From: Halobellus limi | Lineage (GTDB): Archaea; Halobacteriota; Halobacteria; Halobacteriales; Haloferacaceae | NCBI RefSeq assembly: GCF_004799685.1 | Contig: NZ_CP031311.1 | Span: forward strand, 62,001 to 126,000 | Direction of reading: 5' to 3' | DNA length: 64,000 bases | Part shown: piece by piece, positions 1-64,000 of the stretch | Layout: each line of letters starts with the position of its first letter | Numbering within the stretch: the first letter of the stretch is position 1 | The notes under the pieces: generated by a model | The model's database searches: none | Seen by the model: the letters and a program-made list of their open reading frames with translations, nothing else | What the model was told of the DNA's origin: nothing | Made by a program: the position numbers and the translations under genes

Positions 1-545
1 GGGCGTTCGTCAGGCGTGGCCCGGGAGACGAGCGCGTCGACGAGGCGGCCGGGTCGCGTCTCCGCTCCCGAACGTTCCCGCTCCGCTTCGAGTTCCTGAT
101 TGGCCTCTTTGAGACGGTGCTCGTACTGATCGAGCACGTACTGCTGCTCTCGACCACGGCGGTCGAGTTGCCGTGCCAACCGCGTGTTCTCGCGTTCGAG
201 CCGTTTCGCCTTCTCGCGCATCCGTTCGTTCTCACGCTGGAGTTCGACGACCAGATCCAGCAGCGTCGACGCCTGGAGGGTGACGTCGACGCTATCGAGG
301 GGCGCCCGGTGACTCGCGGTCGATCCGCAGTCGTCGCGGTCGGTCGGTCGTCGTCTGTGTATCGCACTCGCCCGCCGATCGTCCGTTATGTCCGCCCGTC
401 GAACGTCCGTGGCTGCCTGTCGAACGTCCGTCGCGCCCGCCCCTCGGCGGGGCTCATCTCGATACGCGGAGGCGACGTCACCGCAGCGGATATCGAGGCC
501 TGCTCTGGTACCGCTCATCGGTCCCTCGGAGAACTCTGCGGACAT
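1..545 (-). CDS. Partial coiled-coil protein of unknown function (5' part)
   Basis: An open frame on the minus strand begins with ATG at 545 and has no stop before the left edge, so only the first 181 residues are visible. Residues 1-75 are arginine/aspartate-rich low complexity with a short repeat (TDVRQAATDVRRA). From about residue 90 a heptad-like coiled coil begins (ELQRENERMREKAKRLEREN) and runs to about residue 155. No catalytic motif, signal peptide or membrane segment is visible. The coiled coil suggests self-association, but no family is recognised. A second in-frame ATG lies nine codons downstream and could be the real start. Confidence 0.6.
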   Translation of the reverse strand, partial: MSAEFSEGPMSGTRAGLDIRCGDVASAYRDEPRRGAGATDVRQAATDVRRADITDDRRASAIHRRRPTDRDDCGSTASHRAPLDSVDVTLQASTLLDLVVELQRENERMREKAKRLERENTRLARQLDRRGREQQYVLDQYEHRLKEANQELEAERERSGAETRPGRLVDALVSRATPDER

Positions 546-705
546 GCGTGTTAATTGTCACCGAGTGACTAAGAAGACCCGTCAGACACGGGACGAACGG
601 ACGTCAGCCAGGGTCGAGGAACGGGTCGGAGAGCCGCAGCCCGAACAGTCGTATCGGCCGAAAATACGACAGTTCGACCCGCGAGAGGAGAAAACGCGTC
701 AGCGG

Positions 706-1971
706 TCAGTTCGCGCCGATGTGATCGAGGATCGCCCCGAGGTCGTTCGGAACGGGTTCGGGCTTCCCGCCCGCCTCGAACGCGGCGTCGGGGTCCTTCA
801 GCAGGTGGCCGGTCGTGAGGCAGACGACGTCCTCGTCGGCGTCGACGACGCCCCGATCGCGGAGCTTCTTGAGCCCGGCCACCGAGGCCGCCGAGGCGGG
901 TTCGACGCCGATTCCCTCGCGGGCCAGGTCGCGCTGGGCCTCGGTGATCGACTCGTCGGAGACGGCGACCGCGGTACCGCCGGTCTCGCGGATCCCCGGG
1001 AGCGCCTTCGGCGCGTTGACCGGGTTGCCGATGCGGATCGCCGTCGCGCGCGTCTCGACCTCCTCCCAACGCTGGGTGTCGTCCCAGCCGTTCTCGATCG
1101 CCTCGACCATCGGGGCGGCCCCCTCGGCCTGGACGCCGGTGAGTTTCGGTACCTCCGCGGGATCGAGCGCGCCCGACTGGACGAGTTCGCGGAACGCTTT
1201 GTACAACGCAGAGGTGTTGCCCGCGTTGCCGACGGGCAGGACGATGCGGTCCGGGAAGCGGCCGTAGTCGTCGCGGAACTCCTCTAAGATTTCGAGGCCG
1301 ATCGTCTTCTGTCCCTCCAGCCGGAAGGGGTTCAGCGAGTTGAGCAGGTACACCTCGCCCCGCTGGGCGAGTTCCTGGACGATGTCGAGACAGGCGTCGA
1401 AGTTGCCGTCGACTTCGAGGATGCGCGCGTCGTGGAGCGCGGCCTGGGCGATCTTGCCGGCCGCGACCTTGCCGGAGGGGAGGAGCACGAGCGTCTCCAT
1501 CCCGCCGCGAGCGCCGTAGGCGGCGAGGGCCGCGGAGGTGTTTCCGGTCGACGCGCACGCGAGTCGGCCGACGCCGAGTTCCTTCGCGACGCGGACGCCG
1601 ACGGTCATCCCGCGGTCCTTGAACGAGCCGGTGGGGTTCATTCCCTCGTGCTTGATCCGGAGCGTCTCGACGCCGACGTCGTCACGGAGCCGCGGGGCCT
1701 CGTGCAGCGGCGTGTCGCCCTCGGGGAGCGTGACGCCCTCCTCGAACGGGAGCGCGGCGCGGTAGCGCCAGACGCCCCGTCCCTGCCCCTGGAAGTCTTC
1801 GAACGTCGGCGGCTCCGCGTAGCGCACTTCGAGCAGGTTGCCGTCCTCGCCGGTGTATCGGATCTCGTCGAACGGGGCGTACGTTTCGCCCGTCTCGATG
1901 TCCGCGAGCCAGACGCCGTCGTCGGCGACGTCGGGGGCGTCCGGCGCGGGAGCGGTGAGTTCGAGGCTCAT
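706..1971 (-). CDS. thrC: Threonine synthase
   Basis: PLP-dependent enzyme converting O-phosphohomoserine to threonine and phosphate, the last step of threonine biosynthesis in the cytoplasm. The 421-residue protein has the fold-type II PLP-lysine motif GSFKDRGM with Lys at about 118, the substrate loop STGNTSAALAAY at about 141-152, and the phosphate-binding glycine/asparagine loop PVGNAGNTSA at about 247. An N-terminal extension of about 45 acidic residues precedes the core. A TrmB-like regulator gene lies 40 bp upstream on the same strand, so the two are probably co-transcribed. The lysC gene of the same amino-acid family is far away at 45.9-47.0 kb. Length and motifs are normal for the archaeal enzyme. 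Confidence 0.96.
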   Translation of the reverse strand: MSLELTAPAPDAPDVADDGVWLADIETGETYAPFDEIRYTGEDGNLLEVRYAEPPTFEDFQGQGRGVWRYRAALPFEEGVTLPEGDTPLHEAPRLRDDVGVETLRIKHEGMNPTGSFKDRGMTVGVRVAKELGVGRLACASTGNTSAALAAYGARGGMETLVLLPSGKVAAGKIAQAALHDARILEVDGNFDACLDIVQELAQRGEVYLLNSLNPFRLEGQKTIGLEILEEFRDDYGRFPDRIVLPVGNAGNTSALYKAFRELVQSGALDPAEVPKLTGVQAEGAAPMVEAIENGWDDTQRWEEVETRATAIRIGNPVNAPKALPGIRETGGTAVAVSDESITEAQRDLAREGIGVEPASAASVAGLKKLRDRGVVDADEDVVCLTTGHLLKDPDAAFEAGGKPEPVPNDLGAILDHIGAN

Positions 1972-2011
1972 TGTCGAATCCCTCGCGTTCGGGCGTGAAA
2001 AGGGGGGCGGT

Positions 2012-2389
2012 TCACTCCTCGTCGGCGCCGTATTCGTCGATGCTGCGGTGGACGCGCTCGACCCACTGATCGAGCGCGTCGTGGAGCATCTCCTTCGCCT
2101 GCGGAAGCTCCGTTCCGGTGTACTGGTAGATGTAGCCGCCGGAGTCGAGCAGCCGTCGCTCGCGCTCGGCGAGCCCCTTCTCCATCAGCGTCGTCAGCGA
2201 GCGGTTGACGTTGCTCCGGTCGCGGTCGAGGATGTCTGCGAGTTCGGCGACCGTGCTCCCCGGATTGTCGAGAAGCGTGAGATACGTCCGGCTCTCGTGG
2301 CGCTGGATCCCGAACACGCAGGCGAGGACCTGCTGGAAGCCCGGATCTTCGGTCTCCAGGAGGTCGCTCATCTCTGGCACGTCGCTCAT
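2012..2389 (-). CDS. TrmB/MarR-type winged-helix transcriptional regulator
   Basis: A 125-residue DNA-binding protein. Residues 25-85 form a winged helix-turn-helix: the segment GSTVAELADILDRDRSNVNR reads as helices 2-3, followed by the LTTLMEKGLAERERR wing. The C-terminal helix LHDALDQWVERVHRSI probably dimerises the protein. No sugar-binding TrmB domain is present, so it is a short one-domain form. It lies 40 bp upstream of thrC in the same direction, which suggests it regulates threonine or related metabolism; that is inference from position. A TTTAG box about 26 bases before the ATG fits a leaderless transcript. Target sites are unknown. Confidence 0.85.
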   Translation of the reverse strand: MSDVPEMSDLLETEDPGFQQVLACVFGIQRHESRTYLTLLDNPGSTVAELADILDRDRSNVNRSLTTLMEKGLAERERRLLDSGGYIYQYTGTELPQAKEMLHDALDQWVERVHRSIDEYGADEE

Positions 2390-2528
2390 ACCATCTCCTT
2401 CACCGCCGCCGCGACTAAAGTCCCGCGTCGCCGGCAGTTCCCGGGAGTCGATGCGACCTCGCGGTTGCAGGAATCGATATCGACGGCGCGTGTCGGCTTC
2501 GACTGACCTCTTGGGTCGTACTGAAAGG

Positions 2529-2536
2529 TAATTATT
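2529..2536 (+). promoter_or_regulatory. TATA box of the PAS kinase gene
   Basis: TAATTATT stands about 28 bases before the ATG at 2560, the spacing expected for a leaderless archaeal mRNA. It is the most A/T-rich stretch between the divergent genes. Confidence 0.55.
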
Positions 2537-2559
2537 GCACCGTCACATAGGAGACGCCA

Positions 2560-3576
2560 ATGTGTGACTCCGAATCTCCGAGTAATCGGGTTTCGCCGCC
2601 GGACGGTGGCCATCAGGCCCTCGTCGACAACTTCCCGAACGGGGTGGTGGTGCTCGTCGATTCGGATCTCCGGTACCGGATCGTCGGCCCGGCAGTGCTC
2701 CCGTTTTCGGGCCGTGACGCCACCGAAATGGTCGGGAGAGACGTGTTCGAGCTGTTCCCGGAACCCACGGCCGAGCGCCTCGCGTCCGCGCTGGAGGCGA
2801 CGCTCGACGGGACGGCACAGTCGTTCGACGTCGAGTTCGAGGGGAAGTTTCACCACATCGAGACCGAACCGGCGCGAATCGACGGCGATCCCTACAGCGT
2901 GCTCGTCACCCAGGACGTCACCGAGGCGCGGGAGACGGCGAAGGCGCTGGAAGAGCAGAACGAACGGCTGGATCAGTTCGCCAGTATGGTCTCTCACGAC
3001 CTCCGCGGCCCGCTGAACGTGGCCGAGGGCCGACTGGCGCTCTTCCGCGAGACCGACGACGCGGAACACCTCGCGGCGGTCGACGACGCCCTCGAACGGA
3101 TCGACGAACTGACCGCGGACCTCACGGGACTCGCTCGAAGCAACCGCAGCGACGAGGAGTACGAACGCGTCTCGCTCGACACGGTCGCGCGTTCCGCCTG
3201 GGAGATGATCGACACGCGAGAGGCGGCCCTCGTGACCGAGGAGTGCTCGGTGGTCGGCAGCGAGAGCCAGTTGCAGGCGCTCTTCGAGAACCTGTTTCGG
3301 AACGCCGTCGGCCACGGCGGATCGGACGTCACGGTCCGAGTCGGTCCGCTCGAAGACGGCTTCTACGTGGAAGATACGGGGGTGGGAATTCCGCCAGAGA
3401 GGGAAGAAGAGGTGTTCGAACACGGGTTCACGACGGGGTACAGCGGGACCGGAACCGGACTCACGATCGTCCGTCGGATCGCCGCTTCCCACGGGTTCGA
3501 CGTCGCCCTGGGCGAGAGCCAAGAGGGCGGTGCCCGCTTCGAGTTCCGCGCGTCGGAGTCGGCCGACGAGGAGTGA
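2560..3576 (+). CDS. PAS-domain sensor histidine kinase
   Basis: A 338-residue soluble two-component kinase with no membrane segment, so it senses a cytoplasmic signal. Residues about 18-125 form a PAS domain (ALVDNFPNGVVVLVDSDLRY). The dimerisation/phosphoacceptor H-box is FASMVSHDLRGPL with the phosphorylated His at about 146. The ATPase domain has the N-box LFENLFRNAVGHGG, the G1 box VEDTGVGIP, the F-box FEHGFTT and the G2 box GTGTGLTIVRRI, so all catalytic elements are intact. No response regulator gene is adjacent (orphan kinase), which is common in haloarchaea. It diverges from the thrC-regulator pair. Confidence 0.93.
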   Translation: MCDSESPSNRVSPPDGGHQALVDNFPNGVVVLVDSDLRYRIVGPAVLPFSGRDATEMVGRDVFELFPEPTAERLASALEATLDGTAQSFDVEFEGKFHHIETEPARIDGDPYSVLVTQDVTEARETAKALEEQNERLDQFASMVSHDLRGPLNVAEGRLALFRETDDAEHLAAVDDALERIDELTADLTGLARSNRSDEEYERVSLDTVARSAWEMIDTREAALVTEECSVVGSESQLQALFENLFRNAVGHGGSDVTVRVGPLEDGFYVEDTGVGIPPEREEEVFEHGFTTGYSGTGTGLTIVRRIAASHGFDVALGESQEGGARFEFRASESADEE

Positions 3577-3647
3577 GCGTTGAGGGCGTCGGGTCGGACC
3601 GCCAGCCGGGCGCCAACCCGCCCATCCGCCATCCGTTCGGATCCGCC

Positions 3648-3887
3648 TCACTCGACGCGGCCGTACCCCATCTTCTCGATGCAGGTGAGCATCCCCTCCT
3701 CGTCCTCGTGTTTGTGTAACGTGGTCGGCGTGTCGCAGTAGTACGTGTCGCCGTCGTGGCGGAGCGAGAGCTGGTGCGTCCCGCCGAGGAGTTCCGCCTC
3801 GACGACGACTCGGTGACCGTCCCGGAGCGCATCGAGGATCTCTTCGCCGGTCAACTCGCCGGATTCGACGCGGAGTGGTTCGGGCAT
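3648..3887 (-). CDS. Small conserved haloarchaeal protein of unknown function
   Basis: A 79-residue acidic protein with no recognisable domain. It is rich in His/Asp/Glu towards the C-terminus (TLHKHEDEEGMLTCIEKMGY) and has two cysteines far apart, so it is not a zinc ribbon. The central strand pattern RVVVEAELLGGTHQLSLRHD suggests a small beta-rich fold. Codon use and the acidic composition match the neighbours, and a conventional ATG start supports a real gene. It is convergent with the PAS kinase gene upstream. Function cannot be assigned. Confidence 0.7.
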   Translation of the reverse strand: MPEPLRVESGELTGEEILDALRDGHRVVVEAELLGGTHQLSLRHDGDTYYCDTPTTLHKHEDEEGMLTCIEKMGYGRVE

Positions 3888-3954
3888 ACCCTAGCATTCG
3901 GGGCCGAGAATATGACTGTTGGTGGAAACGGGCCCGCAGGACGGTGCCCGAGCC

Positions 3955-4050
3955 GCCGGAGTCGTCCAAAGCACTGGCAACTTCCGAGGCGCCGGAGTCA
4001 GCCAAGGGACTGGCAACTTCCGGGCCGTCGGAGTCGTCCGAACCGAGTCA
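3955..4050. repeat. 36-bp degenerate tandem repeat
   Basis: The motif GGAGTCGTCC or GGAGTCAGCC recurs at 3958, 3994 and 4030 and ACTGGCAACTTCCG recurs between them, giving about 2.7 copies with an exact 36-bp period. It fills the gap between two minus-strand genes and ends just beyond the stop codon (4054-4056) of the upstream one. Confidence 0.7.
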
Positions 4051-4053
4051 GGA

Positions 4054-4737
4054 TCAGTTCGTCGTCGACCGGGACCGGTCGTCCGATTCCGGTGGTTCGA
4101 CGCCCTCGACGGCCTCGACGGTTTCGGTCTCTTTTTCGGTGTCGACGTGCCAGCGCGTCACCTCGTCGTCGAACTCGCCGAGGCGCTCGCTCACTTTCTG
4201 TTTCAACTCGTCGTCGTTGACGTTGACCTCGAAGATGAACGAGACGTCGTCGCCGCGGGTGGATTTCTGGATGTTGGCGCTGACGAGTTCGTTGTCGAAG
4301 TAGTACGGCGCCAGCTGCGTCATCACCCGCTGGTAGACGGTGTTCTCGACGCGACGGAGCGCCCGTCGGCCCGCGGAGTCGGCCGCGCGAGCGACGTACC
4401 CGAGCGACTCCGACCACCGCTCGACGGCCTCGTCGTTGTCGCCGTTCTCGACGTGTTCGTAGGATTCCGAAAGCCGTTCGCCGGCGGTCTGGAGGTCCTC
4501 GTCGGGGTCCTTCCCGGCCTTCTCGCCCTCGCCCTCCGCGACGCTCGCCTGCGCTGCGGTCTTTTCGCTCACGTCCTCGCCGAGTCGCTCGTGGGACTTC
4601 GGCCGCCACTCGTCCCACTCCTCGAAGGCGTCGCTGTCGACGCCTGCGTCCCGGAGTGCGCGTGTGATGCGTTCGCCGTGTTCGACGACGTCGCCCCAGG
4701 TCCCCCGGACCTTGAATCCGGAGACACTCTCTTCCAT
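4054..4737 (-). CDS. Conserved haloarchaeal protein, unknown function (DUF5828-like)
   Basis: A 227-residue soluble protein with no membrane segment. An acidic, helical middle region (about residues 45-120) includes the coiled-coil-like stretch GERLSESYEHVENGDNDEAV. The C-terminal half (VYQRVMTQLAPYYFDNELVS, then SFIFEVNVNDDELKQKVSER) looks like an alpha/beta domain. I recall this as a haloarchaea-specific domain of unknown function, probably DUF5828, but the number is from memory. The start at 4737 (MEESVSGFKVRG) is chosen because a TATA box sits about 30 bases before it. A longer open frame reaches 5016 but would pass through that promoter. Confidence 0.8.
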   Translation of the reverse strand: MEESVSGFKVRGTWGDVVEHGERITRALRDAGVDSDAFEEWDEWRPKSHERLGEDVSEKTAAQASVAEGEGEKAGKDPDEDLQTAGERLSESYEHVENGDNDEAVERWSESLGYVARAADSAGRRALRRVENTVYQRVMTQLAPYYFDNELVSANIQKSTRGDDVSFIFEVNVNDDELKQKVSERLGEFDDEVTRWHVDTEKETETVEAVEGVEPPESDDRSRSTTN

Positions 4738-4765
4738 CGTCTCGCGAAAGGTACGTTCGTCAAGG

Positions 4766-4773
4766 TATAAAAC
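4766..4773 (-). promoter_or_regulatory. TATA box deciding the start of the gene at 4737
   Basis: Read on the minus strand this is GTTTTATA, about 30 bases before the ATG at 4737, so the transcript should be nearly leaderless and the longer upstream frame is not used. Confidence 0.65.
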
Positions 4774-4992
4774 TCTACTCCGAGCGTTGCGAGCGCGTCG
4801 CACGCGATCTCGGGTCTCGAACGGGATCGGCGTGCTGGTGAGGGTTTCTCGAACGGAACGTGCGGAGTCGAGACGACCTGCTCGAACCAACGGGGCGCGG
4901 TGGCCTTCTCGAACGGAGCGAACGTCGCGACGGACCCGACACCCCCTCCGACGACCCGGGAGGCTTTTGTGCCGAACCGAGATGTATCGCGT

Positions 4993-5412
4993 ATGGGATA
5001 CACCGTAGTGAGCCAATCGGAGGTGAGTCCGGCGGAGGAGCGACCGTGTGAACTACGTCGACTCTCCGAGGCCGCGGAGATGTCGAACGTCGCGATCAAC
5101 CGATTCCGCGCGGAACCGGGCGAACAGATCCCGCTCGCGTACCACTACCACGACCAACAGGAAGAGGCGTTCTACGTGCTCTCGGGGACGATGCACGTCG
5201 AGACGCCGGACGGGACCTATCAGGTCGAGACGGGATCGTTGTTCACTGCGACGCCGGGATCGCCACACAGAGCGTACAACCCGGCGGACGCCGAGGCGGC
5301 TATCGAGGTGCTGGCCGTCGGGGCGCCGGCGGTCGACGGCGACGCCAACGAGTACGATCCGTCGGAAGACGACTCCGCAGCCGACGGCGAATCCGAGACG
5401 GGAGGGAGCTGA
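4993..5412 (+). CDS. Cupin-domain protein
   Basis: A 139-residue single-domain cupin. Motif 1 is seen as [19 protein letters not shown], giving the metal-ligand pattern HxH-x4-E, and motif 2 as [12 protein letters not shown] with the fourth ligand His. The fold probably binds one divalent metal, and the substrate is unknown. The C-terminal 25 residues are an acidic tail. The stop codon lies one base before the ATG of upp, so the two are surely co-transcribed and a role near pyrimidine salvage is possible but unproven. The start at 4993 ([11 protein letters not shown]) is the first ATG consistent with cupin length. Confidence 0.9.
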
Positions 5413-5413
5413 G

Positions 5414-6094
5414 ATGACGATCGAAGACCGCGACGACGCCTACCTGATCACCCACGCGCTCGCGAAGGACACGCTCTCTCGGCTTCGTGACGTCGAGACC
5501 GAGCAGGTCGCGTTCCGCAAGGGCCTCGTCAAACTCGGACGGATCTGTGGCTACGAGATCATCGACGGCGCGATGGAGACCGAATACGTCTCCGTCCAGA
5601 CGCCGCTGACGGAGACGACCGGCGAGCGGGTGAGCGGCCTCGACGACGTCGTGATCGTCAACGTCCTGCGGGCGGCGACCCCGTTCGTCGAGGGGCTGCT
5701 GAAGGCGTTCCCCCGGGCCAAACAGGGCGTCATCAGCGCCGGCCGCGACGAGAGCGCCGGGATGGACGAGGAGGGTGGCTTCCCGATCACCATCGACTAC
5801 GTGAAGCTCCCGGAGATCACCGAGGACGACACCGTCATCGTCGCCGATCCGATGCTCGCGACCGGATCGACGATGTGCGCCGTTCTCGATCACGTCCTCG
5901 AGTCGGCGGCGGTCGAACCGGCCGACCTGTTCGTCCTCTCGGCGGTCTCCGCGCCCGACGGACTCCTTCGCGTCGGTGAGGAGTTCCCCCAGGCCGACCT
6001 CCTGACCGTCGCTATCGACGACTACCTCGACGACGACGGGTACATCGTTCCGGGCCTCGGCGACGCCGGCGACCGCGCGTTCAGGACGACGTAG
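5414..6094 (+). CDS. upp: Uracil phosphoribosyltransferase
   Basis: Salvage enzyme converting uracil and PRPP to UMP and pyrophosphate in the cytoplasm. The 226-residue protein has the PRPP-binding signature [14 protein letters not shown] at about 141-154, the [11 protein letters not shown] segment, and the C-terminal uracil-recognition motif [16 protein letters not shown]. Length and motifs are typical. It starts one base after the cupin gene stop codon (TGAG then ATG), forming an operon. Downstream of its TAG stop is a 23-bp tandem array. Confidence 0.97.
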
Positions 6095-6116
6095 GTCGAC
6101 AGGAGAGAGCTCACGA

Positions 6117-6185
6117 GAGGTCCCGCGACGTGAGCATAAGAGGCCCCGCGACGTGAGCATACGAGACCCCGCGACGTGAACAACT
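6117..6185. repeat. 23-bp tandem array after upp
   Basis: Three copies with exact 23-bp period start at 6117, 6140 and 6163, sharing CCCCGCGACGTGAGCATA. Each copy contains the triplet TGA, and 23 is not divisible by three, so the stop triplet falls in all three frames. The last codons of upp (ACGACGTAG) resemble the core of the unit, suggesting that the array grew from the gene end. Confidence 0.85.
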
Positions 6186-6212
6186 TTACCGACGCGCCGC
6201 ACAGGCACACGT

Positions 6213-6425
6213 ATGACCGGGAGCGAACCCTGCGATGCCTGCGGCGATCCGATCGAAGAGGCGCTGGCTCGGACGGTTCAGTTGAACGTCGACCGCTCGG
6301 AAGTCGACAACCAGCGGCTCTGTCCCGCTTGCTTCGCCGACTGGATCGAGCGCTACCGAACCGAGATGCAGCCGCGAGCGACGGAAAGCCCCGTCGACAG
6401 CGACGCCGACATCATCGTGGACTGA
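6213..6425 (+). CDS. Small zinc-ribbon protein
   Basis: A 70-residue protein with two CxxC knuckles, CDACGD near residue 7 and CPACFADW near residue 37, spaced as in a treble-clef or zinc-ribbon fold binding one zinc. The tail is acidic. No catalytic residues are seen, so a nucleic-acid or protein-binding adaptor role is likely but unproven. A CTTTACC box about 28 bases before the ATG fits a leaderless transcript. Its last codons (GTG GAC TGA) are the seed of the 25-bp array that follows. Confidence 0.85.
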   Translation: MTGSEPCDACGDPIEEALARTVQLNVDRSEVDNQRLCPACFADWIERYRTEMQPRATESPVDSDADIIVD

Positions 6426-6556
6426 GCCGAAGTGGCCTCCATAGACTGAACCGAAGCGGAGTGTCGTGGACTGAACCGAAGCGGAGTGTCGTGGACTGAA
6501 CCGAAGCGGAGTGTCGTGGACTGAACCGAAGCGGAGTGTCGTGGACTGAACCGAGG
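6418..6556. repeat. 25-bp tandem array seeded by a gene 3' end
   Basis: Six copies, the first being the last codons and TGA stop of the zinc-ribbon gene. Copies begin near 6419, 6443, 6468, 6493, 6518 and 6543; the last four are almost identical (GGACTGAACCGAAGCGGAGT then GTCGT). Each carries TGA and the 25-bp period rotates the frame. The array fills the gap between two convergent genes and stops about 10 bases before the stop codon of the gene at 6568. Confidence 0.9.
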
Positions 6557-6567
6557 ACGCTCGGGGT

Positions 6568-7419
6568 TCAGACCGCATAGCGGCGTGGATCGTCCGAGTC
6601 GCTCTCGAAGATCGCAACGTACGGTTCGCCCGTCTCGCCGTCCGGGCAGTCGGCGGTTCGCTCGACCGGGAACGTCTCGCCGGTCGTGTTCGCGGCGTCG
6701 AGATACAGCGTCACCGGGTACGTTTTCGAGCCGAAACTCATCACGTGTTCGTTGTAGCCGTCCTGGACGTTCAGGTGGGCGCGGACCGGCGGCCGCTCCT
6801 CGCGCTCGGGTTCGCTCGGATGTCTGTACTCGCTCCAGTCGCCGGCGGCGCACACGCCGTAGTTCGGCGTCTCGACGCGTTCCGGAAGCGGCGTGGGGTT
6901 GCGCGCGACGACCGAGGCGACCCGGACGTCGCCGCGGGGCGACTCGGTGATCTCGATCCGGTTCTCGACCTGGAGTTCGTACGCGAGACCGCCGGTGACG
7001 ACGTCGACGACCAGCACGAGCGCGACGAGCGCGGCGACGGCTCCGAAGAGGTACGTCGCCTGCGACCCGCTCAGGAGTCGGTTCCCGCCGTCGAAGCGCG
7101 TCCGGAGCGCGAACAGCGCGGCCGCGAGGAGCAGGAGTCCCAGGACCGTCACCTCGTTTCCGAGATCGAACGTGTTCACGAAGTCGAAGAAGATCCCGAC
7201 CACCGAAACCACGACGACGCCGTACCCGAGAAGCGTCAGTTGCCGGTCCGTCGTTCGCTGGGAGATGGCGAAGACGCCGGTGAGAAACGCCAGGGCGATC
7301 AGCGTCTTCGAGACCGGTGAGAGGCCGAGTTCGACGCTGAAGACGAAAAACAGGACGGCGATCGTCGTCAGCGCCGCCGCCGCGCCGTTGAACAGCGTCT
7401 CGGAGTCGATGTCGACCAT
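6568..7419 (-). CDS. Multi-spanning membrane protein with exported C-terminal domain
   Basis: A 283-residue protein. Four to five hydrophobic helices occupy residues about 10-150 (for example TTIAVLFFVFSVELGLS and LGYGVVVVSVVGIFFDF). A soluble C-terminal domain of about 130 residues follows a last helix (AAVALVLVVDVVTGGLAY) and probably faces outside. That domain has two cysteines (VCAAGDW, DCPDGETG) that could form a disulfide. The family is not recognised with certainty. The start at 7419 (MVDIDSETLFNG) is chosen since the upstream 91 codons of open frame have atypical composition. It is convergent with the zinc-ribbon gene. Confidence 0.85.
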   Translation of the reverse strand: MVDIDSETLFNGAAAALTTIAVLFFVFSVELGLSPVSKTLIALAFLTGVFAISQRTTDRQLTLLGYGVVVVSVVGIFFDFVNTFDLGNEVTVLGLLLLAAALFALRTRFDGGNRLLSGSQATYLFGAVAALVALVLVVDVVTGGLAYELQVENRIEITESPRGDVRVASVVARNPTPLPERVETPNYGVCAAGDWSEYRHPSEPEREERPPVRAHLNVQDGYNEHVMSFGSKTYPVTLYLDAANTTGETFPVERTADCPDGETGEPYVAIFESDSDDPRRYAV

Positions 7420-7742
7420 ACCGACCGCTTCGAGACGGGAGGTCAATACCGCACCGGTGGAACAAACGGTCGTTTCAGTCTCTCGCGCTCCGGGAGAACG
7501 TGACGTGATCGGAAACGGGATCGCTCGCCCGAACCCCCCTCTTTCGCCTCGAACCCCGTCGCAGTGTGTCGGAATCGTTTCGAAAGGAAGCGAAGGAAAC
7601 GGACCCCCGTACGCTCCGGAGCAGAAGTGTGCGATACGTTCCCGCGGGTTGGTCGGGGCTGTTTGGTCCCGGGCGACGGACGGCGAGGACACACGTCGTC
7701 CGCGCCGAAGGGGCAGGTGGGGGGATCAACGCCCGGGAGGGA
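7420..7742. other. Intergenic stretch without a recognisable gene
   Basis: About 320 bases between the stop of the YigZ-family gene and the start of the membrane-protein gene, both on the minus strand. It holds short purine-rich runs (CGAAAGGAAGCGAAGGAAAC) but no convincing small gene, RNA or repeat. It probably contains the promoter of the membrane-protein gene. Confidence 0.5.
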
Positions 7743-8438
7743 TCAACGCTCGATGTCGGCGCGGCCGCTCGTCGCGCTCCGGATCCGATCGCGGAGCGAC
7801 GCGGCCGCGTCGACCGGCGCGCGGACCGCGAACGTGACGTCGGCTTCGTACGTCGCCTCGAACTCCACGTCAGCGCTTTCGAGGAGTCCGCGGACCGTGC
7901 CCGAGTCGTCGTATTCGACGGTGACGACGAAGCGCTCGTGCGGGACCGTCTCGACGACACCCGCGTCGTCGACGGCGTCTTTGACCGCGCGTGAGTACGC
8001 CCGGGCCAGGCCGCCGACGCCCAAGTTCGTCCCGCCGTAGTACCGCGTGACGACGGCCGCGACGTTCCGTATCTCGCGCTGGACGAGGACGTTCAGCGCG
8101 GGCTTTCCCGACGATCCCGACGGCTCGCCGTCGTCGGACTGGTACTCTCTGAGCATCGTTCCGGCGGCCCGGGTCGCGCCCGTGGAGGATGCCGACTCGG
8201 CGTCTGCAGGAACCCGGTACGCGGGGACGTTGTGCGTCGCGTCCGGATGTCGCTCGCGGATCCGATCGACGAACGACTCGGCCTCCTGAACCGTGTTCGC
8301 GGGTGAAACGTAGCCGATGAACTCCGAGCCCTTCACCTCGAAGCGGGACTCGCCCGGACCGGCCACCGTGCGGAACGACGTCGGGCGAGCATCCGGATCA
8401 TCGGGTTCGTCCGTCACGACCCGGAGTAGCGCCGGCAT
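7743..8438 (-). CDS. YigZ/IMPACT family protein (UPF0029)
   Basis: A 231-residue member of the IMPACT/YigZ family. The N-terminal UPF0029 domain shows RFEVKGSEFIGYVSPA, an AHNVPAYRV-like segment (THNVPAYRV), DDGEPSGSSGKPALNVL and the signature RYYGGTNLGVGGLARAYS. The C-terminal domain (about residues 165-231) is the ferredoxin-like DUF1949-type half. Bacterial and eukaryotic relatives bind ribosomes or translation regulators, but the archaeal role is not established. About 30 residues of low complexity (DAESASSTGATRAAG) are inserted in the first domain. The gene appears to stand alone. Confidence 0.93.
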   Translation of the reverse strand: MPALLRVVTDEPDDPDARPTSFRTVAGPGESRFEVKGSEFIGYVSPANTVQEAESFVDRIRERHPDATHNVPAYRVPADAESASSTGATRAAGTMLREYQSDDGEPSGSSGKPALNVLVQREIRNVAAVVTRYYGGTNLGVGGLARAYSRAVKDAVDDAGVVETVPHERFVVTVEYDDSGTVRGLLESADVEFEATYEADVTFAVRAPVDAAASLRDRIRSATSGRADIER

Positions 8439-8483
8439 CGTTCAAAAGCGTTCGTGTCGGGCGTCGGTTGGGGGACGTCCGAG

Positions 8484-8605
8484 GTACGCGGGTCAATGTG
8501 GGAGGGTTCGGTCTACGTGGATCGGCGTGGGGGACTTGGTCCACGCGGATCGACGTGGGGAACTCGATCTACGCGGATCGACGTGGGGAACTCGGTCTAC
8601 GCGAT
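8484..8605. repeat. 28-bp tandem array at the 3' end of the ACT-domain gene
   Basis: Copies with exact 28-bp period begin at 8512, 8540, 8568 and 8596, plus a decayed copy near 8484; they share CTACGCGGATCGACGTGGGG. The copy at 8596 contains the CTA that is the TAG stop (minus strand) of the gene at 8597-9100. Three of the four clear copies keep this stop triplet, and 28 is not divisible by three. Confidence 0.9.
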
Positions 8606-9100
8606 GCTGATCCGGTGGACGAAGTCGAGTTCGGACAGTTCGTTCAGCAGGTCGCCGGGGATCGGCTCGTCGGTGACGACGTAGAGTTTCGGGTCGTCGG
8701 TGAACTCCGGGTCCTCACTGATCGTCTGGCGGATCGAGATGTCGCGGTCGGCGAGTCGGGACGTGATCTCCGCGACGATGCCGGGACGTTCGGCGTCCGT
8801 CGGGTCGATCGTCAACACCGACAGGTCGAGGACCGGTGCGAGGTCCATCAGACTCGGGATCGACGAGATGTTCTGGAAGATCCGTCTGAGTTCCTCGTCG
8901 TCGAGGATGGCCGTCGTCGTGGAATCGACGACGCGGCGGTCGACGTCGATTTCGCGGGCGATACCGGTGTTGGGGATCTCGATGCCGCCGGAGACGACCC
9001 GCCCGTCGTCGTTCACCGAGAACCCGCGTTCGAGGAGCAGACGGATGACCGCCTGCTGGCTGGGACTCCCCTCGAACTTCTGCATAATCTCGTCGAACAT
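8597..9100 (-). CDS. ACT-domain amino-acid-responsive regulator
   Basis: A 167-residue protein with an N-terminal helix-turn-helix-like region (about residues 1-75: EIMQKFEGSPSQQAVIRLLL, then TGIAREIDVDRRVV) and a C-terminal ACT domain from about 85 (DLSVLTIDPTDAERPGIVAE, then ADRDISIRQTISED). ACT domains bind amino acids, so it is probably a transcriptional or allosteric regulator of amino-acid metabolism. The ATG at 9100 (MFDEIMQKF) is preferred to an in-frame start at 9208 because a TATA box lies about 30 bases before it and the extension would overlap the orc1 3' end. Confidence 0.88.
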   Translation of the reverse strand: MFDEIMQKFEGSPSQQAVIRLLLERGFSVNDDGRVVSGGIEIPNTGIAREIDVDRRVVDSTTTAILDDEELRRIFQNISSIPSLMDLAPVLDLSVLTIDPTDAERPGIVAEITSRLADRDISIRQTISEDPEFTDDPKLYVVTDEPIPGDLLNELSELDFVHRISIA

Positions 9101-9126
9101 CCGTCCGGAGAGTGCACGGCCAGCGC

Positions 9127-9135
9127 TATTATAGT
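9127..9135 (-). promoter_or_regulatory. TATA box of the ACT-domain regulator gene
   Basis: Read on the minus strand this is CTATAATAG, about 30 bases before the ATG at 9100. It supports the shorter start and a leaderless transcript. Confidence 0.65.
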
Positions 9136-9197
9136 AGCGTTTGGACGCGGTTCGGTCCGGTCGACCCGGAGAGAACGTCTCCGGAAGAGGGTATCGG

Positions 9198-11021
9198 TCA
9201 GTTGTCAAAACGCGCCTGGACGAACGGCTGGGCGTTCTCGATGTCGCCGAGCCGCGAGTCAGAGAGGAGCACCGCCTCCGTCTCGTCGATGGGGACCGAC
9301 AGCGAGATCTCCTTCGTGCGGCCGTATCGTCCCTTCGAGACGACGACGGCGTTGACGATGCCGAGCATATCGAGTTCGGAGATGAGGTCCGTCACGCGCC
9401 GCTGGGTGAGGACGTCGGCGTCGATCTCCTCGCAGAGCCGTTTGTAGATGTTGAACACCTCGCCGGTATTCACATTTCGAACGCCGTTCTTTTCGAGGAG
9501 GATCGTCGCGAAGAGGACGATCTTCGACTGCGTCGGGAGCGTCCGCACGACCTCGACGACGCGGTCCAGTTCGATCTTGTCCTGGGCCTGTCGGACGTGC
9601 GCTTCCTCGACGGTGTCGGCCTGCCCGCGTTCGGCGAGTTCGCCGGCGGTGCGGAGGAGATCCAGCGCGCGGCGGGCGTCACCGTGCTCCTGTGCGGCGA
9701 AGGCCGCGCACAGCGGGATGACGTCGTCGGTGAGCGCGTCGTCCTTGAACGCGACGTTCGCGCGGTGTTGCAGGATGTCCCGGAGCTGGTTCGCGTCGTA
9801 CGGCGGAAAGACGATCTCCTCCTCGCCGAGGCTGGACTTCACTCGCGGGTCGAGAAAGTCTGTGAACTTCAGGTCGTTCGAGATCCCCATAATGGAGATC
9901 CGCGAGTTGTCGAGTTCGGAGTTCATCCGCGAGAGGTTATACAGCGTGTCGTCGCCGGACTTCTCGACGAGTTTGTCGATCTCGTCGAGCATGATGACGA
10001 CGACCCGTTCCCGGTAGTCGACCGCGTCGAAGAACGTCGAGTACACGCGGTCCGTGGGCCAGCCGGTCATCGGGACGGGCTCCATCTCGTCGCGGTCGGA
10101 CTCGAGCTCCTCGATGCGGGACTCCACCTCGTCTGCCGTCTCGTACGCCGAGCCAGCGAGCGCCGTCGGGTCGTCGACGGCCTGTGGGTGGAGTTCGTTC
10201 AGTTCGTCGAGTTCCGTCTCGATCACGTCCTGGTTCTTCTCGATGAACTTGTTCGCGAGCTGGGCGAGGACGCGATACTGCGTGTCCGTCACCTCGCAGT
10301 TGATGTACTCGACCTCGCAGGGAACGTCGTACTTCTTCGAGGTCGATTCGAGTTCCTGGCTGACGAACTTCGCGCTCGCGGTCTTTCCCGTGCCCGTTTT
10401 TCCGTAGATCAGGATGTTGGAGGGCGTTTCTCCTCGAAGCGCAGAAACGAGGATCGTCGCCATCTGGTTGATCTGTTCGGTCCGATGTGGGAGCTCCCGC
10501 GGCGTGTACGAGGGCCGGAGGACTTCCTTGTTCTCGAAGATCGGCTCCCCCGAGAGCAAGTCGTCGAAGAGCCCCTGACTGTCGCCGTCGTCGTCGTCGA
10601 GGACGACTTCGTCGAGGCTCACCTCCGTCGTTCCGGCCGTCGAGTCACCGACTCGGATCGAGTCGGGGTCCTCGGGTCCGATGCTCTCTTCGATGTCGAT
10701 GTCCTCGGCTGTCACGGGTTCTGCGCTCTCCGGTTGCGAAGAATCGCCGCGAGACGTTGCAGATTCTCCACCGCCGTCGGAGTCATCGCGGGAGGGATCC
10801 TCGATGCCCTTATTTCGGGAGGGATCGTCGACGTCCAGCGGTTGCTCACCGGCGTCGAACTGCGCGTCAGAACCGGATCCATCCGTCGGTTTCGGTGAAT
10901 TCGCACTTTCGCTCCCGTCCGTCGTGTCGGCGGCGCTGGACTCGGATTCGACTACGTCGCCCTCATCGACGTCCTCGCCTGCGCGCCCGTTCTCATCGCC
11001 GGATTGTGTTTCTTCGTCCAT
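9198..11021 (-). CDS. orc1: Orc1/Cdc6 replication initiator
   Basis: AAA+ origin-binding initiator protein, 607 residues. Residues 1 to about 155 are an Asp/Ser/Glu-rich low-complexity extension. The AAA+ core has Walker A YGKTGTGKT at about 206, Walker B VVVIMLDEID at about 341, sensor 1 ISIMGISNDL, and the sensor 2 region HGDARRALDLL. The C-terminal winged helix (about 490-590) contains TQRRVTDLISELDMLGIVNA and binds ORB DNA. An acidic insertion of about 60 residues sits between Walker A and B. The start is ATG at 11021; a TTG five codons upstream is less likely. It lies next to an AT-rich origin with ORB-like boxes and oap genes, as expected for the main haloarchaeal origin. Confidence 0.95.
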   Translation of the reverse strand: MDEETQSGDENGRAGEDVDEGDVVESESSAADTTDGSESANSPKPTDGSGSDAQFDAGEQPLDVDDPSRNKGIEDPSRDDSDGGGESATSRGDSSQPESAEPVTAEDIDIEESIGPEDPDSIRVGDSTAGTTEVSLDEVVLDDDDGDSQGLFDDLLSGEPIFENKEVLRPSYTPRELPHRTEQINQMATILVSALRGETPSNILIYGKTGTGKTASAKFVSQELESTSKKYDVPCEVEYINCEVTDTQYRVLAQLANKFIEKNQDVIETELDELNELHPQAVDDPTALAGSAYETADEVESRIEELESDRDEMEPVPMTGWPTDRVYSTFFDAVDYRERVVVIMLDEIDKLVEKSGDDTLYNLSRMNSELDNSRISIMGISNDLKFTDFLDPRVKSSLGEEEIVFPPYDANQLRDILQHRANVAFKDDALTDDVIPLCAAFAAQEHGDARRALDLLRTAGELAERGQADTVEEAHVRQAQDKIELDRVVEVVRTLPTQSKIVLFATILLEKNGVRNVNTGEVFNIYKRLCEEIDADVLTQRRVTDLISELDMLGIVNAVVVSKGRYGRTKEISLSVPIDETEAVLLSDSRLGDIENAQPFVQARFDN

Positions 11022-11028
11022 CCGTGTA

Positions 11029-11052
11029 CCCCCCAATTTCGACTGGAAATTA
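11029..11052 (-). promoter_or_regulatory. Degenerate ORB-like box at the orc1 start
   Basis: ACCCCCCAATTTCGACTGGA resembles the reverse complement of the two strong ORB boxes, keeping the ACCCC run and the ACTGGA core. It overlaps the bases just upstream of the orc1 ATG and could mediate autoregulation by Orc1. Confidence 0.4.
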
Positions 11053-11473
11053 CGCCGTTATAGCCGGTAGATCGTACAATCCGTCGGAGAGAACCGATGC
11101 AGTGGCAGCTTCTCCGCCGGAGACGTGTCCAGTTGATGCAGACGAAGCAGAGGAACACGTGCTACAAAAAGCTTGTCTCTTGTGGAGTTGTCGTGGGGGA
11201 ACGCCCGCGCTACCAGTCCGCGATCGCCGGTGGCCGGTCAACTTCGATTGCCGGTGGCCGGTCAGTTCACGGGTCGATACCGGTCCGAGTCACTCCGCGG
11301 ATACGGATAGGTCCCTGTGAAGTCGCCGGTGAACTTCTCGTGGTCGGTCGCGGTTTTCTCCCTGTGGTGCTCGGCTTCGGGTCTCCCCCGATCTCGTTCG
11401 TTCCTGTTATGCTCTGTCGTCGTCTCGTCCGTCTCTGTCACGTTCCGTTTGCCGTCGTTCGTTGTCGGAGCCG

Positions 11474-11504
11474 ACTCCCCCCACCCCTTCGTTTCAACTG
11501 GAGA
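11474..11504 (-). promoter_or_regulatory. ORB-like origin recognition box, left
   Basis: On the minus strand it reads CTCCAGTTGAAACGAAGGGG followed by a G-rich run. It matches the haloarchaeal ORB pattern of a dyad-like TCCAGTTGAAAC core followed by a G-string. Its G-string points away from the AT-rich segment, opposite in orientation to the box at 11678. Confidence 0.8.
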
Positions 11505-11536
11505 CCGAAAGGGAAGTGTCCCCGACGTCTGAGATC

Positions 11537-11630
11537 ACCACTAACACTACTAAATTCAAATATATTAATAGACAAAATTAATTCTAGTATTGCAGTACGG
11601 ATACCGTTTGAATTATTAGAATATAAATCC
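11537..11630. other. AT-rich duplex unwinding element of the origin
   Basis: About 94 bases with a much higher A+T content than the rest of the window (for example TAAATTCAAATATATTAATA), placed between two inverted ORB-like boxes. This is where the helix would be expected to open first. Confidence 0.8.
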
Positions 11631-11677
11631 ACCGGCTTCGAAAGTAGCCGTCAGTACCCTCCCCCCGGCCATTTCGC

Positions 11678-11709
11678 GTCTCCACCTGAAATGAAGGGGT
11701 GGGGGGCCC
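11678..11709 (+). promoter_or_regulatory. ORB-like origin recognition box, right
   Basis: It reads TCTCCACCTGAAATGAAGGG followed by GTGGGGGGCCC on the plus strand. It is the inverted partner of the box at 11474-11504 across the AT-rich segment, and the two share the pattern CTCCA-x-x-TGAAA-x-GAAGGGGTGGGGGG. Confidence 0.8.
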
Positions 11710-11967
11710 GCCTCGAGACTCCCGGGACAGTCGTCGGTCCCCGGGTGATCATCGGTCCGTATCTGGTCCTCAGCTCCTCGATAGTTGTCGGCACACGGCA
11801 AGCCATCGATCCGAGATACGGATCCTCAGCCGGGGGTATCAGACGAGAGAGGAGATACCTCGACCGGATCTCGGGGGTCCGTCTGACGCAGTGTTTAAGT
11901 GAACACGGAAATGTGGTTCCTCCATACGCCCCTCCACGACACGCATCGGGAGGCGCGGGAGGCCAGG

Positions 11968-12609
11968 ATGGGACTGTTCACAGACCTCAGAGACAGCATC
12001 TCACGGGCCGTCGACCGGATGTTCTCGGACTCCGAGCCGAAACGGATCGGCATCTACGGACCGCCGAACGCCGGAAAGACGACCCTCGCAAACCGAATCG
12101 CACGTGACTGGACGGGTGACGCCGTCGGCCCGGAGAGCCACATCCCGCACGAGACACGCCGCGCACGTAGAAAAGAGAACGTCGAGATCGAACGCAACGG
12201 GAAGACCGTCAACATCGACATCGTCGACACGCCCGGCGTCACGACGAAAGTCGACTACAAGGAGTTCCTCGAACACGATATGGAGAAGGACGACGCCGTC
12301 CGGCGCTCACGGGAGGCGACCGAGGGCGTCGCGGAGGCGATGCATTGGCTCCGCGAGGACGTCGACGGCGTCATCTACGTGCTCGACAGCACCGAAGATC
12401 CGTTCACGCAGGTCAACACGATGCTCATCGGGATCATCGAGAGCCAGGACCTGCCCGTACTCATCTTCGCGAACAAGACCGACCTCGACGACTCGAACGT
12501 CCAGCGCATCGCGAACGCGTTCCCGCAGCACGAGACGGTTCCGCTGTCGGCGCTCGAGGGTAACAATATGGACGAAGTCTACGGGAAGATCGCGGAGTAC
12601 TTCGGGTGA
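11968..12609 (+). CDS. oapA: Origin-associated GTPase OapA (Era-like)
   Basis: A 213-residue P-loop GTPase. Visible motifs are G1 GPPNAGKTTL at about 35, G3 DTPG with VDTPGVTTKVDY at about 87, G4 NKTD at about 171 and the G5-like LSALEGNN near the end. A short N-terminal region (FTDLRDSISRAVDRMFS) may be an amphipathic helix. In Haloferax volcanii the homologous gene sits beside the main origin and belongs to a set named oapABC; its biochemical role is unsettled. Here it diverges from orc1 across the origin and overlaps oapB by a few bases. The ATG at 11968 (MGLFTDLRD) fits family length; an in-frame upstream start at 11899 is less likely. Confidence 0.92.
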   Translation: MGLFTDLRDSISRAVDRMFSDSEPKRIGIYGPPNAGKTTLANRIARDWTGDAVGPESHIPHETRRARRKENVEIERNGKTVNIDIVDTPGVTTKVDYKEFLEHDMEKDDAVRRSREATEGVAEAMHWLREDVDGVIYVLDSTEDPFTQVNTMLIGIIESQDLPVLIFANKTDLDDSNVQRIANAFPQHETVPLSALEGNNMDEVYGKIAEYFG

Positions 12610-12614
12610 CCACG

Positions 12615-13004
12615 ATGCCGGAAGTCACACCAGGCGAAACCGGAAACGGCGTCCAGATCGACCTCATCAGCGGCGCCCGAATGGAGGGGCTGACGAGTAT
12701 GGAGAAGATCCGACTCATCCTCGACGGGGTCCGCGACGGCAACATCGTCGTCCTCGAGGAGGGGCTCTCGCCCGACGAGGAGTCGAAACTCATCGAGGTC
12801 ACGATGACCGAGATCAGCCCCGACGAGTTCAACGGGATCGAGATCGAGACGTATCCCCAGTCCGGCGGCGGGAACAAGGGGTTCCTCGGCCGGTTGATGG
12901 GCAAGGAGTCGAACAAGAAACTCACCGTCATCGGTCCGGCGAACCAGATCGAGACGTTACACAAAGACGAGAACCTCATCAGTGCGCTCGTCTCCCGGAA
13001 GTGA
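12615..13004 (+). CDS. oapB: Origin-associated protein OapB (DUF2073)
   Basis: A 129-residue DUF2073 protein of unknown biochemical function. The conserved part runs from QIDLISGARMEGLTSMEKIR to LTVIGPANQIETLHKDENL, an alpha/beta pattern with a glycine-rich loop (QSGGGNKGFLGRLMGKES). A GTG at 12606, overlapping the oapA stop codon, is an alternative start adding three residues; the ATG at 12615 was chosen. Tight packing against oapA indicates co-transcription and probably a shared job near the origin. Confidence 0.9.
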   Translation: MPEVTPGETGNGVQIDLISGARMEGLTSMEKIRLILDGVRDGNIVVLEEGLSPDEESKLIEVTMTEISPDEFNGIEIETYPQSGGGNKGFLGRLMGKESNKKLTVIGPANQIETLHKDENLISALVSRK

Positions 13005-13064
13005 TGGCACCGCGCTCTCTCGTCCGCCGGAATCCGGAGTTCGTCGCCGCCGCGAGCGCGGCGA

Positions 13065-13270
13065 TTGATCGATCTCGGTGCCTCCACACGAAACGAAACG
13101 CGGACTCGAAACGAAGGTTCCACTCGAACGATAGGGCCCATCCGAACCACAGGATCCACCCGAACCACAGGAATCATAGGACCCGCCCGAACTACCCGAA
13201 CCAGACGCGAGGGACGAAGCGCCCGCGACGTACGAACCGGTCACTGCACACGAAACGGACGCCCTCCCGA
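13065..13270. repeat. Degenerate short repeats between oapB and oapC
   Basis: Repeated CCGAACCACAGGA motifs at about 13142 and 13160, followed by variants (CCGCCCGAACTACCCGAACC), with a loose period of 17-18 bases. No gene is evident in this roughly 280-base gap. Confidence 0.55.
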
Positions 13271-13282
13271 TAACCCAATACG

Positions 13283-14227
13283 ATGCCTCACGAATGCACA
13301 AACTGCGGACGAGTGTTCGACGACGGGTCGAAGGAGATGCTGTCTGGGTGTCCGAACTGCGGCGGAAACAAATTCCAGTTCCGGCCGTCGTCGGCGACCG
13401 ATTCGGCCGACTCGACCGGATCGCCGTCGAAACGGTCGGCGCCGACCCGTGAGACTGATCCCCAGTCGGACTCCTCGGAGGGGGCGGAACCGTCATCGAG
13501 TTCGACAGCGTGGAGCGAGGCCGCAGAGCGCGCCGTCGGGGACGAGCGAGAGGAGCCAAATACGGATTCGAGCCCGTCGCCTCGGCAAATCTCCGCGTCT
13601 TCGCGGGAGTGGCCGAACCAACGGGACGAGGACGGAACGTCTTCGCCCCCGGAAGACGTCCGGGAGCCGGCGGAAGACGACTCGAACCGGACGACGGATT
13701 CACGACAGCACGACCCGGAGCCGCGTCAGTCCGATCCGGAGGGACCGACCGACCCCGCCAGTGAAACGTCGCCGGATCCGGACGACGGCGTCGAGATCGA
13801 CGACGACCCCGCGTCGACGGACGACTCTATCGAAGACACCGCGCAGGCGAGCGCCCGGAGCGAAGTCGTCTCCCCCGACGAGCTCGCCGCCGCGAGTCGG
13901 ACCGAGGCGGTGGACGACGGGTCGGCCGCCCCGGACGCGCCGACGGCCGACGCCCCCGACGGTGAGGCTCCCGACCGCCCGAGCGACGCGGACGGTCGAG
14001 TCATCGAGCCGTCGAGCGACGACCGGCCCGACCTCGATGACCTCCGGGCCGAACTCAACGAACAGTTCGAGAGCATCCGCATCGTCGCGCCCGGCGAGTA
14101 CGAACTGAACCTCATGGAACTGTACGACCGGACCGAGTACATCATCTCGCTGCAGGAAGACGGTCGGTACGTCATCGAAGTCCCGGACACGTGGGATACG
14201 ACCCCCGGCGGACCCGAGGACGCCTAG
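13283..14227 (+). CDS. oapC: Origin-associated zinc-ribbon protein OapC
   Basis: A 314-residue protein with an N-terminal zinc ribbon (CTNCGRVF and CPNCGGNKFQF, ligands near residues 5, 8, 23 and 26). A linker of about 190 residues, rich in Asp, Ser and Pro, follows. A folded C-terminal domain begins near 245 (DDLRAELNEQFESIRIVAPG, then YELNLMELYDRTEYIISLQE). It is the third member of the oapABC set beside the origin. The two-ended layout, a zinc ribbon and a small domain joined by a disordered acidic linker, suggests an adaptor between nucleic acid and another partner, which is inference. Confidence 0.85.
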   Translation: MPHECTNCGRVFDDGSKEMLSGCPNCGGNKFQFRPSSATDSADSTGSPSKRSAPTRETDPQSDSSEGAEPSSSSTAWSEAAERAVGDEREEPNTDSSPSPRQISASSREWPNQRDEDGTSSPPEDVREPAEDDSNRTTDSRQHDPEPRQSDPEGPTDPASETSPDPDDGVEIDDDPASTDDSIEDTAQASARSEVVSPDELAAASRTEAVDDGSAAPDAPTADAPDGEAPDRPSDADGRVIEPSSDDRPDLDDLRAELNEQFESIRIVAPGEYELNLMELYDRTEYIISLQEDGRYVIEVPDTWDTTPGGPEDA

Positions 14228-14307
14228 CCGCACGTCGCATCGGGGTTCGTATCACCTCGCCTCCCGAGCGACTCTCCGCGTCGAATCGCTACGGCGTCGA
14301 ATTGAAG

Positions 14308-14315
14308 CTTTTATG
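14308..14315 (+). promoter_or_regulatory. TATA box of the 29-residue microprotein gene
   Basis: CTTTTATG centred about 28 bases before the ATG at 14340, the spacing expected for a leaderless transcript. It gives the microprotein its own promoter, separate from oapC. Confidence 0.6.
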
Positions 14316-14339
14316 CGCACCGCTCGAGAGAGTTCCACT

Positions 14340-14429
14340 ATGAGTCAAGCCACCAAGATCGTCCTCGGTACCGTGGGTGTGTCGGCCGTCCTCGCCATCG
14401 CGATCATCTTCGCGCTCGCCTTCGGCTGA
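14340..14429 (+). CDS. 29-residue single-span membrane microprotein
   Basis: The frame encodes a start (MSQATKI) followed by one hydrophobic helix of about 20 residues (VLGTVGVSAVLAIAIIFALA) and ends at a TGA inside the palindromic element at 14427. It has its own TATA box at leaderless distance and codon use typical of haloarchaeal genes. The protein would be a bare transmembrane helix with a short N-terminal cytoplasmic tip. Function is unknown; comparable tiny proteins can regulate or stabilise membrane complexes. Confidence 0.65.
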   Translation: MSQATKIVLGTVGVSAVLAIAIIFALAFG

Positions 14430-14513
14430 TACTGATTACTCTCACTGTTCATCGTCGAGCGCCACCCCGATACCGACGCTCGGCGGTACGAGACGAGAGT
14501 ACTCAGTCTGAGT
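14427..14513. repeat. Palindromic element, copy A
   Basis: An 87-bp imperfect palindrome. The outer arms are TGATACTGATTACTCTC and GAGAGTACTCAGTCTGA. The inner arms are CGTCGAGCGCC and GACGCTCGGCG around a short loop. Its first TGA is the stop codon of the 29-residue microprotein gene. Copies B (35220) and C (53330) share both arm pairs. Confidence 0.85.
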
Positions 14514-14582
14514 CAGACTCCGGGCTCTATCGATCGGGTCGCCGATCGCACCTCTGAAACCCCTACGCTCCCAACCGACGGT

Positions 14583-15383
14583 ATGTTCGACCGACGCGAC
14601 CTCTCCGACGACGTCGACGCCGTGCGCGAGGCTCACGCGCCCGGCGCGCTCGTGCTCGACGTCTCGGCCGACTTCGAGACGATTCCGCCCGCCGCCGCCG
14701 AGGACCTCGGGCTTCTCGTCGACGCGCTCGATCCCGCGACGTACCCCTCAGAGTGGCTTCCCGAGGACGCTCCGAGCGCGCTCGTCGCCTACGCGAGCTC
14801 TGATTTCACCGTCGGGATGCCGGGCGACGGAACCGTCGCGTGGACGCGTCAGACGTCCCCACCGACGGTCCTCGTGAAAAAGCGCGCCGAGGGGACGCCG
14901 TCGGAGTTCCTCGATTATCTCCTCGCGGAGGCGTTCGTCCAGATCGGCACCGACGCCCCCGAGCACTTTTTACCGTTCTTCGGCGAGCGGTACCGCGACC
15001 TCGACGACGCGGTCCCGCTCGGCCCCGCCGACGTCTACCAGATCGCGGCCGCGCTGTACGACGCCTGGCTCGGCCTCCAGACCAGAGACGTCTTCGCCGC
15101 CTGGGAAGAGACCCAGCCCCGGCTGTTCGACGCGTGGGAAGACGCCGGAAGCCGGCTCGAAGGGCGGCTCTCGAGGCTTCCCCGGGCGGTCGCACGGGGG
15201 GAGACCTCCTTCGCGGAGGCGACCGAGTACGCCTGTTCGGCAGTCAAGCACGATCTGGACCTCCCCGCGCCCTTCGCCGCGCTCGACACGCGGGCGTTCG
15301 TCGAGTACGGTCCGGAATACGGGGTCACGTGGGCGAAGAAAACGTTCGAGAAACTCGAGAACGACGTCGACGAAGACGCCTAA
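14583..15383 (+). CDS. Conserved haloarchaeal protein of unknown function
   Basis: A 266-residue, mostly helical soluble protein, unrecognised. Short conserved-looking segments are EFLDYLLAEAFVQIGTDAPE, GPADVYQIAAALYDAWLGLQ and AFVEYGPEYGVTWAKKTFEK. No cofactor motif, cysteine cluster or membrane helix is visible. The composition (Asp/Glu-rich, few Lys) is typical of cytoplasmic haloarchaeal proteins. It follows the origin cluster and is followed by a tandem array containing the echo of its own 3' end. Confidence 0.82.
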   Translation: MFDRRDLSDDVDAVREAHAPGALVLDVSADFETIPPAAAEDLGLLVDALDPATYPSEWLPEDAPSALVAYASSDFTVGMPGDGTVAWTRQTSPPTVLVKKRAEGTPSEFLDYLLAEAFVQIGTDAPEHFLPFFGERYRDLDDAVPLGPADVYQIAAALYDAWLGLQTRDVFAAWEETQPRLFDAWEDAGSRLEGRLSRLPRAVARGETSFAEATEYACSAVKHDLDLPAPFAALDTRAFVEYGPEYGVTWAKKTFEKLENDVDEDA

Positions 15384-15509
15384 CTCGGATCCGGATCGTC
15401 GCCGTCGGACGCCAGAATTAGTACCGGAATCGACGCTGTCGGACGCCAGAATTAGTACCGGAATCGACGCTGTCGGACGCCAGAATTAGTACCGGAATCG
15501 ACGCCGGCC
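15375..15509. repeat. 34-bp tandem array between convergent genes
   Basis: Copies begin with GACGCC at 15375, 15408, 15442 and 15476 (steps 33, 34, 34). Copy 0 holds the last codons and TAA stop of the gene ending at 15383. Later copies share GCCAGAATTAGTACCGGAAT and each carries TAG on the plus strand and a TAA on the minus strand. The array fills the gap to the convergent gene at 15521. Confidence 0.9.
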
Positions 15510-15520
15510 GAACGCCTGAC

Positions 15521-16099
15521 TCAGAATTCGGTCGCGACCTCGCCGTCGACGTCGAGTTCGACGACCGCATCGAAGAGGTCGCGGAACCGTCCGATCGTCT
15601 CCGCTCCGTGCACCTCGTTCGAGAGGTGGAACAGGCCGACGGCGTCGTGTTCGTCCAGGAGTTCGAGAAGCCGCCCGGTCGCGTCGTACGCGCCGTCGAC
15701 GTCGGCGTAGTACGCCATCTCGGTCACCGAATCGACGCTGATCCGGACCTTCCCGTCGTGGGACTCCAGGAACTCCCGCGTCTTTTCGACGATGCCGTCG
15801 AGGTCGTCCGGCGCCGAGACGTAGTGGACGTGATCCGTTCTGCGTCGGGAGTACCCGCGCTCGACAGAGAGGGTATCGAGGATCTCCGCCTTCGACTCGT
15901 CGACGTCGTAGTGTTCGAGTTTCTGCTCGACCTCCCGAGCCGTGGTCCGCGTCGAGATGACGAGGAAGTGGTCGGTGTCGGTCTTCAGAAAGTCCGTGTC
16001 GATCCGGTCTGTCTCCCCGATGCTCGGGTGCAGAAGCAGGATGCCCGTCCCGCCCGGGATCGAGTCCGGCGCGTTGTCGATGGCGAGGCTGTAATCCAT
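15521..16099 (-). CDS. RecA/KaiC-like protein with degenerate nucleotide-binding motif
   Basis: A 192-residue haloarchaeal protein resembling the RecA/KaiC superfamily. The N-terminus SIPGGTGILLLHPSIGETDR sits where a P-loop would be, but the GKT lysine is missing. The following strand LVISTRTTAREVEQKLEHYD resembles the KaiC pattern of strand plus helix. A later strand, KVRISVDSVTEMAYYADVD, lies where Walker B would be and has Asp. It is probably a non-hydrolysing relative with a regulatory role, which is inference from pattern only. It is convergent with the gene at 14583. Confidence 0.75.
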   Translation of the reverse strand: MDYSLAIDNAPDSIPGGTGILLLHPSIGETDRIDTDFLKTDTDHFLVISTRTTAREVEQKLEHYDVDESKAEILDTLSVERGYSRRRTDHVHYVSAPDDLDGIVEKTREFLESHDGKVRISVDSVTEMAYYADVDGAYDATGRLLELLDEHDAVGLFHLSNEVHGAETIGRFRDLFDAVVELDVDGEVATEF

Positions 16100-16184
16100 A
16101 CCCGTAGGTGCGCCCCCGACGACTTAATCGTGCGGGAGTTTCCGTCGCTGGCCGTCTCCAAGAACGCGTCCGGCAGCGTCCAGA

Positions 16185-16637
16185 TCAGTACAGCGAATCG
16201 GCGGTCGCCGCGCCGATGACGCTGAACACCGCCCCGATGCTGATCGCCTTGAGGGTCGATCCGATCACCGCCCAGTCGAGCGTCACCCCGAGGACGTCCG
16301 TTCCCGTCGCCGTCGCGTCGAGGAACGTCCCCGGCGCGTCGAACGCGACCGCGAGGATGAACACCGAGAGGTACGAGACGGAGACGAGCGAAATGAATCG
16401 GAGCGGGATTCCGCCCACTTCACTCTCCCGTTCGGGATTTCGGTCGTCCGCCTTGTAGAGCGCGCCGTAGCCGATGGCGAGGACGATGATCACCGTAAAA
16501 AGCGCCTGGACCGGCGACATACTCTGTGCCAGTACCCAGACTTCCTCGGTGACGACGAACGGCCCGGCCAACAGGAACCCGCCGACGATCTGTTGGACGG
16601 TGTCCGAGAGAGCGAACCGGCGACGGCGTCCGACCAT
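16185..16637 (-). CDS. DUF2391-type integral membrane protein
   Basis: A 150-residue membrane protein with about four helices: GGFLLAGPFVVTEEVWVLAQ, ALFTVIIVLAIGYGALY, ISLVSVSYLSVFILAVAF and WAVIGSTLKAISIGAVFSVI. The LAGPFVVTEEVW motif and layout are those of the DUF2391 (TIGR02587) family of putative membrane proteins of unknown function. The start at 16637 (MVGRRRRF) is preferred over a longer frame to 16754 because a strong TATA box precedes it at the right distance. Confidence 0.85.
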   Translation of the reverse strand: MVGRRRRFALSDTVQQIVGGFLLAGPFVVTEEVWVLAQSMSPVQALFTVIIVLAIGYGALYKADDRNPERESEVGGIPLRFISLVSVSYLSVFILAVAFDAPGTFLDATATGTDVLGVTLDWAVIGSTLKAISIGAVFSVIGAATADSLY

Positions 16638-16660
16638 ACCCTCCGTTCGATCCTCATTAC

Positions 16661-16667
16661 ATATATA
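16661..16667 (-). promoter_or_regulatory. TATA box of the DUF2391 gene
   Basis: TATATAT on the minus strand, centred about 27 bases before the ATG at 16637. It decides the short start of this gene. Confidence 0.65.
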
Positions 16668-16762
16668 CGAACGCATCTCGCGGATCCCTTCGCCCGATCT
16701 GACCCCGAACTGCACTCGACCCGATTCCAACGGTTCTTGGTCTGTCCGGTCCACGCTCGCGT

Positions 16763-17443
16763 ATGAGCGTCAGAAACGAGTTCGACGCCTGGGCGGCCGA
16801 CGGGCGCGACAGGGGGATGGAAGAACGCCACTGGCACACCGCGAAGCGCGCGCTCGCGCGGATGCCCGTGGAGGCGGGAGACACGGTCTTGGACCTCGGG
16901 TGCGGGAGCGGGTACGCCGGCCGAGCGCTCCGGGACACCAAAGACGCCGGTCGCGTCTACGGTCTCGACGGGGCCCCCGCGATGGTTCGGAACGCGCGGT
17001 CCTACACGGACGATCCGAACGTCGGCTACCTCGTCGGCGACTTCGACGCGCTGCCGTTCGCCGACGACAGCGTCGATCACGTCTGGAGTATGGAGGCGTT
17101 CTACTACGCCCGGGACCCGATCCACACGCTCGAAGAGGTCGCACGGATCCTCCGCCCCGGCGGCACGTTCTACTGCGCGGTGAACTACTACGAGGAGAAC
17201 GTCCACTCCCACGAGTGGCAAGACCGGATCGACGTCGAGATGACGCGGTGGTCCGCCGACGAGTATCGGGAGGCGTTCCGCGAGGCAGGACTGGCCGTAG
17301 CCGAACAGGACTCGATCCCGGACCGGGAGATCGACATCCCGCCGGCGGAGGCGTTCCCGACCGACGACTGGGACTCCCGAGAGGCGATGGTCGAGCGGTA
17401 CCGAACGTACGGGACGCTCCTCACCGTCGGCGTCGGTCGCTGA
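16763..17443 (+). CDS. SAM-dependent class I methyltransferase
   Basis: A 226-residue Rossmann-fold methyltransferase. Motif I is VLDLGCGSGYAGRAL at about residue 40, followed by the acidic residue of motif II in VYGLDGAPAMV. Motif III is VGDFDALPFADDSVDHVWSM and motif IV follows with EVARILRPGGTFYCAVNYY. It belongs to the UbiE/Methyltransf_11 group; the substrate is unknown. The last codons GTCGGCGTCGGTCGCTGA are the seed of the downstream 26-bp array. It diverges from the DUF2391 gene. Confidence 0.92.
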   Translation: MSVRNEFDAWAADGRDRGMEERHWHTAKRALARMPVEAGDTVLDLGCGSGYAGRALRDTKDAGRVYGLDGAPAMVRNARSYTDDPNVGYLVGDFDALPFADDSVDHVWSMEAFYYARDPIHTLEEVARILRPGGTFYCAVNYYEENVHSHEWQDRIDVEMTRWSADEYREAFREAGLAVAEQDSIPDREIDIPPAEAFPTDDWDSREAMVERYRTYGTLLTVGVGR

Positions 17444-17560
17444 ACGCCCATATTCGGCGTCGGTCGCTACCCGTCGGCGTCAGTCGCTAACTGCCCACGT
17501 CGGCGTCAGTCGCTAACTGCCCACGTCGGCGTCAGTCGCTAACTGCCCACGTCGCTACCG
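17426..17560. repeat. 26-bp tandem array seeded by the methyltransferase 3' end
   Basis: The first copy (17426) contains the final five codons and TGA stop of the methyltransferase. A decayed copy lies near 17453, then three near-identical copies at 17473, 17499 and 17525 (GTCGGCGTCAGTCGCTAACT plus GCCCAC), and a partial one at 17551. Each of the three clean copies carries TAA, and the 26-bp period shifts it through all frames. Confidence 0.9.
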
Positions 17561-17586
17561 GTCGGCGGGTCATCGCTACCGCGCTG

Positions 17587-18872
17587 TTATCGAACGTCGA
17601 CCCGTTCGAGGACGTGCGCCGCAGTGGCCGCGAAGCCGACCCGGACCTCTCCGACGGGCGGATCCGTCGTCCGAACCGTTAGCTCCCGTCCGTTCCAACG
17701 GAGATACGCCCGGGTCGAGTCGCCGAGGAACTCCGCGCCCGACACCGTCGCGTCGAAGACGTTGGTCACGACTCCGGAGGCCGGCCGGTTTCGCGTCGCT
17801 CCGTCCGACTCATCATCGTCGAGCAGGTGCATCGCCTCGGGGCGAACGCAGAACACGATCCGGTCTCCACTGGAAAGAGGCGTCTCTGTCTCGATCGCGA
17901 CCCGAGCACCGTCGATGTCGACTTCGATTTCTCTCGATGCCGAGTCAGTTTCGGGGGACGCTGACCCGGTCTCCGTGGACGTTTCTCGGGCCTGTGTCGT
18001 TCGATCGTCCCCTTCCCGATCGGCGTCGCCCCCGGACCGAACCCCCTTCGTTTCAACTGGAGATCGGCCGTCTCCGGGGGTCGAGGCGGGTCGGTTTTCG
18101 CCGTCCTGTCCGCGGATGGAGACGACTTCCCCTCGAAGACGTTGTTGTCGCCGACGAACTCCGCGACGAAGCGGGTCGCGGGGCGACGGTAGACCTCCTG
18201 CGGCGTCCCGACCTGTTCGACCGCACCGTCGTTCATCACGGCCACGCGGTCGGAGACGGCCAGCGCCTCCTCCTGATCGTGCGTGACGTACAGCGTCGTG
18301 ATTCCGAGCGTCGACTGGATCTCCTTGATCTGCATCCGAAGTCGTTCCCGGAGGCGCGCGTCGAGCGCACTCATCGGTTCGTCGAGCAGCAACAGGTCCG
18401 GACCGGGCGCGATCGCCCGGGCGAGCGCGACGCGCTGCTGCTGTCCGCCGGAGAGTTCGGTCGGGTCCCGATCGCCCATCTCCGGGAGGTCGACGAGATC
18501 GAGCAGCGACGCGACCCGTTCGTCCCGACTGACGCCGCCCGGCGGCTCGGCGAACCGGAGCCCGTAGGCGACGTTCTCCGCGACCGAGAGGTGCGGGAAG
18601 AGCGCGTAGTTCTGGAAGACGACGCCGACGCCCCGGTCCTCGGGGGGGACCCCTCCCATCTCGCGGCCGTCGAACCGAACGGTCCCCGACGTGGGGGCGT
18701 CGAAGCCGGCGACGAGCCGGAGCGTCGTCGTCTTCCCACAGCCCGACGGCCCGACGAGGGTGAAGAACTCCCCGTCGCCGACGTCGAAACCGATCCCTCG
18801 GTCCTCGTCTTCCCGACCGAGCGCGACCGTCTCGCCGTACTCCTTCCGGACGTTTTCGAGCGTCAGTTTCAC
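17587..18872 (-). pseudogene. thiQ: ThiQ-type ABC transporter ATPase, frameshifted
   Basis: ATP-binding subunit of a thiamine-type ABC importer. From a GTG at 18872 the nucleotide-binding domain is intact: Walker A GPSGCGKTT, Q-loop FQNYALFPH, signature LSGGQQQR, Walker B LLLLDEPMSALD and H-loop VTHDQEEAL. At residue 247 the frame breaks. A four-G run (18129-18132) follows the codon for Glu, and one extra G would restore GEVVSIRGQDGEN and continue through an acidic linker into a clean TOBE domain (FCVRPEAMHLL to the stop at 17587), total 428 residues. As written the frame instead runs in basic nonsense to a stop at 17766. It may be a real lesion or a one-base sequence error. It follows the permease gene by two bases. 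Confidence 0.82.
18041..18063 (-). promoter_or_regulatory. ORB-like sequence inside the thiQ linker
   Basis: On the minus strand it reads TCTCCAGTTGAAACGAAGGG plus GG. This matches the left ORB of the origin over about 20 bases, although it lies about 6.5 kb away and inside a gene. It sits in the low-complexity linker, where the protein sequence is little constrained. Confidence 0.6.
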
Positions 18873-18874
18873 TT

Positions 18875-20650
18875 TCAGAACCCTCCTCGACCGCCGTATC
18901 GACCGCCGAACCGTTCGATGATCACGAAGCTCAGGCTCGTCACCGCGAGCAGGACACAGCCCATCGCGGTCGCCGGACCGAGCCGCCGCCCGAGGTAGCG
19001 CTCGACGGCGACGGGCATCGTGTAACTGGTCGATCCCTCCGCGAGGACCACCGTCGAGTCGAACTCGCCGATCGAGATGGCGAAGGCGAACGCCGCACCC
19101 GCGACGACGCCGGCGGCGACGAGCGGCAACTCGACGTCCACGAGCGCCCGCACGCGGGTCGCCCCGAGGCTCCGCGCGGACTCGACCAGCCGCGGATCGA
19201 GGTTCCCCAGGAGCGGCGCGACGTTCCGCGTGACGAACGGGTACGCGCCGACAGCGTGGGCGGCGACGACCGCGAGCGCGCCGGTCACCTGGATCCGGGT
19301 CCCGAACGCCTCGACGCCGAAGACGAGACCGCGGAGGAGCCCCAGACCGACGACGATCCCCGACACCGCGAGCGGCGCCATCGCCAGCGCGTCGACGGCC
19401 GCGCGGCCGCGGAACTCCCGCGTCGTCAACACCGCCAGCGCGACCCCCATCGGCACCGCGACCAACAGCGTCCCGATGCCGAACCGCAGCGAGTTCGCGA
19501 TCGCCGGGAGCGGCCGGACCTGGTAGGACGCCCCCGTCTGCTGGCGTTCGAGGAGGAACAGGTAGTGTTCGAGCGTCACTCCGCCTTCCGGTCCGGTCAA
19601 GCTCGCGAGCACCATCGACGCGATCGGCCCGACGAACACCGCGAGCACGACGACGCCGTAGGCGGCGATACCCACGCGGGTTCCGATCTCTCTGGCGGTC
19701 CACGCCTCCGGCCACAGCGTCCGTCGGGGCTGCGGTCGCGCCCCCTGTCCGGACCCGCGGTTGCGCCCCTCATACCGGAGGTACCAGTACGTCAGTCCGA
19801 TCGAGATCGCCGTCTCGACGACGGCGAGGGCGGCCGCCTCGGCGTACGCGAGGTTCTGGATCCGCGAGTAGATGAACACCTCGACGGTCGCCAGCTGGAA
19901 CCCCCCGAGCGCGAGCACGATCGGGAACGACGCGAACGTGAACACGAACGTCAGCGTCGCGCCGATCGCGACCGCCGGGAGCAACTGGGGAAGCACCACG
20001 TCGCGGAACGCCCGCGTCGGCGACGCCCCCAGGCTCCGCGCCGTCTCCACGGCGGAGGCGTCGACGCTCTCCCACGCGGCGGTCGTCACCCGCGCGACGA
20101 GCGGCGCGTTGTAGAACGCGTGGGCGACGACGATCGCTTCGAGCGTGAACAGTAGATCGACGGGCGGGAGCCCGACCGCGCCCAACACCGCGTTGAGCGT
20201 CCCGTTCTGGCCGAACGTCGCGACGAACCCGATGGCGACCATGATCGACGGCATCACGAACGGGAGGATCGTCAGCGAGCGAAGCGTCTCACGTCCGCGA
20301 AACTCGAACCGCGCGAGAACCCACGCGCCGGGGAGGCCCAGCAACACGGACGCGACCGTCGACAGCAGGGCCTGATACGCGGTGAACCCGAAGATGTCGA
20401 CGAGGTAAAATCGGGAAGAGAGCACCGAGAGGATCGGTTCGATAGTCGGACGGCCGTCGACGAAGACGGCGTCGACGAACACCGTCGCGACCGGATAATA
20501 AAAGACGACGAGCAGGACCGCCGCCGTCGCGGCCGCCGCGAGCCCGAGCGCGTGCCGCTCGATCCGGTGACCGACCGAGCGCGCCCGCGCCCGAACGCCG
20601 GACAGGCGAGTCCACGCCGTCGACACGACATCGCGGAAGGAAGCGCTCAC
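18875..20650 (-). CDS. thiP: Two-domain ABC transporter permease (ThiP-type)
   Basis: Membrane permease with two fused binding-protein-dependent transport domains, about 12 helices, importing a substrate (probably thiamine) across the cytoplasmic membrane. EAA-like loops appear twice: ETARSLGASPTRAFRDVVLP in the first half and ESARSLGATRVRALVDVELP in the second. The fusion layout is typical of ThiP and FbpB. I place the start at a GTG (20650; VSASFRDVVSTAW). An in-frame ATG at 20833 would add 61 low-complexity residues and overlap the binding-protein gene by 44 bases; those bases contain repeated ACCGTCCGCTCCGTCG motifs like other intergenic arrays. It is the middle gene of the thiB-thiP-thiQ operon. 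Confidence 0.88.
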   Translation of the reverse strand: MSASFRDVVSTAWTRLSGVRARARSVGHRIERHALGLAAAATAAVLLVVFYYPVATVFVDAVFVDGRPTIEPILSVLSSRFYLVDIFGFTAYQALLSTVASVLLGLPGAWVLARFEFRGRETLRSLTILPFVMPSIMVAIGFVATFGQNGTLNAVLGAVGLPPVDLLFTLEAIVVAHAFYNAPLVARVTTAAWESVDASAVETARSLGASPTRAFRDVVLPQLLPAVAIGATLTFVFTFASFPIVLALGGFQLATVEVFIYSRIQNLAYAEAAALAVVETAISIGLTYWYLRYEGRNRGSGQGARPQPRRTLWPEAWTAREIGTRVGIAAYGVVVLAVFVGPIASMVLASLTGPEGGVTLEHYLFLLERQQTGASYQVRPLPAIANSLRFGIGTLLVAVPMGVALAVLTTREFRGRAAVDALAMAPLAVSGIVVGLGLLRGLVFGVEAFGTRIQVTGALAVVAAHAVGAYPFVTRNVAPLLGNLDPRLVESARSLGATRVRALVDVELPLVAAGVVAGAAFAFAISIGEFDSTVVLAEGSTSYTMPVAVERYLGRRLGPATAMGCVLLAVTSLSFVIIERFGGRYGGRGGF

Positions 20651-20789
20651 GACTCCGGTGTCGTCACTACCGTCCGCTCCGTCGGTGTCGCCGTGGGCGT
20701 CACCGTCCGCTCCGTCGTCGCAGGCGACGTTCGCTCTGTCGTCGCCGCCGGCGTCCCGGGGTCCCGACGCGTCGCTCCCCGCGTCACCG

Positions 20790-21941
20790 TCACTTGCTGG
20801 CGAACTGTCGCTCCCACGCCTGGGTCCACTCACTCACGTTGTCTCGGAGTTCGTCGTACGTGAAAGTGACTGCTTCCGGGGGGGCCTGGGCGTACTCCGC
20901 GAACTCCTCGGGGAGATCGGCGGTCGTCGTCGCCGGGAAGGCGACGTTCCGCTGGGCGATCTCGCCCTGGACGTCCGGCCGCAGCATAAATTCGAGGAAG
21001 TCCCGGGCCAGTTCGGGCCGGTCGGTGCCCTCGAAGACCGACATCCCCTCGGGGTAGGCGTACCCCTCGTCGTTCAGGAACCGGATCCGGTGTTTCGCGA
21101 GGTCCTGACCCTCCCGGTTGGCGTACACCTGGTCGGTCGAGTAGGAGACGACCATCGGCGCCTCCTCCTCTAAGAACGCGTTGTACGACGTCGACCAGTC
21201 CGAGAGGACGCGGACGTCGTTGGCCTGCAACTCCTCCCAGTAGTCGAGGTAGCCGTCCGGTCCCTTCGCGTCGACCGTGTGCAACAGGAACGACTTGCCC
21301 GTCGAACTCCCCGTCGGATTCTGCGTGAGGAGGTCGCCCTCGAACTCGGGTTCCAGCAGTGCGTCGAACGTCTCCGGCGCGACGTAGTCGCCGTCGTCGC
21401 CCATCGTCTCGTTGTACACGATGCTGACGTAACTCGTGTCGTAGGGGACGATCCGCCCGTCCGGATCGAAGTTCAGCCCCTCCTTGACGTCGCCCTGCCC
21501 GGACACGTCGTCGACCGGGGTGAACAGGCCCTCGTCGAGTCGCTCGTCGATCCGGATGAGCATGTCCACGTTGAGACCGACGTAGACGTCGGCGTCGATG
21601 TCGACGCCCTGCAGCGCCCGCTCGATGTAGTAGTTGATCTCGCTGTCCGGCGTCGCGAAGTCGAGCGTCGCGTCGAACTCCGATTCGAACGTCTCCTTGA
21701 GCCACGGGCCGGGGCTCGTCGACGGCGCGTCGACGAACGCGCCGTAGGTCGAGACGACGAGTTCGGGCGGTTCCGACGCCGCCGTTCCGGTCGTCGTCCC
21801 CGTCGAGTCGCTGTCGGCTTCGGTGGCGGTGTCACCGTTCGACCCGCCACCGCTGTCGCCTCCGCCGTTTCCGCCGACGCAGCCGGCGAGCCCGACGACG
21901 CCGCCCGCACCGACCGTCCGCACGAACGTTCTGCGTTTCAT
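20790..21941 (-). CDS. thiB: Thiamine-type ABC substrate-binding lipoprotein
   Basis: Extracellular solute-binding protein, 383 residues. The N-terminus has a Tat motif and lipobox: MKRRTFVRTVGAGGVVGLAG followed by Cys, so it is probably exported folded and lipid-anchored at that Cys. A Gly/Ser/Asp-rich linker (about residues 25-55) precedes the fold. The domain matches ThiB/TbpA: ELVVSTYGAFVDAPS, GPWLKETFESEFDATLDF, DADVYVGLNVDMLIRI, VPYDTSYVSIVYNET and LSDWSTSYNAFLEEEAPMVV. Thiamine is inferred from family similarity. It is the first gene of the transporter operon, and its promoter lies in the 21942-22088 gap shared with a divergent gene. Confidence 0.9.
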   Translation of the reverse strand: MKRRTFVRTVGAGGVVGLAGCVGGNGGGDSGGGSNGDTATEADSDSTGTTTGTAASEPPELVVSTYGAFVDAPSTSPGPWLKETFESEFDATLDFATPDSEINYYIERALQGVDIDADVYVGLNVDMLIRIDERLDEGLFTPVDDVSGQGDVKEGLNFDPDGRIVPYDTSYVSIVYNETMGDDGDYVAPETFDALLEPEFEGDLLTQNPTGSSTGKSFLLHTVDAKGPDGYLDYWEELQANDVRVLSDWSTSYNAFLEEEAPMVVSYSTDQVYANREGQDLAKHRIRFLNDEGYAYPEGMSVFEGTDRPELARDFLEFMLRPDVQGEIAQRNVAFPATTTADLPEEFAEYAQAPPEAVTFTYDELRDNVSEWTQAWERQFASK

Positions 21942-22088
21942 TACTAGGTAGTTTCACCGAGTAGTACTTAACGGTGGTGCATCTATCGGCTCCGTCCGGC
22001 GATTTCGGCGGACGACCTCGGAGCACCGTTTCTGACGGTCCGGTTTGCTCGGAGCAACGCTCTTGGCGATCCGCCGTGAGTCGCACCC

Positions 22089-23279
22089 GTGACTCGGACT
22101 CGACGATACGCGCTCGGGGCGGTGTTCGTCCTCGTGGGCGCTGCGGCGGCCCTCCTCCTGCAGTCTGTGTTAGGGACCGTGTTCTTCGCCGTCACCGTCG
22201 CGTATCTGCTGTGGCCGATTCGACGCGGACTCGTCGCCCGCGGGCTCTCTCACCGGGCCGCGAGCGGCGTCGCGACCCTCGGTGCGTTCCTGATGGCCGT
22301 GCTCGTGTTCGTCCCGCTCGCGGTCGTCGTCTACCTCCGTTTCGAGTCGTTCGTGGCGCTGATCGGACTCCTCCCGGCCGAGCTGCACCTCGACGTGTTC
22401 GGGTTCCAGTACGCGGTGACGCTCGAGGCGCTCACGTCCGTCGTCGTCGACGTCGTCGAACGGAGCGCCCGCCGCGCCGCCGCCGCAGCACCGGTTCTCG
22501 TCCTGAAAGCGACGCTTTTCGTCTTCCTGGTCTACTCGCTCCTCTCTTACGGCGAGGACGCACAGCAGGCGGTGACCGCGCTCGTCCCGCCGGGGTATCA
22601 CGACGCCGCGGCCGCGCTGAACCGACGCACGCGGGAGACGCTCTTCGCCATCTACGTCCTGCAGGCGGCGACCGCGCTCGGCACCTTCGTCCTCGCCGTG
22701 CCGGTGTTCTTCGCTCTCGGATACGACTCGGTCGTGACGCTCGCGACCGTCTCGGCGGTCCTCCAGTTCGTCCCCGTCGTCGGGCCGAGCGTCCTGCTCG
22801 CGGGACTCGCGGCGTACCACGTCGCGGTCGGCGAACTGCTCCGCGCGGTGCTGGTCTTCTTCGTCGGCGGTCTCGTCATCGCGCTGCTCCCCGACGTCCT
22901 CATCCGGCCGCGACTCGCCCGCGAGACGGCCGACATCCCGGGGAGTCTCTACTTCGTCGGCTTCTTCGGCGGCGTACTCACGCTCGGCCCCATCGGCGTC
23001 GTCGCCGGACCGCTCGTCGTCGGCCTGTTCGTCGAGTCGGCGGCGCTCCTCTCTTCGGAGTTGCACCCGGCGGATCGGGGGTCGGCGGCGGGAGGGGTTT
23101 CGGAACCGGATGGAAACGACGGCGACGACGCGACCGAGGACGACCACGATACCGTCGACGGCGAGGACACTGGCGATGGCGACGACAGGGAGGACGGCGA
23201 GGACACTGGTGACGGCGACGACAGGGAGGACGGCGAAAACACCGACGACCACGATACCGTCGATTCCGATAGGTTCTGA
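22089..23279 (+). CDS. AI-2E family membrane protein
   Basis: A 396-residue multi-spanning protein with about 7-8 helices in the layout of the AI-2E (UPF0118) family: two N-terminal helices, a soluble amphipathic region, then the conserved VLQFVPVVGPSVLLAGLAAY and VLIRPRLARETADIPGSLYF segments. Family members export small molecules or ions; the substrate here is unknown. The C-terminal tail from about 345 is acidic and contains a 12-residue repeat (DGEDTGDGDDRE) in two exact-length copies plus a partial copy, encoded by 36-bp DNA repeats. The start is GTG. It diverges from thiB. Confidence 0.88.
   Translation: MTRTRRYALGAVFVLVGAAAALLLQSVLGTVFFAVTVAYLLWPIRRGLVARGLSHRAASGVATLGAFLMAVLVFVPLAVVVYLRFESFVALIGLLPAELHLDVFGFQYAVTLEALTSVVVDVVERSARRAAAAAPVLVLKATLFVFLVYSLLSYGEDAQQAVTALVPPGYHDAAAALNRRTRETLFAIYVLQAATALGTFVLAVPVFFALGYDSVVTLATVSAVLQFVPVVGPSVLLAGLAAYHVAVGELLRAVLVFFVGGLVIALLPDVLIRPRLARETADIPGSLYFVGFFGGVLTLGPIGVVAGPLVVGLFVESAALLSSELHPADRGSAAGGVSEPDGNDGDDATEDDHDTVDGEDTGDGDDREDGEDTGDGDDREDGENTDDHDTVDSDRF
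23157..23250. repeat. 36-bp in-frame repeat in the AI-2E gene
   Basis: Copies starting GACGGCGAGGACACTGG at 23157 and 23193 and a partial copy at 23229, encoding DGEDTGDGDDRE. The unit length keeps the reading frame, unlike the intergenic arrays of this window. Confidence 0.85.
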
Positions 23280-23420
23280 CGCCGCTAATACCGGCGATAT
23301 CGATGGCCGCGGACGTCGCTGACACCGGCGGCGCTGGACCCGATGACGTCCCGACGGAGCCCTCTCGACCCCACCCGGGTCCGTCGCTAATTATCGAATT
23401 CGATACTCTCGGCGCCAGGT

Positions 23421-23428
23421 TTTATATA
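23421..23428 (+). promoter_or_regulatory. TATA box of the HalOD1 gene
   Basis: TTTATATA about 26 bases before the ATG at 23450; it decides this start over an in-frame ATG at 23303. Confidence 0.7.
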
Positions 23429-23449
23429 CTGGGATTTCAACGGAGTCCT

Positions 23450-23767
23450 ATGTCAAAAGCAGGTGAATTCTATCGCGGCTCTCTGGATTCCTGGTCCGTC
23501 CTCACACGGGAGAACTGGGAAAACGAGGGCGAGTTTCTGATCCGGCTTGCGGACGCGCTCGGCGGTCTCGACGGGACGGACGACGACGTCTCGCTCTACG
23601 ACCACGTCGAGATCGAGGCGCTGACCCGCGCGCTGCTGCCCGAGAGCGAGTCCCGAGCCGTCTCGGAGGTCCGATTCGAGTATCAGGGCTACGAGATCCG
23701 CGTCACGCGGGACGGACTCATCGCTGCGAGTCCGTCCTCCGGCGGGCCTCGACCGGTCCCCGAATAG
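23450..23767 (+). CDS. HalOD1-domain protein
   Basis: A 105-residue stand-alone protein resembling the halobacterial output domain HalOD1: an N-terminal helix-strand region with GEFLIRLADALGGLDGTDDD, a helix LYDHVEIEALTRALLP corresponding to the usual Leu-tyr-asp segment, then paired strands VRFEYQGYEIRVTRDGLIAA. HalOD1 domains are often fused to response-regulator receivers, and free-standing forms are common and uncharacterised. No DNA-binding motif is visible. The start at 23450 is supported by a TATA box at leaderless distance. It is convergent with hef. Confidence 0.82.
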   Translation: MSKAGEFYRGSLDSWSVLTRENWENEGEFLIRLADALGGLDGTDDDVSLYDHVEIEALTRALLPESESRAVSEVRFEYQGYEIRVTRDGLIAASPSSGGPRPVPE

Positions 23768-23797
23768 GCGCGCCGCCTCGAATAGCCCGCATCCCGC

Positions 23798-26428
23798 CTA
23801 CACGTAGTCGCTTCCGACGACCTCGCGGATCCGCTCGGCCGTCACCTCGCCGATTCCGCTGACCTCGCGGAGGTCGTCCTCGCGTGCGGTCATCACCTGC
23901 TCTACCGTTCCGAACTCCTCCAGCAGGGACTGCGCGGTGACGGGACCGATATCGGCGATGGCGGAGACGACGTACTCCTGCTGTTCGGCCAGCGTCTTCG
24001 CGCTCTTCTCTCCGTGCACGCTCACCGTCCGGTCCCGTTCGGTCTGCTCGCGCTCGGCGATGGTGAGCAGCAACGCCGCGGTGTCGTCCTCGTCGCGCGT
24101 CTGGAGGACGCTCACGTCGAAATCGACGGCCAGCGACGCGAGCGCGCCGCGGATCGCCCCCGGGTGGACGTTCCGCTCCTCGTAGAGGCCCTCGCCCTCG
24201 ACGATCAACACCGGACGGGCGTACGCCCGCGAGAGGTCGCCGATCTGCTCGAAGATGGAGCGCTCGTCGCCGAGCAGCGTGTCCAGGAAGTCCGCGACGG
24301 ACTTCCGCTCGACGGCGACGCGGTCCGAGAGGACGTAGTCGCCGACGGCCAGCGTCTCCAGCCGGGTTCGGACGCCGTCGCGCTTCGAGAGGTCCTTCGC
24401 GATGGGCGCGTCGAGCTCCCGCTGGTCGACGACGATCTCGGTCTCCTCCTCGTCGCCCTCGGCGGTCGCGACGACTCCCTCCTCGTCGTCCCTCGGTTCC
24501 GAGTCGCCCTCGGCGGTCGAATCGGCGTTCGCCGCCTCCGACTCGCTCGCCTCGGTATTCGTCGCCGCCGACTCGCTCATATCTGCACTCGCCGCCGCCG
24601 ACTCGCTCTCGCCATCGGTCTCCGTCCCCGACTCGACCTCGCCGTCCCGGGCCCGCTCGATCTCCTCGTCCGTCGGGCCGAAGTCCGTGAGCCCCGCCTG
24701 ACCGTTCGCTTGCGCCGGCGTCTCGGCGTCGACGGACGCGCTGTCGTGTTCGTCGCCGCCTCCGCTCTGTCCGCCGCGGTCGCTCTCGTCTCCAGGTTCT
24801 CCGCTCCGCTCCTCGCCGTCTCCGTCACCCGCGTCTTCGTACGCCTCCAGCGCTTCCTGAGGGGGATTCAGTTCCGACTCGATGTCGCCGGCGACGCTCT
24901 TCAGGTCGCGCAGCTCCGATTCCATCTCCTTCTCGCGGCGGCGGGAGATCCAGAAGTACGCCTCGTCGCGGGTGTCCTCGGCGAGGAGGACGACGACGCT
25001 GCCCTCCGCCTGCCGGCCGGTCCGCCCCTTCCGCTGGATCGAGCGGATGGCGGTCGGCACGGGCTCGAAGAAGAGCACCAGGTCGACCTCCGGAACGTCC
25101 AGTCCCTCCTCGGCGACCGAGGTGGAGACGAGCACCTCGAACTCCCCGCTCCGGAAGTCGTCGAGCGTCTCCTGCTGTTCCTTCTGGGTCATCCCCTCGG
25201 AGCTCTCCTTGTCGCCCTGCCCGACGAACCGGCGGACGTCGAACGACGCCGAGAGGAATTCGGTCAACGCCTCGGCGGTGTCGCGCGATTCCGTGAAGAC
25301 GATGACGCGCTCGCCGCCCTCGATGCCGAGCGTCTGCGCGAGCAGGATCCGCGCGCGGGAGAACTTCGGGTGCGTCCCGTCGTAGCTCTCGGCCAAGCGC
25401 ATCGCCTCCCTGACTTTCGGCTCGGCGACGAGGCGCTGGCTCGCCTTCGACGCCCCCGAGGACCGCGCGGCGTTGCGCTGGCGTTCGAAATATCTGCGAA
25501 CCGACTCGACGGACTGCGTCTCGACCAGTTCGACCGCCCGCCGGAGCTTCATCACCTCCGCGTGCGTCGACATCCCCTTGTAGCCCTCCGACTTGTCGGC
25601 GTCCATCAGCTCCTGGAGCTTCCCGCGCATCCGGTTGAGCTGTTTCTGGGACACGTCGGGTTGGGTCGTGTTCGTCACGCCCAGCGACTTCAGCTTCTGC
25701 AGTCGATCCTTGATCACCTCGTTGAGCGCGTCGCGGATCTGCAGGATCTCGTCGGGCAACTGGATCCGCTCCCACTCGACGGAGGTGTCGTGGGTGTACT
25801 CGTCGACGTCTTCGTCCGCCTCCGTCATCACCTCGACCTCGCTGATCCCGAGGTTCTGACACACGTTCAGGATGGCCTCCTTGTCGCCGCCGGGGGAGGC
25901 GCTCATCCCGGTCACGAGCGGGTCGACCGCGTCCGCGTGGTACCGCTCGGCGATGTACACGTACGCGTAGTCGCCGCTCGCGCGGTGACACTCGTCGAAG
26001 GTGAGGTGTGTGACGTCCGAAAGGGAGATCCGAGAGCCGACGAGGTCGTTCTCGACGACCTGCGGCGTCGCGATCACGACCCGCGCGTCGTCCCAGGCGT
26101 CGGCCCTGTCCTCGGGCCGGATCTCGCCCGTGAAGACGACGATCTCCTCGTCGGGGATCTCCAGCGCCTCCCGGTAGAATTCGGCGTGCTGCTGGACGAG
26201 CGGCTTCGTCGGCGCGAGAAAGAGCGCCTTCCCGCCCGCCTCGTGCAATCGGTGAGCCGTCACCAGCAGGCTCACGGTCGTCTTCCCCAGCCCCGTGGGG
26301 AGACAGACCAGCGTGTGGCCCTCCCGTGCCGTGCTCGCGAGTCGGGTCTGGTAGCGCCGGCGCTCGATGAAGCCCGGACTCAAGAGCGGGTGATCCACGT
26401 AGTCGGGATCGTCGGTGGCCGCCATCAC
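23798..26428 (-). CDS. hef: Hef helicase/nuclease (FANCM/XPF family)
   Basis: Archaeal Hef acts on stalled or forked DNA. The 876-residue protein has an SF2 helicase: motif I PTGLGKTT at about 44-51, motif II DECH (TFDECHRA) at about 145, motif III TGMSASPGG, motif VI QRKGRTGRQ. A Ser/Glu/Ala-rich linker of about 120 residues (530-650) follows. The XPF/ERCC4 nuclease domain has VVDQRELDAPIAKDL and the catalytic VERKSVADFLDTLLGDE. A C-terminal tandem helix-hairpin-helix includes DIGPVTAQSLLEEFGTVEQV and SGIGEVTAERIREV. All catalytic motifs are intact. The ATG at 26428 is preceded by CCTTAACAG at about 25 bases. A second ATG follows immediately. Confidence 0.95.
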   Translation of the reverse strand: MMAATDDPDYVDHPLLSPGFIERRRYQTRLASTAREGHTLVCLPTGLGKTTVSLLVTAHRLHEAGGKALFLAPTKPLVQQHAEFYREALEIPDEEIVVFTGEIRPEDRADAWDDARVVIATPQVVENDLVGSRISLSDVTHLTFDECHRASGDYAYVYIAERYHADAVDPLVTGMSASPGGDKEAILNVCQNLGISEVEVMTEADEDVDEYTHDTSVEWERIQLPDEILQIRDALNEVIKDRLQKLKSLGVTNTTQPDVSQKQLNRMRGKLQELMDADKSEGYKGMSTHAEVMKLRRAVELVETQSVESVRRYFERQRNAARSSGASKASQRLVAEPKVREAMRLAESYDGTHPKFSRARILLAQTLGIEGGERVIVFTESRDTAEALTEFLSASFDVRRFVGQGDKESSEGMTQKEQQETLDDFRSGEFEVLVSTSVAEEGLDVPEVDLVLFFEPVPTAIRSIQRKGRTGRQAEGSVVVLLAEDTRDEAYFWISRRREKEMESELRDLKSVAGDIESELNPPQEALEAYEDAGDGDGEERSGEPGDESDRGGQSGGGDEHDSASVDAETPAQANGQAGLTDFGPTDEEIERARDGEVESGTETDGESESAAASADMSESAATNTEASESEAANADSTAEGDSEPRDDEEGVVATAEGDEEETEIVVDQRELDAPIAKDLSKRDGVRTRLETLAVGDYVLSDRVAVERKSVADFLDTLLGDERSIFEQIGDLSRAYARPVLIVEGEGLYEERNVHPGAIRGALASLAVDFDVSVLQTRDEDDTAALLLTIAEREQTERDRTVSVHGEKSAKTLAEQQEYVVSAIADIGPVTAQSLLEEFGTVEQVMTAREDDLREVSGIGEVTAERIREVVGSDYV

Positions 26429-26503
26429 GCTGGATTGGGCGTCACCGCTGTTAAGGGTTCGCCGAGGACGGTGAAAGTGAAACCAGGGGGATGGGGCCCG
26501 ATC

Positions 26504-26683
26504 TCACCGATTCCTGTCCGCGTCGACGCCGAACTCCGAACCGAACCCGTCGCCACGGTCCTCGCGCCCGTAGGCGTCGGCCGGCGGACCGGCGTCCTCG
26601 CGGTCCTCGACGGAGTCCGGCAGCGACGCCCCGATCAGCTCTGCCCACTCCGAGAGGTACTGCCTCTGGTTTCGGTGGCTCAT
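26504..26683 (-). CDS. 59-residue small acidic protein, unknown function
   Basis: A short open frame from ATG at 26683 to TGA at 26504, beginning MSHRNQRQYLSEWAELIGAS and ending in an Asp/Gly/Arg-rich tail. The N-terminal part could form an amphipathic helix. A TATA-like GTTATATAC about 38 bases upstream gives it a promoter and a short leader. The acidic composition fits haloarchaeal coding DNA. It lies just upstream of hef on the same strand and may be co-transcribed with it. No family is recognised. Confidence 0.6.
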   Translation of the reverse strand: MSHRNQRQYLSEWAELIGASLPDSVEDREDAGPPADAYGREDRGDGFGSEFGVDADRNR

Positions 26684-26717
26684 ATTCGTCCCTCGGGCGT
26701 AAAACTCTCCAGCAACG

Positions 26718-26726
26718 TATATAACG
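26718..26726 (-). promoter_or_regulatory. TATA box of the 59-residue protein gene
   Basis: GTTATATAC read on the minus strand, about 38 bases before the ATG at 26683; the only TATA-like site in this gap. Confidence 0.5.
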
Positions 26727-26774
26727 GTTGTGCTAGTGTGGAGGGGCGGATTCGCCGGCCGTCGGCACCTCGAC

Positions 26775-27017
26775 TCAGACGACCTGCTCGCCGTCGTCGT
26801 CGTACAGTTCGATGGCGTCGACGGGACAGGCGCGCGCGGCGAACTCCGCGTCGAGCTCCTCCCCGTCGGGGACGTCGAGTTCGAACACCTCCTCTTCGAC
26901 TTCCGTCGATCCCTCCAGGTCCGCCTTCCCGGCGTCTATGTTCTTCTGGAAGGCGTCCCACTCGTCGACGCACTGGAACATCCCGATGCAGGTGTCGCGG
27001 TCGTAGCGGATCTTCAT
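26775..27017 (-). CDS. Single-cluster ferredoxin with a missing cysteine ligand
   Basis: An 80-residue acidic ferredoxin of the bacterial-type small [Fe-S] fold. The N-terminal motif is CIGMFQC, where the usual second Cys is Met, and the C-terminal part has [15 protein letters not shown]. Three Cys ligands therefore remain, which points to a [3Fe-4S] cluster or a [4Fe-4S] with a non-Cys ligand, as in some ferredoxins that serve P450s or 2-oxoacid enzymes. The partner is unknown. The start at 27017 ([10 protein letters not shown]) is the usual position. It diverges from hel308. Confidence 0.88.
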
Positions 27018-27176
27018 ACCGGCCGTTCGCCGAGGGGACACATATCGGTGGCGGCGTCGCGATGCCGTCGACTCCGGGGCCGACGCGCTCCGACGTCGCC
27101 GCTCTCTCCCACCGCCGCGAACGCCGCCGGTCCCGACTCCGACGGTTTAACACCGAGGACGGCGTACCTCGTCTCG

Positions 27177-29861
27177 ATGCAACCGGAGGAGGTGCCCGAA
27201 CTGCCCGAGGGTGTCGCCGCCCACCTGCGCGGGGAGGGAATCGAGGAGCTCTACCCCCCGCAGGCGGCCGCCGTCGAGGCGGGCGTCACCCGCGGTGAGA
27301 GCGTCGTCGCGTCGGTGCCGACCGCCTCGGGGAAGACGCTCGTCGCCGAACTCGCGATGCTGTCGAGCGTCGCTCGGGGCGGGAAGGCGCTCTACATCGT
27401 CCCCCTGCGAGCGCTCGCCTCCGAAAAGAAGACCGAGTTCGAGCGCTGGGAGGAGTACGGCTTCGACGTCGGCGTCTCGACCGGCAACTACGAGTCCGAC
27501 GGCGAGTGGCTGGCCTCCCGCGACATCGTCGTCGCCACCTCCGAGAAGGTCGACTCCCTGGTCCGCAACGGCGCGGCCTGGATCGACGAGCTGACCTGCG
27601 TCGTCGCCGACGAGGTCCACCTGGTCGACGACTCCCACCGCGGGCCGACGCTCGAAGTCACGCTCGGGAAGTTGCGGACGCTCAATCCCGGCCTCCAGGT
27701 CGTCGCGCTCTCGGCGACCGTGGGCAACGCGGACGTCGTCGCCGAGTGGCTCGACGCCGAACTCGTCGAGTCCGACTGGCGACCGATCGACCTCCGGATG
27801 GGCGTCCACTACGGAAACGCGATCTCCTTCGACGACGGCAGCCAACGCGAGGTCCCGGTCGAGTCGGGGGGGCGGCCGACCGCCGCGCTGGTCGACGACG
27901 CCCTCGACGGCGACGGCGGGAACACGCTCGACGGTGTCGCGGACGCGGTCCAAGACGACGGTGTCGCGGACGCTGACGAGGACGATGGCGACGCCGACGC
28001 GACCGAGGACGACGACACGATCGACGGCGACGGCGGCGGTGACGACAAACCGGACGATCAGGGCTCCTCGCTGGTCTTCGTGAACTCCCGGCGGAACGCC
28101 GAGGCGTCGGCGAAGCGGCTCCGCGACGTGACCGAACCGCACCTCACCGACGACGAGCGCGGTCGACTCGCCGAACTGGCCGCGGAGATCAGGGACGTCT
28201 CGGACACGGACACCAGCGACACCCTGGCGTCCTGCGTCGCGAAGGGGGCGGCCTTTCACCACGCCGGACTCGCCTCGGAGCACCGCTCGCTCGTCGAGGA
28301 CGCGTTCCGCGACCGACTCGTCAAGTGTATCTCGGCGACGCCGACGCTGGCCGCCGGGGTCAACACGCCGAGTCGCCGGGTGATCGTCCGCGACTGGCGG
28401 CGCTACGACGGCGAGTTCGGCGGGATGAAGCCGCTCGATGTCCTGGAGATCCACCAGATGATGGGGCGGGCCGGTCGCCCCGGACTCGACCCCTACGGCG
28501 AGGCGGTCCTGCTCGCGAAGAACTCGGAGACGCGCGACGAACTGTTTGAACGATATATCTGGGCCGACCCCGAGCCCGTCCGCTCGAAACTCGCGGCCGA
28601 ACCGGCGCTGCGGACGCACGTCCTCGCGACGGTCGCCTCGGGGTTCGCCCACACCCGAGAGGAGCTCCTCGAGTTCCTCGATCGGACGCTGTACGCCACC
28701 CAGACCGACGACTCCGGCCGGCTGGAGCGCGTCACCGACGACGTGCTCGCGTACTTGGAGCGCAACGGGTTCCTCGAACGCGAGGACGACTCGCTGACCG
28801 CCACGAGCGTCGGCCACACGGTCTCGCGGCTGTATCTGGACCCCATGACGGCCGCCGAGATCATCGACGGACTGGAGTGGGCCGACGCGAACCGCGGCGA
28901 GATGGTTCGCGCGCTCTCGGGCGCGGACTCGGCCGACGACGCTTCGGCACGGGCGTCGGATCCCGCTTCGAGTGCCGCCCCGGCGCGAGCGTCCGGCGAC
29001 GGCGACCCGACGGACGCCGGGTTCCAGCGCGCCAGCGAGTTGGCGGCGGACGAGCGGAGCGAGTCGGACGAGGCCGTCGGCAACGGAACGACCGCGGACG
29101 ACGATGCGGCAGGCGAGGGTCTCGGCGATCCCACCTACCCGACGGCGCTCGGCCTCTTTCATCTCGTCTCGCGGACGCCGGATATGTACCAGCTCTACCT
29201 CAAATCGGGAGACAGAGAGACCTACACCGAAATCTGCTACGAGCGCGAGGCCGAACTGCTCGGCCGGACGCCCTCCGAGTACGAGGACGTCCGCTTCGAG
29301 GAGTGGCTCTCGGCGCTGAAGACCGCCCGGCTCCTCGAAGACTGGGCCGACGAGGTCGACGAGGACCGGATCACCGAGCGCTACGGCGTCGGCCCCGGCG
29401 ACATCCGCGGGAAGGTCGAGACCGCGGAGTGGCTGCTCGGCGCGGCCGAGCGGCTCGCCGGCGAACTCGACCTGCCGGTCGTGCCCGTCCGCGAGGCGAA
29501 AAAGCGCGTCGAGTACGGCGTCCGCGACGAACTGCTGACGCTCGCCGGGATCCGCGGCGTCGGTCGCAAGCGCGCGAGACGACTCTACGAGGCCGGCATC
29601 GAGACGCGCGCGGACCTCCGGGAGGCGGACAAGTCGGTGGTCCTGCGGGCGCTGCGCGGGCGGCGAAAGACCGCCGAGGGGATCCTCGAAAACGTCGGCC
29701 GACAGGACCCGTCGATGGCGGACGTCGCGAAGGCCGATTCCGCGACGACGGACCGACCGGCGGACGAATCGGACACGGGCGACGGGGCGTCGACGTCGGC
29801 GTCGACCCGCGCCGGCGAGGACGACCCGGAGGAACAGGCCAGCCTGGGTGATTTCGGATGA
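27177..29861 (+). CDS. hel308: Hel308 (Ski2-like) DNA helicase
   Basis: SF2 Ski2-like helicase thought to act on stalled replication forks, 894 residues. Motif I is [10 protein letters not shown] at about 45-54, motif II DEVH in [10 protein letters not shown], motif III LSATVGN, and motif [11 protein letters not shown]. The ratchet and C-terminal helix-hairpin-helix follow, ending with [20 protein letters not shown]. Two acidic low-complexity insertions lie near residues 240-300 and 585-640. A TTTAAC box about 30 bases before the ATG supports the start MQPEEVPEL. Cgi121 follows in the same direction. Catalytic motifs are intact. Confidence 0.95.
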
Positions 29862-29898
29862 GGTCCGGGAGTACGCGGCCGGATCGAGGGGGGTCGCG

Positions 29899-30423
29899 AT
29901 GAAACTCGTCGAGGGAACGGTCGACGTCGACGACGTCGACGCGTTCGTCGCCGCGATCGACGAGATCGCCTCCTCGACCGACACGACGATTCAGGCCTTC
30001 GACGCGCGGTACGTCGTGAGCGAGCGCCACCTCGAACGCGCCGTCGAACTGGCCGATCGGGCGTTCGAACGGGGCGAGAACGTCGCTCGCGACCGCGCGG
30101 TCGAGATCCTCCTGTACGCCGCCGGTCGCCGTCAGATCACGAACGCGCTCGAACTCGGCGTCTCCCCGGGCGCGAACCGCGTCGTGGTCCTCGTCGACGC
30201 CGGCGAGGCGGATCCGGGGGACGGTCCGGCCCGGAACGAACGGGCGGCGGCGGAGGCGATCCGCGACCGCGTCCTCGACGACGTCGGGGCGACGCTCGGC
30301 GACTACGACCCCGAGCGCGTGCGCGAGTACTTCGACGTCTCGGACGCGGAACTCGACGTCGTCGACGGCGACCTCGAATCGCTGGTGCTCGAACGCGCGG
30401 CGTTGCTCGTCGTCGAGAAGTGA
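29899..30423 (+). CDS. cgi121: KEOPS complex subunit Cgi121
   Basis: A 174-residue subunit of the KEOPS complex, which makes the universal t6A37 modification of ANN-decoding tRNAs; Cgi121 binds Bud32 and the tRNA 3' end. Visible family segments are IQAFDARYVVSERHLERAVE, NVARDRAVEILLYAAGRRQI and TNALELGVSPGANRVVVLVD. An acidic loop (EADPGDGPARNERAA) is inserted. The ATG at 29899 (MKLVEGTVD) is preferred to an in-frame GTG at 29848 that overlaps the hel308 stop. It lies 37 bp after hel308, probably in one operon. Confidence 0.92.
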   Translation: MKLVEGTVDVDDVDAFVAAIDEIASSTDTTIQAFDARYVVSERHLERAVELADRAFERGENVARDRAVEILLYAAGRRQITNALELGVSPGANRVVVLVDAGEADPGDGPARNERAAAEAIRDRVLDDVGATLGDYDPERVREYFDVSDAELDVVDGDLESLVLERAALLVVEK

Positions 30424-30571
30424 ATCGCCGAGAAGCGAGTCGTCGCGGTCGTGCCCGTCTCGCAGGGACGACTCCGGCGGCTCGAACGGCCGCATCGAAC
30501 GACACCATAGCGCCGAACGGCGGTCCGGTAGGGCAGCCATAGTTATTCCCGTTCCTGTCCTTCCTGGCGGT

Positions 30572-30805
30572 ATGGACACACTCCTACCGGCGTTCATCGG
30601 CATCCCAGGCGGTCCGGAACTGCTCGTCGTTCTCCTCCTCGTCGTCCTGCTGTTCGGCGCGGACAAACTCCCGAAGCTCGCTCGCTCCTCCGGACAGGCG
30701 ATGGGCGAATTCAGGCGGGGACGTAACCAGATCGAAGACGAACTCAGAGAGGCCGCCGAGCCGACGCCGGCCCGCGCCGACGCGGAGTCGACCGAACGGA
30801 TCTGA
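30572..30805 (+). CDS. tatA: Sec-independent translocase TatA/E
   Basis: A 77-residue TatA-type component of the twin-arginine translocase, which exports folded proteins. One N-terminal membrane helix (ELLVVLLLVVLLFGADKLP) is followed by the hinge and amphipathic helix ARSSGQAMGEFRRGRNQIED, then an acidic tail. The FGADKLPKLARS segment is the Tat signature. Tat export dominates haloarchaeal secretion, and the window holds several Tat substrates downstream. Its last codons and TGA are repeated in the next 40 bases. Confidence 0.95.
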   Translation: MDTLLPAFIGIPGGPELLVVLLLVVLLFGADKLPKLARSSGQAMGEFRRGRNQIEDELREAAEPTPARADAESTERI

Positions 30806-30846
30806 GCCGACGCGGGGTCGGCCGGCGGGTCTGAGCCGACACGAAG
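30777..30846. repeat. 29-bp duplication of the tatA 3' end with its stop codon
   Basis: GCCGACGCGG begins copies at 30777, 30806 and (as GCCGACACG) 30835, an exact 29-bp period. The first two copies end in TCTGA, the first of which is the true tatA stop. The period is not divisible by three, so the second stop is in another frame. Confidence 0.85.
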
Positions 30847-30935
30847 AAGCGGTCGAAAGGCACATTCGATGCCGAACGCGATTTTTCGGACGTGAGTTTC
30901 CAAGCGGAGAGCCGTGACCGCCCGTCTGTCGGGGG

Positions 30936-31562
30936 CTACGCTTCCTCGGCGACCTCTCGCGGTGGCTCGACCTCCGGCGGCGTCGCGGTGTTTCCGATGA
31001 GCGTCCGGCGGTCGCGGAGCACGTGGATGGTTCCGGCGATCGTGAACGCCGCGGCGACGAACAGCGCGTAGCCGAACCCGCCCACGTACGAGAACGGGGG
31101 GAATCCGAGCGCGGCGACGACGACCAGGGCCGACAGGACGCCCCCTAACACGAGGTAGAACTGACTCCACGGGATGTCCTCTCGCGGCACCACGTCGAGG
31201 TAGATGTCGAACGCCCGGACGTGGTCCGTCATCGCGATCGTTCCCCGGTCCTTGTCGTACTCGACGACGCCGAGGCGATCCATCGTCGGGAGGTGCGTCT
31301 GGTGGAGCGCGGTGTACACCCGCTTCCGCTGTTTCGGCGTCACCGCTCGTCGCTCGATCCGGTTCTCCCAGGCCGCGATCTGCTCGGAGAGGTCGCGAAT
31401 CGTCACTGCGTCGTCCACCCGCGCCAGGTAATGGAGGGTGTACCGACGCCGCCGACTGCTCAACGTCTCGAAGATCGTCTCCGTGGACAGTTCGCGGTCG
31501 GTCGCGGAGTCCGTACCGTCGGCGTTCTCTCTGCTTTTTGATATCTGTGCCTCACCTTTCAT
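30936..31562 (-). CDS. DUF7344 winged-helix regulator with two membrane helices
   Basis: A 208-residue protein. The N-terminal DUF7344-type winged helix spans about 25-110: ETLSSRRRRYTLHYLARVDD, IRDLSEQIAAWENRIERRAV and YTALHQTHLPTMDRLGVVEY. Two membrane helices follow (FYLVLGGVLSALVVVAALGF, FGYALFVAAAFTIAGTIHVL). The design is a membrane-tethered DNA-binding regulator. A paralogue lies at 32867 with the TALHQTHLP motif kept. It diverges from the gene at 31776 and lies just before the secreted-protein cluster. Confidence 0.9.
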   Translation of the reverse strand: MKGEAQISKSRENADGTDSATDRELSTETIFETLSSRRRRYTLHYLARVDDAVTIRDLSEQIAAWENRIERRAVTPKQRKRVYTALHQTHLPTMDRLGVVEYDKDRGTIAMTDHVRAFDIYLDVVPREDIPWSQFYLVLGGVLSALVVVAALGFPPFSYVGGFGYALFVAAAFTIAGTIHVLRDRRTLIGNTATPPEVEPPREVAEEA

Positions 31563-31775
31563 ACCATTCTATTGATGGATACGGATATGAATCTGCCTAT
31601 CACGGAATATGATGGCGTTAACCACGGTTGCTCGTCGAGATAAGCGAACACGGCCCGACAGGCCCTGGCGAAGAAGCGTGTGCGCTGGCCGTCCAATCTT
31701 CCCCGTACCGACAGCCTCGCGACGGATATGTCGATCATACCTATAGATTTCGCTGACCTTATCCGAGGGAGAGAG

Positions 31776-32591
31776 ATGAACCGACGAAAACACATACCAA
31801 TTATGATACGAATCCGCCGCCCGGAGTACACCGGTGACAACCGGTGTCTCCCCTGCACCGCCGTCAACCTCGCTCTCGCGGCGGTGCTCACCGGTGGGGT
31901 GGCGCTCGTCTCTCCCCCGGTCGCCGCCGCCGTCGCCGTCGGGTCGCTCGCGAGCATCTACGTTCGCGGCTACCTCGTCCCCGGGACGCCCGAACTCACG
32001 AAGCGGTACCTGCCCGAGCGGGTGCTCGCGTGGTTCGGGAAGGGCGCGGCCCCGGTTTCTCCCCCGGAGGCCGACTTCGACGTCGTGTCGTTTCTCGACC
32101 GGGCCGGCGTCGTCGTCGACGACGGCGACGACGTCGCGCTCGCGCCGGCGTTCGAACGCCGTTTCGAGGCGGCCGCGTTCGACCTCGACACCGAGACGGC
32201 GGTGACTGCGGCCGCGGCCGACCTGCTCGCCGTCGACCCCGACCGCGTGTCGTTCGTCGCCGGCGGTGCGTCCTGGCGCGTCCTGGTCGACGGATCGATC
32301 CTCGGACAGTGGGAGTCGCGGGCGGCGTTCGTCGCAGACCTCGCCGCCCACCGCGCGCTCTCGGCGCGGACCGACGAGTGGGCGTCGGTGCCGGACGCCG
32401 CCCGCGGCCGGACGCTCGCCGCGGTCCGCGCCTGCCTCGAAACCTGCCCCGTCTGTGCGGGCGGGATCCGGCTCGGGACCGAGACGGTGAGTTCCTGCTG
32501 TCGCGAGTACGAGGTCGTCGCGGCCACCTGTGCCGACTGCGACGCTCGGCTCTTCGAGACCGACGCACGGACCGTGGCCGCCGCGGAGTGA
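31776..32591 (+). CDS. Haloarchaeal membrane protein with C-terminal zinc ribbon
   Basis: A 271-residue protein. After RRPEYTGDNRCLPCTAVNLA come two hydrophobic helices (VNLALAAVLTGGVALVSPPV, AAAVAVGSLASIYVRGYLVP). A soluble domain of about 160 residues follows, and a zinc ribbon closes the chain with CPVCAGG and, 27 residues later, CADCDARLF. Function is unknown. The start at 31776 is chosen because CTATAG lies about 30 bases before and GAGGGAGAG directly upstream; an ATG at 31803, closer to the conserved RRPEYTG, is the alternative. It sits between two DUF7344 regulator genes. Confidence 0.8.
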   Translation: MNRRKHIPIMIRIRRPEYTGDNRCLPCTAVNLALAAVLTGGVALVSPPVAAAVAVGSLASIYVRGYLVPGTPELTKRYLPERVLAWFGKGAAPVSPPEADFDVVSFLDRAGVVVDDGDDVALAPAFERRFEAAAFDLDTETAVTAAAADLLAVDPDRVSFVAGGASWRVLVDGSILGQWESRAAFVADLAAHRALSARTDEWASVPDAARGRTLAAVRACLETCPVCAGGIRLGTETVSSCCREYEVVAATCADCDARLFETDARTVAAAE

Positions 32592-32866
32592 CGGGCGTCC
32601 CGGCTCTCCAACCGTAGCGGATATCGACTTTCTCAGCGGCAAAATCGGATTTTCACCGGCGTTCCCGAGAGGGACCTCGACGTACTTTCGACAGGCCCCG
32701 CGGTCGTTCCGACCGGTCTTCCGGCGACTCCGGACGTGTGACCGAGAGGCGGCGTCGTCTCTCGATCGAACGATCGAAGTCCGACTCGCACCGTCGGACC
32801 CTCGCTGCCGCTCGACGCCTCGGGACTCTTCCGTTCGAGAACTTGCACGCGGTGTGTCCGCCGGAA

Positions 32867-33409
32867 TCAGAACAGGCGGGCGCAGAACCGCGCGAACCGC
32901 CCGCGTGCGCCGAGCCGCGCGGCCGTCAGCTGATAGGCCGCAGAGAGGGCGAAGAACACGAGGAACGCCGTCGACGGGACGAGCGGATCGACGGCGGCGA
33001 AGCCGGGGACGGACGCGAGCGACGCGACCGTGGTGAAAAGGCCCACGACGCCGAGCGCGCGGTAGTACTCGCCCCAGGTCACGCCCGCACGCGTCGTGAC
33101 GTCCATATACCGTCCGAGGTGCCCCGCCTGCGGGCACACCGACACCAGCTTTCGATCGGGATCGTACGTGACGAGCCCGAGTTCGTCCATCTTCGGGAGG
33201 TGCGTCTGGTGGAGCGCGTTGTAGACGCTCTCGCGGAGCGCCCGCGGTGCGGGGCTCTGCCCCGATTCGGTCGCCGCGATCCGCTCGGAGAGTTCGCGCA
33301 GCGAGAGCGCTTCGGGCTGGTCCCATAACTCGGCGAGGGCCTCCCGCCGGCGCGCGTTACTCAGTACGTGATACACCTCCACCTCCGGAAGTACGGACCG
33401 CTGGAACAT
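32867..33409 (-). CDS. DUF7344 winged-helix regulator, paralogue
   Basis: A 180-residue membrane-tethered regulator related to the gene at 30936. The winged helix spans about 10-100: VYHVLSNARRREALAELWDQ, LSLRELSERIAATESGQSPA and VYNALHQTHLPKMDELGLVT. Two helices follow (VGLFTTVASLASVPGFAAVD, STAFLVFFALSAAYQLTAAR). It is divergent from the first gene of the secreted-protein cluster, sharing a 410-bp upstream region with it, so it is a good candidate for the local regulator, which is inference from position. Confidence 0.9.
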   Translation of the reverse strand: MFQRSVLPEVEVYHVLSNARRREALAELWDQPEALSLRELSERIAATESGQSPAPRALRESVYNALHQTHLPKMDELGLVTYDPDRKLVSVCPQAGHLGRYMDVTTRAGVTWGEYYRALGVVGLFTTVASLASVPGFAAVDPLVPSTAFLVFFALSAAYQLTAARLGARGRFARFCARLF

Positions 33410-33511
33410 CGGGTTTTCAGAGGCGATCGCGGAGGATAGCTATGGATCGACTATCCCCTCGGCCCCGATCGGCACGCTCGTCGTACGAAACTGGCTCCGT
33501 CCTCTCCGAAC

Positions 33512-33643
33512 CGGTACGCGTGCCGGACTGATTGGTACGCGCGGCGGACTCGATCGGTATGGCTGGCGGACTCATCAAGTATGCGCGGCGGACCCGACCG
33601 GTACGCGTTCCCGACTCCCCCGGTACGGCCGTTCTACGCGGCG
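33512..33643. repeat. 22-bp degenerate tandem array
   Basis: Six copies at exact 22-bp steps start at 33512, 33534, 33556, 33578, 33600 and 33622, with the loose consensus GGTACGCGNGGCGGACTC. The two strongest differ at only a few bases. The array lies upstream of the TasA-like cluster rather than at a gene end. Confidence 0.8.
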
Positions 33644-33690
33644 GTACGGACCCCGTATTCGGCCGACGGATCGCGTAACGTGACCTTGAA

Positions 33691-33718
33691 AACGGCTGGT
33701 TCGAGGCTTGTAGCCGTT
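33691..33718. promoter_or_regulatory. Inverted repeat upstream of the TasA-like cluster
   Basis: AACGGCT and AGCCGTT are perfect inverted arms separated by 14 bases, about 100 bases before the first gene start. The layout is that of a dimeric regulator site, perhaps for the adjacent DUF7344 regulator. Confidence 0.4.
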
Positions 33719-33819
33719 GAATCGGCGCATGGGTAATACCCCCCGGGCTGTGGGGTAATTCGTCCCGAAACGACCGGTGCCGATCCACGCTGATCGCGGT
33801 CCGACGGGAGGACAAACCG

Positions 33820-35157
33820 ATGACGCAAGACAACCAACCCCAACTGTACAGCCTCTCACGCCGAAAAATGCTCGCCGGTCTCGGTGCCGTCGGCCTCGCC
33901 TCCGCGGGCGCCGGTCTCGGTACCTCCGCGTACTTCAGCGACGAGGAGAGCTTCGAGAACAACACGCTGACCGCGGGGACGCTCGACCTGCGTGTCCGCT
34001 ATGAGGCCTCCTACGACGGCGACGGCGCGGTCGAGAATCTGGCCGACGAAGCGATGGGGACCCAGGACGGCGACCCCGCGGGGATGTTCTACGACCTCGA
34101 CGACGTGAAGCCGGGCGACTCCGGGCACGTCGAGTTCTGTTTCGACATCGTGGACAACCCCGCCTACGTGTGGGCGTGCGGTGACCTCTCCCAGGACGAG
34201 AACGGAATGAACGAGCCCGAGATGGCGGTCGACGACACGCCCGATCTGGGCGAACTCGGCGACAGCATCGATGCACGGCTCGTCTACTGTGACGAGGACG
34301 ACGGCGAGCTCGTCGAGGGCGAGGAGATCGTCTCCGGCTCGCTCGTCGACGTGATCGCGGCCATCTCCTCGGGTGCGGCGCTCGACGGCGACGGCGTCGC
34401 CGGGCTCTCCCCCGGCGAGCAGTCCCCGTACGACGACGTGGTCGTCGGAGACGATGAAGAATACATCACCGGCGCGTGCGTCTGCCTGTTCTGGGAGATC
34501 CCCTACGAGGTCGGCAACGAGATCCAGTCGGACTCGCTGACGATGTCCTTCGAGTTCCACGCGCTGCAGGCCCGCCACAACGACGGCACCACGAACCCCT
34601 GCGCGCCGTCCATCGTCACCCGGACGGGCGAGGGCTTCGCCAAGCAGCAGGAGTTCGCCACCGAGCAGGAGACCTCCTTCGCCCGCGGCCGATACGGCAA
34701 CAACGGCCCCTCCGGCTCGTGGGAAGTCGCCGTCGGCCCCGACGTCGGCAGCGCCGACACGGCCAACTACGTCTGGACGCCCGGCGACACGGTCCCGTTC
34801 AGCTACGCCTACGACGGCAGCGGGAACGCCTCGTTCACCCTCGACGGCGTGAACGTCGGCAGCGCGATTCCCGCGCCGAGCGGGAAGCTCGCGATCACGA
34901 CGAAGGCCGACGAGGCCACCGTCAGCGTCGCGAACCTCCAGCTCGACCTCGACGGCGTCCCGGTGACCCTCAGCGGCCCCGACGCGATCTCGGCCAGCAA
35001 CGACGGCCCCGACCGCGAGGTCACCTACCTCGTCTTCGACACCGACGGCGCGGACGTCGCGAACGCGTTCGCGATCTCCGGCGACGTCACCGTCGACGTC
35101 CAGGGCGACTACCCCGGCAGCGAGGAAGGCGTCGCGTTCGACATCAGCGTCGAGTGA
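33820..35157 (+). CDS. TasA/SipW-type secreted protein with choice-of-anchor W domain
   Basis: A 445-residue secreted protein. The N-terminus combines a Tat motif (SRRKMLAGLG) with the SipW-type signature ending in TSAYFSDEESF, then NTLTAGTLDLRV as in TasA-family matrix proteins. The TasA-like beta domain shows DVKPGDSGHVEFCFDIVDNP and later ITGACVCLFWEIPYEVGNEI and ARHND. The C-terminal half, from EGFAKQQEFATEQETSFARG, matches a choice-of-anchor W type domain. It is the first gene of a cluster that contains its own signal peptidase (40999). No VWA domain is inserted here, unlike the next two. Its final codons are repeated after the stop. Confidence 0.88.
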   Translation: MTQDNQPQLYSLSRRKMLAGLGAVGLASAGAGLGTSAYFSDEESFENNTLTAGTLDLRVRYEASYDGDGAVENLADEAMGTQDGDPAGMFYDLDDVKPGDSGHVEFCFDIVDNPAYVWACGDLSQDENGMNEPEMAVDDTPDLGELGDSIDARLVYCDEDDGELVEGEEIVSGSLVDVIAAISSGAALDGDGVAGLSPGEQSPYDDVVVGDDEEYITGACVCLFWEIPYEVGNEIQSDSLTMSFEFHALQARHNDGTTNPCAPSIVTRTGEGFAKQQEFATEQETSFARGRYGNNGPSGSWEVAVGPDVGSADTANYVWTPGDTVPFSYAYDGSGNASFTLDGVNVGSAIPAPSGKLAITTKADEATVSVANLQLDLDGVPVTLSGPDAISASNDGPDREVTYLVFDTDGADVANAFAISGDVTVDVQGDYPGSEEGVAFDISVE

Positions 35158-35213
35158 GTGTCGCGTTCGACAGCAGCGTCGGGGGTCGCGTTCGGCAGCG
35201 GTGTCGAACGAGC
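35131..35213. repeat. Duplicated 3' end of the first TasA-like gene
   Basis: GTCGCGTTCG followed by AC/GC-AGCG occurs at 35131 (inside the gene, ending in its TGA), 35160 and 35185, steps of 29 and 25 bases. The extra copies lie after the stop and before the palindromic element at 35220. Confidence 0.75.
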
Positions 35214-35219
35214 GACCTC

Positions 35220-35305
35220 TGATACTGATTACTCTCACTTGTTACCGCCGAGCGCCACCCTCGTTGCCGGCGCTCGGTGGTACGAGACGAGAGTAATCAG
35301 TATGA
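35220..35305. repeat. Palindromic element, copy B
   Basis: The best-preserved copy, 86 bp. Outer arms TGATACTGATTACTCTC and GAGAGTAATCAGTATGA match in 16 of 17 bases when folded; inner arms TACCGCCGAGCGCC and GGCGCTCGGTGGTA match in 13 of 14. The loop is ACCCTCGTTGCC. It lies between two genes of the secreted-protein cluster. Confidence 0.9.
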
Positions 35306-35387
35306 GACCCTCCGCGACCGGCCTGCGGAGGTGAGATACGACCCGACAACACCAACCCGAAATCACCGATCACACGGACCACAACCA

Positions 35388-37100
35388 ATGACCAACGATC
35401 CCAAATCCTACACGCTATCGCGCCGCAAGATGCTCGCCGGAATCGGCGTCGTCGGGCTCGCCTCCGCGGGCACCGGCCTCGGCACGACCGCGTTCTTCTC
35501 CGACGAGGAGGAGTTCGTCGACAACTCGCTCGTCGCCGGCGAACTCGACCTGCTCGTCGACTGGCAGCAGACCTACGACTTCGGAGACGGCCACCAGTTC
35601 GTCAGCGCCCACCCCGACCACGACGGCGACGGCGAGCAGTCCATCGCGGCCGACAACGACGCCGGGCAGATCCGCTACAGCGACTTCCCGGACGAGGAAG
35701 ACGAGGACAGCAACGGCGCGAACATCCCGGTGCTGAACTGCGAGAACATTCCGCCGCTCTCCGAGGCGAACTTCGGCGTCGACCCCGTCACCGGCGAGGC
35801 GATGGAGACGCTGGTACAGTTCACCGACGTGAAGCCCGGCGACTCCGGCGAGATCACCTTCTCGCTGCACCTCTGTGACAACCCCGGCTACCTCTGGATG
35901 CAGGCCGACAACGTCTCCGAGTCCGGCGGCGTCCACGCCGAGCCCGAGATGGCGGTCGACCCCGACAACCTCGGCGACCTCGCCGGCGCGATCCAGGTGA
36001 CGCTCTGGTACGACGAGGACTGCGACAACGTCTACGACGGCGCCGATCCGGTCGACATCATGCTGACGCTCGACTTCTCGGGGTCGATGCTGTACGACCA
36101 GTACGGCGGCGTCGTCAGCGACGACGAGATCACGATCAACGGGACCACCTACGACGAGACGACGAAGATCGACCTCGTCGAACTCGGGACCCGCCAGTTC
36201 GTCGACTACCTGCAGTCCCAGAACGCCGACGCCAAGGTCGGCGTCGCGTACTTCGACGGCGAGGGAAGCGACGACACGGAACCCCGGACCGGCGTCCTCC
36301 AGGCGATGACGACGGACCTCTCCGTCGTCGACGGCGCGCTGACCGGACTCCGACAGAAGCTCGCGAACGTCGTCAGCGGCGGTCCCGGCTCGACGCCCTT
36401 CGACGGCGACGGCGACCCCGACCCGTTCTCGAACGCGAACTCGATCGCGACGGGCACGTACATCGGCGAGGGCGTCGACGACGCTCAGGACGAACTCGCG
36501 GCGAACGGGCGCAGCGGCGCGGAAAAGCGCAACATCGTCCTCTCGGACGGCGAGTCGTTCAACGGCGGCGGGAGCACCTCGTTCGCGTCCCCGCAGGACG
36601 CCGCGGACGACGCCCGCGCGGCCTCGCCGTCCCCGGAGACGGACGTCTACACCATCTCCGTCGGGAGCGCCAACGACGGCGTGCTCCAGGCGATGGCCGG
36701 CCCCGCCGGCGGCGCGGGCGGCGACCCGTCGTTCTTCAACGACGTCGACGATCCGCTCAACGTCCCGAGCGTGTTCGGGAACCTCGCGGCCCAGACGGTC
36801 GCCGAGAAGGTCATCATGCAGGACACGCTCGGTAACGTCCTGGCCGCGCTGGCCGACGGCAACGGCGTCCCGCTCGACGGCAACCGCGCGACGATCTACG
36901 ACGAACTGAACGACGACCCGACCGACCCAGACCGCGAAGCGTTCCGCGGCGACGGCGTGATGCACTGCGTCGCCCTCGCGTGGGAGCTCCCGTTCGAGGT
37001 CGGCAACGAGATCCAGGGCGACACGCTCGGCTTCGATCTCGGCTTCTACACCGAGCAGGAGCGCCACAACGACGGCTCGGGTCCCGAACTCGCGGCCTGA
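35388..37100 (+). CDS. TasA/SipW-type secreted protein with nested VWA domain
   Basis: A 570-residue secreted protein. The signal SRRKMLAGIG and the signature TTAFFSDEEEF precede LVAGELDLLVDWQ. The first TasA-like part ends around LWYDEDCDNVYDG, then a VWA domain starts: MIDAS motif DFSGS (LTLDFSGSMLYDQYGG), then KVGVAYFDG, and NIVLSDGESFN. After about 300 residues the TasA-like fold resumes: GVMHCVALAWELPFEVGNEI and EQERHNDG. VWA domains bind metal and partner proteins, so this may be an adhesive or assembly subunit. The ATG at 35388 (MTNDPKSYTLSRRK) is chosen as the Tat start. Confidence 0.9.
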   Translation: MTNDPKSYTLSRRKMLAGIGVVGLASAGTGLGTTAFFSDEEEFVDNSLVAGELDLLVDWQQTYDFGDGHQFVSAHPDHDGDGEQSIAADNDAGQIRYSDFPDEEDEDSNGANIPVLNCENIPPLSEANFGVDPVTGEAMETLVQFTDVKPGDSGEITFSLHLCDNPGYLWMQADNVSESGGVHAEPEMAVDPDNLGDLAGAIQVTLWYDEDCDNVYDGADPVDIMLTLDFSGSMLYDQYGGVVSDDEITINGTTYDETTKIDLVELGTRQFVDYLQSQNADAKVGVAYFDGEGSDDTEPRTGVLQAMTTDLSVVDGALTGLRQKLANVVSGGPGSTPFDGDGDPDPFSNANSIATGTYIGEGVDDAQDELAANGRSGAEKRNIVLSDGESFNGGGSTSFASPQDAADDARAASPSPETDVYTISVGSANDGVLQAMAGPAGGAGGDPSFFNDVDDPLNVPSVFGNLAAQTVAEKVIMQDTLGNVLAALADGNGVPLDGNRATIYDELNDDPTDPDREAFRGDGVMHCVALAWELPFEVGNEIQGDTLGFDLGFYTEQERHNDGSGPELAA

Positions 37101-37262
37101 ACGACGAGCACGACCCACGGCGGCGGTAACGGGGGTTCGACTCCCCCGGTGGGTTCTCTCCCTCCATCGAGGACGGGAGGACAGCGTCCGGTGCGGCCTC
37201 ACCTCCCGTCGGGGAGCGGCGAGACGGCACCGCTCGCAGACCACCGAACGGAAACCAAGACA

Positions 37263-38714
37263 ATGACACACGACGACGAACTACCGCTGTACAACCTCTC
37301 CCGGCGCCGCGTCCTCGCGGGCCTCGGAGCGGTCGGCATCGCCTCCGCCGGGACCGGCCTCGGTACCAGCGCGTTCTTCTCCGACGAGGAGGAGTTCGCG
37401 GACAACACGCTGCAGGCCGGGACGCTCGACCTGAAACTCGACTACAAGGCCACGTACCTCGGCGGGCCGGGACGCCTCGACGCCGTCAGGGCGATGGGCT
37501 ACCCCGACGCCGAGGAGATCCTCGTCGACGAGGAGCCGACGGGTCGGTACCTCCTCGCGCAGGCCCCCTCGCCCGCCGATCTGCAGGAGTGGGAGGATCT
37601 CGTCCAGGGCGAGGGGTTCCCATTCTGTAGCTCCGAGGCCGACGAGTACCTCGAGAACGGCGACGGCATCCCGATGTTCACCATCTCGGACGTCAAACCG
37701 GGCGACTCCGGCGAGGTGACGGTGAGCATCCACATCTGCGACAACCCCGGTTACCTGCGGATGATCGGTGAGCTCACGGGCAACGAGGAGAACGGCCAGA
37801 CGGAACCCGAGATCGACGCGGAGGGCGAGGACACCGACGGGAGCGGCGAACTCGCCGACGCCATCGAGGTCTGCGTCTGGTACGACGAGGACTGCGACAA
37901 CGTCTACGAGCCGACCGGCACCGGCCAGCAGCAGGAACTGGAAGTCGCGCTGGTCTCCGACGTCTCCGGGTCGATGGGCGGCTCGGCGCTCGCGTCGCTG
38001 AAGACGGCCGCGACGAGTTTCGTCGACAACCTCTCCTCGCCCGACGAGGCCGCCGCGATCTCGTTCAACACCGGCGCCGCGACGGATCAGGAACTGACGA
38101 CCGACTACCAGGCCGTCAAGGACGCGATCGACGACTACAGCGCCGGCGGCGGCACGTCCATCGCGGCCGGGATCGACGAGGGCGCGGACGAACTGCTCAA
38201 CGGGACGAACGCCACGCCCGGCGCGTCGAAAGTGATGATCCTGCTGAGCGACGGCAACTCGAACGCGTCGGCTGCAACGTCGGCGGCCAACGCGGCCAAG
38301 ACTGCAGGAATCCGGCTCTTCACCGTCGCGCTCGGAAGTGCGAACACGTCGCTCCTCCAGTCGCTCGCGAGTTCGCCGGACGACGCGTTCGTCGCCCCGG
38401 ACCCGGCCGACCTCGACACGGTGTACGCCGAGATCGCCCAGATTGTCCTCGGCGGCGAACAGAAGATCGCCGAGGGGACGATGGCGGAGGTGTTCGCCCA
38501 GCTGTCGGACGGCATCGTCCTCGACGGGGACAGACAGGAAGACGGTCTCCAGCCGTACCCGGGCGCGACGACCCAGTGCATCGGTTTCGAGTGGACCCTC
38601 CCCACAGACGTCGGCAACGAGGTCCAGTCCGACTCGATCGGCTTCGACTTCGGCTTCGAGGTCGAGCAGTCGCGACACAACGACGCGCCGTTCGCGACGC
38701 CCGAGGCGGAGTAG
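37263..38714 (+). CDS. TasA/SipW-type secreted protein with nested VWA domain, paralogue
   Basis: A 483-residue paralogue of the gene at 35388. The Tat signal SRRRVLAGLG and the signature TSAFFSDEEEF precede LQAGTLDLKLDYK. The TasA-like part includes SDVKPGDSGEVTVSIHICDN and VWYDEDCDNVYEPTG. A complete VWA domain follows: MIDAS DVSGS (VSDVSGSMGGSALAS), the threonine loop GGGTSIAAGI and the aspartate in LLSDGNSN. The chain then returns to TQCIGFEWTLPTDVGNEVQS. All MIDAS positions are present, so metal binding is expected. It follows the previous gene by about 160 bp. Confidence 0.9.
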   Translation: MTHDDELPLYNLSRRRVLAGLGAVGIASAGTGLGTSAFFSDEEEFADNTLQAGTLDLKLDYKATYLGGPGRLDAVRAMGYPDAEEILVDEEPTGRYLLAQAPSPADLQEWEDLVQGEGFPFCSSEADEYLENGDGIPMFTISDVKPGDSGEVTVSIHICDNPGYLRMIGELTGNEENGQTEPEIDAEGEDTDGSGELADAIEVCVWYDEDCDNVYEPTGTGQQQELEVALVSDVSGSMGGSALASLKTAATSFVDNLSSPDEAAAISFNTGAATDQELTTDYQAVKDAIDDYSAGGGTSIAAGIDEGADELLNGTNATPGASKVMILLSDGNSNASAATSAANAAKTAGIRLFTVALGSANTSLLQSLASSPDDAFVAPDPADLDTVYAEIAQIVLGGEQKIAEGTMAEVFAQLSDGIVLDGDRQEDGLQPYPGATTQCIGFEWTLPTDVGNEVQSDSIGFDFGFEVEQSRHNDAPFATPEAE

Positions 38715-38939
38715 TCGACGGACACTGCGAACTGACCTCGGTTCCGTGTGGCGCTGCGGTGCCGCGCGGCCGCCAGTTCCGGAAGAGTGCGGGCGGTAAC
38801 GACGCCGTACGGCGGAGTACGGGCGTCGTATCGGTCGCGAAGCCGCTCCATACCTATCACCGCCAGCGCCGTATCGCCCACAGAACACGGATCGGGTACC
38901 GATCCACTCACCGCCCCGGCGTATCCGGGACAACTGACA

Positions 38940-39749
38940 ATGACACTCACACGTCGGGAACTGCTGACGGGAATCGGCGGCGGCGCGCTCGCCGTCGGGG
39001 GGCTCTCCCTCCGCCGGGACGCGCCCCGCTTCTCCCAGTACACCTATGCCGCACCGGACGACGACACCGACGACCGACGGCTTCGCATCGCCTGGTACGA
39101 AAAATACAACGGCGGCTCCGTCGCGAACCACGCCGGAACGAACGACGGCCTCGAGACGACGCTCGACCCCGACAGCGGGCCCGCGTACGTCGACGAGGCC
39201 GCCTTCGTGACCGACGCGACCGGCCCGGTCCTCTCCGTTGGCAACGTGCTCCCGGGAGACGCGGGTACGCTGGTCGTCGGACTCGAGGTCGTCGACGACG
39301 GCGGTGCGGAACCCCTCGACGTGTGGTTCCGCGCGTCGCTGACCGACGACGGCGAAAACGGCGTGAACGGCCCCGAACGGGCCGCCGGGGACACCACCGA
39401 AAGCGACGGCGAACTCGACGAGGACGCCGTCGTCGAGATGTGGCTCGACGGGTCGCCGTTGGGGAGCTGCAACGGCGTGCGGGAGTTCGACGAGACGCTC
39501 GAATCGCCGCTCGTTTCTCCATCTCCCTTCGCCGAGGCGTTCGCACCGACGGCCGATGCCGGCGACGACGAGGGGCTGCTCGCCATCGAGTGTCTCGCTC
39601 CGGGCTCGCTGCGGTGCGTCGCGCTCCGCTGGGAACTCCCGGTCGAAACGGGGAACCGATCGCAGGGGGACTCTCTCGGCTTCGACTTCTCCTTCGTCGG
39701 CGGCGCCTGCGACGGCGACAGTCCCTTCCTCGTCGGAGGTGCGCAATGA
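38940..39749 (+). CDS. Divergent Tat-secreted TasA-like protein
   Basis: A 269-residue protein that starts MTLTRRELLTGIGGGALAVG, a Tat motif without the usual FFSDEE signature (it has QYTYAAPDDD). The beta domain keeps the family ends: GNVLPGDAGTLVVGLEVVDD, then CVALRWELPVETGNRSQGDS and LGFDFSFVGGACDG. It is shorter than its neighbours and has no VWA domain, so it may be an anchor, a cap or a minor subunit. Its stop overlaps the next ATG (ATGA), so translation is coupled. Confidence 0.85.
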   Translation: MTLTRRELLTGIGGGALAVGGLSLRRDAPRFSQYTYAAPDDDTDDRRLRIAWYEKYNGGSVANHAGTNDGLETTLDPDSGPAYVDEAAFVTDATGPVLSVGNVLPGDAGTLVVGLEVVDDGGAEPLDVWFRASLTDDGENGVNGPERAAGDTTESDGELDEDAVVEMWLDGSPLGSCNGVREFDETLESPLVSPSPFAEAFAPTADAGDDEGLLAIECLAPGSLRCVALRWELPVETGNRSQGDSLGFDFSFVGGACDGDSPFLVGGAQ

Positions 39750-41002
39750 TCCTGAGTCGCCGCCGCGTGCTGGCGGCGCTGGCCGCCGCCGGCGGTGCGG
39801 GCGCGCTCACGGGGACCGGAACGGCCGCGGTGTTCCGGGACGCCGAGCGGCTCGACGCGTCGGTCACGGCCGGCACCGTCGACCTCGTCGTCGAGTACGA
39901 ACTGCTGAGCGGCCCCGGCACGGACGGCCCGGCCGGGAGCGGCACCGTCGACGGTCCGCGGGTTCGGCTCCCGGTCGACTCCCTCGGTGCAGACGGCGAC
40001 GCGGGGAGTATGCTCCTCACGTTCTCTCTCCCGCAGCGGGGCGACGCGGTCAACAACCCCGCGGCGCTGTGGCTCGCGACCGACTGTCCCGTCCCCGCCT
40101 CGACGGCGCTGGCCGAAGCCGTCCGGCTGACGCTGTCGTACGCCGACTGCGACTCCGGGGCTCCGGTCGAGGAGATCCTCAGCGGCTCGCTCCGGGCGGT
40201 CGCCGACGGCCTCCGCGACGGGTACCGCGTCGACGGCGACCCGACCACCCCGGGGATCGACTGTCTGACCGACGAGGTCTGCCTGCTCGTCGAGTACGAA
40301 CTCGCCGGCTACGTCGGGAGCGAGACGGTCGACGTCCCGCTGTGGTTCTCGGCGGTCCAGTGTCGACACACGACCCCGGAGAACCCCTTCGCGGGCCGGA
40401 ACACGGCTCCGTGTCCGCCCGCGGACCCCTGTCCGTGCTGCCGGACGCTCGGCAAACTGGAGTTCGAGGACGGCACGCAGGCCGGTCTCGACGACAGCCA
40501 CGCCGAACCCGGCACGTACGCGTTCACCGAGGGCGACACCGACTACGGCCTCGAGATCTACGACACGGCGGAGAAAGACGGCGAGCGCGAGACGGTCGGC
40601 GTCGCCTTCCGACTGGTGAACCTCGCCGACGGCGACGCCGCGGTCCCCGGCCTCTGTACGGTCGCCGTCAAGGGCGGCCCCGGATTCGAGCAGTACGACC
40701 GCGATGACGGCACTGCAGCCGACACTGCGGGGCTCCCCGGAAGCGACGCCGACGGCCTCGTCTACGCGCCCGAGGGGAAGGGAATCAGCCACGTCACCGT
40801 CTGCATCTGCACCACCGAGTCGGAATCGGACTGCCCCGGGTGCACCGATCCCTCGCTCACGAACGGCGGGGGCGGTGGGACCGGGGACGGCGGGAACGGA
40901 AACGATGGCAACGGTGGAGCCGGAAACGGCGGAAGCGGCGGGACCGGAAACGAAGGCCGCGGCGGGAAACCGGAGACGGATCCGGCCGGAGGTGACCGAT
41001 GA
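39746..41002 (+). CDS. Secreted Cys-rich TasA-like protein with glycine-rich tail
   Basis: A 418-residue protein. The signal SRRRVLAALAAAGGAGALTG ends near GTAAVFRDAERLDASVTAG, an altered form of the FSDEE signature. The TasA-like core ends with VCLLVEYELAGYVGSETVDV and QCRHT. A cluster CPPADPCPCCRTLGKLEFED marks a second domain of about 130 residues (GERETVGVAFRLVNLAD, then VCICTTESESDCPGC) that is Cys-rich. The C-terminal 45 residues are Gly/Asn repeats. It may be crosslinked or act as a flexible extracellular part. The ATG overlaps the preceding stop, and its stop overlaps the signal peptidase start. Confidence 0.85.
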   Translation: MILSRRRVLAALAAAGGAGALTGTGTAAVFRDAERLDASVTAGTVDLVVEYELLSGPGTDGPAGSGTVDGPRVRLPVDSLGADGDAGSMLLTFSLPQRGDAVNNPAALWLATDCPVPASTALAEAVRLTLSYADCDSGAPVEEILSGSLRAVADGLRDGYRVDGDPTTPGIDCLTDEVCLLVEYELAGYVGSETVDVPLWFSAVQCRHTTPENPFAGRNTAPCPPADPCPCCRTLGKLEFEDGTQAGLDDSHAEPGTYAFTEGDTDYGLEIYDTAEKDGERETVGVAFRLVNLADGDAAVPGLCTVAVKGGPGFEQYDRDDGTAADTAGLPGSDADGLVYAPEGKGISHVTVCICTTESESDCPGCTDPSLTNGGGGGTGDGGNGNDGNGGAGNGGSGGTGNEGRGGKPETDPAGGDR

Positions 41003-41928
41003 TCCGCATCCCGACGCCGTCGATGCCGAGTGCCGGAAAGCTGCTCGCGACGCTCGTCCTGCTCGCGGCGATCTCGCCGTTCGTCGTCTTCGCGGTCCCG
41101 CAGGCCGTCGGGGCCGACGAGGGGTTCGTCGTCCTCTCCGGGAGTATGGAGCCGGCGCTGTCGCCCGGCGACGTCGTGATCGTCGACGCCGCCGCGCCCG
41201 TGCGGGTCGGTGACGTCATCACCTACCGGACCGGCGGCGACAGCGTGCCGACGACTCACCGCGTCGTCGGCGAACGCGACGGCGGCTACGAGACCAAGGG
41301 CGACGCCAACGAGAACGTCGACGCGGGCCTGGTCGGCCCCGAGGCGATCATCGGGCGGACCGTCCTCGTGATCCCGTTCGTCGGTCACGTGATCCTGTGG
41401 GCGAACACGCCCGTCGGATACGTCTCGCTCGTCGTCGGCCCGCTGGTGCTGCTCGGCGTGAGCGAGCTGTTCGCGTGGGCCCGTCGAGAGCCCGGAGTCG
41501 ACGCGTCCGGGGAGACGAGACACCGGGCGGCCGGATCAGACCCCGAGCGCGATCGGTCTGCGACCGACGCAGCCGGTGCAGACGTCGATACCCCCGCTGC
41601 GGGCGTCAGAGCGTCCGGAGCGGATCCGGAGGCACCCGCACCGCAGTCGGCCGGGACCGTCGCGGTCGCCGCGGTCGATCTGAAGCTCACGCTCCTGGCG
41701 ATGGCGGCGCTGTTCGCCTACGCCGGGTGGAACGTGTACCGCGAGTTCGCCGTCGCGGCGGCTCCGAACCCCGTCTCGGTCGGCGCGCTCACGGGCGGAC
41801 TGCTCGGCCTGCTGTTCGCCGGATCGGTGACGCTGACCGCGTGGCGGGCGAGCCGGGCGGCCGCCGCGCCCTCTTCGACTCCGGCTCTCACGGACGGGAG
41901 CGGGGACGTGGAGGTGCGCGATGAGTAA
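40999..41928 (+). CDS. sipW: ER-type (SipW-like) signal peptidase I
   Basis: A membrane signal peptidase of 309 residues. The N-terminal helix (LLATLVLLAAISPFVVFAVP) precedes the catalytic Ser motif VVLSGSMEPALSPGD. The basic residue is His (VPTTHRVVG) rather than Lys, as in archaeal, eukaryotic and SipW-type peptidases, followed by ETKGDANENVD with the catalytic Asp. Helices near 128-152 and 230-290 suggest several membrane spans, with an acidic insertion near 160-215. Position between TasA-like genes implies that it processes them, as SipW does for TasA. The gene overlaps both neighbours (ATGA). Confidence 0.93.
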   Translation: MIRIPTPSMPSAGKLLATLVLLAAISPFVVFAVPQAVGADEGFVVLSGSMEPALSPGDVVIVDAAAPVRVGDVITYRTGGDSVPTTHRVVGERDGGYETKGDANENVDAGLVGPEAIIGRTVLVIPFVGHVILWANTPVGYVSLVVGPLVLLGVSELFAWARREPGVDASGETRHRAAGSDPERDRSATDAAGADVDTPAAGVRASGADPEAPAPQSAGTVAVAAVDLKLTLLAMAALFAYAGWNVYREFAVAAAPNPVSVGALTGGLLGLLFAGSVTLTAWRASRAAAAPSSTPALTDGSGDVEVRDE

Positions 41929-42886
41929 GACGCTCGCGGTCGCCTGCGCGCTGCTCGTGCTGTTCGCCTCGGCGACGGCGGGGTTCGCGGGCGGACTGTC
42001 CGTCGCCCTGCTGTCGGACGAGGAGTCGGTCTCGGTCGGTTTCAGCGCCGACGTTCCGCGCCCCGACGCGGTCGTGCTTGACGACGGCTCGGACGAACCG
42101 CTCGGCGTCTCCGCCTTCGGTCTCGCGACCGGCGCGGGACCGACCCCGCTCGGCGCGGGAGCACCGACCGACGACGGTGGTAACGCCACCGATCGAAACG
42201 GGACGGTCGGCGGAAACGCGACTGTACTCGGAAACGAGACCGCGATCGGAAACGAGTCGGTCCCGATCGACGGGGGAACCGACGGAAACGACACGGCCGC
42301 TGGCGACGGGCCGGTCCCCGAACCTGTCGACGGCAACGGGACGAGTCCCGTGTCCGGCGGAGACGACGGTTCGACCGCCGACGCTGGCCCGCAGGCGAAC
42401 GACGCGGCTCCGGACGAAGAGACGGCCCCCGACGACGACGCCGCCTCGGCCGAGGAACCGATCGACGGTCCGGCCTCCGAATCGGATGAGTCGGACGACT
42501 CCGCCCCCCAGACCGAGACCGACGACGGCGAGACGTCCGACGGCGACAACGCGTCTTCGCCGGACGGTGACAGCGGCTCCGACGGTTCGGAGCCGACGGA
42601 CGGTTCCGGATCCGAGCGATCCGACGACGGAGCGACGGATCCCGACGGCACAGCGACTGCGACCGAACCGAGCCACGACGGCACCGAACGGTCGTCCGAC
42701 TCCGATACCGAGTCCGAGTCGGAACCAACTGCCGGTGACGACGAGGAGCCGGAGTCGGTATCCGAGGGCACGGGCGGGGCGGACTCCGGGCGGTCCGCCG
42801 ACTCCTCCGACGAGTCGGACGGTGACGCCGACGGCGGCGATGCCACCACCGACGACGCGTCGACGGACGGTTCGGATCCGGTCTGA
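41921..42886 (+). CDS. Acidic, sequon-rich secreted stalk protein
   Basis: A 321-residue protein. A hydrophobic start (MSKTLAVACALLVLFASATA) leads to GGLSVALLSDEESVSVGF, which resembles the FFSDEE signature of its cluster mates. The rest is low-complexity Asp/Ser/Glu/Gly. Residues about 85-145 hold seven N-x-S/T sequons (NATDRNGTVGGNATVLGNET, then GNES, GNDT, GNGT), with another (DNAS) further on, so heavy N-glycosylation is likely. No C-terminal membrane anchor is visible. It probably forms an extended extracellular part of the structure. The start overlaps the signal peptidase stop by 8 bases. Confidence 0.82.
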   Translation: MSKTLAVACALLVLFASATAGFAGGLSVALLSDEESVSVGFSADVPRPDAVVLDDGSDEPLGVSAFGLATGAGPTPLGAGAPTDDGGNATDRNGTVGGNATVLGNETAIGNESVPIDGGTDGNDTAAGDGPVPEPVDGNGTSPVSGGDDGSTADAGPQANDAAPDEETAPDDDAASAEEPIDGPASESDESDDSAPQTETDDGETSDGDNASSPDGDSGSDGSEPTDGSGSERSDDGATDPDGTATATEPSHDGTERSSDSDTESESEPTAGDDEEPESVSEGTGGADSGRSADSSDESDGDADGGDATTDDASTDGSDPV

Positions 42887-43023
42887 TGCCTATGCGGGCC
42901 GGACGAATCCCGCTCTTTCTCCCGGGAACCGCCCCCGACGCACCCCGACGGAACGCGCTCGCGGTTCTCGGTTACCTCCTCGGAGTGAGTCTGGTCGCCG
43001 AGACCCTCTCTGCGCTCCTGTGA
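42886..43023 (+). CDS. 45-residue small membrane protein closing the cluster
   Basis: The frame starts at an ATG sharing its first base with the last base of the preceding TGA, and ends at 43023. It begins MPMRAGRIPLFLPGTAPDAP and has one C-terminal hydrophobic helix (NALAVLGYLLGVSLVAETLS). Overlapping stop and start argues for translational coupling and a real gene. A small helper or anchor in the assembly is a guess. No family is recognised. Confidence 0.6.
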   Translation: MPMRAGRIPLFLPGTAPDAPRRNALAVLGYLLGVSLVAETLSALL

Positions 43024-43103
43024 CGGTCCGTTCGTCCACGTCGACGCACCCTCGGCGCTCGATCTGGGGCGACGCGACTGTCGGAAGTGACGTGTCCGAG
43101 AAG

Positions 43104-43176
43104 TAGTCCCACCAGGATTCGAACCTGGGTCGAAGCCCCCAGAAGGCTTCAGGATTGGCCGCTACCCCATGGGACT
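43104..43176 (-). tRNA. tRNA-Gln (anticodon CTG)
   Basis: A 73-base cloverleaf on the minus strand. The acceptor arms AGTCCCA and TGGGACT pair perfectly, the anticodon stem AAGCC/GGCTT encloses the loop TTCTGGG, giving anticodon CTG, and the T arm is CCAGGTTCGAATCCTGG. No intron is present and CCA is not encoded. It lies after the secreted-protein cluster. Confidence 0.92.
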
Positions 43177-43309
43177 GCGTCGTCGACGCCGTTCGTCGAC
43201 CGCGTATCCTCCCGTAGCCCGTGGCTCCATATGAGTGTTGCGAAGTCCCTTCCTCCCGGATCGCGGCGTTCGACGGTCACGGCCGGTGCGGCGCCGTCCG
43301 CCGCGCGCC

Positions 43310-44305
43310 TCATCGCTCGGTCACGTCCTCGTCCGTCCCGCCGCCTCCCGGACGCCGAACGCCACCGACCAGCGCGGCGCGATTCAGCGACGGCACTCCG
43401 ACGAGCGCGACCGGCACGGTCGCGAGCGCGAAGGCGGCGATTCCGGCGAGGCCGACGGGACTCGCGACGAGTTCTCCGAGAACAGGGTCCGTGGTCGCGG
43501 TGTAGACCAGCAGGGTTCCGGCGGCGGCGTTGAACACGCCGTGGAACAGCCCTGCGGCGAAGACCGAGCGAGCCCGCACGACGAAGTACGTGTACAGCGG
43601 CGAGAACGCGACCGTGGCGGCCGTCATCACCGCGACGCCGACCAGCGGGAACGACGGGTAGTTGTAGCCGTCGAGGACGATCGGCGCGTGCCAGACTCCC
43701 CACAGGACGCTGATCAGGCCGCTCGCCCGCCAGAACCCCAGCGGCGCGAGCTCCCACAGGAGGTAGCCACGCCAGCCGAACTCCTCGCCGAGCGCGAAGA
43801 GCGCGTTGACGGTCACGCCGGTCCCGACCGTCAGGGCCACGAGCGCGAGGACGCCGAGGGCACCCGACGGGAGCGGGATTCCCGGAACGGGATCCGCGGT
43901 CCCGTCGAAACCGATCCCGGGCACCGCGAGCGCGATCCCGAGTGCCACCGCGACGAGAACGAGGACGGCCACCACGGCGGCAGCGTGCCAGCGGGTTCGA
44001 CCGATTCGGACGCCGACCTCCCGTATCGACACCTCCGTCGTGAACACCGTCACCGCGGCGGCGACCGCGGGGGTGAACATATACGCCGGTGCCAGCGCCA
44101 CCATCCGGACGTTCGCCAGGCGAGCGACGGCGACGAACCCGAGAGCGAACAGGAGAAGCGTCCCGAAAAAGCGGACCAGTCGAGCGGAATCGACGTCACC
44201 GTCCCGGTCGGTGCTCCTCGCGGACGGCTGCTCGGCCGATTCGGTGTTCGATCGCGTCCCTTTGCGACCTTCGGCTGCGTCGCGGGCGTCGTTTGCGGGG
44301 ACCAT
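43310..44305 (-). CDS. CPBP-family intramembrane metalloprotease
   Basis: A 331-residue multi-spanning protein with the CPBP (CAAX/Abi) protease motifs: EEFGWRGYLL (motif 1, EExxxR) at about 196, WGVWHAPIVL with the first His at about 223, and FHGVFNAAAG with the second His at about 277. About eight helices are seen. An acidic N-terminal tail (about 40 residues) precedes them. Family members cleave within membranes in protein maturation or stress, and the substrate is not known. The start at 44305 is inferred from a T-rich box about 25 bases upstream. Confidence 0.9.
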   Translation of the reverse strand: MVPANDARDAAEGRKGTRSNTESAEQPSARSTDRDGDVDSARLVRFFGTLLLFALGFVAVARLANVRMVALAPAYMFTPAVAAAVTVFTTEVSIREVGVRIGRTRWHAAAVVAVLVLVAVALGIALAVPGIGFDGTADPVPGIPLPSGALGVLALVALTVGTGVTVNALFALGEEFGWRGYLLWELAPLGFWRASGLISVLWGVWHAPIVLDGYNYPSFPLVGVAVMTAATVAFSPLYTYFVVRARSVFAAGLFHGVFNAAAGTLLVYTATTDPVLGELVASPVGLAGIAAFALATVPVALVGVPSLNRAALVGGVRRPGGGGTDEDVTER

Positions 44306-44470
44306 TTCGGGCGACCCATCGTAATGTAGAAAAAAGAACGTTTCCACGCTCTCGACGCCGACGAAAGCCACTCCGGGACGGGTGAGCGACGGATCGGTCG
44401 GTCGACGATCGAATCCGCCGTCGACGGAATCCACCGAGACGCCTCTCCTCGCCCGTGCACAATCCACTAC

Positions 44471-44479
44471 CTATTTATT
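44471..44479 (+). promoter_or_regulatory. TATA box of purO
   Basis: CTATTTATT about 27 bases before the ATG at 44502, typical of a leaderless transcript, and the reason for choosing this ATG. Confidence 0.6.
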
Positions 44480-44501
44480 CCGCTCTTGGCCACGTTCGCG
44501 T

Positions 44502-45083
44502 ATGTACATCGGACGGTTCGTCATCGTCGCGCCCGACTTCGGCGCGTACCGCGTCTCCTCCCGCTCGTTCCCCAACCGGCAGATCGTCGACCGCGACGGG
44601 ACGTTGACCGTCGCGCCGACGCCCGACGCGCCCGAGAACGACAACCCGTACGTCTCCTACAACTGCGTCCGCGAGGGGGGCGACGCCGTCGTCGTCGGCA
44701 ACGGCTCCCACGTCGATCCGATCGCGGAGAAACTCGACCTCGGGTACCCCGCTCGCGACGCGCTCGCGTCGGCGCTCCTCGCGCTCGACTACGAGAAGGA
44801 CGACTACGACACCCCGCGCGTCGCGGGCGTCGTCGGCGAGGAATCGTACGTCGGCATCGTCCGCCGGGACGCCCTGCTCGTCGAGGCCGTCGACGAACCC
44901 ACTCTCGTCGCCACTTACGAGGCGGACGCGCCGACGCCGATCGACTTCGCCGGCGACGCGTCTGCCGACCCCGCCGACCTAGCTCGGCGCGCGTACGACC
45001 TCGACTACGAACACGCCGTCTGCGCCGCGGGCGTCACGTACGACGCCGGCGGCGTCGACGTCGGGTTCTACAACGGGGAGTAG
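44502..45083 (+). CDS. purO: Archaeal IMP cyclohydrolase
   Basis: Converts FAICAR to IMP, the last step of purine biosynthesis, using the archaeal enzyme unrelated to bacterial PurH. The 193-residue protein starts [20 protein letters not shown] and shows [38 protein letters not shown] and [20 protein letters not shown], as expected for PurO. Length is normal. It diverges from the CPBP protease and is followed by a phosphoesterase in the same direction. Confidence 0.93.
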
Positions 45084-45148
45084 TCTCGGATCTGCCGCGC
45101 GCCGCTTCGGGACGGTGACTTTTGTCCCTCAGACGCCTACGTCCCGGT

Positions 45149-45823
45149 ATGCAGGTCGCCGTCCTCTCCGACATCCACGCGAACAAGGTCGCGCTCGACG
45201 CCGTTCTCGACGATCTCGCCGGTGACGCTGGAACGGATCCGGACGCGATGGTCTGCGCGGGCGACGTCGTCGGCTACAACCCCTGGCCCGCGGAGTGCGT
45301 CGCCGCCGTCCGCGAACGGGGGATTCCGACGGTGATGGGCAATCACGACCGCGCGGTCGCTTCGGACACGACGTTCCGGTTCAACTCGATGGCGGCCGCG
45401 GGCGTCGAACACGCTCGGGAGGCCCTCGACGACGACGCGGTCGAATGGCTCGCCGACCTCCCCGACAGCCGGACCGTCCTCGACGGCCGGCTGAAACTGG
45501 TCCACGGCCATCCCGACGATCCCGACCGCTACACCTACCCTGACGAGTTCTCGGCGTCGATGCTCGACGACGAGGACGTCCTCGTGACCGGTCACACGCA
45601 CGTCCAGGGGCACCGCGTCTTCGAGGAGGGGGTCGTGATGAACCCCGGCAGCGTCGGTCAGCCGCGCGACAGCGATCCCCGGGCGGCGTACGCGCTGGTC
45701 GATCTGGACGATCTCGCGGTGGAGGAGCGACGCGTCGAGTACGATGTCGACACCGTCGTCGACGCGGTTCGGGAGGCCGGCCTCCCCGACCGGATCGGAC
45801 AGCGGCTCTACGACGGCCGGTGA
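45149..45823 (+). CDS. Calcineurin-like metallophosphoesterase
   Basis: A 224-residue YfcE/MJ0936-type phosphoesterase with a dinuclear metal site. Motifs: DIHAN at residues 8-12 (VAVLSDIHANKVALD), GDVVGYNP, GNHDRAV, LVHGHPDD and GHTHVQGHR, all ligands present. Members hydrolyse cyclic nucleotides or phosphodiesters; the physiological substrate is unknown. The start at 45149 (MQVAVLSDIHAN) fits the family better than an in-frame ATG nine codons upstream. It is convergent with lysC. Confidence 0.92.
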   Translation: MQVAVLSDIHANKVALDAVLDDLAGDAGTDPDAMVCAGDVVGYNPWPAECVAAVRERGIPTVMGNHDRAVASDTTFRFNSMAAAGVEHAREALDDDAVEWLADLPDSRTVLDGRLKLVHGHPDDPDRYTYPDEFSASMLDDEDVLVTGHTHVQGHRVFEEGVVMNPGSVGQPRDSDPRAAYALVDLDDLAVEERRVEYDVDTVVDAVREAGLPDRIGQRLYDGR

Positions 45824-45867
45824 GCCGCCGGGACGCCGGGTGCGTGACCGTCAACTCCGTCCCGCGC

Positions 45868-47046
45868 TCAGAACTCGTCCTGGACGATTTCGAGCGTCTC
45901 CTCGCGGTCGTCCCACGCGACGAAGATGGCCACCGACGTCGCGGAGGTGATGACGTCGTGGATGTTGATGCCCGCCTCCGAGATCGGCTGGACGATGTCG
46001 AGGATGACGCCGGGTCGGTTCGGCAGTTCCCCGCCCGTGACGCGGATGACCGCGACGTCGTCGTCGACGGTGACCGAGGAGAGCGTCTGGTCGTCGACGA
46101 CCTTCTCGTGCAGCAGGTTCTCGGCCTCCTCGGCGCGGTCCTCGTTCACGTAGAACGTCACCGAGTCCATCCCCGAGGCGACGGCGTCGATGTTGATCTC
46201 CGCCTCGCGAAGCGCCTGCGAGAGGTCCGCGAGGATGCCGGGACTGTTGCGGATCGAGCGCCCGGCGACGGTGATGCACGCCAGCGAGTCCTCCTGCATG
46301 TCGATGAGGTTCTCGAACTCGCCCTCGATGAGCGTCCCGCCGGTGAGCAGGTCCCCGTGCTGGTAGTGGACGACGCGGACGTCGAGGTCGTCGTCCTTGT
46401 ACGAGAGCGCCGAGGGCGCGACCACCTCCGCGCCGCGGAACGAGAGGTTCCGGAGTTCGTCGACGGTGATCCGCCCGACGTTGCGTGCGCCCTCGACGAC
46501 CCGCGGATCGCCCGTCATCACGCCCTCGACGTCGGTGACGATGACGACCTCGTCGGCGTTCATGTACCGGCCGAGCATCACGGCCGTCGTGTCCGACCCG
46601 CCGCGGCCGAGCGTCGTGATCTCGCCGTCGAGGTTCTGTGCGAGGAAGCCGGTGATCACCGGGACGACGCCGTCGAGGTCGGCGGCGAGCGCGGCGGCGC
46701 GCTGTTTCGTCTCCTCGACGTCGACCTCGCCGAGGTCGTTCGCGATGATCGGCCAGTCCTCACCGCCGGGTTCGACGAACATCGCGTCGACGCCGCGGGC
46801 GGCGAGCGCGGCCTTGAGCATCCGGACGCTCGTCCGCTCGCCCATCGAGACGATCTCCGCGCGGTCGCGGTCCTCGGCCTCGAACTCGATCTCTTCTAAG
46901 AGTTCGTCGGTCGTGTTCCCCATCGCGCTCGCGACGACGGCGATCTCGTGGCCCTCCTCGACGGCCGCGGCGATGGAGTCGGCGGCGCGGTTGATTCGGT
47001 CGCCGCTGCCCAGCGACGTTCCCCCGAACTTCGCGACTACGCGCAC
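45868..47046 (-). CDS. lysC: Aspartate kinase
   Basis: Phosphorylates aspartate in the first step towards threonine, methionine and lysine. The 392-residue protein has the kinase start VVAKFGGTSLGSGDRINRAA, MGERTSVRM, and the nucleotide site TTLGRGGSDTTAVMLG. Two C-terminal ACT domains (LACITVAGRSIRNSPGILAD and DVAVIRVTGGELPNRPGVIL) give feedback control by amino acids. The start is GTG at 47046, preceded at 7 bases by AGGAGG, a strong Shine-Dalgarno site. The gene overlaps by 10 bases a 20-codon ORF that begins where the mRNA should start. It is far from thrC. Confidence 0.95.
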   Translation of the reverse strand: MRVVAKFGGTSLGSGDRINRAADSIAAAVEEGHEIAVVASAMGNTTDELLEEIEFEAEDRDRAEIVSMGERTSVRMLKAALAARGVDAMFVEPGGEDWPIIANDLGEVDVEETKQRAAALAADLDGVVPVITGFLAQNLDGEITTLGRGGSDTTAVMLGRYMNADEVVIVTDVEGVMTGDPRVVEGARNVGRITVDELRNLSFRGAEVVAPSALSYKDDDLDVRVVHYQHGDLLTGGTLIEGEFENLIDMQEDSLACITVAGRSIRNSPGILADLSQALREAEINIDAVASGMDSVTFYVNEDRAEEAENLLHEKVVDDQTLSSVTVDDDVAVIRVTGGELPNRPGVILDIVQPISEAGINIHDVITSATSVAIFVAWDDREETLEIVQDEF

Positions 47047-47099
47047 GGTCGGCCCTCCTGTCGGCGAACGAGACGGAACTGCGAGTGGTGCTCTGACAT
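47037..47099 (-). CDS. Possible 20-residue leader peptide overlapping lysC
   Basis: A 20-codon frame, MSEHHSQFRLVRRQEGRPCA, begins with ATG at 47099 and ends in TAG at 47037. A TATA box (ATTTTACA, 47121-47130) lies about 27 bases before that ATG, so the mRNA should start at it. Its codons overlap the lysC Shine-Dalgarno sequence and the first ten bases of lysC. It has no run of Thr, Lys or Met codons, so classical attenuation is not obvious; it may control access of ribosomes to the lysC start. Confidence 0.5.
   Translation of the reverse strand: MSEHHSQFRLVRRQEGRPCA
47054..47059 (-). promoter_or_regulatory. Strong Shine-Dalgarno site of lysC
   Basis: AGGAGG seven bases before the GTG start of lysC. 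Most genes in this window are leaderless or lack such a motif, so its presence inside the leader ORF is unusual and supports internal re-initiation. Confidence 0.7.
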
Positions 47100-47120
47100 A
47101 GGCGGACTTTGCGGGGGGGA

Positions 47121-47130
47121 GTGTAAAATC
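47121..47130 (-). promoter_or_regulatory. TATA box of lysC leader transcript
   Basis: GATTTTACAC on the minus strand, about 27 bases before the ATG of the 20-codon leader ORF and about 80 bases before the lysC start, implying a 50-base leader for lysC. Confidence 0.6.
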
Positions 47131-47307
47131 TTGTCTCCCGGCCCAACCGTTGCCGAATTTTCGCGCTGACCGACGCCGGTTCCGTCCTCCGGGTTTGCGC
47201 GGTGTCCCGACGGCGCGGTGTCCCGATGGCTCGCTGTCATCGTGCGGGTCCCGACGACACGCTGTCAGTACGCAGGCCGCGACGATCCACGCGGAATCCG
47301 GCGTCAG

Positions 47308-47313
47308 TTTAAC
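47308..47313 (+). promoter_or_regulatory. TATA box of the GNAT gene
   Basis: TTTAAC centred about 27 bases before the ATG at 47338, supporting this start and a leaderless transcript. Confidence 0.55.
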
Positions 47314-47337
47314 CACCGCTCGGTCGAAGAGGTACCT

Positions 47338-47802
47338 ATGGACGTCAACGTCCGCGACGCCGTCGAGGCGGACGCCGAGACCCTCGGAGCGATCGTCGAC
47401 CTCCCCGCGGACGCGCTGCGGAACGTCGTCCACGACCGGACGGTCCGACTCGCGGTCGAACCGGCGTCGGAGCCGGGGCCGAACGCGGACGTCGAACCCG
47501 ACGCGGACGAGGCTCCGGGCACGGCAGACGAGTCCGTGCTCGGCTTCGTCGCGTTCGACGTCCGCGAGGGGACGGTGCACGTGACGCAACTCGCCGGCGA
47601 CGCCGACGCGGCCGAGCGACTGCTCGCCGAACCCGTCCGATTCGCGGTCAGCGAGGGATTCGACGTCTCGTTCGTCGTGCCGGATTCGGACGCCGACGCG
47701 GCGGCGGCCGCGCGGGCGGCCGGGTTCGAGGCCGTCGGGTCGGGGCCGCGTTTCGACGGCGAGGCGACGACCCGCTATCGCTTCCGCCCGGACGGCGACT
47801 GA
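47338..47802 (+). CDS. GNAT-type acetyltransferase
   Basis: A 154-residue protein with a GNAT fold: N-terminal VNVRDAVEADAETLGAIVDL, central strands LGFVAFDVREGTVHVTQLAG and the C-terminal AAAARAAGFEAVGSGPRFDG motif typical of acetyl-CoA-binding acetyltransferases. The acetyl-CoA P-loop is weak. An acidic insertion of about 25 residues (SEPGPNADVEPDADEAPG) interrupts strands 2 and 3. The substrate is unknown. It is convergent with the PolD small subunit gene. Confidence 0.78.
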   Translation: MDVNVRDAVEADAETLGAIVDLPADALRNVVHDRTVRLAVEPASEPGPNADVEPDADEAPGTADESVLGFVAFDVREGTVHVTQLAGDADAAERLLAEPVRFAVSEGFDVSFVVPDSDADAAAAARAAGFEAVGSGPRFDGEATTRYRFRPDGD

Positions 47803-47826
47803 CCGATCCGTCTCGACGTCGGAGCG

Positions 47827-49602
47827 CTAGGCGAACTTTCGGACGGTCATGTCGAGCGTGTCGAGGTCGAGGATCGGCGCGTAGCCGACGTCGGGGTCGA
47901 TGTTGACGGACTTCTGGAAGTCGGTCTGGGCCTGCCAGCACCCCGAATTGACCGCCAGGACGTCGTGGTACTTCCCCCAGCCGAGCTTGTGGACGTGTCC
48001 GGTGTGGAAGACGTCCGGGACCTCCTCCATCACGAGGTAGTCCTTCTCCTCGGGCGCGAGGCGCGTCTTCCCGCCGAACTGCGGCGCGACGTGGCGCTTC
48101 TTCAGGAGCTGATACATCGCCTTGTGCGGGTCGTCGTAGCTGGCCTTCTCCTCTGGCAACTCGGCGATGACCTCGTCGAGCGAGACGCCGTGGTACATCA
48201 GCACCTTCACGCCCTCGACGGTCACGAGCGACGGGTTGCCCGTGATGCGGGCGTCGTGTGCCGACATGATATCCCTGAGGTTCTCGTCGAACCCGGGCTG
48301 GGGCTCGGCGAGGCGGACCGCGTCGTGGTTGCCCGGGATCATCAGGATCTCCATATCGCCGGGGACGTCCTTGAGGTGCTCGGAGAACCGCTCGTACTGC
48401 TCGTAGATGTCGACGATGTCGAGTTCCTCGTCCTGGTCCGGGTAGACGCCGACGCCCTCGACCATGTCGCCCGCGATGAGGAGGTACTCCACGCGCTCGG
48501 CCTCCTCGGTGTGGAGCCAGTCGGCGAAGCGGGTCCAGGCGTCGGCCTCGAACTCCTGGCTGCCGACGTGGATGTCCGAGACCAGCGCCGCCTGCACGTG
48601 TCTGTCGGCGGTGTTCGGCGAGTACGTCCGCGGCACGTCCGGGAAGTGCATCGAGTCGACGAACATGATCCCCGCGTCGTCCGAGAGGGTCCCCTCGACG
48701 GCGATGCACTCGTCGAGCAGCAGTTCGTCGACGAGTTCGGCGAACTCCCGGTCTTTCATCACCAGACACGGGAACGTGCCGGTCGTGTCCTCCAACTCCA
48801 CGAGCCAGTGGCCGCTCTTCGTCGATCGGATGTCGTTGACGAGGCCGACCATCGCCGCGTCCGTCCCGCCGCTCATCGACTGGATCGCCGTCGCCGGCCG
48901 GTGGTTCACCCGCCCGCGGAGCTGTTTCGAGAGCTTCTCGTAGCGGTCTCTGAACACTTTCACGAAGTCGCCGTACTCGCCGGTGCCGGTGCTCTGACCG
49001 GTCACGTCGCCGGCGACTTCCAGCGACCGGAGCGAGGGGTCGACGGTCCGCGACGCGGCGGGTGCGGCGTCCCCCGGTGACGTTCCGCCGCCGGACGCAG
49101 CGCCCGCAGTTTCCTCTGGAACGTTTCCGCTCCCACTACCCGCCTCTGTCTTCCGGTATCCACGCTCGTCTCCAGTGGAAACGGAGGGGTCTTGTGAACC
49201 GGAACCACTCTCTCCGACGTCGGCTGGGGCATCGCCTCTCCCCGGGTTCGTGGTCTCGTCTCTCCTCGGAGTCGAGGCATCTCTTTCTCCCCGGTTCGGA
49301 GCATCACCTCCCACCGCCGAGACGTCGTCTTCTATCGTCTCTGCGCCGTTCTCCATCGTCGAGACGTCGTCCGCTCTCGTCTCGGCGTCACGTGCATCCG
49401 ACGACGGACGTGCGTCCCCGAGGGCGTCTCGGACGTCGTCGGCCGTGATCCGGAGGGCGGCGTCGTCGACGTGCTCGACCACCCGTTCGAGCGTCCGTCC
49501 CGGTCGCTCGGTACTCGCGATGAGCGTCACGGCCGCCTGCTCGGCGTTGTAGCCCCGCGCCGCGAGCTCCCGAACGATGCGAACCGGCGTCTCCAGAGGC
49601 AC
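47827..49602 (-). CDS. polD1: DNA polymerase D small subunit DP1
   Basis: Small (exonuclease) subunit of the archaeal replicative polymerase PolD. The 591-residue protein has a short N-terminal region (about 1-75), a Gly/Ser/Asp-rich linker from about 75 to 190, an OB-fold (MVGLVNDIRSTKSGHWLVEL, then CLVMKDREF) and the phosphoesterase/3'-5' exonuclease domain: VSDIHVGS, IAGDMVEGVG, IPGNHDAVR, MYHGVSLDE and TGHVHKLGW, all ligands present. The start is GTG at 49602. The linker contains an ORB-type sequence. The large subunit gene is not in the window. Confidence 0.93.
   Translation of the reverse strand: MPLETPVRIVRELAARGYNAEQAAVTLIASTERPGRTLERVVEHVDDAALRITADDVRDALGDARPSSDARDAETRADDVSTMENGAETIEDDVSAVGGDAPNRGERDASTPRRDETTNPGRGDAPADVGESGSGSQDPSVSTGDERGYRKTEAGSGSGNVPEETAGAASGGGTSPGDAAPAASRTVDPSLRSLEVAGDVTGQSTGTGEYGDFVKVFRDRYEKLSKQLRGRVNHRPATAIQSMSGGTDAAMVGLVNDIRSTKSGHWLVELEDTTGTFPCLVMKDREFAELVDELLLDECIAVEGTLSDDAGIMFVDSMHFPDVPRTYSPNTADRHVQAALVSDIHVGSQEFEADAWTRFADWLHTEEAERVEYLLIAGDMVEGVGVYPDQDEELDIVDIYEQYERFSEHLKDVPGDMEILMIPGNHDAVRLAEPQPGFDENLRDIMSAHDARITGNPSLVTVEGVKVLMYHGVSLDEVIAELPEEKASYDDPHKAMYQLLKKRHVAPQFGGKTRLAPEEKDYLVMEEVPDVFHTGHVHKLGWGKYHDVLAVNSGCWQAQTDFQKSVNIDPDVGYAPILDLDTLDMTVRKFA
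49168..49192 (+). promoter_or_regulatory. ORB-like sequence inside the PolD small subunit gene
   Basis: TCTCCAGTGGAAACGGAGGG followed by GTC, the full haloarchaeal ORB pattern of a dyad-like core plus a G-string. It lies about 38 kb from the origin, in the disordered linker of the protein. Confidence 0.6.
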
Positions 49603-49712
49603 ACCGACCGAACGGGGTAGCGGAAGAAAAGCGTACTGACCGAGTCCGGGGTCGCCGCTTCGGTGGGCGCGGCCCAGAAGGTTGAAACGCGGCGGCGAAG
49701 AACTCCGGGTAG

Positions 49713-50603
49713 ATGACGGACGAAAAGGGGAACCCGAACGCGCCCGACCGTCCGGACCCGGCTCGGCGCGACGACGGACCGTCGGGCGAGACGGCGACGG
49801 ACCCCGGCGACGGATCGGATCCGGTCGACGACGGATCGGATCGGGACGGGTCGGGACCGACTGACCGCTCCGGCGTCGCCGACGGTGAAGAGACGGCCCG
49901 GATCCCGCCCGGCGTCGCCGACTCCCGCCGCAGGTCCGACGGTCGCCCCCGACCGCAGCCCGGAAGCCGGGCCGCCGACCGCGACGCGGGTCTTCTGACG
50001 CGCTTTCGGACGGCACAGAGCGGGCCGCTGCTCTTCATCCGCGAGACGCTCTACAGCGCGCTCGCCGTCGCCGCCGTCGGCTTCCTCCTCTTCGCGATCA
50101 GCGGCGTCTGGCCCCCGATGGTCGCCGTCGAGAGCGGGAGTATGGAGCCGGAGATGTCCCGCGGCGACCTGATCTTCGTGACCGAGCCCCACCGGTTCAC
50201 GCCGGAGTACGCCTACGGCGACACGGGCGTCGTGACGGTCGACATCGGAAGCGAGGAGGGCTACCGGAGCTTCGGCGGCAACGGCTCCGTGGTGATCTAC
50301 GACCCCCCCGACCGCGCCGGCTCGCCGATCATCCACCGGGCGCACTTCTACGTCGAGGAGGGCGAGAACTGGTACGACCGGGCGAACCCCGACTATATGA
50401 ACGCGAACGACTGCAGTCAGCTCTCGAACTGCCCCGCTCCGCACGACGGGTTCATCACGAAGGGCGACGCGAACGCGCGGTACGATCAGGCGAGCAACAT
50501 CGCCGGCCCGGTTCGCTCCGAGTGGATCCGCGGGACCGCCCGGATCCGGATTCCCTACCTGGGGTACGTCCGGCTCAAGCTGGCCGGAGCGATCGCGGCC
50601 TGA
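49713..50603 (+). CDS. sec11: Type I signal peptidase, Sec11-type
   Basis: A second S26 peptidase, 296 residues. An acidic, disordered N-terminal tail of about 100 residues precedes one helix (TLYSALAVAAVGFLLFAISG), then the catalytic Ser motif VAVESGSMEPEMSRGD, the His motif SPIIHRAHFYVEEGEN and the Asp motif DGFITKGDANARYDQ. It is probably the general secretory signal peptidase. It diverges from the PolD gene and differs from the peptidase at 40999, which has extra membrane helices. Confidence 0.92.
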   Translation: MTDEKGNPNAPDRPDPARRDDGPSGETATDPGDGSDPVDDGSDRDGSGPTDRSGVADGEETARIPPGVADSRRRSDGRPRPQPGSRAADRDAGLLTRFRTAQSGPLLFIRETLYSALAVAAVGFLLFAISGVWPPMVAVESGSMEPEMSRGDLIFVTEPHRFTPEYAYGDTGVVTVDIGSEEGYRSFGGNGSVVIYDPPDRAGSPIIHRAHFYVEEGENWYDRANPDYMNANDCSQLSNCPAPHDGFITKGDANARYDQASNIAGPVRSEWIRGTARIRIPYLGYVRLKLAGAIAA

Positions 50604-50637
50604 ACCGCGCGTCGTCGCTCCGTTCGCGCCCGTCGGG

Positions 50638-51363
50638 CTATTCGAGTTCGTCGACCGCTTCGGCGGCCTCCCTCGCGGCCGCGAGGTGCGCCTTCGCCTG
50701 CCGCGGATCGCCCGTCTCCTCCGCGAGTCGCGCGTGGCGGGTCAGCGCCCGCAGTAACGCCTCCCGCGCCGTCCGTTCGCTCGCGGCCGGCGGTTCGTCG
50801 TCCGTCGCGCTCGAAGACCCGACGGCGTCGGCCGACGGCCTGCGCGGCGTTACACCGCTGTCGGCCGATCGATCGTCCATCGCCCCCGGCTTCGGGCTGA
50901 CGCCGACCCCCGCGTCCGTCGCCGTCTCCGGTCCCGACTCCCGCGTCTGCTGCGGAGAGGCGGCGGAGCCTCCCGCGGTCGCCGCGGCGTCGACGTCGGC
51001 CGCATCGGGCTCCGGCGTCGAATCCGGCGCCACCGTCCCGTTCGTCGACGGACGATCGGCGGTGTCGGCGTCCGCCCGCGGTGCGGGTTCTGCGGACGAC
51101 CCGTCGGCGTCGGCCGGCGACGACTCCGCCGTCTCGCCTCCCGACGCCGCCTCCCCGCCGGTGACGCGCTGACAGCTCGGACAGAACTCCTGGCCCTGGT
51201 AGCGGAAGATCGGCGATCCGCACTCGCCGCAGTGCCGGTTGGTCATCGTCGCGCCCTTCAACAGCAGTTCGCTCATCTGCTGGGTCTCCTTGCGGCGCTC
51301 CTCGTCCTTCTCGTACTTTTCGCGCAGTCGCTCTCGCTCCGCTTCCTCGTCGAAGTCGCTCAC
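50638..51363 (-). CDS. Zinc-ribbon protein related to Sjogren/scleroderma autoantigen 1
   Basis: A 241-residue protein. A charged N-terminal helix (EEAERERLREKYEKDEERRK) leads to MSELLLKGATMTNRHCGECG and a zinc ribbon with CGECGSPIF and CPSCQRV. This is the arrangement of the Sjogren's syndrome/scleroderma autoantigen 1 (ZNRD2) family of archaea and eukaryotes, whose exact role is unsettled. A long disordered linker (about residues 75-185) and a C-terminal helix (LLRALTRHARLAEETGDPRQ) follow. It is convergent with the sec11 gene. Confidence 0.88.
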   Translation of the reverse strand: MSDFDEEAERERLREKYEKDEERRKETQQMSELLLKGATMTNRHCGECGSPIFRYQGQEFCPSCQRVTGGEAASGGETAESSPADADGSSAEPAPRADADTADRPSTNGTVAPDSTPEPDAADVDAAATAGGSAASPQQTRESGPETATDAGVGVSPKPGAMDDRSADSGVTPRRPSADAVGSSSATDDEPPAASERTAREALLRALTRHARLAEETGDPRQAKAHLAAAREAAEAVDELE

Positions 51364-51695
51364 ACGTGGCCCGAACGCGACGTAGCTCGAAAAGTCCTCC
51401 GGGCCGGCAGAGGGTACTGTTTAGTTAGAAGTGAAACCGGCGAGATCGCTGGTGAAGACTTCGGAAGCCCCCGCGCTCTCGACTCGATGGGCTCGCTGTG
51501 GTCCTCGGCACTCGCGGGGCTCGTGCCTGCGGTCCTTGCATCGCCCGTCTTCGCCGAGAGCGCGGCCCCTTCCATTCCCACCCGAGCGCGGTTTTACGGC
51601 TGCAATCGCGTAACTAAACACGACCCGGCAGAGGGCACGGGCTCGCCCCCGCCCGCGACAGCGGGCCCGCCCGGGAAACGGGCCGATCGGACCGC
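51364..51695. other. Intergenic stretch holding a MITE-like insertion
   Basis: About 330 bases with no coding gene. The main content is the flanked element at 51404-51638 described separately; the rest is the promoter side of the autoantigen-family gene and the 3' flank of the DedA gene. Confidence 0.6.
51404..51638. mobile_element. Putative MITE-like element with terminal inverted repeats
   Basis: About 200 bases bounded by inverted TGTTTAGTTA (51418-51427) and TAACTAAACA (51611-51620). Outside lie direct repeats CCGGCAGAGGGTAC (51404-51417) and CCGGCAGAGGGCAC (51625-51638), which look like a target duplication. The interior has no open frame of note (for example GCTGGTGAAGACTTCGGAAG). It resembles a non-autonomous transposable element; no transposase is in the window. 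Confidence 0.6.
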
Positions 51696-52220
51696 CTACA
51701 GCAGCGTCCCGGCGTACAGGTACAGTCCCGCGAGCGCGACCTCGAAGACGAGCGTGCCCAGCGCCGACAGCGCGAGGAACTGCCGGTCGTCCATCTCGGC
51801 GAAGCCGGCCGGAACGGTGAGCATCCCCCGGGTGAACAGCAGCGCGTTGCTCACGGGGACGACGACCGGCCCCCACCGCTCGAACCAGCCGTCGAACCGA
51901 TCGAGTTTGGACTCGTCGATCCGGAACCACGACTTCGCGAGGAGGTACTCGCGGCCGCCGCGCTGGGCCACCTTGAACAGCGCGTACTGCCCGACCGTCG
52001 CCCCGAGGACGGCGACCGCGAGGATCGGAACGAGCGAGTCGCCGCCGAGAAGCAAGAGCGACCCGGGGACGATGAGTTCGCTCGGCATGAAATACATCAG
52101 CATCGCGCCCTCGAGGACGAAGACGCCGAAGAGCGCGACGTAGGCCCACTCGGACTCCAAGAGCGCCAGTAGGCGGGGGGGCATCGCGTCGAGCTGGAGG
52201 GCGACCGCGAGCGACTGCAT
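51696..52220 (-). CDS. DedA/SNARE-associated family membrane protein
   Basis: A 174-residue membrane protein of the DedA (VTT) family. It has about five helices and the family motifs [40 protein letters not shown] and [16 protein letters not shown]. These proteins are linked to membrane homeostasis and lipid transport; their precise role here is unknown. The start at 52220 is the first ATG; an ATATAG box overlaps its upstream side, so a start at 52184 (MPPRLLALL) could also be used. It diverges from hemB. Confidence 0.88.
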
Positions 52221-52351
52221 CGTCTCTCTATATTTCCGAGCGGCACAAACCCGTTTCGCTCCGGGTGTCGCTTCCGGCACGGGTCCCAAACCGCGTTCGG
52301 TCCGACGCGCGGTCCGATGCGATTTTTTCCACCGGTCACGAAGCGTCGGCT

Positions 52352-53332
52352 ATGGACCTCACCGACCGTCCGCGACGGCTGCGGCGCGACGGCATCAGAC
52401 TGCTCGTCAGCGAGACGCATCTGGACGCGCGGGACCTCGTCGCGCCGGTCTTCGTCGACGCGACGACCGACGAGCGCGTCCCGATCGAATCGATGCCGAA
52501 CCAGGAGCGCGTCCCCGTCGACGACGCGGTCGAACGCGTCGAGGAGGTGTGCGAGACGGGCGTCGAGGCGGTGATGGTGTTCGGCATCCCCGAATCGAAA
52601 GACGAGCGCGGGACGCGCGCCTGGGCCGAGGACGGCGTCGTCCAGGAGGCCGTCCGGCGGATCACCGCCGAGACGGACGCGTACGTGATCACCGACGTCT
52701 GCCTCTGTGAGTACACCAGCCACGGCCACTGCGGCGTGCTCGAAGCCGACGCGGAGTCCGATCCCACCCTCACGGTCCGGAACGATCCGACGCTGGATCT
52801 GCTGGCGAAGACGGCCGTCTCTCACGCCGAGGCGGGCGCGGATATGGTCGCACCGAGTTCGATGACCGACGGGATGGTGGGCGCGATCCGGGAGGGACTC
52901 GACGAGGCGGGCCACGCGTCGGTGCCGATCATGTCCTACGCCGCGAAGTACGAGAGCGCCTTCTACGGGCCCTTCCGCGACGCGGCCGACGGCGCGCCGG
53001 CGTTCGGCAACCGGCGACACTACCAGATGGACCCCGCGAACGCCCGGGAGGCGCTCCGCGAAGTCTCTCTCGACGTCGAACAGGGCGCGGACGTGCTGAT
53101 GGTCAAACCCGCGCTCGCGTACCTCGACGTCGTGCGCGCGGTCCGCGAGTCCTTCGACCGTCCGGTGGCCGCCTACAACGTCTCCGGCGAGTACGCGATG
53201 GTGCACGCGGCCGCCGAGAAGGGGTGGCTCGACCTCGAAGCGGCGGCGTACGAATCCCTGCTCGCGATGAAGCGCGCGGGCGCGGACCTGATCGTCACGT
53301 ACTTCGCCGAGGACCTCGCCGACCGACTCTGA
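52352..53332 (+). CDS. hemB: Delta-aminolevulinic acid dehydratase
   Basis: Condenses two 5-aminolevulinates to porphobilinogen. The 326-residue protein shows [20 protein letters not shown], the zinc site [16 protein letters not shown] with three Cys, the active-site Lys in [15 protein letters not shown] and the Schiff-base Lys in [13 protein letters not shown], and a C-terminal VSGEYAM. All catalytic residues are present. A T-rich box about 28 bases before the ATG supports the start. Its TGA forms the left end of palindromic element copy C. It is part of the tetrapyrrole set on this side of the window. Confidence 0.96.
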
Positions 53333-53415
53333 TACTGGTTACTCTCACTTCGTACCGCCGAGCGCCGGCAACGGGGGTGACGCTCGCCGATACGAGACGA
53401 GAGCAATCAGTATGA
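53330..53415. repeat. Palindromic element, copy C with inverted loop
   Basis: An 86-bp copy whose TGA is the stop codon of hemB. Outer arms TGATACTGGTTACTCTC and GAGAGCAATCAGTATGA and the flanking ACTT and ACGAGAC spacers keep the orientation of copy B, but the central loop GGCAACGGGGGT is the reverse complement of copy B's ACCCTCGTTGCC (11 of 12). Confidence 0.88.
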
Positions 53416-53731
53416 GGGCGCCGAGCAGCCGCCCGATATCGCTGCCGCCCCGAGTGCGCACTCGCTGAAACGGACGTTTTGGCAGGATTTGCCTGAACGT
53501 ACGTCCACCGAATTCGGGTACAACTGCTGATATCTGCTCGTTCCACCACCTTATACACATTATATTATTACCAAAATCACACGAACGTCTGGATAGGCAT
53601 AGGTATTTTAGACATATTCAACTCCAAACTTTATATACTACCTTTGCTTGAGGATCTCCCGTGATACAAACCACGAACCACAGCGGATTTGGAGCACCAC
53701 TGGACGAACGTTCGAAGTTAGGGGTAGAAGT
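53416..53731. other. Regulatory gap upstream of the first amtB
   Basis: About 316 bases, partly AT-rich, with a TATA box (TTTATATAC near 53630) about 100 bases before amtB, implying a leader of roughly 75 bases. ACGAACGTC/T motifs occur near 53580 and 53704 and GGAGCACCACTGGACGA near 53692; these recur before the second amtB. No coding frame is convincing. Confidence 0.6.
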
Positions 53732-55123
53732 ATGGTAACGCCGTTACAGGTCGATCCGACCGCCGTCGCGAACGGGATCAACAACGTGTGGGTCCTGACG
53801 GTCACGTTCCTGATCTTCTTCATGCAGCCGGGCTTCGCGCTGCTGGAGTCGGGGCAGGTCCGCGCGAAGAACGTCGGGAACGTGCTGATGAAGAACATGA
53901 GCGACTGGTTCCTCGGGACGCTCGTCTACTTCGTCGTCGGCGCGGGCGTCGTCGGCGTCGTCGGGGGGCTCACCTCCGGCGGCGGGATCGCCGGCGCGTT
54001 CGCACACATCAGCGATCCGAACGCGTGGATCGGCTGGCTCTTCGGCGCGGTGTTCGCGATGACGGCCGCGACGATCGTCTCCGGGGCCGTCGCCGAGCGG
54101 ATGAACTTCGACGCGTACGTGCTGTTCACGATCGTGATGACGGCGATCATCTACCCCGTCGTCGTCGGCTTCACGTGGGGCGGCGGCCTGCTCTCCGCCG
54201 GCGGCTTCATCGGGAGCGCGCTCGGCGCGGGCTACCTCGACTTCGCCGGGGCGACCGTGGTCCACATGTGCGGCGGGATCGCCGGCCTCGTCGCGGCCAA
54301 ACTCGTCGGAGCCCGCAAGGGCCGCTACGACGCCAACGGCAACAGCCAGCCCATCCCGGGCCACTCGATGCTGCTCGCCGTCCTGGGAACGTTCATCCTG
54401 GCGTTCGGCTGGTACGGCTTCAACGTCGGCACGCAGGCGACGATCCTGGCCGTCGGCGACGACGGGACGCTCACGTTCATGGGCGCCGCGCTCGGTCGCG
54501 TCGCGCTCGTGACGACGCTCGGAATGAGCGCCGGCGGGGCGATGGCGATGCTCACCTCCGCGCGCTACCAGGGCAAGCCGGACCCGCTCTGGACCGCTAA
54601 CGGGCTGCTGGCCGGACTCGTCGCCGTCACCGGTGCGGTCCCGCACGTCACCTGGTGGGGCGGGGCGATCCTGGGCGGCCTCGGCGGCTTCCTGGTCCTC
54701 CCCGCGTTCCGCTTCACCGTCGACACGCTGAAGGTCGACGACGTCTGCGGCGTCTTCGCCGTCCACGGCGTCGCCGGCGCGGTCGGCACGGCGCTGATCC
54801 CGATCTTCGCGGTCGGCGGCTTCGCGGTCAACCAGTTCGCGCTGCAGGTCGTCGGCGTCCTCGTCATCGCGCTGTGGACGATCGTCGCGTCGGCGATCGT
54901 CCTGTACGTGCTCGACGCGGCCGTCGGCCTCCGCGTGACCGAGAAAGAGGAGACCGAGGGCCTCGACGAGGGCGAACACGGCGTCTCGGTCTACCCCGAG
55001 TTCGTGCCGAACGAGCGCCGCGAGAGCACCGTCGCCACCGACGGCGGCGACCTCCGCACCGACGGTGGTGCGGACCTCGACGACTCCGCCGCCGGAACCA
55101 CGGAGGTGACTTCCGATGAGTGA
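53732..55123 (+). CDS. amtB: Ammonium transporter
   Basis: Amt-type ammonium channel/transporter, 463 residues with 11 helices. Family signatures: [40 protein letters not shown], the first pore His in [17 protein letters not shown] and the second in [12 protein letters not shown]. The Gly-rich pore helices are intact, and an acidic C-terminal tail ends with [11 protein letters not shown]. The gene overlaps the glnK start, the usual amt-glnK pair. A second pair follows at 55970. Nitrogen limitation probably induces both. Confidence 0.95.
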
Positions 55124-55478
55124 GTCCGCAGACACGGAGATCAAGATGGTGGTGGCGTACATCCGCCCCGACAAACTCGGCGACGTGAAGCAGTCGCTCG
55201 CGGAGGCGGGGGCGCCGTCGCTGACGGTGACGAACGTCTCTGGGCGCGGCTCTCAACCGGCGAAGAAGGGCCAGTGGCGCGGCGAGGAGTACACGGTCGA
55301 CCTCCACCAGAAGGTGAAGATCGAGTGCGTCGTCGCCGACATCCCCGCGGGGGACGTCGTCGACGCGATTCAAGAGGGCGCGAACACCGGCGAACCCGGC
55401 GACGGAAAGATATTCGTCCTCCCCGTCGAGTCGGCCCACCAGATCCGCACCGGAACGACCGGCCCCGACGCGGTGTAG
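55116..55478 (+). CDS. glnK: PII nitrogen regulator GlnK
   Basis: A 120-residue PII protein that blocks the adjacent Amt channel according to nitrogen, ATP/ADP and 2-oxoglutarate state. Start [21 protein letters not shown]-loop [21 protein letters not shown]-loop [17 protein letters not shown] and C-terminal ILPVESAH-like [18 protein letters not shown]. The tip of the T-loop has Trp where the uridylylated Tyr of enteric PII sits. The start overlaps amtB by 8 bases. It is nearly identical in its core to the second glnK. Confidence 0.95.
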
Positions 55479-55969
55479 CTGCCGGCTGACGACGCCCCTT
55501 TGCGGCCGCGCGGATCTCTTCTGCGATCCTCGTCCGCGACGGATACGTTCCCCGCTCCGCCTGCCGGGCCGCTCTTTGGTCCCCCAGTCGCTCGCTGTTG
55601 GCCGCCGTTTCCCCTCTGTTCTCTTCGGTATCCACTCACCGTCGGCCTCCCCGTGTTGCCGAGCGCGCGCGGCCACTGCGCGCTGCGTTCGCCCGGTATC
55701 ATCAAATAACCAATACTATGTCCGTCGAGAAGTCCGGCAACATTTGTCCGCCTTCTTTCGGACTTACGCCCTTATATTCCTTTAATTCCATAGTAATTTT
55801 GACAGACGTGTGTATATGGAAAAATAATTTTACAATATAAACGATAACTGTTTTAATACTCTATGTAGATAGGATCTATCGAGATTCGGAAAACGAATCC
55901 AACCAAATACCACTAAATGATGTACGAACGTCCAAGCCAATTCGGAGCACCATCCACGAGGGGTATCGT
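55479..55969. other. AT-rich regulatory gap upstream of the second amtB
   Basis: About 490 bases without a gene. The first half is ordinary intergenic DNA, the second (55700-55930) is very AT-rich with several TATA-like boxes, the best TTTTAATA near 55851. GGAGCACCATCCACGAGG and ACGAACGTCC near the 3' end repeat motifs found before the first amtB. It probably holds the promoter and leader of the second operon. Confidence 0.6.
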
Positions 55970-57388
55970 ATGCTGAGCGCAGCGCTGCAGTCGGACCTGT
56001 CCGCGGTCGTCGAGGGCGTGAATATGATGTGGGTCCTGACGGTCACGTTCCTGATCTTCTTCATGCACGCCGGGTTCGCGATGCTGGAGGCGGGGCAGGT
56101 CCGCTCGAAGAACGTCGCGAACCAGCTGACGAAGAACCTCCTGACCTGGAGCGTCGGCGTGATCGTCTTCTTCCTCCTCGGCGCGGCGATCTCGACGATC
56201 GTCGGCGGCGCGACCGGCGGGGGGTCCTACTCGGTCGTCGGCGCCTTCGCGGACCTGTACGCGCCCGGCGCCGGGTCCGCGGGGGCCTGGGTCAACTGGC
56301 TCTTCGGCGCGGTGTTCGCGATGACGGCCGCGACGATCGTCTCCGGGGCCGTCGCTGGCCGCGCGAAACTCCGCGCGTACGTGGGCTACACGATCCTCTT
56401 AGCCGGGGTCATCTACCCGGTCGTCACGGGCTTCACCTGGGGCGGCGGCTTCCTCGACGCGCTCGGCTTCTACGACTTCGCCGGCGGCGTGATCGTCCAC
56501 GCGATGGGCGGCATCGCCGGCCTCACCGCCGCGTGGATCATCGGCCCGCGGATGAACCGCTTCAACGACGACGGCTCCGTGAACGTCATCCCCGGTCACT
56601 CGATGACGTTCGCCGTCCTCGGCACGCTCATCTTGGCGTTCGGCTGGTACGGCTTCAACGTCGGGACCTCGGCGTCGCCGCTCGCACTCTCGGATTCGGG
56701 CGAGGTCGTCCTCGGCTCCTTCCAGACCGTCGGGCGCGTCGCGCTCGTGACGACGCTCGGGATGGCCGCCGGCGCGATCGGGGCCGCGGCTGTCGCGACG
56801 TACAAGACCGGCAAGGTCGACACGCTCTACGTGGCCAACGGCCTGCTCGCCGGTCTCGTCGGCGTCACCTCCGTCACCGACGTCATCGTCTGGCCCGGCG
56901 CGATCGCCATCGGCCTGCTGGCCGGGGCGCAGCTGCCGATCGTCTTCGAGTTCGTCGAGAAGCGCCTCAAGATCGACGACGTCTGTGCGGTCTTCCCGGT
57001 TCACGGCTCCGCCGGCGTCCTCGGGGCGCTCGCGTACCCCTTCGCGGCGACGGCGTTCTGGAACGGCAACGCGTCGTTCCTCTCGCTGGCGATCCCGCAG
57101 GTCGTCGGCGTCGTCGTCATCGCGGTGTGGACGTTCGCGGCGACCGCGCTGGTCTTCGGCGCGTTCCGCGCCGCGGGGCAGGCGCGCGTCTCGCACGACC
57201 ACGAACTCGAGGGGCTCGACTCCTCGGAGCACGGCGTCGACACCTACCCCGAGTTCGGCCGTCCCGACGAGTCCGGGGCCCGCGTCGACGGCGGGACGAT
57301 CCGCCCCGACGGCGGAACGGTCCGCGCGCGTTCGGGGTCGACCAGCGCCGAAACCGTTTCCGACGACGAAACCGAGACTGACCTATGA
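55970..57388 (+). CDS. amtB2: Ammonium transporter, second copy
   Basis: A 472-residue Amt paralogue with 11 helices. Signatures: [40 protein letters not shown], first His in [19 protein letters not shown] and second His in [15 protein letters not shown]. It differs from the first copy in extracellular loops ([18 protein letters not shown]) but keeps the pore helices. The stop overlaps the ATG of the following glnK (ATGA). Two amt-glnK pairs in tandem suggest channels with different affinity or regulation. Confidence 0.95.
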
Positions 57389-57777
57389 GCGACACGCAAC
57401 CGACCGACGACGAATCGACGGGAAGCACCGACGCGGAGATCAAGATGGTGGTGGCGTACATCCGCCCCGACAAGCTCTCGGACGTCAAACAGGGGCTCGC
57501 GGAGGCGGGGGCGCCGTCGCTGACGGTGACGAACGTCTCCGGGCGCGGCTCCCAGCCGGCGAAGAAGGGCCAGTGGCGCGGCGAGGAGTACACGGTCGAC
57601 CTCCACCAGAAGGTGAAGATCGAGTGCGTCGTCGCCGACATCCCCGCAGGGGACGTCGTCGACGCCATCGCCGAGTCCGCCCGCACGGGCGAGAAGGGCG
57701 ACGGCAAGGTGTTCGTCCTCCCCGTCGAGTCCGCCCGACAGATCCGTACCGACAAGAGCGGTCCCGACGCGGTCTGA
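57385..57777 (+). CDS. glnK2: PII nitrogen regulator GlnK, second copy
   Basis: A 130-residue PII protein paired with amtB2. After a ten-residue extra N-terminus, [21 protein letters not shown]-loop [21 protein letters not shown]-loop [16 protein letters not shown] and [20 protein letters not shown] are seen. The T-loop again lacks the Tyr target of uridylylation. Stretches of more than 90 bases are identical to the first glnK, more alike than the amtB genes are. The start overlaps the amtB2 stop. Confidence 0.94.
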
Positions 57778-57892
57778 ACGCTTACCCTCCTCGACTCCCC
57801 GACGCGGTCGACTCCGCCCATCCACGGCCACTTTTCCGCGAGGCCCCCGACGGAGAGAAAGAGCAAAGACCGACGCTCGTCGCAGTTCCGGT

Positions 57893-58687
57893 GTGCAGCC
57901 AACGCCGGTCACCGCGGTCGGACTGCTCGTCGCCCTCGTCGGGTTCGCGGTGCTCGACCGGGTCCGACGGGCCGTCAGTGCGGCCGAGAGCCCCGCGGCC
58001 GGGGCCGGACCGCGGTCGATCGACCTCCGCGAACACGCCTGGAAGTGGGTGATTCCGGCGGTCCTACTGCTCGTCGTCGCCGCCGAGGGCAACTCTCTCG
58101 ATTCCATCGGCTGGCGCGTCGCGTCGCCGTCGGCGCTCCTCGGAGATGTGCTCGTCGGGTTCGGCGTCCTGACCGGATCGCACGTTCTCACGGCGCCGCT
58201 GTGGGCGCGCGTCGGCGACGGCGGCGACAGCCTCGCGGCCGGGATCGGCTCCTTCGCGTCGCTCTCGCTCTCCGAGCGCCTGTTCGTCGCGTTCACCGCC
58301 GGGGCGACCGAAGAGACCGCCTTCCACGGCTACGCGCTCGAACGACTGCTCTCGCTCACCGGGAGCGTCCCGCTTTCGGGCGGCCTCTCCGTCGCCGCGT
58401 TCGTGATCGGTCACGCCGGCGACACCTGGGACCGCGACGCGGTCGCCCGGATCGCACAGCCGGCGCTCGTGATGACGCTCCTGTACCTCTGGTTCCGGTC
58501 GCTGCCCGCGCTCGTCGCGATCCACGCGCTGAACGACTCGTTCGCGCTCCTCCTCGCCGATCGGTTCGACGACCTCGCGGACGACACCGACTCGAACGGC
58601 GAGGACGCGGACGACTCGGTGTCGGACGACGACGCGCCCGTCGACGCCGTCGATTCGTCCTCTCTCGCGTGGCTCCGCGGCGAGTGA
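57893..58687 (+). CDS. CPBP-family intramembrane protease, second type
   Basis: A 264-residue membrane protein with GTG start and about seven helices. CPBP motifs: TEETAFHGYAL (EExxxxG variant with no clear Arg), FVIGHAGDTW with a His, and AIHALNDSFA with a second His. It is more divergent than the gene at 43310. The acidic C-terminal tail is cytoplasmic. The role is not known. It lies between the second amt-glnK pair and hemL. Confidence 0.8.
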   Translation: MQPTPVTAVGLLVALVGFAVLDRVRRAVSAAESPAAGAGPRSIDLREHAWKWVIPAVLLLVVAAEGNSLDSIGWRVASPSALLGDVLVGFGVLTGSHVLTAPLWARVGDGGDSLAAGIGSFASLSLSERLFVAFTAGATEETAFHGYALERLLSLTGSVPLSGGLSVAAFVIGHAGDTWDRDAVARIAQPALVMTLLYLWFRSLPALVAIHALNDSFALLLADRFDDLADDTDSNGEDADDSVSDDDAPVDAVDSSSLAWLRGE

Positions 58688-58750
58688 CGGACCGCCGCCC
58701 CGTCCCCGGAAGCGACAAGGATTTTGCACGCGCCGGCCGAACCGACGCCT

Positions 58751-60103
58751 ATGAGACACGACGAGTCGCGAGCGCTGTACGACAGGGCGCTCTCGGTGAT
58801 CCCCGGCGGCGTCAACTCCTCGGTTCGGGCGACGCGTCCGTACCCGTTCTTCGTCGAGCACGGCGACGGCGCGCACGTCGTCGACGCCGACGGCAACCGG
58901 TACCTCGATTACGTGATGGGCTACGGGCCGCTCCTGTACGGCCACGATATGCCCGAACCGGTGCGCGCGGCGGTGCAGTCGCACGCGTCCGACGGGCCGA
59001 TGTACGGCGCGCCGACGGAGGTCGAGGTCGAACTCGCCGAATTCGTTGCGCGGCACGTCCCCTCCGTCGAGATGACCCGCTTCGTCAACTCCGGGACCGA
59101 GGCGACCGTCTCGGCGGTCCGGCTGGCTCGCGGTTACACCGGCCGCGACAAGATCGTCGTGATGCAGGGCGGCTACCACGGCGCGCAGGAGTCGACGCTC
59201 GTCGAGGGCGCCTTCGAGAACGCGGAGCCGAGTTCGCCCGGCATCCCCTCCTCGTTCGCCGAACACACGATCCCCGTGCCGTTCAACGACGCCGAGGCCG
59301 CCGAACGCGTCTTCGAGGAGCACGGCGACGAGATCGCGGCGGTCCTCGTAGAGCCGATCCTCGCCAACACCGGGATCGTGATGCCGGTCGACGGCTACCA
59401 CGAGCGGCTCCGCGAGCTGACCGAGGAACACGGCGCCCTGCTGATCTTCGACGAGGTCATCACCGGCTTCCGCGTCGGCGGCCTCCAGTGCGCACAGGGG
59501 AAGTTCGGCGTCACGCCCGACGTCACGACGTTCGGAAAGATCGTCGGCGGCGGCTTCCCGGTCGGGGCGATCGGCGGGAAGGCGGAGATCCTCGAGTCGT
59601 TCACGCCGTCGGGCGACGTCTTCCAGTCCGGGACCTTCTCCGGGCATCCGGTGACGATGGCAGCGGGGTACGAGTACCTCAAATACGCCGCCGAGCACGA
59701 CGTCTACGAGCACGTCAACCGCCTCGGCGAGCGCCTCCGCGAGGGGATTTCCGATATCGCCGCCGATCAGGCCCCGTCCTACACGGTCGTCGGCACCGAC
59801 TCGATGTTCAAGACGGTATTCACGCGCGAGGGCCCGGCCGGGAGCGACGGTGTCGGTGATAGCCACGTCTGCGACGCCGGCTGCAGACAGGACGAGTCGT
59901 GCGCGCGGTACGACCACTGCCCGAAGACCGGCGCCGACGTCGCGAACGCCGAGACCGAGCGGTGGGAGCGGATCTTCTGGCAGGAGATGAAGGACCGGGG
60001 GATCTTCCTCACCGCCAACCAGTTCGAGTCGCAGTTCGTCTCCTACGCCCACACCGACGAGGACGTCGAGGAGACGCTCGAAGCGTACAAGGAAGCGCTG
60101 TAA
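58751..60103 (+). CDS. hemL: Glutamate-1-semialdehyde 2,1-aminomutase
   Basis: PLP enzyme that makes 5-aminolevulinate from glutamate-1-semialdehyde. The 450-residue protein has [53 protein letters not shown] and the PLP Lys in [18 protein letters not shown], then [16 protein letters not shown]. An insertion of about 30 residues near 365-395 ([20 protein letters not shown]) has four Cys, absent from the bacterial enzyme. Length is otherwise normal. The start at 58751 (MRHDESRAL) is preferred to an ATG nine codons upstream. Confidence 0.95.
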
Positions 60104-60149
60104 GTCGCCGTTCGCGACGAACGCTTCCGACGTCCGCGATTGCCCCCGA

Positions 60150-60157
60150 TTTTTTGT
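60150..60157 (+). promoter_or_regulatory. TATA-like box of the gene at 60181
   Basis: TTTTTTGT about 28 bases before the ATG at 60181. It supports this start and a transcript separate from hemL. Confidence 0.5.
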
Positions 60158-60180
60158 ACGATAGCGGCGAAACGCGGCGT

Positions 60181-60816
60181 ATGGACAGCCCTCCACGCGA
60201 CGATTCGACGGCCGACGACAACGGTTCGGGGTCCCCGGACCACGACGACCCTGACGTCTCACCCGAGGAGTTTGACCCCTCGACCGGACGGTCGGAGACC
60301 GTGGAATCGAGGCCAGCGGAAGGTGAGACCGGCGGCCCGACGCCGGACGAATCATCGCCGGGGGTGGCCGCCTCATCGACGAGCGCGGCCGACTCGACGA
60401 CCGAGATCGACGATCCGGTCGGTGACCTCCTCCCCCGCGCGGGCGTCGACTCGCGGTGGTGGTACTGGATCGCCGCCATTCCCCTCTACGTCGTCCTCGG
60501 CGGCGTGCTCGCCGTCCTGTTCGTCGGCGCGTTCCTCTTCGACCTCTTTCTCACCGGGGGAATCGTCACCATCTTCGGCGCCTTCGTCGTGATCCCGATC
60601 CTGGGTCTGCTGGGGCTCGTGCTCTCGGTGATGTACCCGATCGCGACGTACGTCGACGCGCGGGCGATCGCCGAGTCGGACGCGTCGTGGACGCCCGATC
60701 CGCTCGTCTGGGGACTGGCCGCGCTCGCGACCGAGGTGCTGAGCGCGTTCACGCTGAGCGTCGTGCTCGCGCTGTACTACCTGTACAAGCGCCACGTCGC
60801 GGTCGGGACGCCCTGA
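60181..60816 (+). CDS. Membrane protein with acidic N-terminal tail
   Basis: A 211-residue protein. Residues 1-90 are disordered and Asp/Ser/Glu-rich. Three to four helices follow: IAAIPLYVVLGGVLAVLFVG, FGAFVVIPILGLLGLVLSVM and VLSAFTLSVVLALYYLYKRH. No family motif is recognised. The Trp-rich SRWWYWIA marks the first membrane boundary. Function unknown. It lies between hemL and a convergent small membrane protein. Confidence 0.8.
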   Translation: MDSPPRDDSTADDNGSGSPDHDDPDVSPEEFDPSTGRSETVESRPAEGETGGPTPDESSPGVAASSTSAADSTTEIDDPVGDLLPRAGVDSRWWYWIAAIPLYVVLGGVLAVLFVGAFLFDLFLTGGIVTIFGAFVVIPILGLLGLVLSVMYPIATYVDARAIAESDASWTPDPLVWGLAALATEVLSAFTLSVVLALYYLYKRHVAVGTP

Positions 60817-60848
60817 CGCGGCGGTTGCGTCCCGGCGTCGTCGCTCCG

Positions 60849-61265
60849 TCAACCCACCCCGAAGTGCGCTCGGACCCGTCGCCACGTCCGCGGATGGGCG
60901 AGCGCGACGCCGACGCCGAGTCCGACGAGCCAGAACGCGGCGACCGCGACGGACGCGCGCCAGGTGCCGCCTTCGGCGACGACGCGCCCGAGTCCCGAGA
61001 AGGCGTACAGCGACAGGAACGTCGCCGTCGTCGCGACGCCGACGACGAGCCCGCGGACGAGTTCCCACGAGGGGTCGTAGTACCGAACGACGCCGACGCC
61101 GATCGCCGACAGGACGGCCGCGTGCCAGAACCGCCGTTCGAGCGGGAACGGAAGCGCGGAGACGACCACGTTCACCGGTGCGAACGCCGGGCTGAGTAGG
61201 AACCACAGCACGGCGACGCGGAGGAACTCGCCGACCTCGTCGGCGGCGCGGGCAGCGACGGACAC
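60849..61265 (-). CDS. Small membrane protein of unknown function
   Basis: A 138-residue protein with four predicted helices (FLRVAVLWFLLSPAFAPVNV, ERRFWHAAVLSAIGVGVVRY, LVVGVATTATFLSLYAFSGL and VAVAAFWLVGLGVGVALAHP). The start is taken as GTG at 61265 (MSVAARAADEVG); no ATG is available nearby. No motif is recognised. It is divergent from hemC, which starts about 130 bases away. Confidence 0.72.
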   Translation of the reverse strand: MSVAARAADEVGEFLRVAVLWFLLSPAFAPVNVVVSALPFPLERRFWHAAVLSAIGVGVVRYYDPSWELVRGLVVGVATTATFLSLYAFSGLGRVVAEGGTWRASVAVAAFWLVGLGVGVALAHPRTWRRVRAHFGVG

Positions 61266-61392
61266 GCCGGAAGCGACGCGGTCGTTCAGTGAGTGTGTTT
61301 CGGTCGTCGCCGTGGCCGGACCCACCGCCGGCCGCTCCCCGCTCGCAGCCGAAGTGGTGGCCTTTTCACCCGTGGCCGCCGAGGACACGGCA

Positions 61393-62529
61393 ATGACCAC
61401 TCGCGGCACACTCCGATTGGCGACCCGGAGTTCGGACCTGGCGCTCCGGCAGGCGGCGAGCGTCCGGGAGGCGCTCGAAGACCGCCGGTTCGACGTCGAA
61501 CTCGTCGAGGTCGAGACGCGGGGCGACCAGATCAGAGACGAACTCATCCACCGGCTCGGGAAGACCGGCGCGTTCGTCCGCGCGCTCGACGAGCAGGTGC
61601 TCGACGGCGACGTCGACGCCGCAGTCCACTCGATGAAGGACATGCCCACCGAGGGACCGGACGACCTCGTCGTCGCCGGCGTCCCGCAGCGCGCGGCGGC
61701 CGCTGACCTGCTTCTCACGCCCGACGGCACCGAACTGCGGGACCTCCCGTCGGGGTCCGTCGTCGGTACCTCCTCGCTCCGGCGCAAGGCGCAGCTCCTC
61801 GCCGAGCGCCCGGACCTGGAGGTCGAACCCCTCCGCGGGAACGTCGACACCCGGATCGAGAAGCTGCTGGCCCCCGACCTGCAGGCCGAACACGAGCGCC
61901 GCGTCGACGCCGACCGCGACGAGAAGGGCGAGGCCGGCCGGAACGACTCGGGGAACGACGGGACCGACTCGACGGACGAGGAGTCCGATCGAGAGTTCGA
62001 CGAGTCCATCGAGGAGTGGTTCGACGGCCTCGCGGAGATCGAACGCCGCGCGCTCGAACGCGAGCTCGACGTCGAGTACGACGCGGTCGTCCTCGCGGAG
62101 GCGGGACTCCGCCGAGCGGGCCTGCTCCACCACGTCGAGTACGCGCGGCTCGACCCCGCGACGTTCGTTCCCGCGCCGGGCCAGGGAGCCATCGCCGTCA
62201 CCGCGCGCGCCGACGGCGACGCGGCCGAGGAGATCCGATCGGTCGTCGATCACCCGCGGACGCGCGTCGAGACGACCGTCGAGCGGACGGTGCTGGCGGA
62301 ACTCGGCGGCGGGTGCATCGCGCCGATCGGGGTCCACGCGAAACTCCAGGGCGAGTACGTGCACACGGTCGCGCGCGTGCTCTCCGGGGACGGCGAGGTG
62401 GAAGTGGCCGCGAGTCGGGACCTCCCGGTCGACGACCACGCCAACGCGGCGGCGGCGTTCGCGTCCGACCTCGCCGACCGCGGGGCCGACGACCTGATAG
62501 CCGAGGCGCGCGAAGCCGCGGAGGAGTGA
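61393..62529 (+). CDS. hemC: Porphobilinogen deaminase (hydroxymethylbilane synthase)
   Basis: Joins four porphobilinogens into hydroxymethylbilane. The 378-residue protein starts LRLATRSSDLALRQAASVRE, with VHSMKDMPTEGPDDLVV, the substrate Arg region GTSSLRRKAQL, and the cofactor-binding Cys in ELGGGCIAPIGVHA at about 308. An acidic insertion of about 55 residues (165-220) interrupts the second domain (GNDGTDSTDEESDREFDES). The insertion is a haloarchaeal addition relative to bacterial enzymes. The gene leads the hemC-cobA-hemD operon. Confidence 0.96.
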   Translation: MTTRGTLRLATRSSDLALRQAASVREALEDRRFDVELVEVETRGDQIRDELIHRLGKTGAFVRALDEQVLDGDVDAAVHSMKDMPTEGPDDLVVAGVPQRAAAADLLLTPDGTELRDLPSGSVVGTSSLRRKAQLLAERPDLEVEPLRGNVDTRIEKLLAPDLQAEHERRVDADRDEKGEAGRNDSGNDGTDSTDEESDREFDESIEEWFDGLAEIERRALERELDVEYDAVVLAEAGLRRAGLLHHVEYARLDPATFVPAPGQGAIAVTARADGDAAEEIRSVVDHPRTRVETTVERTVLAELGGGCIAPIGVHAKLQGEYVHTVARVLSGDGEVEVAASRDLPVDDHANAAAAFASDLADRGADDLIAEAREAAEE

Positions 62530-62531
62530 CG

Positions 62532-63368
62532 ATGAGCGACGTAGACTCCGCCGAGACCCGCCCCGAGGCCGACGACCCCTCGGCGGACGTCGGCACGGTG
62601 TACCTCGTCGGCAGCGGCCCCGGTGACCCCGAACTACTGACCGTGAAGGCGCGTCGCCTCCTCGACGAGGCCGACGTGGTGCTGCACGACAAACTGCCCG
62701 GGCCGGAGATCCTCGACACGATCCCCGAGGCGAAGCGCGAGGACGTGGGCAAGCGCGCCGGCGGCGAGTGGACGCCGCAGGAGTACACGAACCGGCGGCT
62801 GGTCGAACTCGCCCGCGAGGGGAAGGACGTCGTCCGACTGAAGGGCGGCGATCCGTTCGTCTTCGGCCGCGGCGGCGAGGAGATGGAACACCTCGCGAGC
62901 GAGGGGATCCCCTTCGAGGTCGTGCCGGGGATCACCTCCGCGATCGCCGGTCCCGGAACGGCGGGAATCCCGGTCACGCACCGCGATCACGCCTCTTCTG
63001 TCTCCTTTGTCACGGGTCACGAGGACCCCACGAAGGACGAGTCGGCGGTGGACTGGTCGGCGCTCGCGGCCACCGGGGGCACCCTCGTCGTCCTGATGGG
63101 CGTCGGCAAACTGCCCGACTACACCGCGGCGCTGCGAGAGGCCGGAATGGACCCGGACACGCCCGTCGCGCTGATCGAGCGGGCGACGTGGCCCGAGATG
63201 CGCGTCGCGAGCGGGACGCTCGCCGACATCGTGGACGTCCGCGACGCCGAAGGGATCGAACCGCCCGCGATCACCGTGATCGGCGAGGTGGCGGCGACGC
63301 GAGAGCGCGTCGTCGAGTTCCTGCGGAACCGAACCGGCGCGGGAGCGGCGGAGGTGCCCGAGCGGTGA
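62532..63368 (+). CDS. cobA: Uroporphyrinogen-III C-methyltransferase
   Basis: SAM-dependent enzyme that makes precorrin-2, the branch to siroheme and cobalamin. The 278-residue protein has VYLVGSGPGDPELLTVKARR, the LKGGDPFVFGRGGEEMEHL motif and VVPGITSAIAGPGTAGIPVT, all standard for SUMT. An acidic N-terminal extension of about 20 residues precedes the core. It starts two bases after the hemC stop, and its own stop overlaps the GTG start of hemD. Confidence 0.95.
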   Translation: MSDVDSAETRPEADDPSADVGTVYLVGSGPGDPELLTVKARRLLDEADVVLHDKLPGPEILDTIPEAKREDVGKRAGGEWTPQEYTNRRLVELAREGKDVVRLKGGDPFVFGRGGEEMEHLASEGIPFEVVPGITSAIAGPGTAGIPVTHRDHASSVSFVTGHEDPTKDESAVDWSALAATGGTLVVLMGVGKLPDYTAALREAGMDPDTPVALIERATWPEMRVASGTLADIVDVRDAEGIEPPAITVIGEVAATRERVVEFLRNRTGAGAAEVPER

Positions 63369-64000
63369 CCCGAGAGGTCCGCGTGGCCGTCTTCCGCCCG
63401 GACGACGAGCGGATGGCGCGGGCGGTCGAACTGCTCGACTCGCTCGGCGCGGTTCCCGTCCCGGATCCGATGCTCGCGGTCGAACCCACGGGAGCGATTC
63501 CCGGGGGCAGGGATGGCGATGACCCCGACACGGACCGTTCCGCGACCGACTCCGATACGGACCGTTCCGCGACCGACTCCGATACGGACCGTTCCGCGAC
63601 CGACTCCGATACGGACCGTTCCGCGACCGACTCCGATACGGACCGTTCCGCGACCGACTCCGATACGGACCGTTCCGCGACCGACTCCGATACGGACCGT
63701 TCCGCGACCGACCCCGACGTCGTCGTCCTGACGAGCAAGACGGGCGTCGAACTCCTCGCCGACGCCGACTGGACGCCGGGCGACGCCCTCCTCGCGTGCA
63801 TCGGGCCGCGGACGGCCGAGTCCGCCCGCGAGGCCGGCTGGACCGTCGACGTCGTCCCCGAGGAGTACACCTCCGCGGGCCTCGTCGCCGCGCTCGAAGG
63901 CGACGTCGACGGACGGACCGTCGAGGTCGCGCGCAGCGACCACGGCAGCGACGTCCTCCTCGACGGCCTCCGCGAGGCCGGTGCCGACGTCCGCGAGACC
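63365..64000 (+). CDS. hemD: Uroporphyrinogen-III synthase, partial
   Basis: Cyclises hydroxymethylbilane to uroporphyrinogen III. Only the first 212 residues are in the window, from a GTG overlapping the cobA stop. The N-terminal part VRVAVFRPDDERMARAVELL is followed by VEPTGAIPGG, then seven copies of a TDRSATDSD unit (about residues 55-116). The fold resumes with DVVVLTSKTGVELLADADWT and ACIGPRTAESAREAGWTVDV. The repeat is in frame, so the enzyme should still be made. The remainder lies beyond the right edge. Confidence 0.9.
   Translation, partial: MTREVRVAVFRPDDERMARAVELLDSLGAVPVPDPMLAVEPTGAIPGGRDGDDPDTDRSATDSDTDRSATDSDTDRSATDSDTDRSATDSDTDRSATDSDTDRSATDSDTDRSATDPDVVVLTSKTGVELLADADWTPGDALLACIGPRTAESAREAGWTVDVVPEEYTSAGLVAALEGDVDGRTVEVARSDHGSDVLLDGLREAGADVRET
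63529..63717. repeat. 27-bp x 7 in-frame tandem repeat in hemD
   Basis: Seven almost identical copies start at 63529, 63556, 63583, 63610, 63637, 63664 and 63691, each ACGGACCGTTCCGCGACCGA plus CTCCGAT, encoding TDRSATDSD. The unit length keeps the frame. Near identity means recent expansion. Confidence 0.95.

Follow-up and report, generated by a model that had tools for sequence, protein, structure and literature searches.

The eight consecutive plus-strand genes at positions 33820–43023 of the window (the whole 64,000-nucleotide stretch of Halobellus DNA that was analysed) probably constitute a haloarchaeal surface-fibre cluster of the TasA/SipW kind, re-engineered for export through Tat. 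The genes, g1–g8, whose boundaries are those after start refinement, lie at the position and on the strand given by an earlier sequence-only reading; as that reading held, the last five (g4–g8) overlap stop to start, making four overlaps. Judged from their sequences, g1–g5 are five paralogous subunits with twin-arginine starts, having TasA-like cores in g1, g2, g3 and g5, and a related one in g4. The idea is not wholly new, since Taf fimbrial proteins in NCBIfam and published archaeal TasA-like pili precede it; what is new is that the TasA/SipW chemistry has been moved onto Tat, with adhesin modules built in. The earlier remark that the layout was not a recognised one was overstated: archaeal TasA-like pili have been published, NCBIfam includes Taf fimbrial proteins of haloarchaea whose starts are Tat-like, and NCBI labels the genes singly, as 'SipW-dependent-type signal peptide-containing protein', 'vWA domain-containing protein' and 'signal peptidase I'.

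Export signals, signal peptidase and conservation of the cluster

All five subunits fit the Tat rule: an N-terminal twin arginine (residues 5 and 6 in g4), a hydrophobic residue soon after, and a long uncharged stretch. The twin arginine is invariant in 30 g1 orthologues and 27 orthologues of the von Willebrand factor A (VWA)-bearing subunits; it is present in each of the 143 haloarchaeal SipW-type starts among the matches listed, and in none of 11 such starts outside the haloarchaea. The Tat motifs noticed previously are thus a property of the haloarchaeal proteins specifically, and Tat export of the subunits is well supported by these patterns. Three genes had been said to combine Tat with a strong SipW-type signature, and g1, g2 and g3 do exceed the cut-off of 19 bits for TIGR04088 (33.7, 20.3 and 27.2 bits, respectively). 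Two weaker forms had also been claimed, of which one survives: g5 is borderline (17.5 bits as protein, 21.3 bits in a genome scan), whereas g4 has a Tat start in which no TIGR04088 match or SipW signature was found. In the whole genome of 3.75 Mb, TIGR04088 has four matches, all of them inside the cluster, so their clustering is not due to chance. Among the 292 Halobacteria sampled, SipW-type signals were found in 141; H. volcanii, run as a control, also produced a TIGR04088 match.

The peptidase recognised in the earlier reading as ER-type is g6 (40999–41928), which matches the archaeal-type signal peptidase I family TIGR02228 with 84.5 bits (cut-off 51.85), carries the Ser-His catalytic motifs SGSMEP and TTHR, and has a C-terminal extension. 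It falls outside the Bacillus SipW equivalog NF046067 (66.5 bits against a cut-off of 190). The acidic, sequon-rich protein and the 45-residue membrane protein that had been described are equally present. The former, g7 (41921–42886), is a secreted protein with a Sec-type start and a SipW-like motif, ALLSDEES; 25% of its residues are acidic, it contains eight sequons, and an orthologue (L063:974–1837) scores above the TIGR04088 cut-off, at 23 bits. The latter, g8 (42886–43023), is a single-pass protein with one hydrophobic segment in its 45 residues, and an open reading frame of the same length occupies the equivalent position at four other loci (L014, L015, L046 and L047) and on a Halorientalis plasmid. 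A scan for bacterial promoters and terminators gave no signal exceeding chance.

Conserved synteny in other haloarchaea, which the sequence-only reading had put forward as a check, was found: the gene order is kept in other Halobellus genomes, the synteny extends to Halorubrum-like genomes and plasmids, and a corresponding eight-gene run is present on the Halorientalis plasmid. Gene content varies between clusters. In most of those compared, plasmid-borne ones included, a signal-peptidase gene is the last of the subunit run or comes after it, the gene order differing among them.

The TasA-like core and its embedded modules

By transitive profile comparison, the shared core is a true relative of TasA, as had been proposed. 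A profile of the core matches small archaeal SipW proteins (probability 99.8, E 5e-30), and these in turn match Bacillus subtilis TasA, both locally (probability 96.7, E 4e-10) and globally (probability 97.5 over 167 columns); compared with TasA directly, the core scores 25.3 and beats 200 of 200 shuffles (maximum 22.1). The structural comparisons rest on models of middling confidence (pLDDT 77 for g1 and 71 for g3). With the g1 model, Foldseek lists the TasA fibre 8aur_A with probability 1.00, a match that could be to either of the two β domains of g1; the best 50 VIA rows for the same model hold only lectins, which does not exclude TasA. Searching PDB sequences with the g1 profile returned no TasA; its only hits, two sialoadhesin chains of marginal score (E 0.015), were judged to be chance. 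A tblastn search with TasA of B. subtilis yielded no homologue on plasmids. Additionally, g1 matches PF12389 with 26.1 bits; a camelysin metallo-endopeptidase function, as the name of that family implies, was rejected, the match being confined to the N-terminal signature.

Around this core, the subunits differ in what they carry. In g1 (33820–35157), the core spans approximately residues 31–266 and is followed by a choice-of-anchor W domain (residues 271/281–445; NF041928, 77.1 bits), the model of which is predicted to adopt a concanavalin-A-like lectin fold (VIA Z 14.2 over 152 residues, 2.6 Å). In both g2 (35388–37100) and g3 (37263–38714), a VWA domain is inserted into the core with its metal-ion-dependent adhesion site (MIDAS) intact: PF00092 matches with 25.8 and 87.9 bits, respectively, the MIDAS motifs read DFSGS in g2 and DVSGS in g3, each accompanied by SDG motifs, the g1 core matches g2 in split form on either side of the insert, and the insert of g3 occupies residues ~215–398. 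Across the VWA orthologues, the MIDAS residues D233, S235, S237 and T298 are invariant and D330 is at least 90% conserved. The best structural match to the g3 model is the pilus adhesin SpaC, and the Mfa5 tip protein is also matched. The core of g4 (38940–39749) is related to that of the g1 orthologues (tblastn, E 1e-10), and g5 (39746–41002) combines a TasA-like core with a Cys-rich region (14 Cys in the translation) and a Gly-rich tail; a match of g5 to SopE_GEF (18.4 against a cut-off of 25) was disregarded. The mixture of subunits reported before is, therefore, correct as to the VWA proteins (g2 and g3) and the Cys-rich, Gly-tailed protein (g5), and had overlooked the C-terminal domain of g1.

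A tRNA-like minihelix between g2 and g3

Between g2 and g3, at 37113–37154 on the plus strand, lies a minihelix of the t-element type, in which A37113–C37118 pair with G37149–T37154 as the acceptor stem and 37131–37135 pair with 37143–37147 as the T-stem, enclosing the loop TTCGACT (37136–37142). It matches the covariance model with 38.6 bits and possesses the features by which t-elements are judged: an acceptor stem plus T-arm, a TTCRANY loop, and covariation in both stems. By fold, a C-rich/G-rich hairpin (37155–37182) follows directly, upstream of g3, and such a CCCC...GGGG hairpin recurs after the element in relatives. The minihelix was not called by ARAGORN or Rfam, its fold energy by itself does not single it out (z −0.9), and we found no description in the literature of a tRNA-like hairpin ahead of protein genes. 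Similar elements stand shortly before the start codon, with tight spacing, in about one-third of SipW-type genes, and the same tRNA-like leader is found in Taf-like loci; the t-element preceding 5S rRNA in this very genome is built alike.

A T-stem count made on the alignment of elements is biased, because the elements had been picked by their pairing; a motif-first count is fairer, though some of its loci had been gathered by means of the RNA model. The acceptor-swap control is a fairer test of covariation than the T-stem count: of 17 rare acceptors, 11 have their complement upstream, compared with 4% in other upstream regions. Two readings of the element were dropped. It is not a remnant or att site of the adjacent tRNA-Gln, as the sequences differ and it recurs, with covariation, before many genes; nor is it restricted to internal operon genes, as some first genes have one (L048, L049 and L050).

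The resemblance to the t-element before 5S rRNA suggests that operon mRNAs may be processed here by RNase P and RNase Z. On balance, we lean slightly towards a wider proposal, namely, that t-element-like tRNA mimics are widespread cis-acting RNAs in the mRNAs of Tat-exported haloarchaeal fibre subunits, both TasA/SipW-type and Taf-like, at which tRNA-maturation enzymes would cut the operon transcript into separately dosed messages and so control fibre stoichiometry. If processed, the leader would show tRNA-maturation enzymes in a new role, the control of mRNA; it would also aid the annotation of many haloarchaeal operons.

Proposed assembly, rival explanations and known systems

We infer filament formation and dedicated processing by g6. 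The subunits would fold in the cytoplasm, cross the membrane by Tat and be cleaved by g6 immediately ahead of the aromatic-x-S/T-D motif; outside, they would assemble by donor-strand exchange, as TasA does. The compact cores would provide the shaft, g2 and g3 would serve as metal-dependent adhesins, and the lectin-like domain of g1 may bind sugar or glycoprotein; g7, a glycosylation-prone partner, and g8 may anchor or nucleate the fibre. RNase P and RNase Z, it is proposed, would cleave the minihelix that separates g2 from g3, and so provide g3 and the downstream genes with a separate mRNA end and a separate dosage. With VWA and lectin-like modules built in, the fibre may carry its adhesins along the shaft. 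Subunits exported by Tat would fold first and would still need to open outside for donor-strand exchange, which tractable haloarchaea would allow to be tested directly.

Whereas TasA has a single domain, these subunits are large multidomain proteins, and no small major subunit stands out. These sizes and adhesin modules, and a cluster that lacks a dedicated assembly machine, could also be accommodated if the Tat-exported TasA-like proteins did not polymerise and were instead soluble or S-layer-bound adhesins and lectins merely trimmed by the peptidase. We consider this unlikely, in that the homologue TasA makes fibres by donor-strand exchange (PMC9674648) and the presence of several paralogous cores in a single operon agrees with a fibre of multiple subunits. 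Housekeeping Sec11-type peptidases might process the subunits, in which case g6 would be redundant and its designation as SipW-type would mean nothing functionally here; the genome does contain at least two other signal-peptidase matches (49713–50603, in the same window 7 kb away, and C1:1181354), but the presence of a signal-peptidase gene with the subunit run in most of the clusters compared, on plasmids too, makes this rather improbable.

T-arm sequences are frequent integrase targets, and, together with the variable gene content of the clusters, this lends something to the notion that the minihelices are att-like DNA recombination sites that shuffle subunit genes, and not RNA-processing sites. 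Covariation of both stems, the tight position ahead of the start codon and the close fit to the 5S t-element architecture all speak against it, and we give it little credence. It is equally hard to credit that the cluster is nothing more than another set of the known Tat-dependent Taf fimbriae: the shared plan extends to tandem Tat subunits, a nearby signal peptidase and the tRNA-like leader, but the NCBIfam models TafA, TafC, TafE and TafF match none of g1–g8 at E values up to 1, and Taf-like proteins begin with GTGAFTSVxADR in place of the SipW signature.

The fibre reading is best placed by comparison with established systems. Among biofilm scaffolds built by donor-strand exchange, the TasA fibre serves as the reference, and in Bacillus its export is understood to go through Sec. 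The B. subtilis tapA-sipW-tasA operon shares with the cluster a homologous subunit core, the SipW-type signal signature and a peptidase within the operon; it differs in using Sec, whereas the cluster uses Tat, has five paralogous subunits with VWA and lectin-like modules, and adds an acidic partner, a small membrane protein and a tRNA-like element. In archaea, AbpA is reportedly a small, single-domain subunit lacking a Tat motif. By description, AbpA, from the bundling pilus of Pyrobaculum calidifontis, is likewise a TasA-like fibre subunit that assembles by donor-strand exchange, as cited in PMC9674648 and PMC9715654; its chain was not listed in the PDB search at E values up to 1 with the g1 profile, which missed TasA too. 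SpaC of sortase pili and Mfa5 of type V pili also embed a MIDAS-bearing VWA in a fibre subunit, but in the cluster the host domain is TasA-like and there is neither a sortase nor a lipoprotein signal. Finally, the t-element that lies upstream of haloarchaeal 5S rRNA (PMC4326828) resembles the minihelix in its 5-bp T-stem, TTCGANT loop and succeeding 7-nt acceptor strand; the minihelix differs in standing between or before protein genes, in being followed by the C/G hairpin, and in having a variable insert between acceptor and T-stem.

Gene content, conservation and Tat signals

The eight plus-strand genes g1 to g8 (window 33820-43023) lie, as judged from their open reading frames and starts, at the positions first claimed for them, and the proposed stop-to-start overlap of the last five is seen for g4 to g8. 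The sequence-only reading also described the rest of the set correctly: g6 matches the family model of an archaeal-type signal peptidase, g7 is by composition acidic with 8 sequons, and g8 is a small membrane protein with one hydrophobic segment. It assigned a Tat motif fused to a SipW signature to five starts, in two of them in a weaker form; the Tat start does extend to g4, but the SipW signature is absent there. It also missed an additional C-terminal domain in g1, which matches the choice-of-anchor W model. In a genome scan, TIGR04088, the SipW-type signal model, gives four matches, every one within this cluster. A further gene of signal-peptidase type, whose product has a long Pro-rich extension at its N-terminus, lies 7 kb downstream (window 49713-50603).

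The predicted conservation of gene order is borne out: the eight-gene order recurs in three other Halobellus genomes (comparison loci L014, L015 and L046) and, more divergently, in L047; H. rarus and H. rufus are the nearest named relatives of the cluster-bearing genome. Immediately after the cluster is a tRNA-Gln gene (window 43103-43176, minus strand), as in L014, L015 and L046, and the locus may be a tRNA-associated insertion site. Halorientalis marina, from another family, carries a corresponding run on a plasmid, including the final 45-residue reading frame; a TatA/TatE-family gene lies about 2 kb upstream (L096:6178-6432). A megaplasmid of Halorubrum ezzemoulense bears a related cluster, and in Halorubrum-like genomes the order is g3-g1-g2-g4-g5-peptidase; in most fetched clusters, the peptidase is at the end of, or after, the subunit run. 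Two genes, H. rufus g5 (L015:10001-11145) and the peptidase gene of genome G136 (L063:1830-2959), span two frames through either sequencing error or a real break. Across 292 Halobacteria, TIGR04088 is present in 141 and g1 relatives in 112.

All five subunits, g1 to g5, satisfy the twin-arginine rule, and the arginine pair is invariant in 30 g1 and 27 VWA orthologues. It is found in 143/143 listed haloarchaeal SipW-type starts (the loci partly overlap, so not all are independent) and in none of 11 from archaea outside Halobacteria; from this distribution, it seems that haloarchaea moved an older Sec-type system onto Tat. Haloarchaea in general prefer Tat, so its use by these subunits is expected rather than astonishing.

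A common core related to TasA

By tblastn, g1 to g5 share a common core; a VWA domain (approximately residues 215 to 398 in g3) interrupts the alignment of g2 and of g3 to g1, leaving one half on either side. The direct profile match of this core to TasA is weak (25.3, against a maximum of 22.1 over 200 TasA shuffles), and three conserved motifs occur in like order in both. The homology is firm because of a bridge of 20 small archaeal SipW proteins, of which ten come from non-halobacterial archaea: the cores align with this set across 173 columns (prob 99.8, E 5e-30), and the set in turn matches Bacillus subtilis TasA, using a query checked as identical to PDB 8aur, both locally (prob 96.7, E 4e-10) and globally (prob 97.5, 167 columns).

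Structures were predicted from orthologues in the fetched loci. In the g1 model (pLDDT 77), the C-terminal domain takes on a concanavalin-A-like fold (Z 14.2, 152 residues, 2.6 Å). The matches of this model include the TasA fibre 8aur (prob 1.00, TM 0.40 by target, aligned range not given), which may correspond to either of its two beta domains. The g3 model (pLDDT 71) retrieves VWA structures, with the pilus adhesin SpaC at the top and the tip protein Mfa5 among the top rows; by alignment and sequence, the MIDAS (metal site) residues are conserved.

A tRNA-like minihelix upstream of subunit genes

The g2-g3 gap contains ACCCAC-GGCGGCGGTAA-C-GGGGG-TTCGACT-CCCCC-G-GTGGGT, which folds into stacked acceptor-stem and T-arm helices (window 37113-37154) and is followed by a C/G hairpin, the whole (window 37113-37182) being absent from Rfam. 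A separate C/G hairpin without a T-arm, CCTCCGC...GCGGAGG, lies upstream of g2 (window 35309-35331); L014 and L046 keep it with some changes. Copies of the minihelix plus hairpin precede Tat-exported subunit genes at L014:7386, L015:7423, L046:7083, L047:12763 and dozens of further sites; elements built alike are found ahead of SipW-type subunit genes throughout Halobacteria (53 of 143 SipW-type starts in loci fetched by protein), the T-stem usually lying 44 to 95 nt before the ATG.

Both stems covary. Of 125 sites picked only by their loop, 90 have a T-stem in which every position is paired. An exact complement of the acceptor 3' strand is found upstream in 34/79 sites for the usual strand and 11/17 for unusual ones, versus 1% and 4%, respectively, in upstreams of other elements; covarying pairs include ACCCGG/CCGGGT, ACCTGG/CCAGGT, ACTCAC/GTGAGT and ACTCGC/GCGAGT. 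Strong matches to a covariance model are spread over many families, and the overwhelming majority of its best 30 loci sit upstream of Tat-SipW, g4-type or Taf-like genes. Only one other strong match occurs in the source genome, in a provirus-like region (L136, G000:C1:2202674, about L136:6675; 41.8 bits); since it precedes a 340-codon reading frame without a Tat start, the element is not exclusive to Tat-type genes.

A t-element is known to precede 5S rRNA; that of the same genome is built alike (CGTGG-TTCGAGT-CCACG-AGTCGGC). ARAGORN and Rfam both leave it uncalled, which explains why minihelices of protein genes go unseen. In H. volcanii, RNase P and RNase Z act on t-elements (PMC4326828); from this, we lean towards processing of the operon mRNA as the likeliest role of the minihelix. 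No account of t-elements lying between protein genes turned up in the openly accessible papers searched.

A fibre model and its precedents

Gene content, homologies, the conserved arginine pair, synteny and RNA structure are directly supported, and a Tat-exported TasA-type fibre is, in our judgement, a probable model for the cluster. The subunits would be exported folded, cut by g6 and assembled into a fibre that may function in adhesion, and the operon RNA would itself be processed.

Parts of such a system have precedents. The name Taf stands for Tat-fimbriae, which the Pyatibratov group reportedly described from haloarchaea. The NCBIfam Taf fimbrial families match tandem Tat-type proteins in haloarchaeal loci, all below equivalog cut-offs. 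The same models give zero matches to g1 to g8 at E up to 1. The Taf-like proteins differ in their starts (GTGAFTSVxADR) and have a signal peptidase nearby. In L137, L138, L139, L140 and L147, tandem genes start MKRRxxL...GTGAFTSVxADR, several being preceded by the same tRNA-like minihelix; in L138-L140, a signal peptidase is near them. In NCBI annotation, pieces of the cluster already appear as SipW-dependent proteins, vWA proteins and signal peptidases. PMC9674648 and PMC9715654 cite archaeal bundling pili that are TasA-like. Given these labels, the Taf families and the TasA-like archaeal pili, the cluster is best regarded as a fresh version of an already known type.

Follow-up and report, generated by a model that had tools for sequence, protein, structure and literature searches.

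Introduction

Two described systems are among those closest to the locus reported here. In Haloarcula hispanica, a separate region rich in origin recognition boxes (ORBs), oriC2D, restrains the origin oriC2, likely by titrating the initiator Cdc6E (PMC3936714). In E. coli, DnaA boxes are enriched near oriC, and their early doubling has been argued to favour titration of the initiator (PMC12371093). The published prediction of haloarchaeal ORBs, as far as its procedure is described, was made on the intergenic sequence flanking orc/cdc6 genes (PMC3528665) and would not have detected boxes located in genes. Our literature search, which covered few subscription journals, found no description of ORBs inside the gene for DP1, the small subunit of DNA polymerase D (PolD).

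Here we analyse such a box in a stretch of 64,000 nucleotides from Halobellus limi, called the window below (C1:62001-126000 of a 3.75 Mb genome), and its counterparts in other Halobacteria.

Results

The ORB inside the DP1 gene

The DP1 gene of the window (47827-49602, minus strand, 591 aa) was identified by NCBIfam NF003116.0, 'DNA-directed DNA polymerase II small subunit', with 974 bits. It is divergent from a signal peptidase I-like gene, sec11 (49713-50603, plus strand; TIGR02228, 50.4 bits, slightly below the cut-off of 51.85). Antisense to DP1, the ORB core TCTCCAGTGGAAACGGAGGG occupied 49169-49188 on the plus strand as an exact match to the ORB consensus and was followed by GTC, the intact box covering 49169-49191. 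The origin-type core TCTCCAGTNGAAACRRAGGGG was likewise exact at 49169-49189. The initial annotation had given 49168-49192, where the sequence is present, with one base too many at each end, and had rightly placed it in the DP1 linker: the box encodes residues 139-145, within DPSVSTGD, of the low-complexity N-terminal linker. Three ORB matches with ≤3 mismatches were detected in the window, compared with a shuffle mean of 0.00.

The description of this site as a complete ORB holds for the core, which is genuinely of ORB type. The box continues with GGGGTC, however, and the long G-string that follows the core of origin-type boxes is absent. Because this second G-run is missing, the DP1 box is not a complete origin-type ORB. 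It is also not a single site. One box is intact, and its decayed inverted partner at 49103-49122 on the minus strand, 66 bp from the intact box, had been overlooked; the partner has 5/20 mismatches and retains CCAGNGGAAAC. The intact box is the '-' member, and the surviving half, of an inverted pair found class-wide in DP1.

oriC1 and matches across the genome

The orc1 gene (9198-11021, minus strand; NF001625, 650 bits) encodes the Orc1/Cdc6 initiator and adjoins oriC1, the stretch between orc1 and the divergent downstream gene. Inverted ORBs flank an AT-rich stretch there (about 11540-11630). An origin-type ORB, found as a pattern match and followed by GGGGTGGGG, lies at 11485-11504 on the minus strand, and the second ORB, inverted across the AT-rich stretch, lies at 11679-11698 on the plus strand (inverted repeat I1). 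A distance of 37.7 kb separates the DP1 box from the ORB at 11485 in oriC1, in agreement with the approximately 38 kb first proposed.

An ORB-like variant, CCAGTCGAAATTGGGGG, was observed at 11030-11046 on the minus strand, about 9 bp upstream of the orc1 start codon, and autoregulation of orc1 through this variant is possible. Elsewhere in the window, 17425-17554 contained five tandem copies of a ~26 bp unit (CGTCGGCGTCAGTCGCTAACTGCCCA), three of them identical.

The initial annotation had allowed for a match no better than chance in a genome-wide scan, and the scan gave a different picture. The whole genome contained six matches to TCTCCAGTKGAAACGRAGGG with ≤3 mismatches, five of which fell within 73 kb around oriC1, and all four matches with ≤2 mismatches fell within the same 73 kb. 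The reversed pattern, used as a control at ≤3 mismatches, gave one match.

Conservation of the box in DP1

Of the 95 DP1 loci sampled, named records supplied 79 and the genus 16; removal of four duplicates left 91 distinct genes. L156, the match of which begins at residue 139, was excluded. An ORB was present inside DP1 in 33, 55, 69, and 80 of the 91 genes at 0, ≤1, ≤2, and ≤3 mismatches, respectively. Synonymous-codon shuffles (30 per gene) gave means of 0.07, 0.53, 3.8, and 16.7 and maxima of 1, 3, 10, and 23 at the same thresholds. The boxes with ≤2 mismatches lay at bp 192-486 of the gene, usually one or two boxes occurred per gene, and every DP1 match was in a single frame. DP1 sequences are related, so these counts are not independent and the argument rests on the spread across families. 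A family scan of 60 genomes gave ORB matches with ≤2 mismatches in 52, and none for the reversed pattern.

At the wobble positions the bases agreed with the ORB, contrary to the codon usage of DP1 (GC3 84%). GTT was observed in 23/23 cases (1.6 expected), ACT in 28/29 (2.5), GGA in 29/33 (3.9), CCA in 28/29 (3.2), and GAA in 28/30 (8.4). As the wobble bases are kept as ORB despite codon usage, selection acts on the DNA. Conservation in the DP1 genes of relatives beyond the level of the protein, the check suggested at the outset, is thereby borne out by both the shuffles and the wobble bases. Chance as the origin of the DP1 match is ruled out by the window shuffles, the genome-wide scan, and the synonymous shuffles.

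Eleven of the 91 genes had no DP1 box at ≤3 mismatches: L094 (Haloferax elongans); L102, L136, L138, and L167 (Halolamina); L153, L078 (Haloquadratum type); and L070, L077, L079, and L080, the last of which is incomplete. The box-less lineages are Haloferax elongans, Haloquadratum, and two Halolamina. Since boxes are absent from some lineages, the element is common but dispensable over evolution.

Geometry of the inverted pair

Among the 40 genes with a '-' box (≤2 mismatches), a box on the opposite strand (≤2 mismatches) was found at 54 bp in 22, at 51 bp in two, and at 66 bp in one, with none at 12 other offsets tested. The length of the linker took 52 values among 87 genes and thus varied freely while the spacing was fixed; these spacing and linker figures refer to the 87 of 91 genes with anchors, four being without them. 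The exact inverted pair, with a gap of 26-50 bases, was present in 86 of 392 genomes of the order and in 38 of 95 genera, and its reversed pattern occurred in none of the 392 genomes. Among the matches listed, 75 exact pairs were examined and 73 were inside DP1, with a spacing of 54 bp in 66, 51 bp in four, and 66 bp in three. The two remaining pairs were in G357 (L235, in the orc1 gene) and in G146 (L232, outside DP1 and orc1). The pair in G146 (C9:47404-47454) was inverted with a shorter spacing, about 25-27 kb from orc1.

In core Halobellus, the best partner was exactly 66 bp off in 12 of 12 DP1 genes and had decayed by 1 to 9 mismatches, the partner in the window by 5. The ancestral DP1 form appears to have been an inverted ORB pair with 54-bp spacing. 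The spacer between the boxes contained 69% G+C, compared with 65% for the whole gene (22 pairs). A second replication origin inside DP1 was also considered and is unlikely, as the AT-rich element is absent between the boxes of these 22 pairs.

Position of DP1 relative to orc1

The usual order in relatives was orc1-sec11-DP1, and in most of them DP1 started 2-4 kb beyond the orc1 match start. In all 46 rows (44 distinct genomes) that had DP1 and orc1 on a single contig, the two genes were ≤46 kb apart; in G050 they were on different contigs. Where DP1 was 14-46 kb from orc1, 15 of 17 genomes retained the ORB at ≤2 mismatches, the exceptions being G061, with a box at 3 mismatches, and G065, with none within 3. 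In the 73 exact-pair genomes among the matches listed, the pair was 1.1-3.8 kb past orc1 in 59; in two it was on another contig, in one it was at the end of a contig, and in the others it was 9-78 kb away. G146, the pair of which is not in DP1, is one of the 9-78 kb cases. Although DP1 has apparently been relocated and inverted several times, it was never more than about 80 kb from orc1 when both were on the same contig.

Two classes of ORB

A second G-run followed 69 of the 112 boxes (≤3 mismatches) upstream of orc1, 0 of 109 in DP1, 0 of 22 in orc1, and 1 of 40 elsewhere. In place of the second G-run, DP1 boxes favour GGGGTC. A review describes binding of the G-string by the AAA+ domain after strand opening (PMC7776575). 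We infer that the satellite boxes bind Orc1 and do not prepare unwinding.

Satellite ORBs around oriC1

A search of 33 genomes gave 130 ORBs with ≤2 mismatches, of which DP1 contained 30, orc1 one, and the 2.5 kb that precede the start of the orc1 match 31. The remainder were located at 2.5-20 kb (19), 20-100 kb (18), and 100-200 kb (8), further away on the same contig (4), and on other contigs (19). Thus 37 of the 130 matches were 2.5-100 kb from orc1, and 23 were beyond 200 kb or on other contigs. The reversed pattern gave two matches in total in the same 33 genomes. Outside oriC, DP1, and orc1, the density was about 5.6 per Mb within 100 kb, compared with about 0.2 per Mb elsewhere. Putative Orc1 sites therefore lie outside the origin and are concentrated near it, as in a titration locus. 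The dense cluster of many boxes that would also mark such a locus was not seen, DP1 of the window having one intact and one decayed box.

A further satellite ORB of the window (18044-18063, minus strand) belongs to an ABC-transporter ATPase gene, where it is part of the C-terminal extension, at a distance of 6.6 kb from oriC1. It was kept directly after the nucleotide-binding domain in 8 Halobellus-group genomes (L002, L037, L039, L040, L041, L045, L048, L059) among the 17 genomes searched, 6-7 kb from oriC1 in those with the distance checked. To our knowledge, this ABC-transporter gene has no role in replication. A 2-mismatch ORB-like match with A/T-ending codons was observed in the N-terminal coding part of a KefB-type antiporter gene (L004; G000 C1:145847-145866), 72 kb from oriC1. 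As a second conserved satellite this site was rejected, no counterpart being seen among the matches listed for the genus.

ORBs inside orc1 itself were frequent in Natrialbaceae-type loci, with 14 matches in 63 loci; an orc1-internal box was seen at one recurrent place in L097, L105, L108, L118, L119, L120, L127, and others. In a hand tally of compensation for a missing DP1 ORB, no clear difference was found between genomes without a DP1 ORB (11 extra near-origin boxes in nine genomes) and the others (26 in 24).

Discussion

Proposed initiator titration and its rivals

The explanation we prefer, with a confidence that stays somewhat short of even, is that the DP1 site acts as a binding-only satellite of oriC1, which would sequester Orc1 and restrain re-initiation, and that it is half of an apparently ancestral pair. 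Orc1 made beside oriC1 would bind the DP1 boxes, and in the paired form two inverted Orc1 monomers would sit about five helical turns apart on the same face. Because the site is close to oriC1, it would be copied just after initiation; competing Orc1 sites would rise at once, free Orc1 would fall, and re-initiation would be restrained. Titration requires sites that are crowded near oriC1, because these are duplicated immediately after initiation. The box had been put forward as a candidate titration site from the beginning, which fits the origin-centred distribution of satellites and the published oriC2D case (PMC3936714).

Several results count against titration. One or two boxes make a small sink compared with the 11 ORBs of oriC2D, and there are lineages without boxes and with no clear compensation. 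A pure sink need not remain in DP1 nor hold a 54-bp spacing, which suggests a more specific complex. The fixed pair in DP1 is ill suited to a purely passive sink, so control of DP1 has to be taken seriously as an alternative.

In this main rival, which we regard as rather unlikely, Orc1 would bind the inverted pair inside the gene, 0.2-0.5 kb from its start, and would block or slow RNA polymerase, so that the supply of the PolD small subunit would depend on free Orc1. The exact pair occurs in DP1 throughout the class and hardly anywhere else among the matches listed, it follows DP1 through relocations of up to 78 kb, and its geometry is fixed; a function of Cdc6A in transcription, away from oriC1, has also been proposed by Wu et al. 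(PMC3936714). The other satellites, however, are in unrelated genes and cluster by their distance to oriC1, and a satellite in a transporter gene is ill suited to a purely DP1-specific role. Satellites scattered across about 100 kb to both sides of oriC1, together with an inverted pair at near-integer helical spacing, would also agree with a part in origin architecture. Orc1 on the satellites would then bridge to oriC1, through either looping or handcuffing, or would label the origin region for segregation, in the way that centromere-type sites cluster near bacterial origins. We consider this improbable, as the boxes are free to vary in how far from oriC1, and on which side of it, they lie (−40 to +78 kb), and the 22 pairs analysed have no AT-rich unwinding element between their boxes.

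A still smaller chance is given to a binder other than Orc1 that recognizes the same core, such as another Orc paralogue or a nucleoid protein. The missing second G-run and the favoured GGGGTC of the DP1 boxes would suit such a binder, but their 20-bp core is that of the oriC1 ORBs, and the same pattern occurs upstream of orc1 (67 matches). That the match stems from chance or from a motif of the protein (PSVSTG and PVETEG) has next to no probability. All DP1 matches share a single reading frame, and the peptides they encode are therefore the same; nevertheless, the synonymous shuffles retain the protein and lose the ORB, the wobble bases follow the ORB against usage, and the reversed pattern gave 0 matches in 79 loci. 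The shuffles and wobble bases refute a protein motif, barring a codon bias that mimics the ORB.

Implications

If titration of Orc1 by the DP1 site is right, Halobacteria may count their initiator as E. coli does. We advance this tentatively, and with slightly less confidence than the titration role itself: a class-wide Orc1 trap, the fixed pair in DP1, would be joined by changing satellites near oriC1, which form a second ORB class that binds the initiator without opening DNA. The question bears on how archaea prevent re-initiation. The site is conserved, compact, of known position, and removable by synonymous changes, and titration and polymerase control are thus separable by experiment; working genetics are established for haloarchaea. 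The DP1 site may also be relevant to why cdc6A is reportedly hard to delete in Haloarcula hispanica, even though oriC1 is dispensable there (PMC3936714).

Comparison with known systems

The DP1 boxes share with the ORB elements (Orc1/Cdc6 boxes) of oriC1 the 20-bp core, the arrangement as an inverted pair, and the genome region. They differ in that they are part of a coding sequence and have neither an AT-rich element between them nor the second G-run, and in their spacing of 54 bp, compared with 147-334 bp for the nearer oriC1 pairs. The gene order oriC-cdc6-DP1-DP2 of Pyrococcus links DP1 to the initiator gene and the origin, as in Halobacteria, and we know of no ORB pair inside DP1 in Pyrococcus. 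With datA and the DnaA-box enrichment of E. coli, the locus shares initiator sites that are concentrated near the origin and copied early; the E. coli system, as the source describes it, works with bacterial DnaA and hundreds of short boxes and has no class-wide pair fixed in one gene (PMC12371093). The likeness to oriC2D of Haloarcula hispanica lies in ORBs outside the origin for which initiator titration has been proposed. That region, which adjoins oriC2, has its 11 Cdc6E ORBs together in a single intergenic cluster (PMC3936714), whereas here one or two boxes in DP1 are accompanied by scattered boxes near oriC1, many of them in genes.
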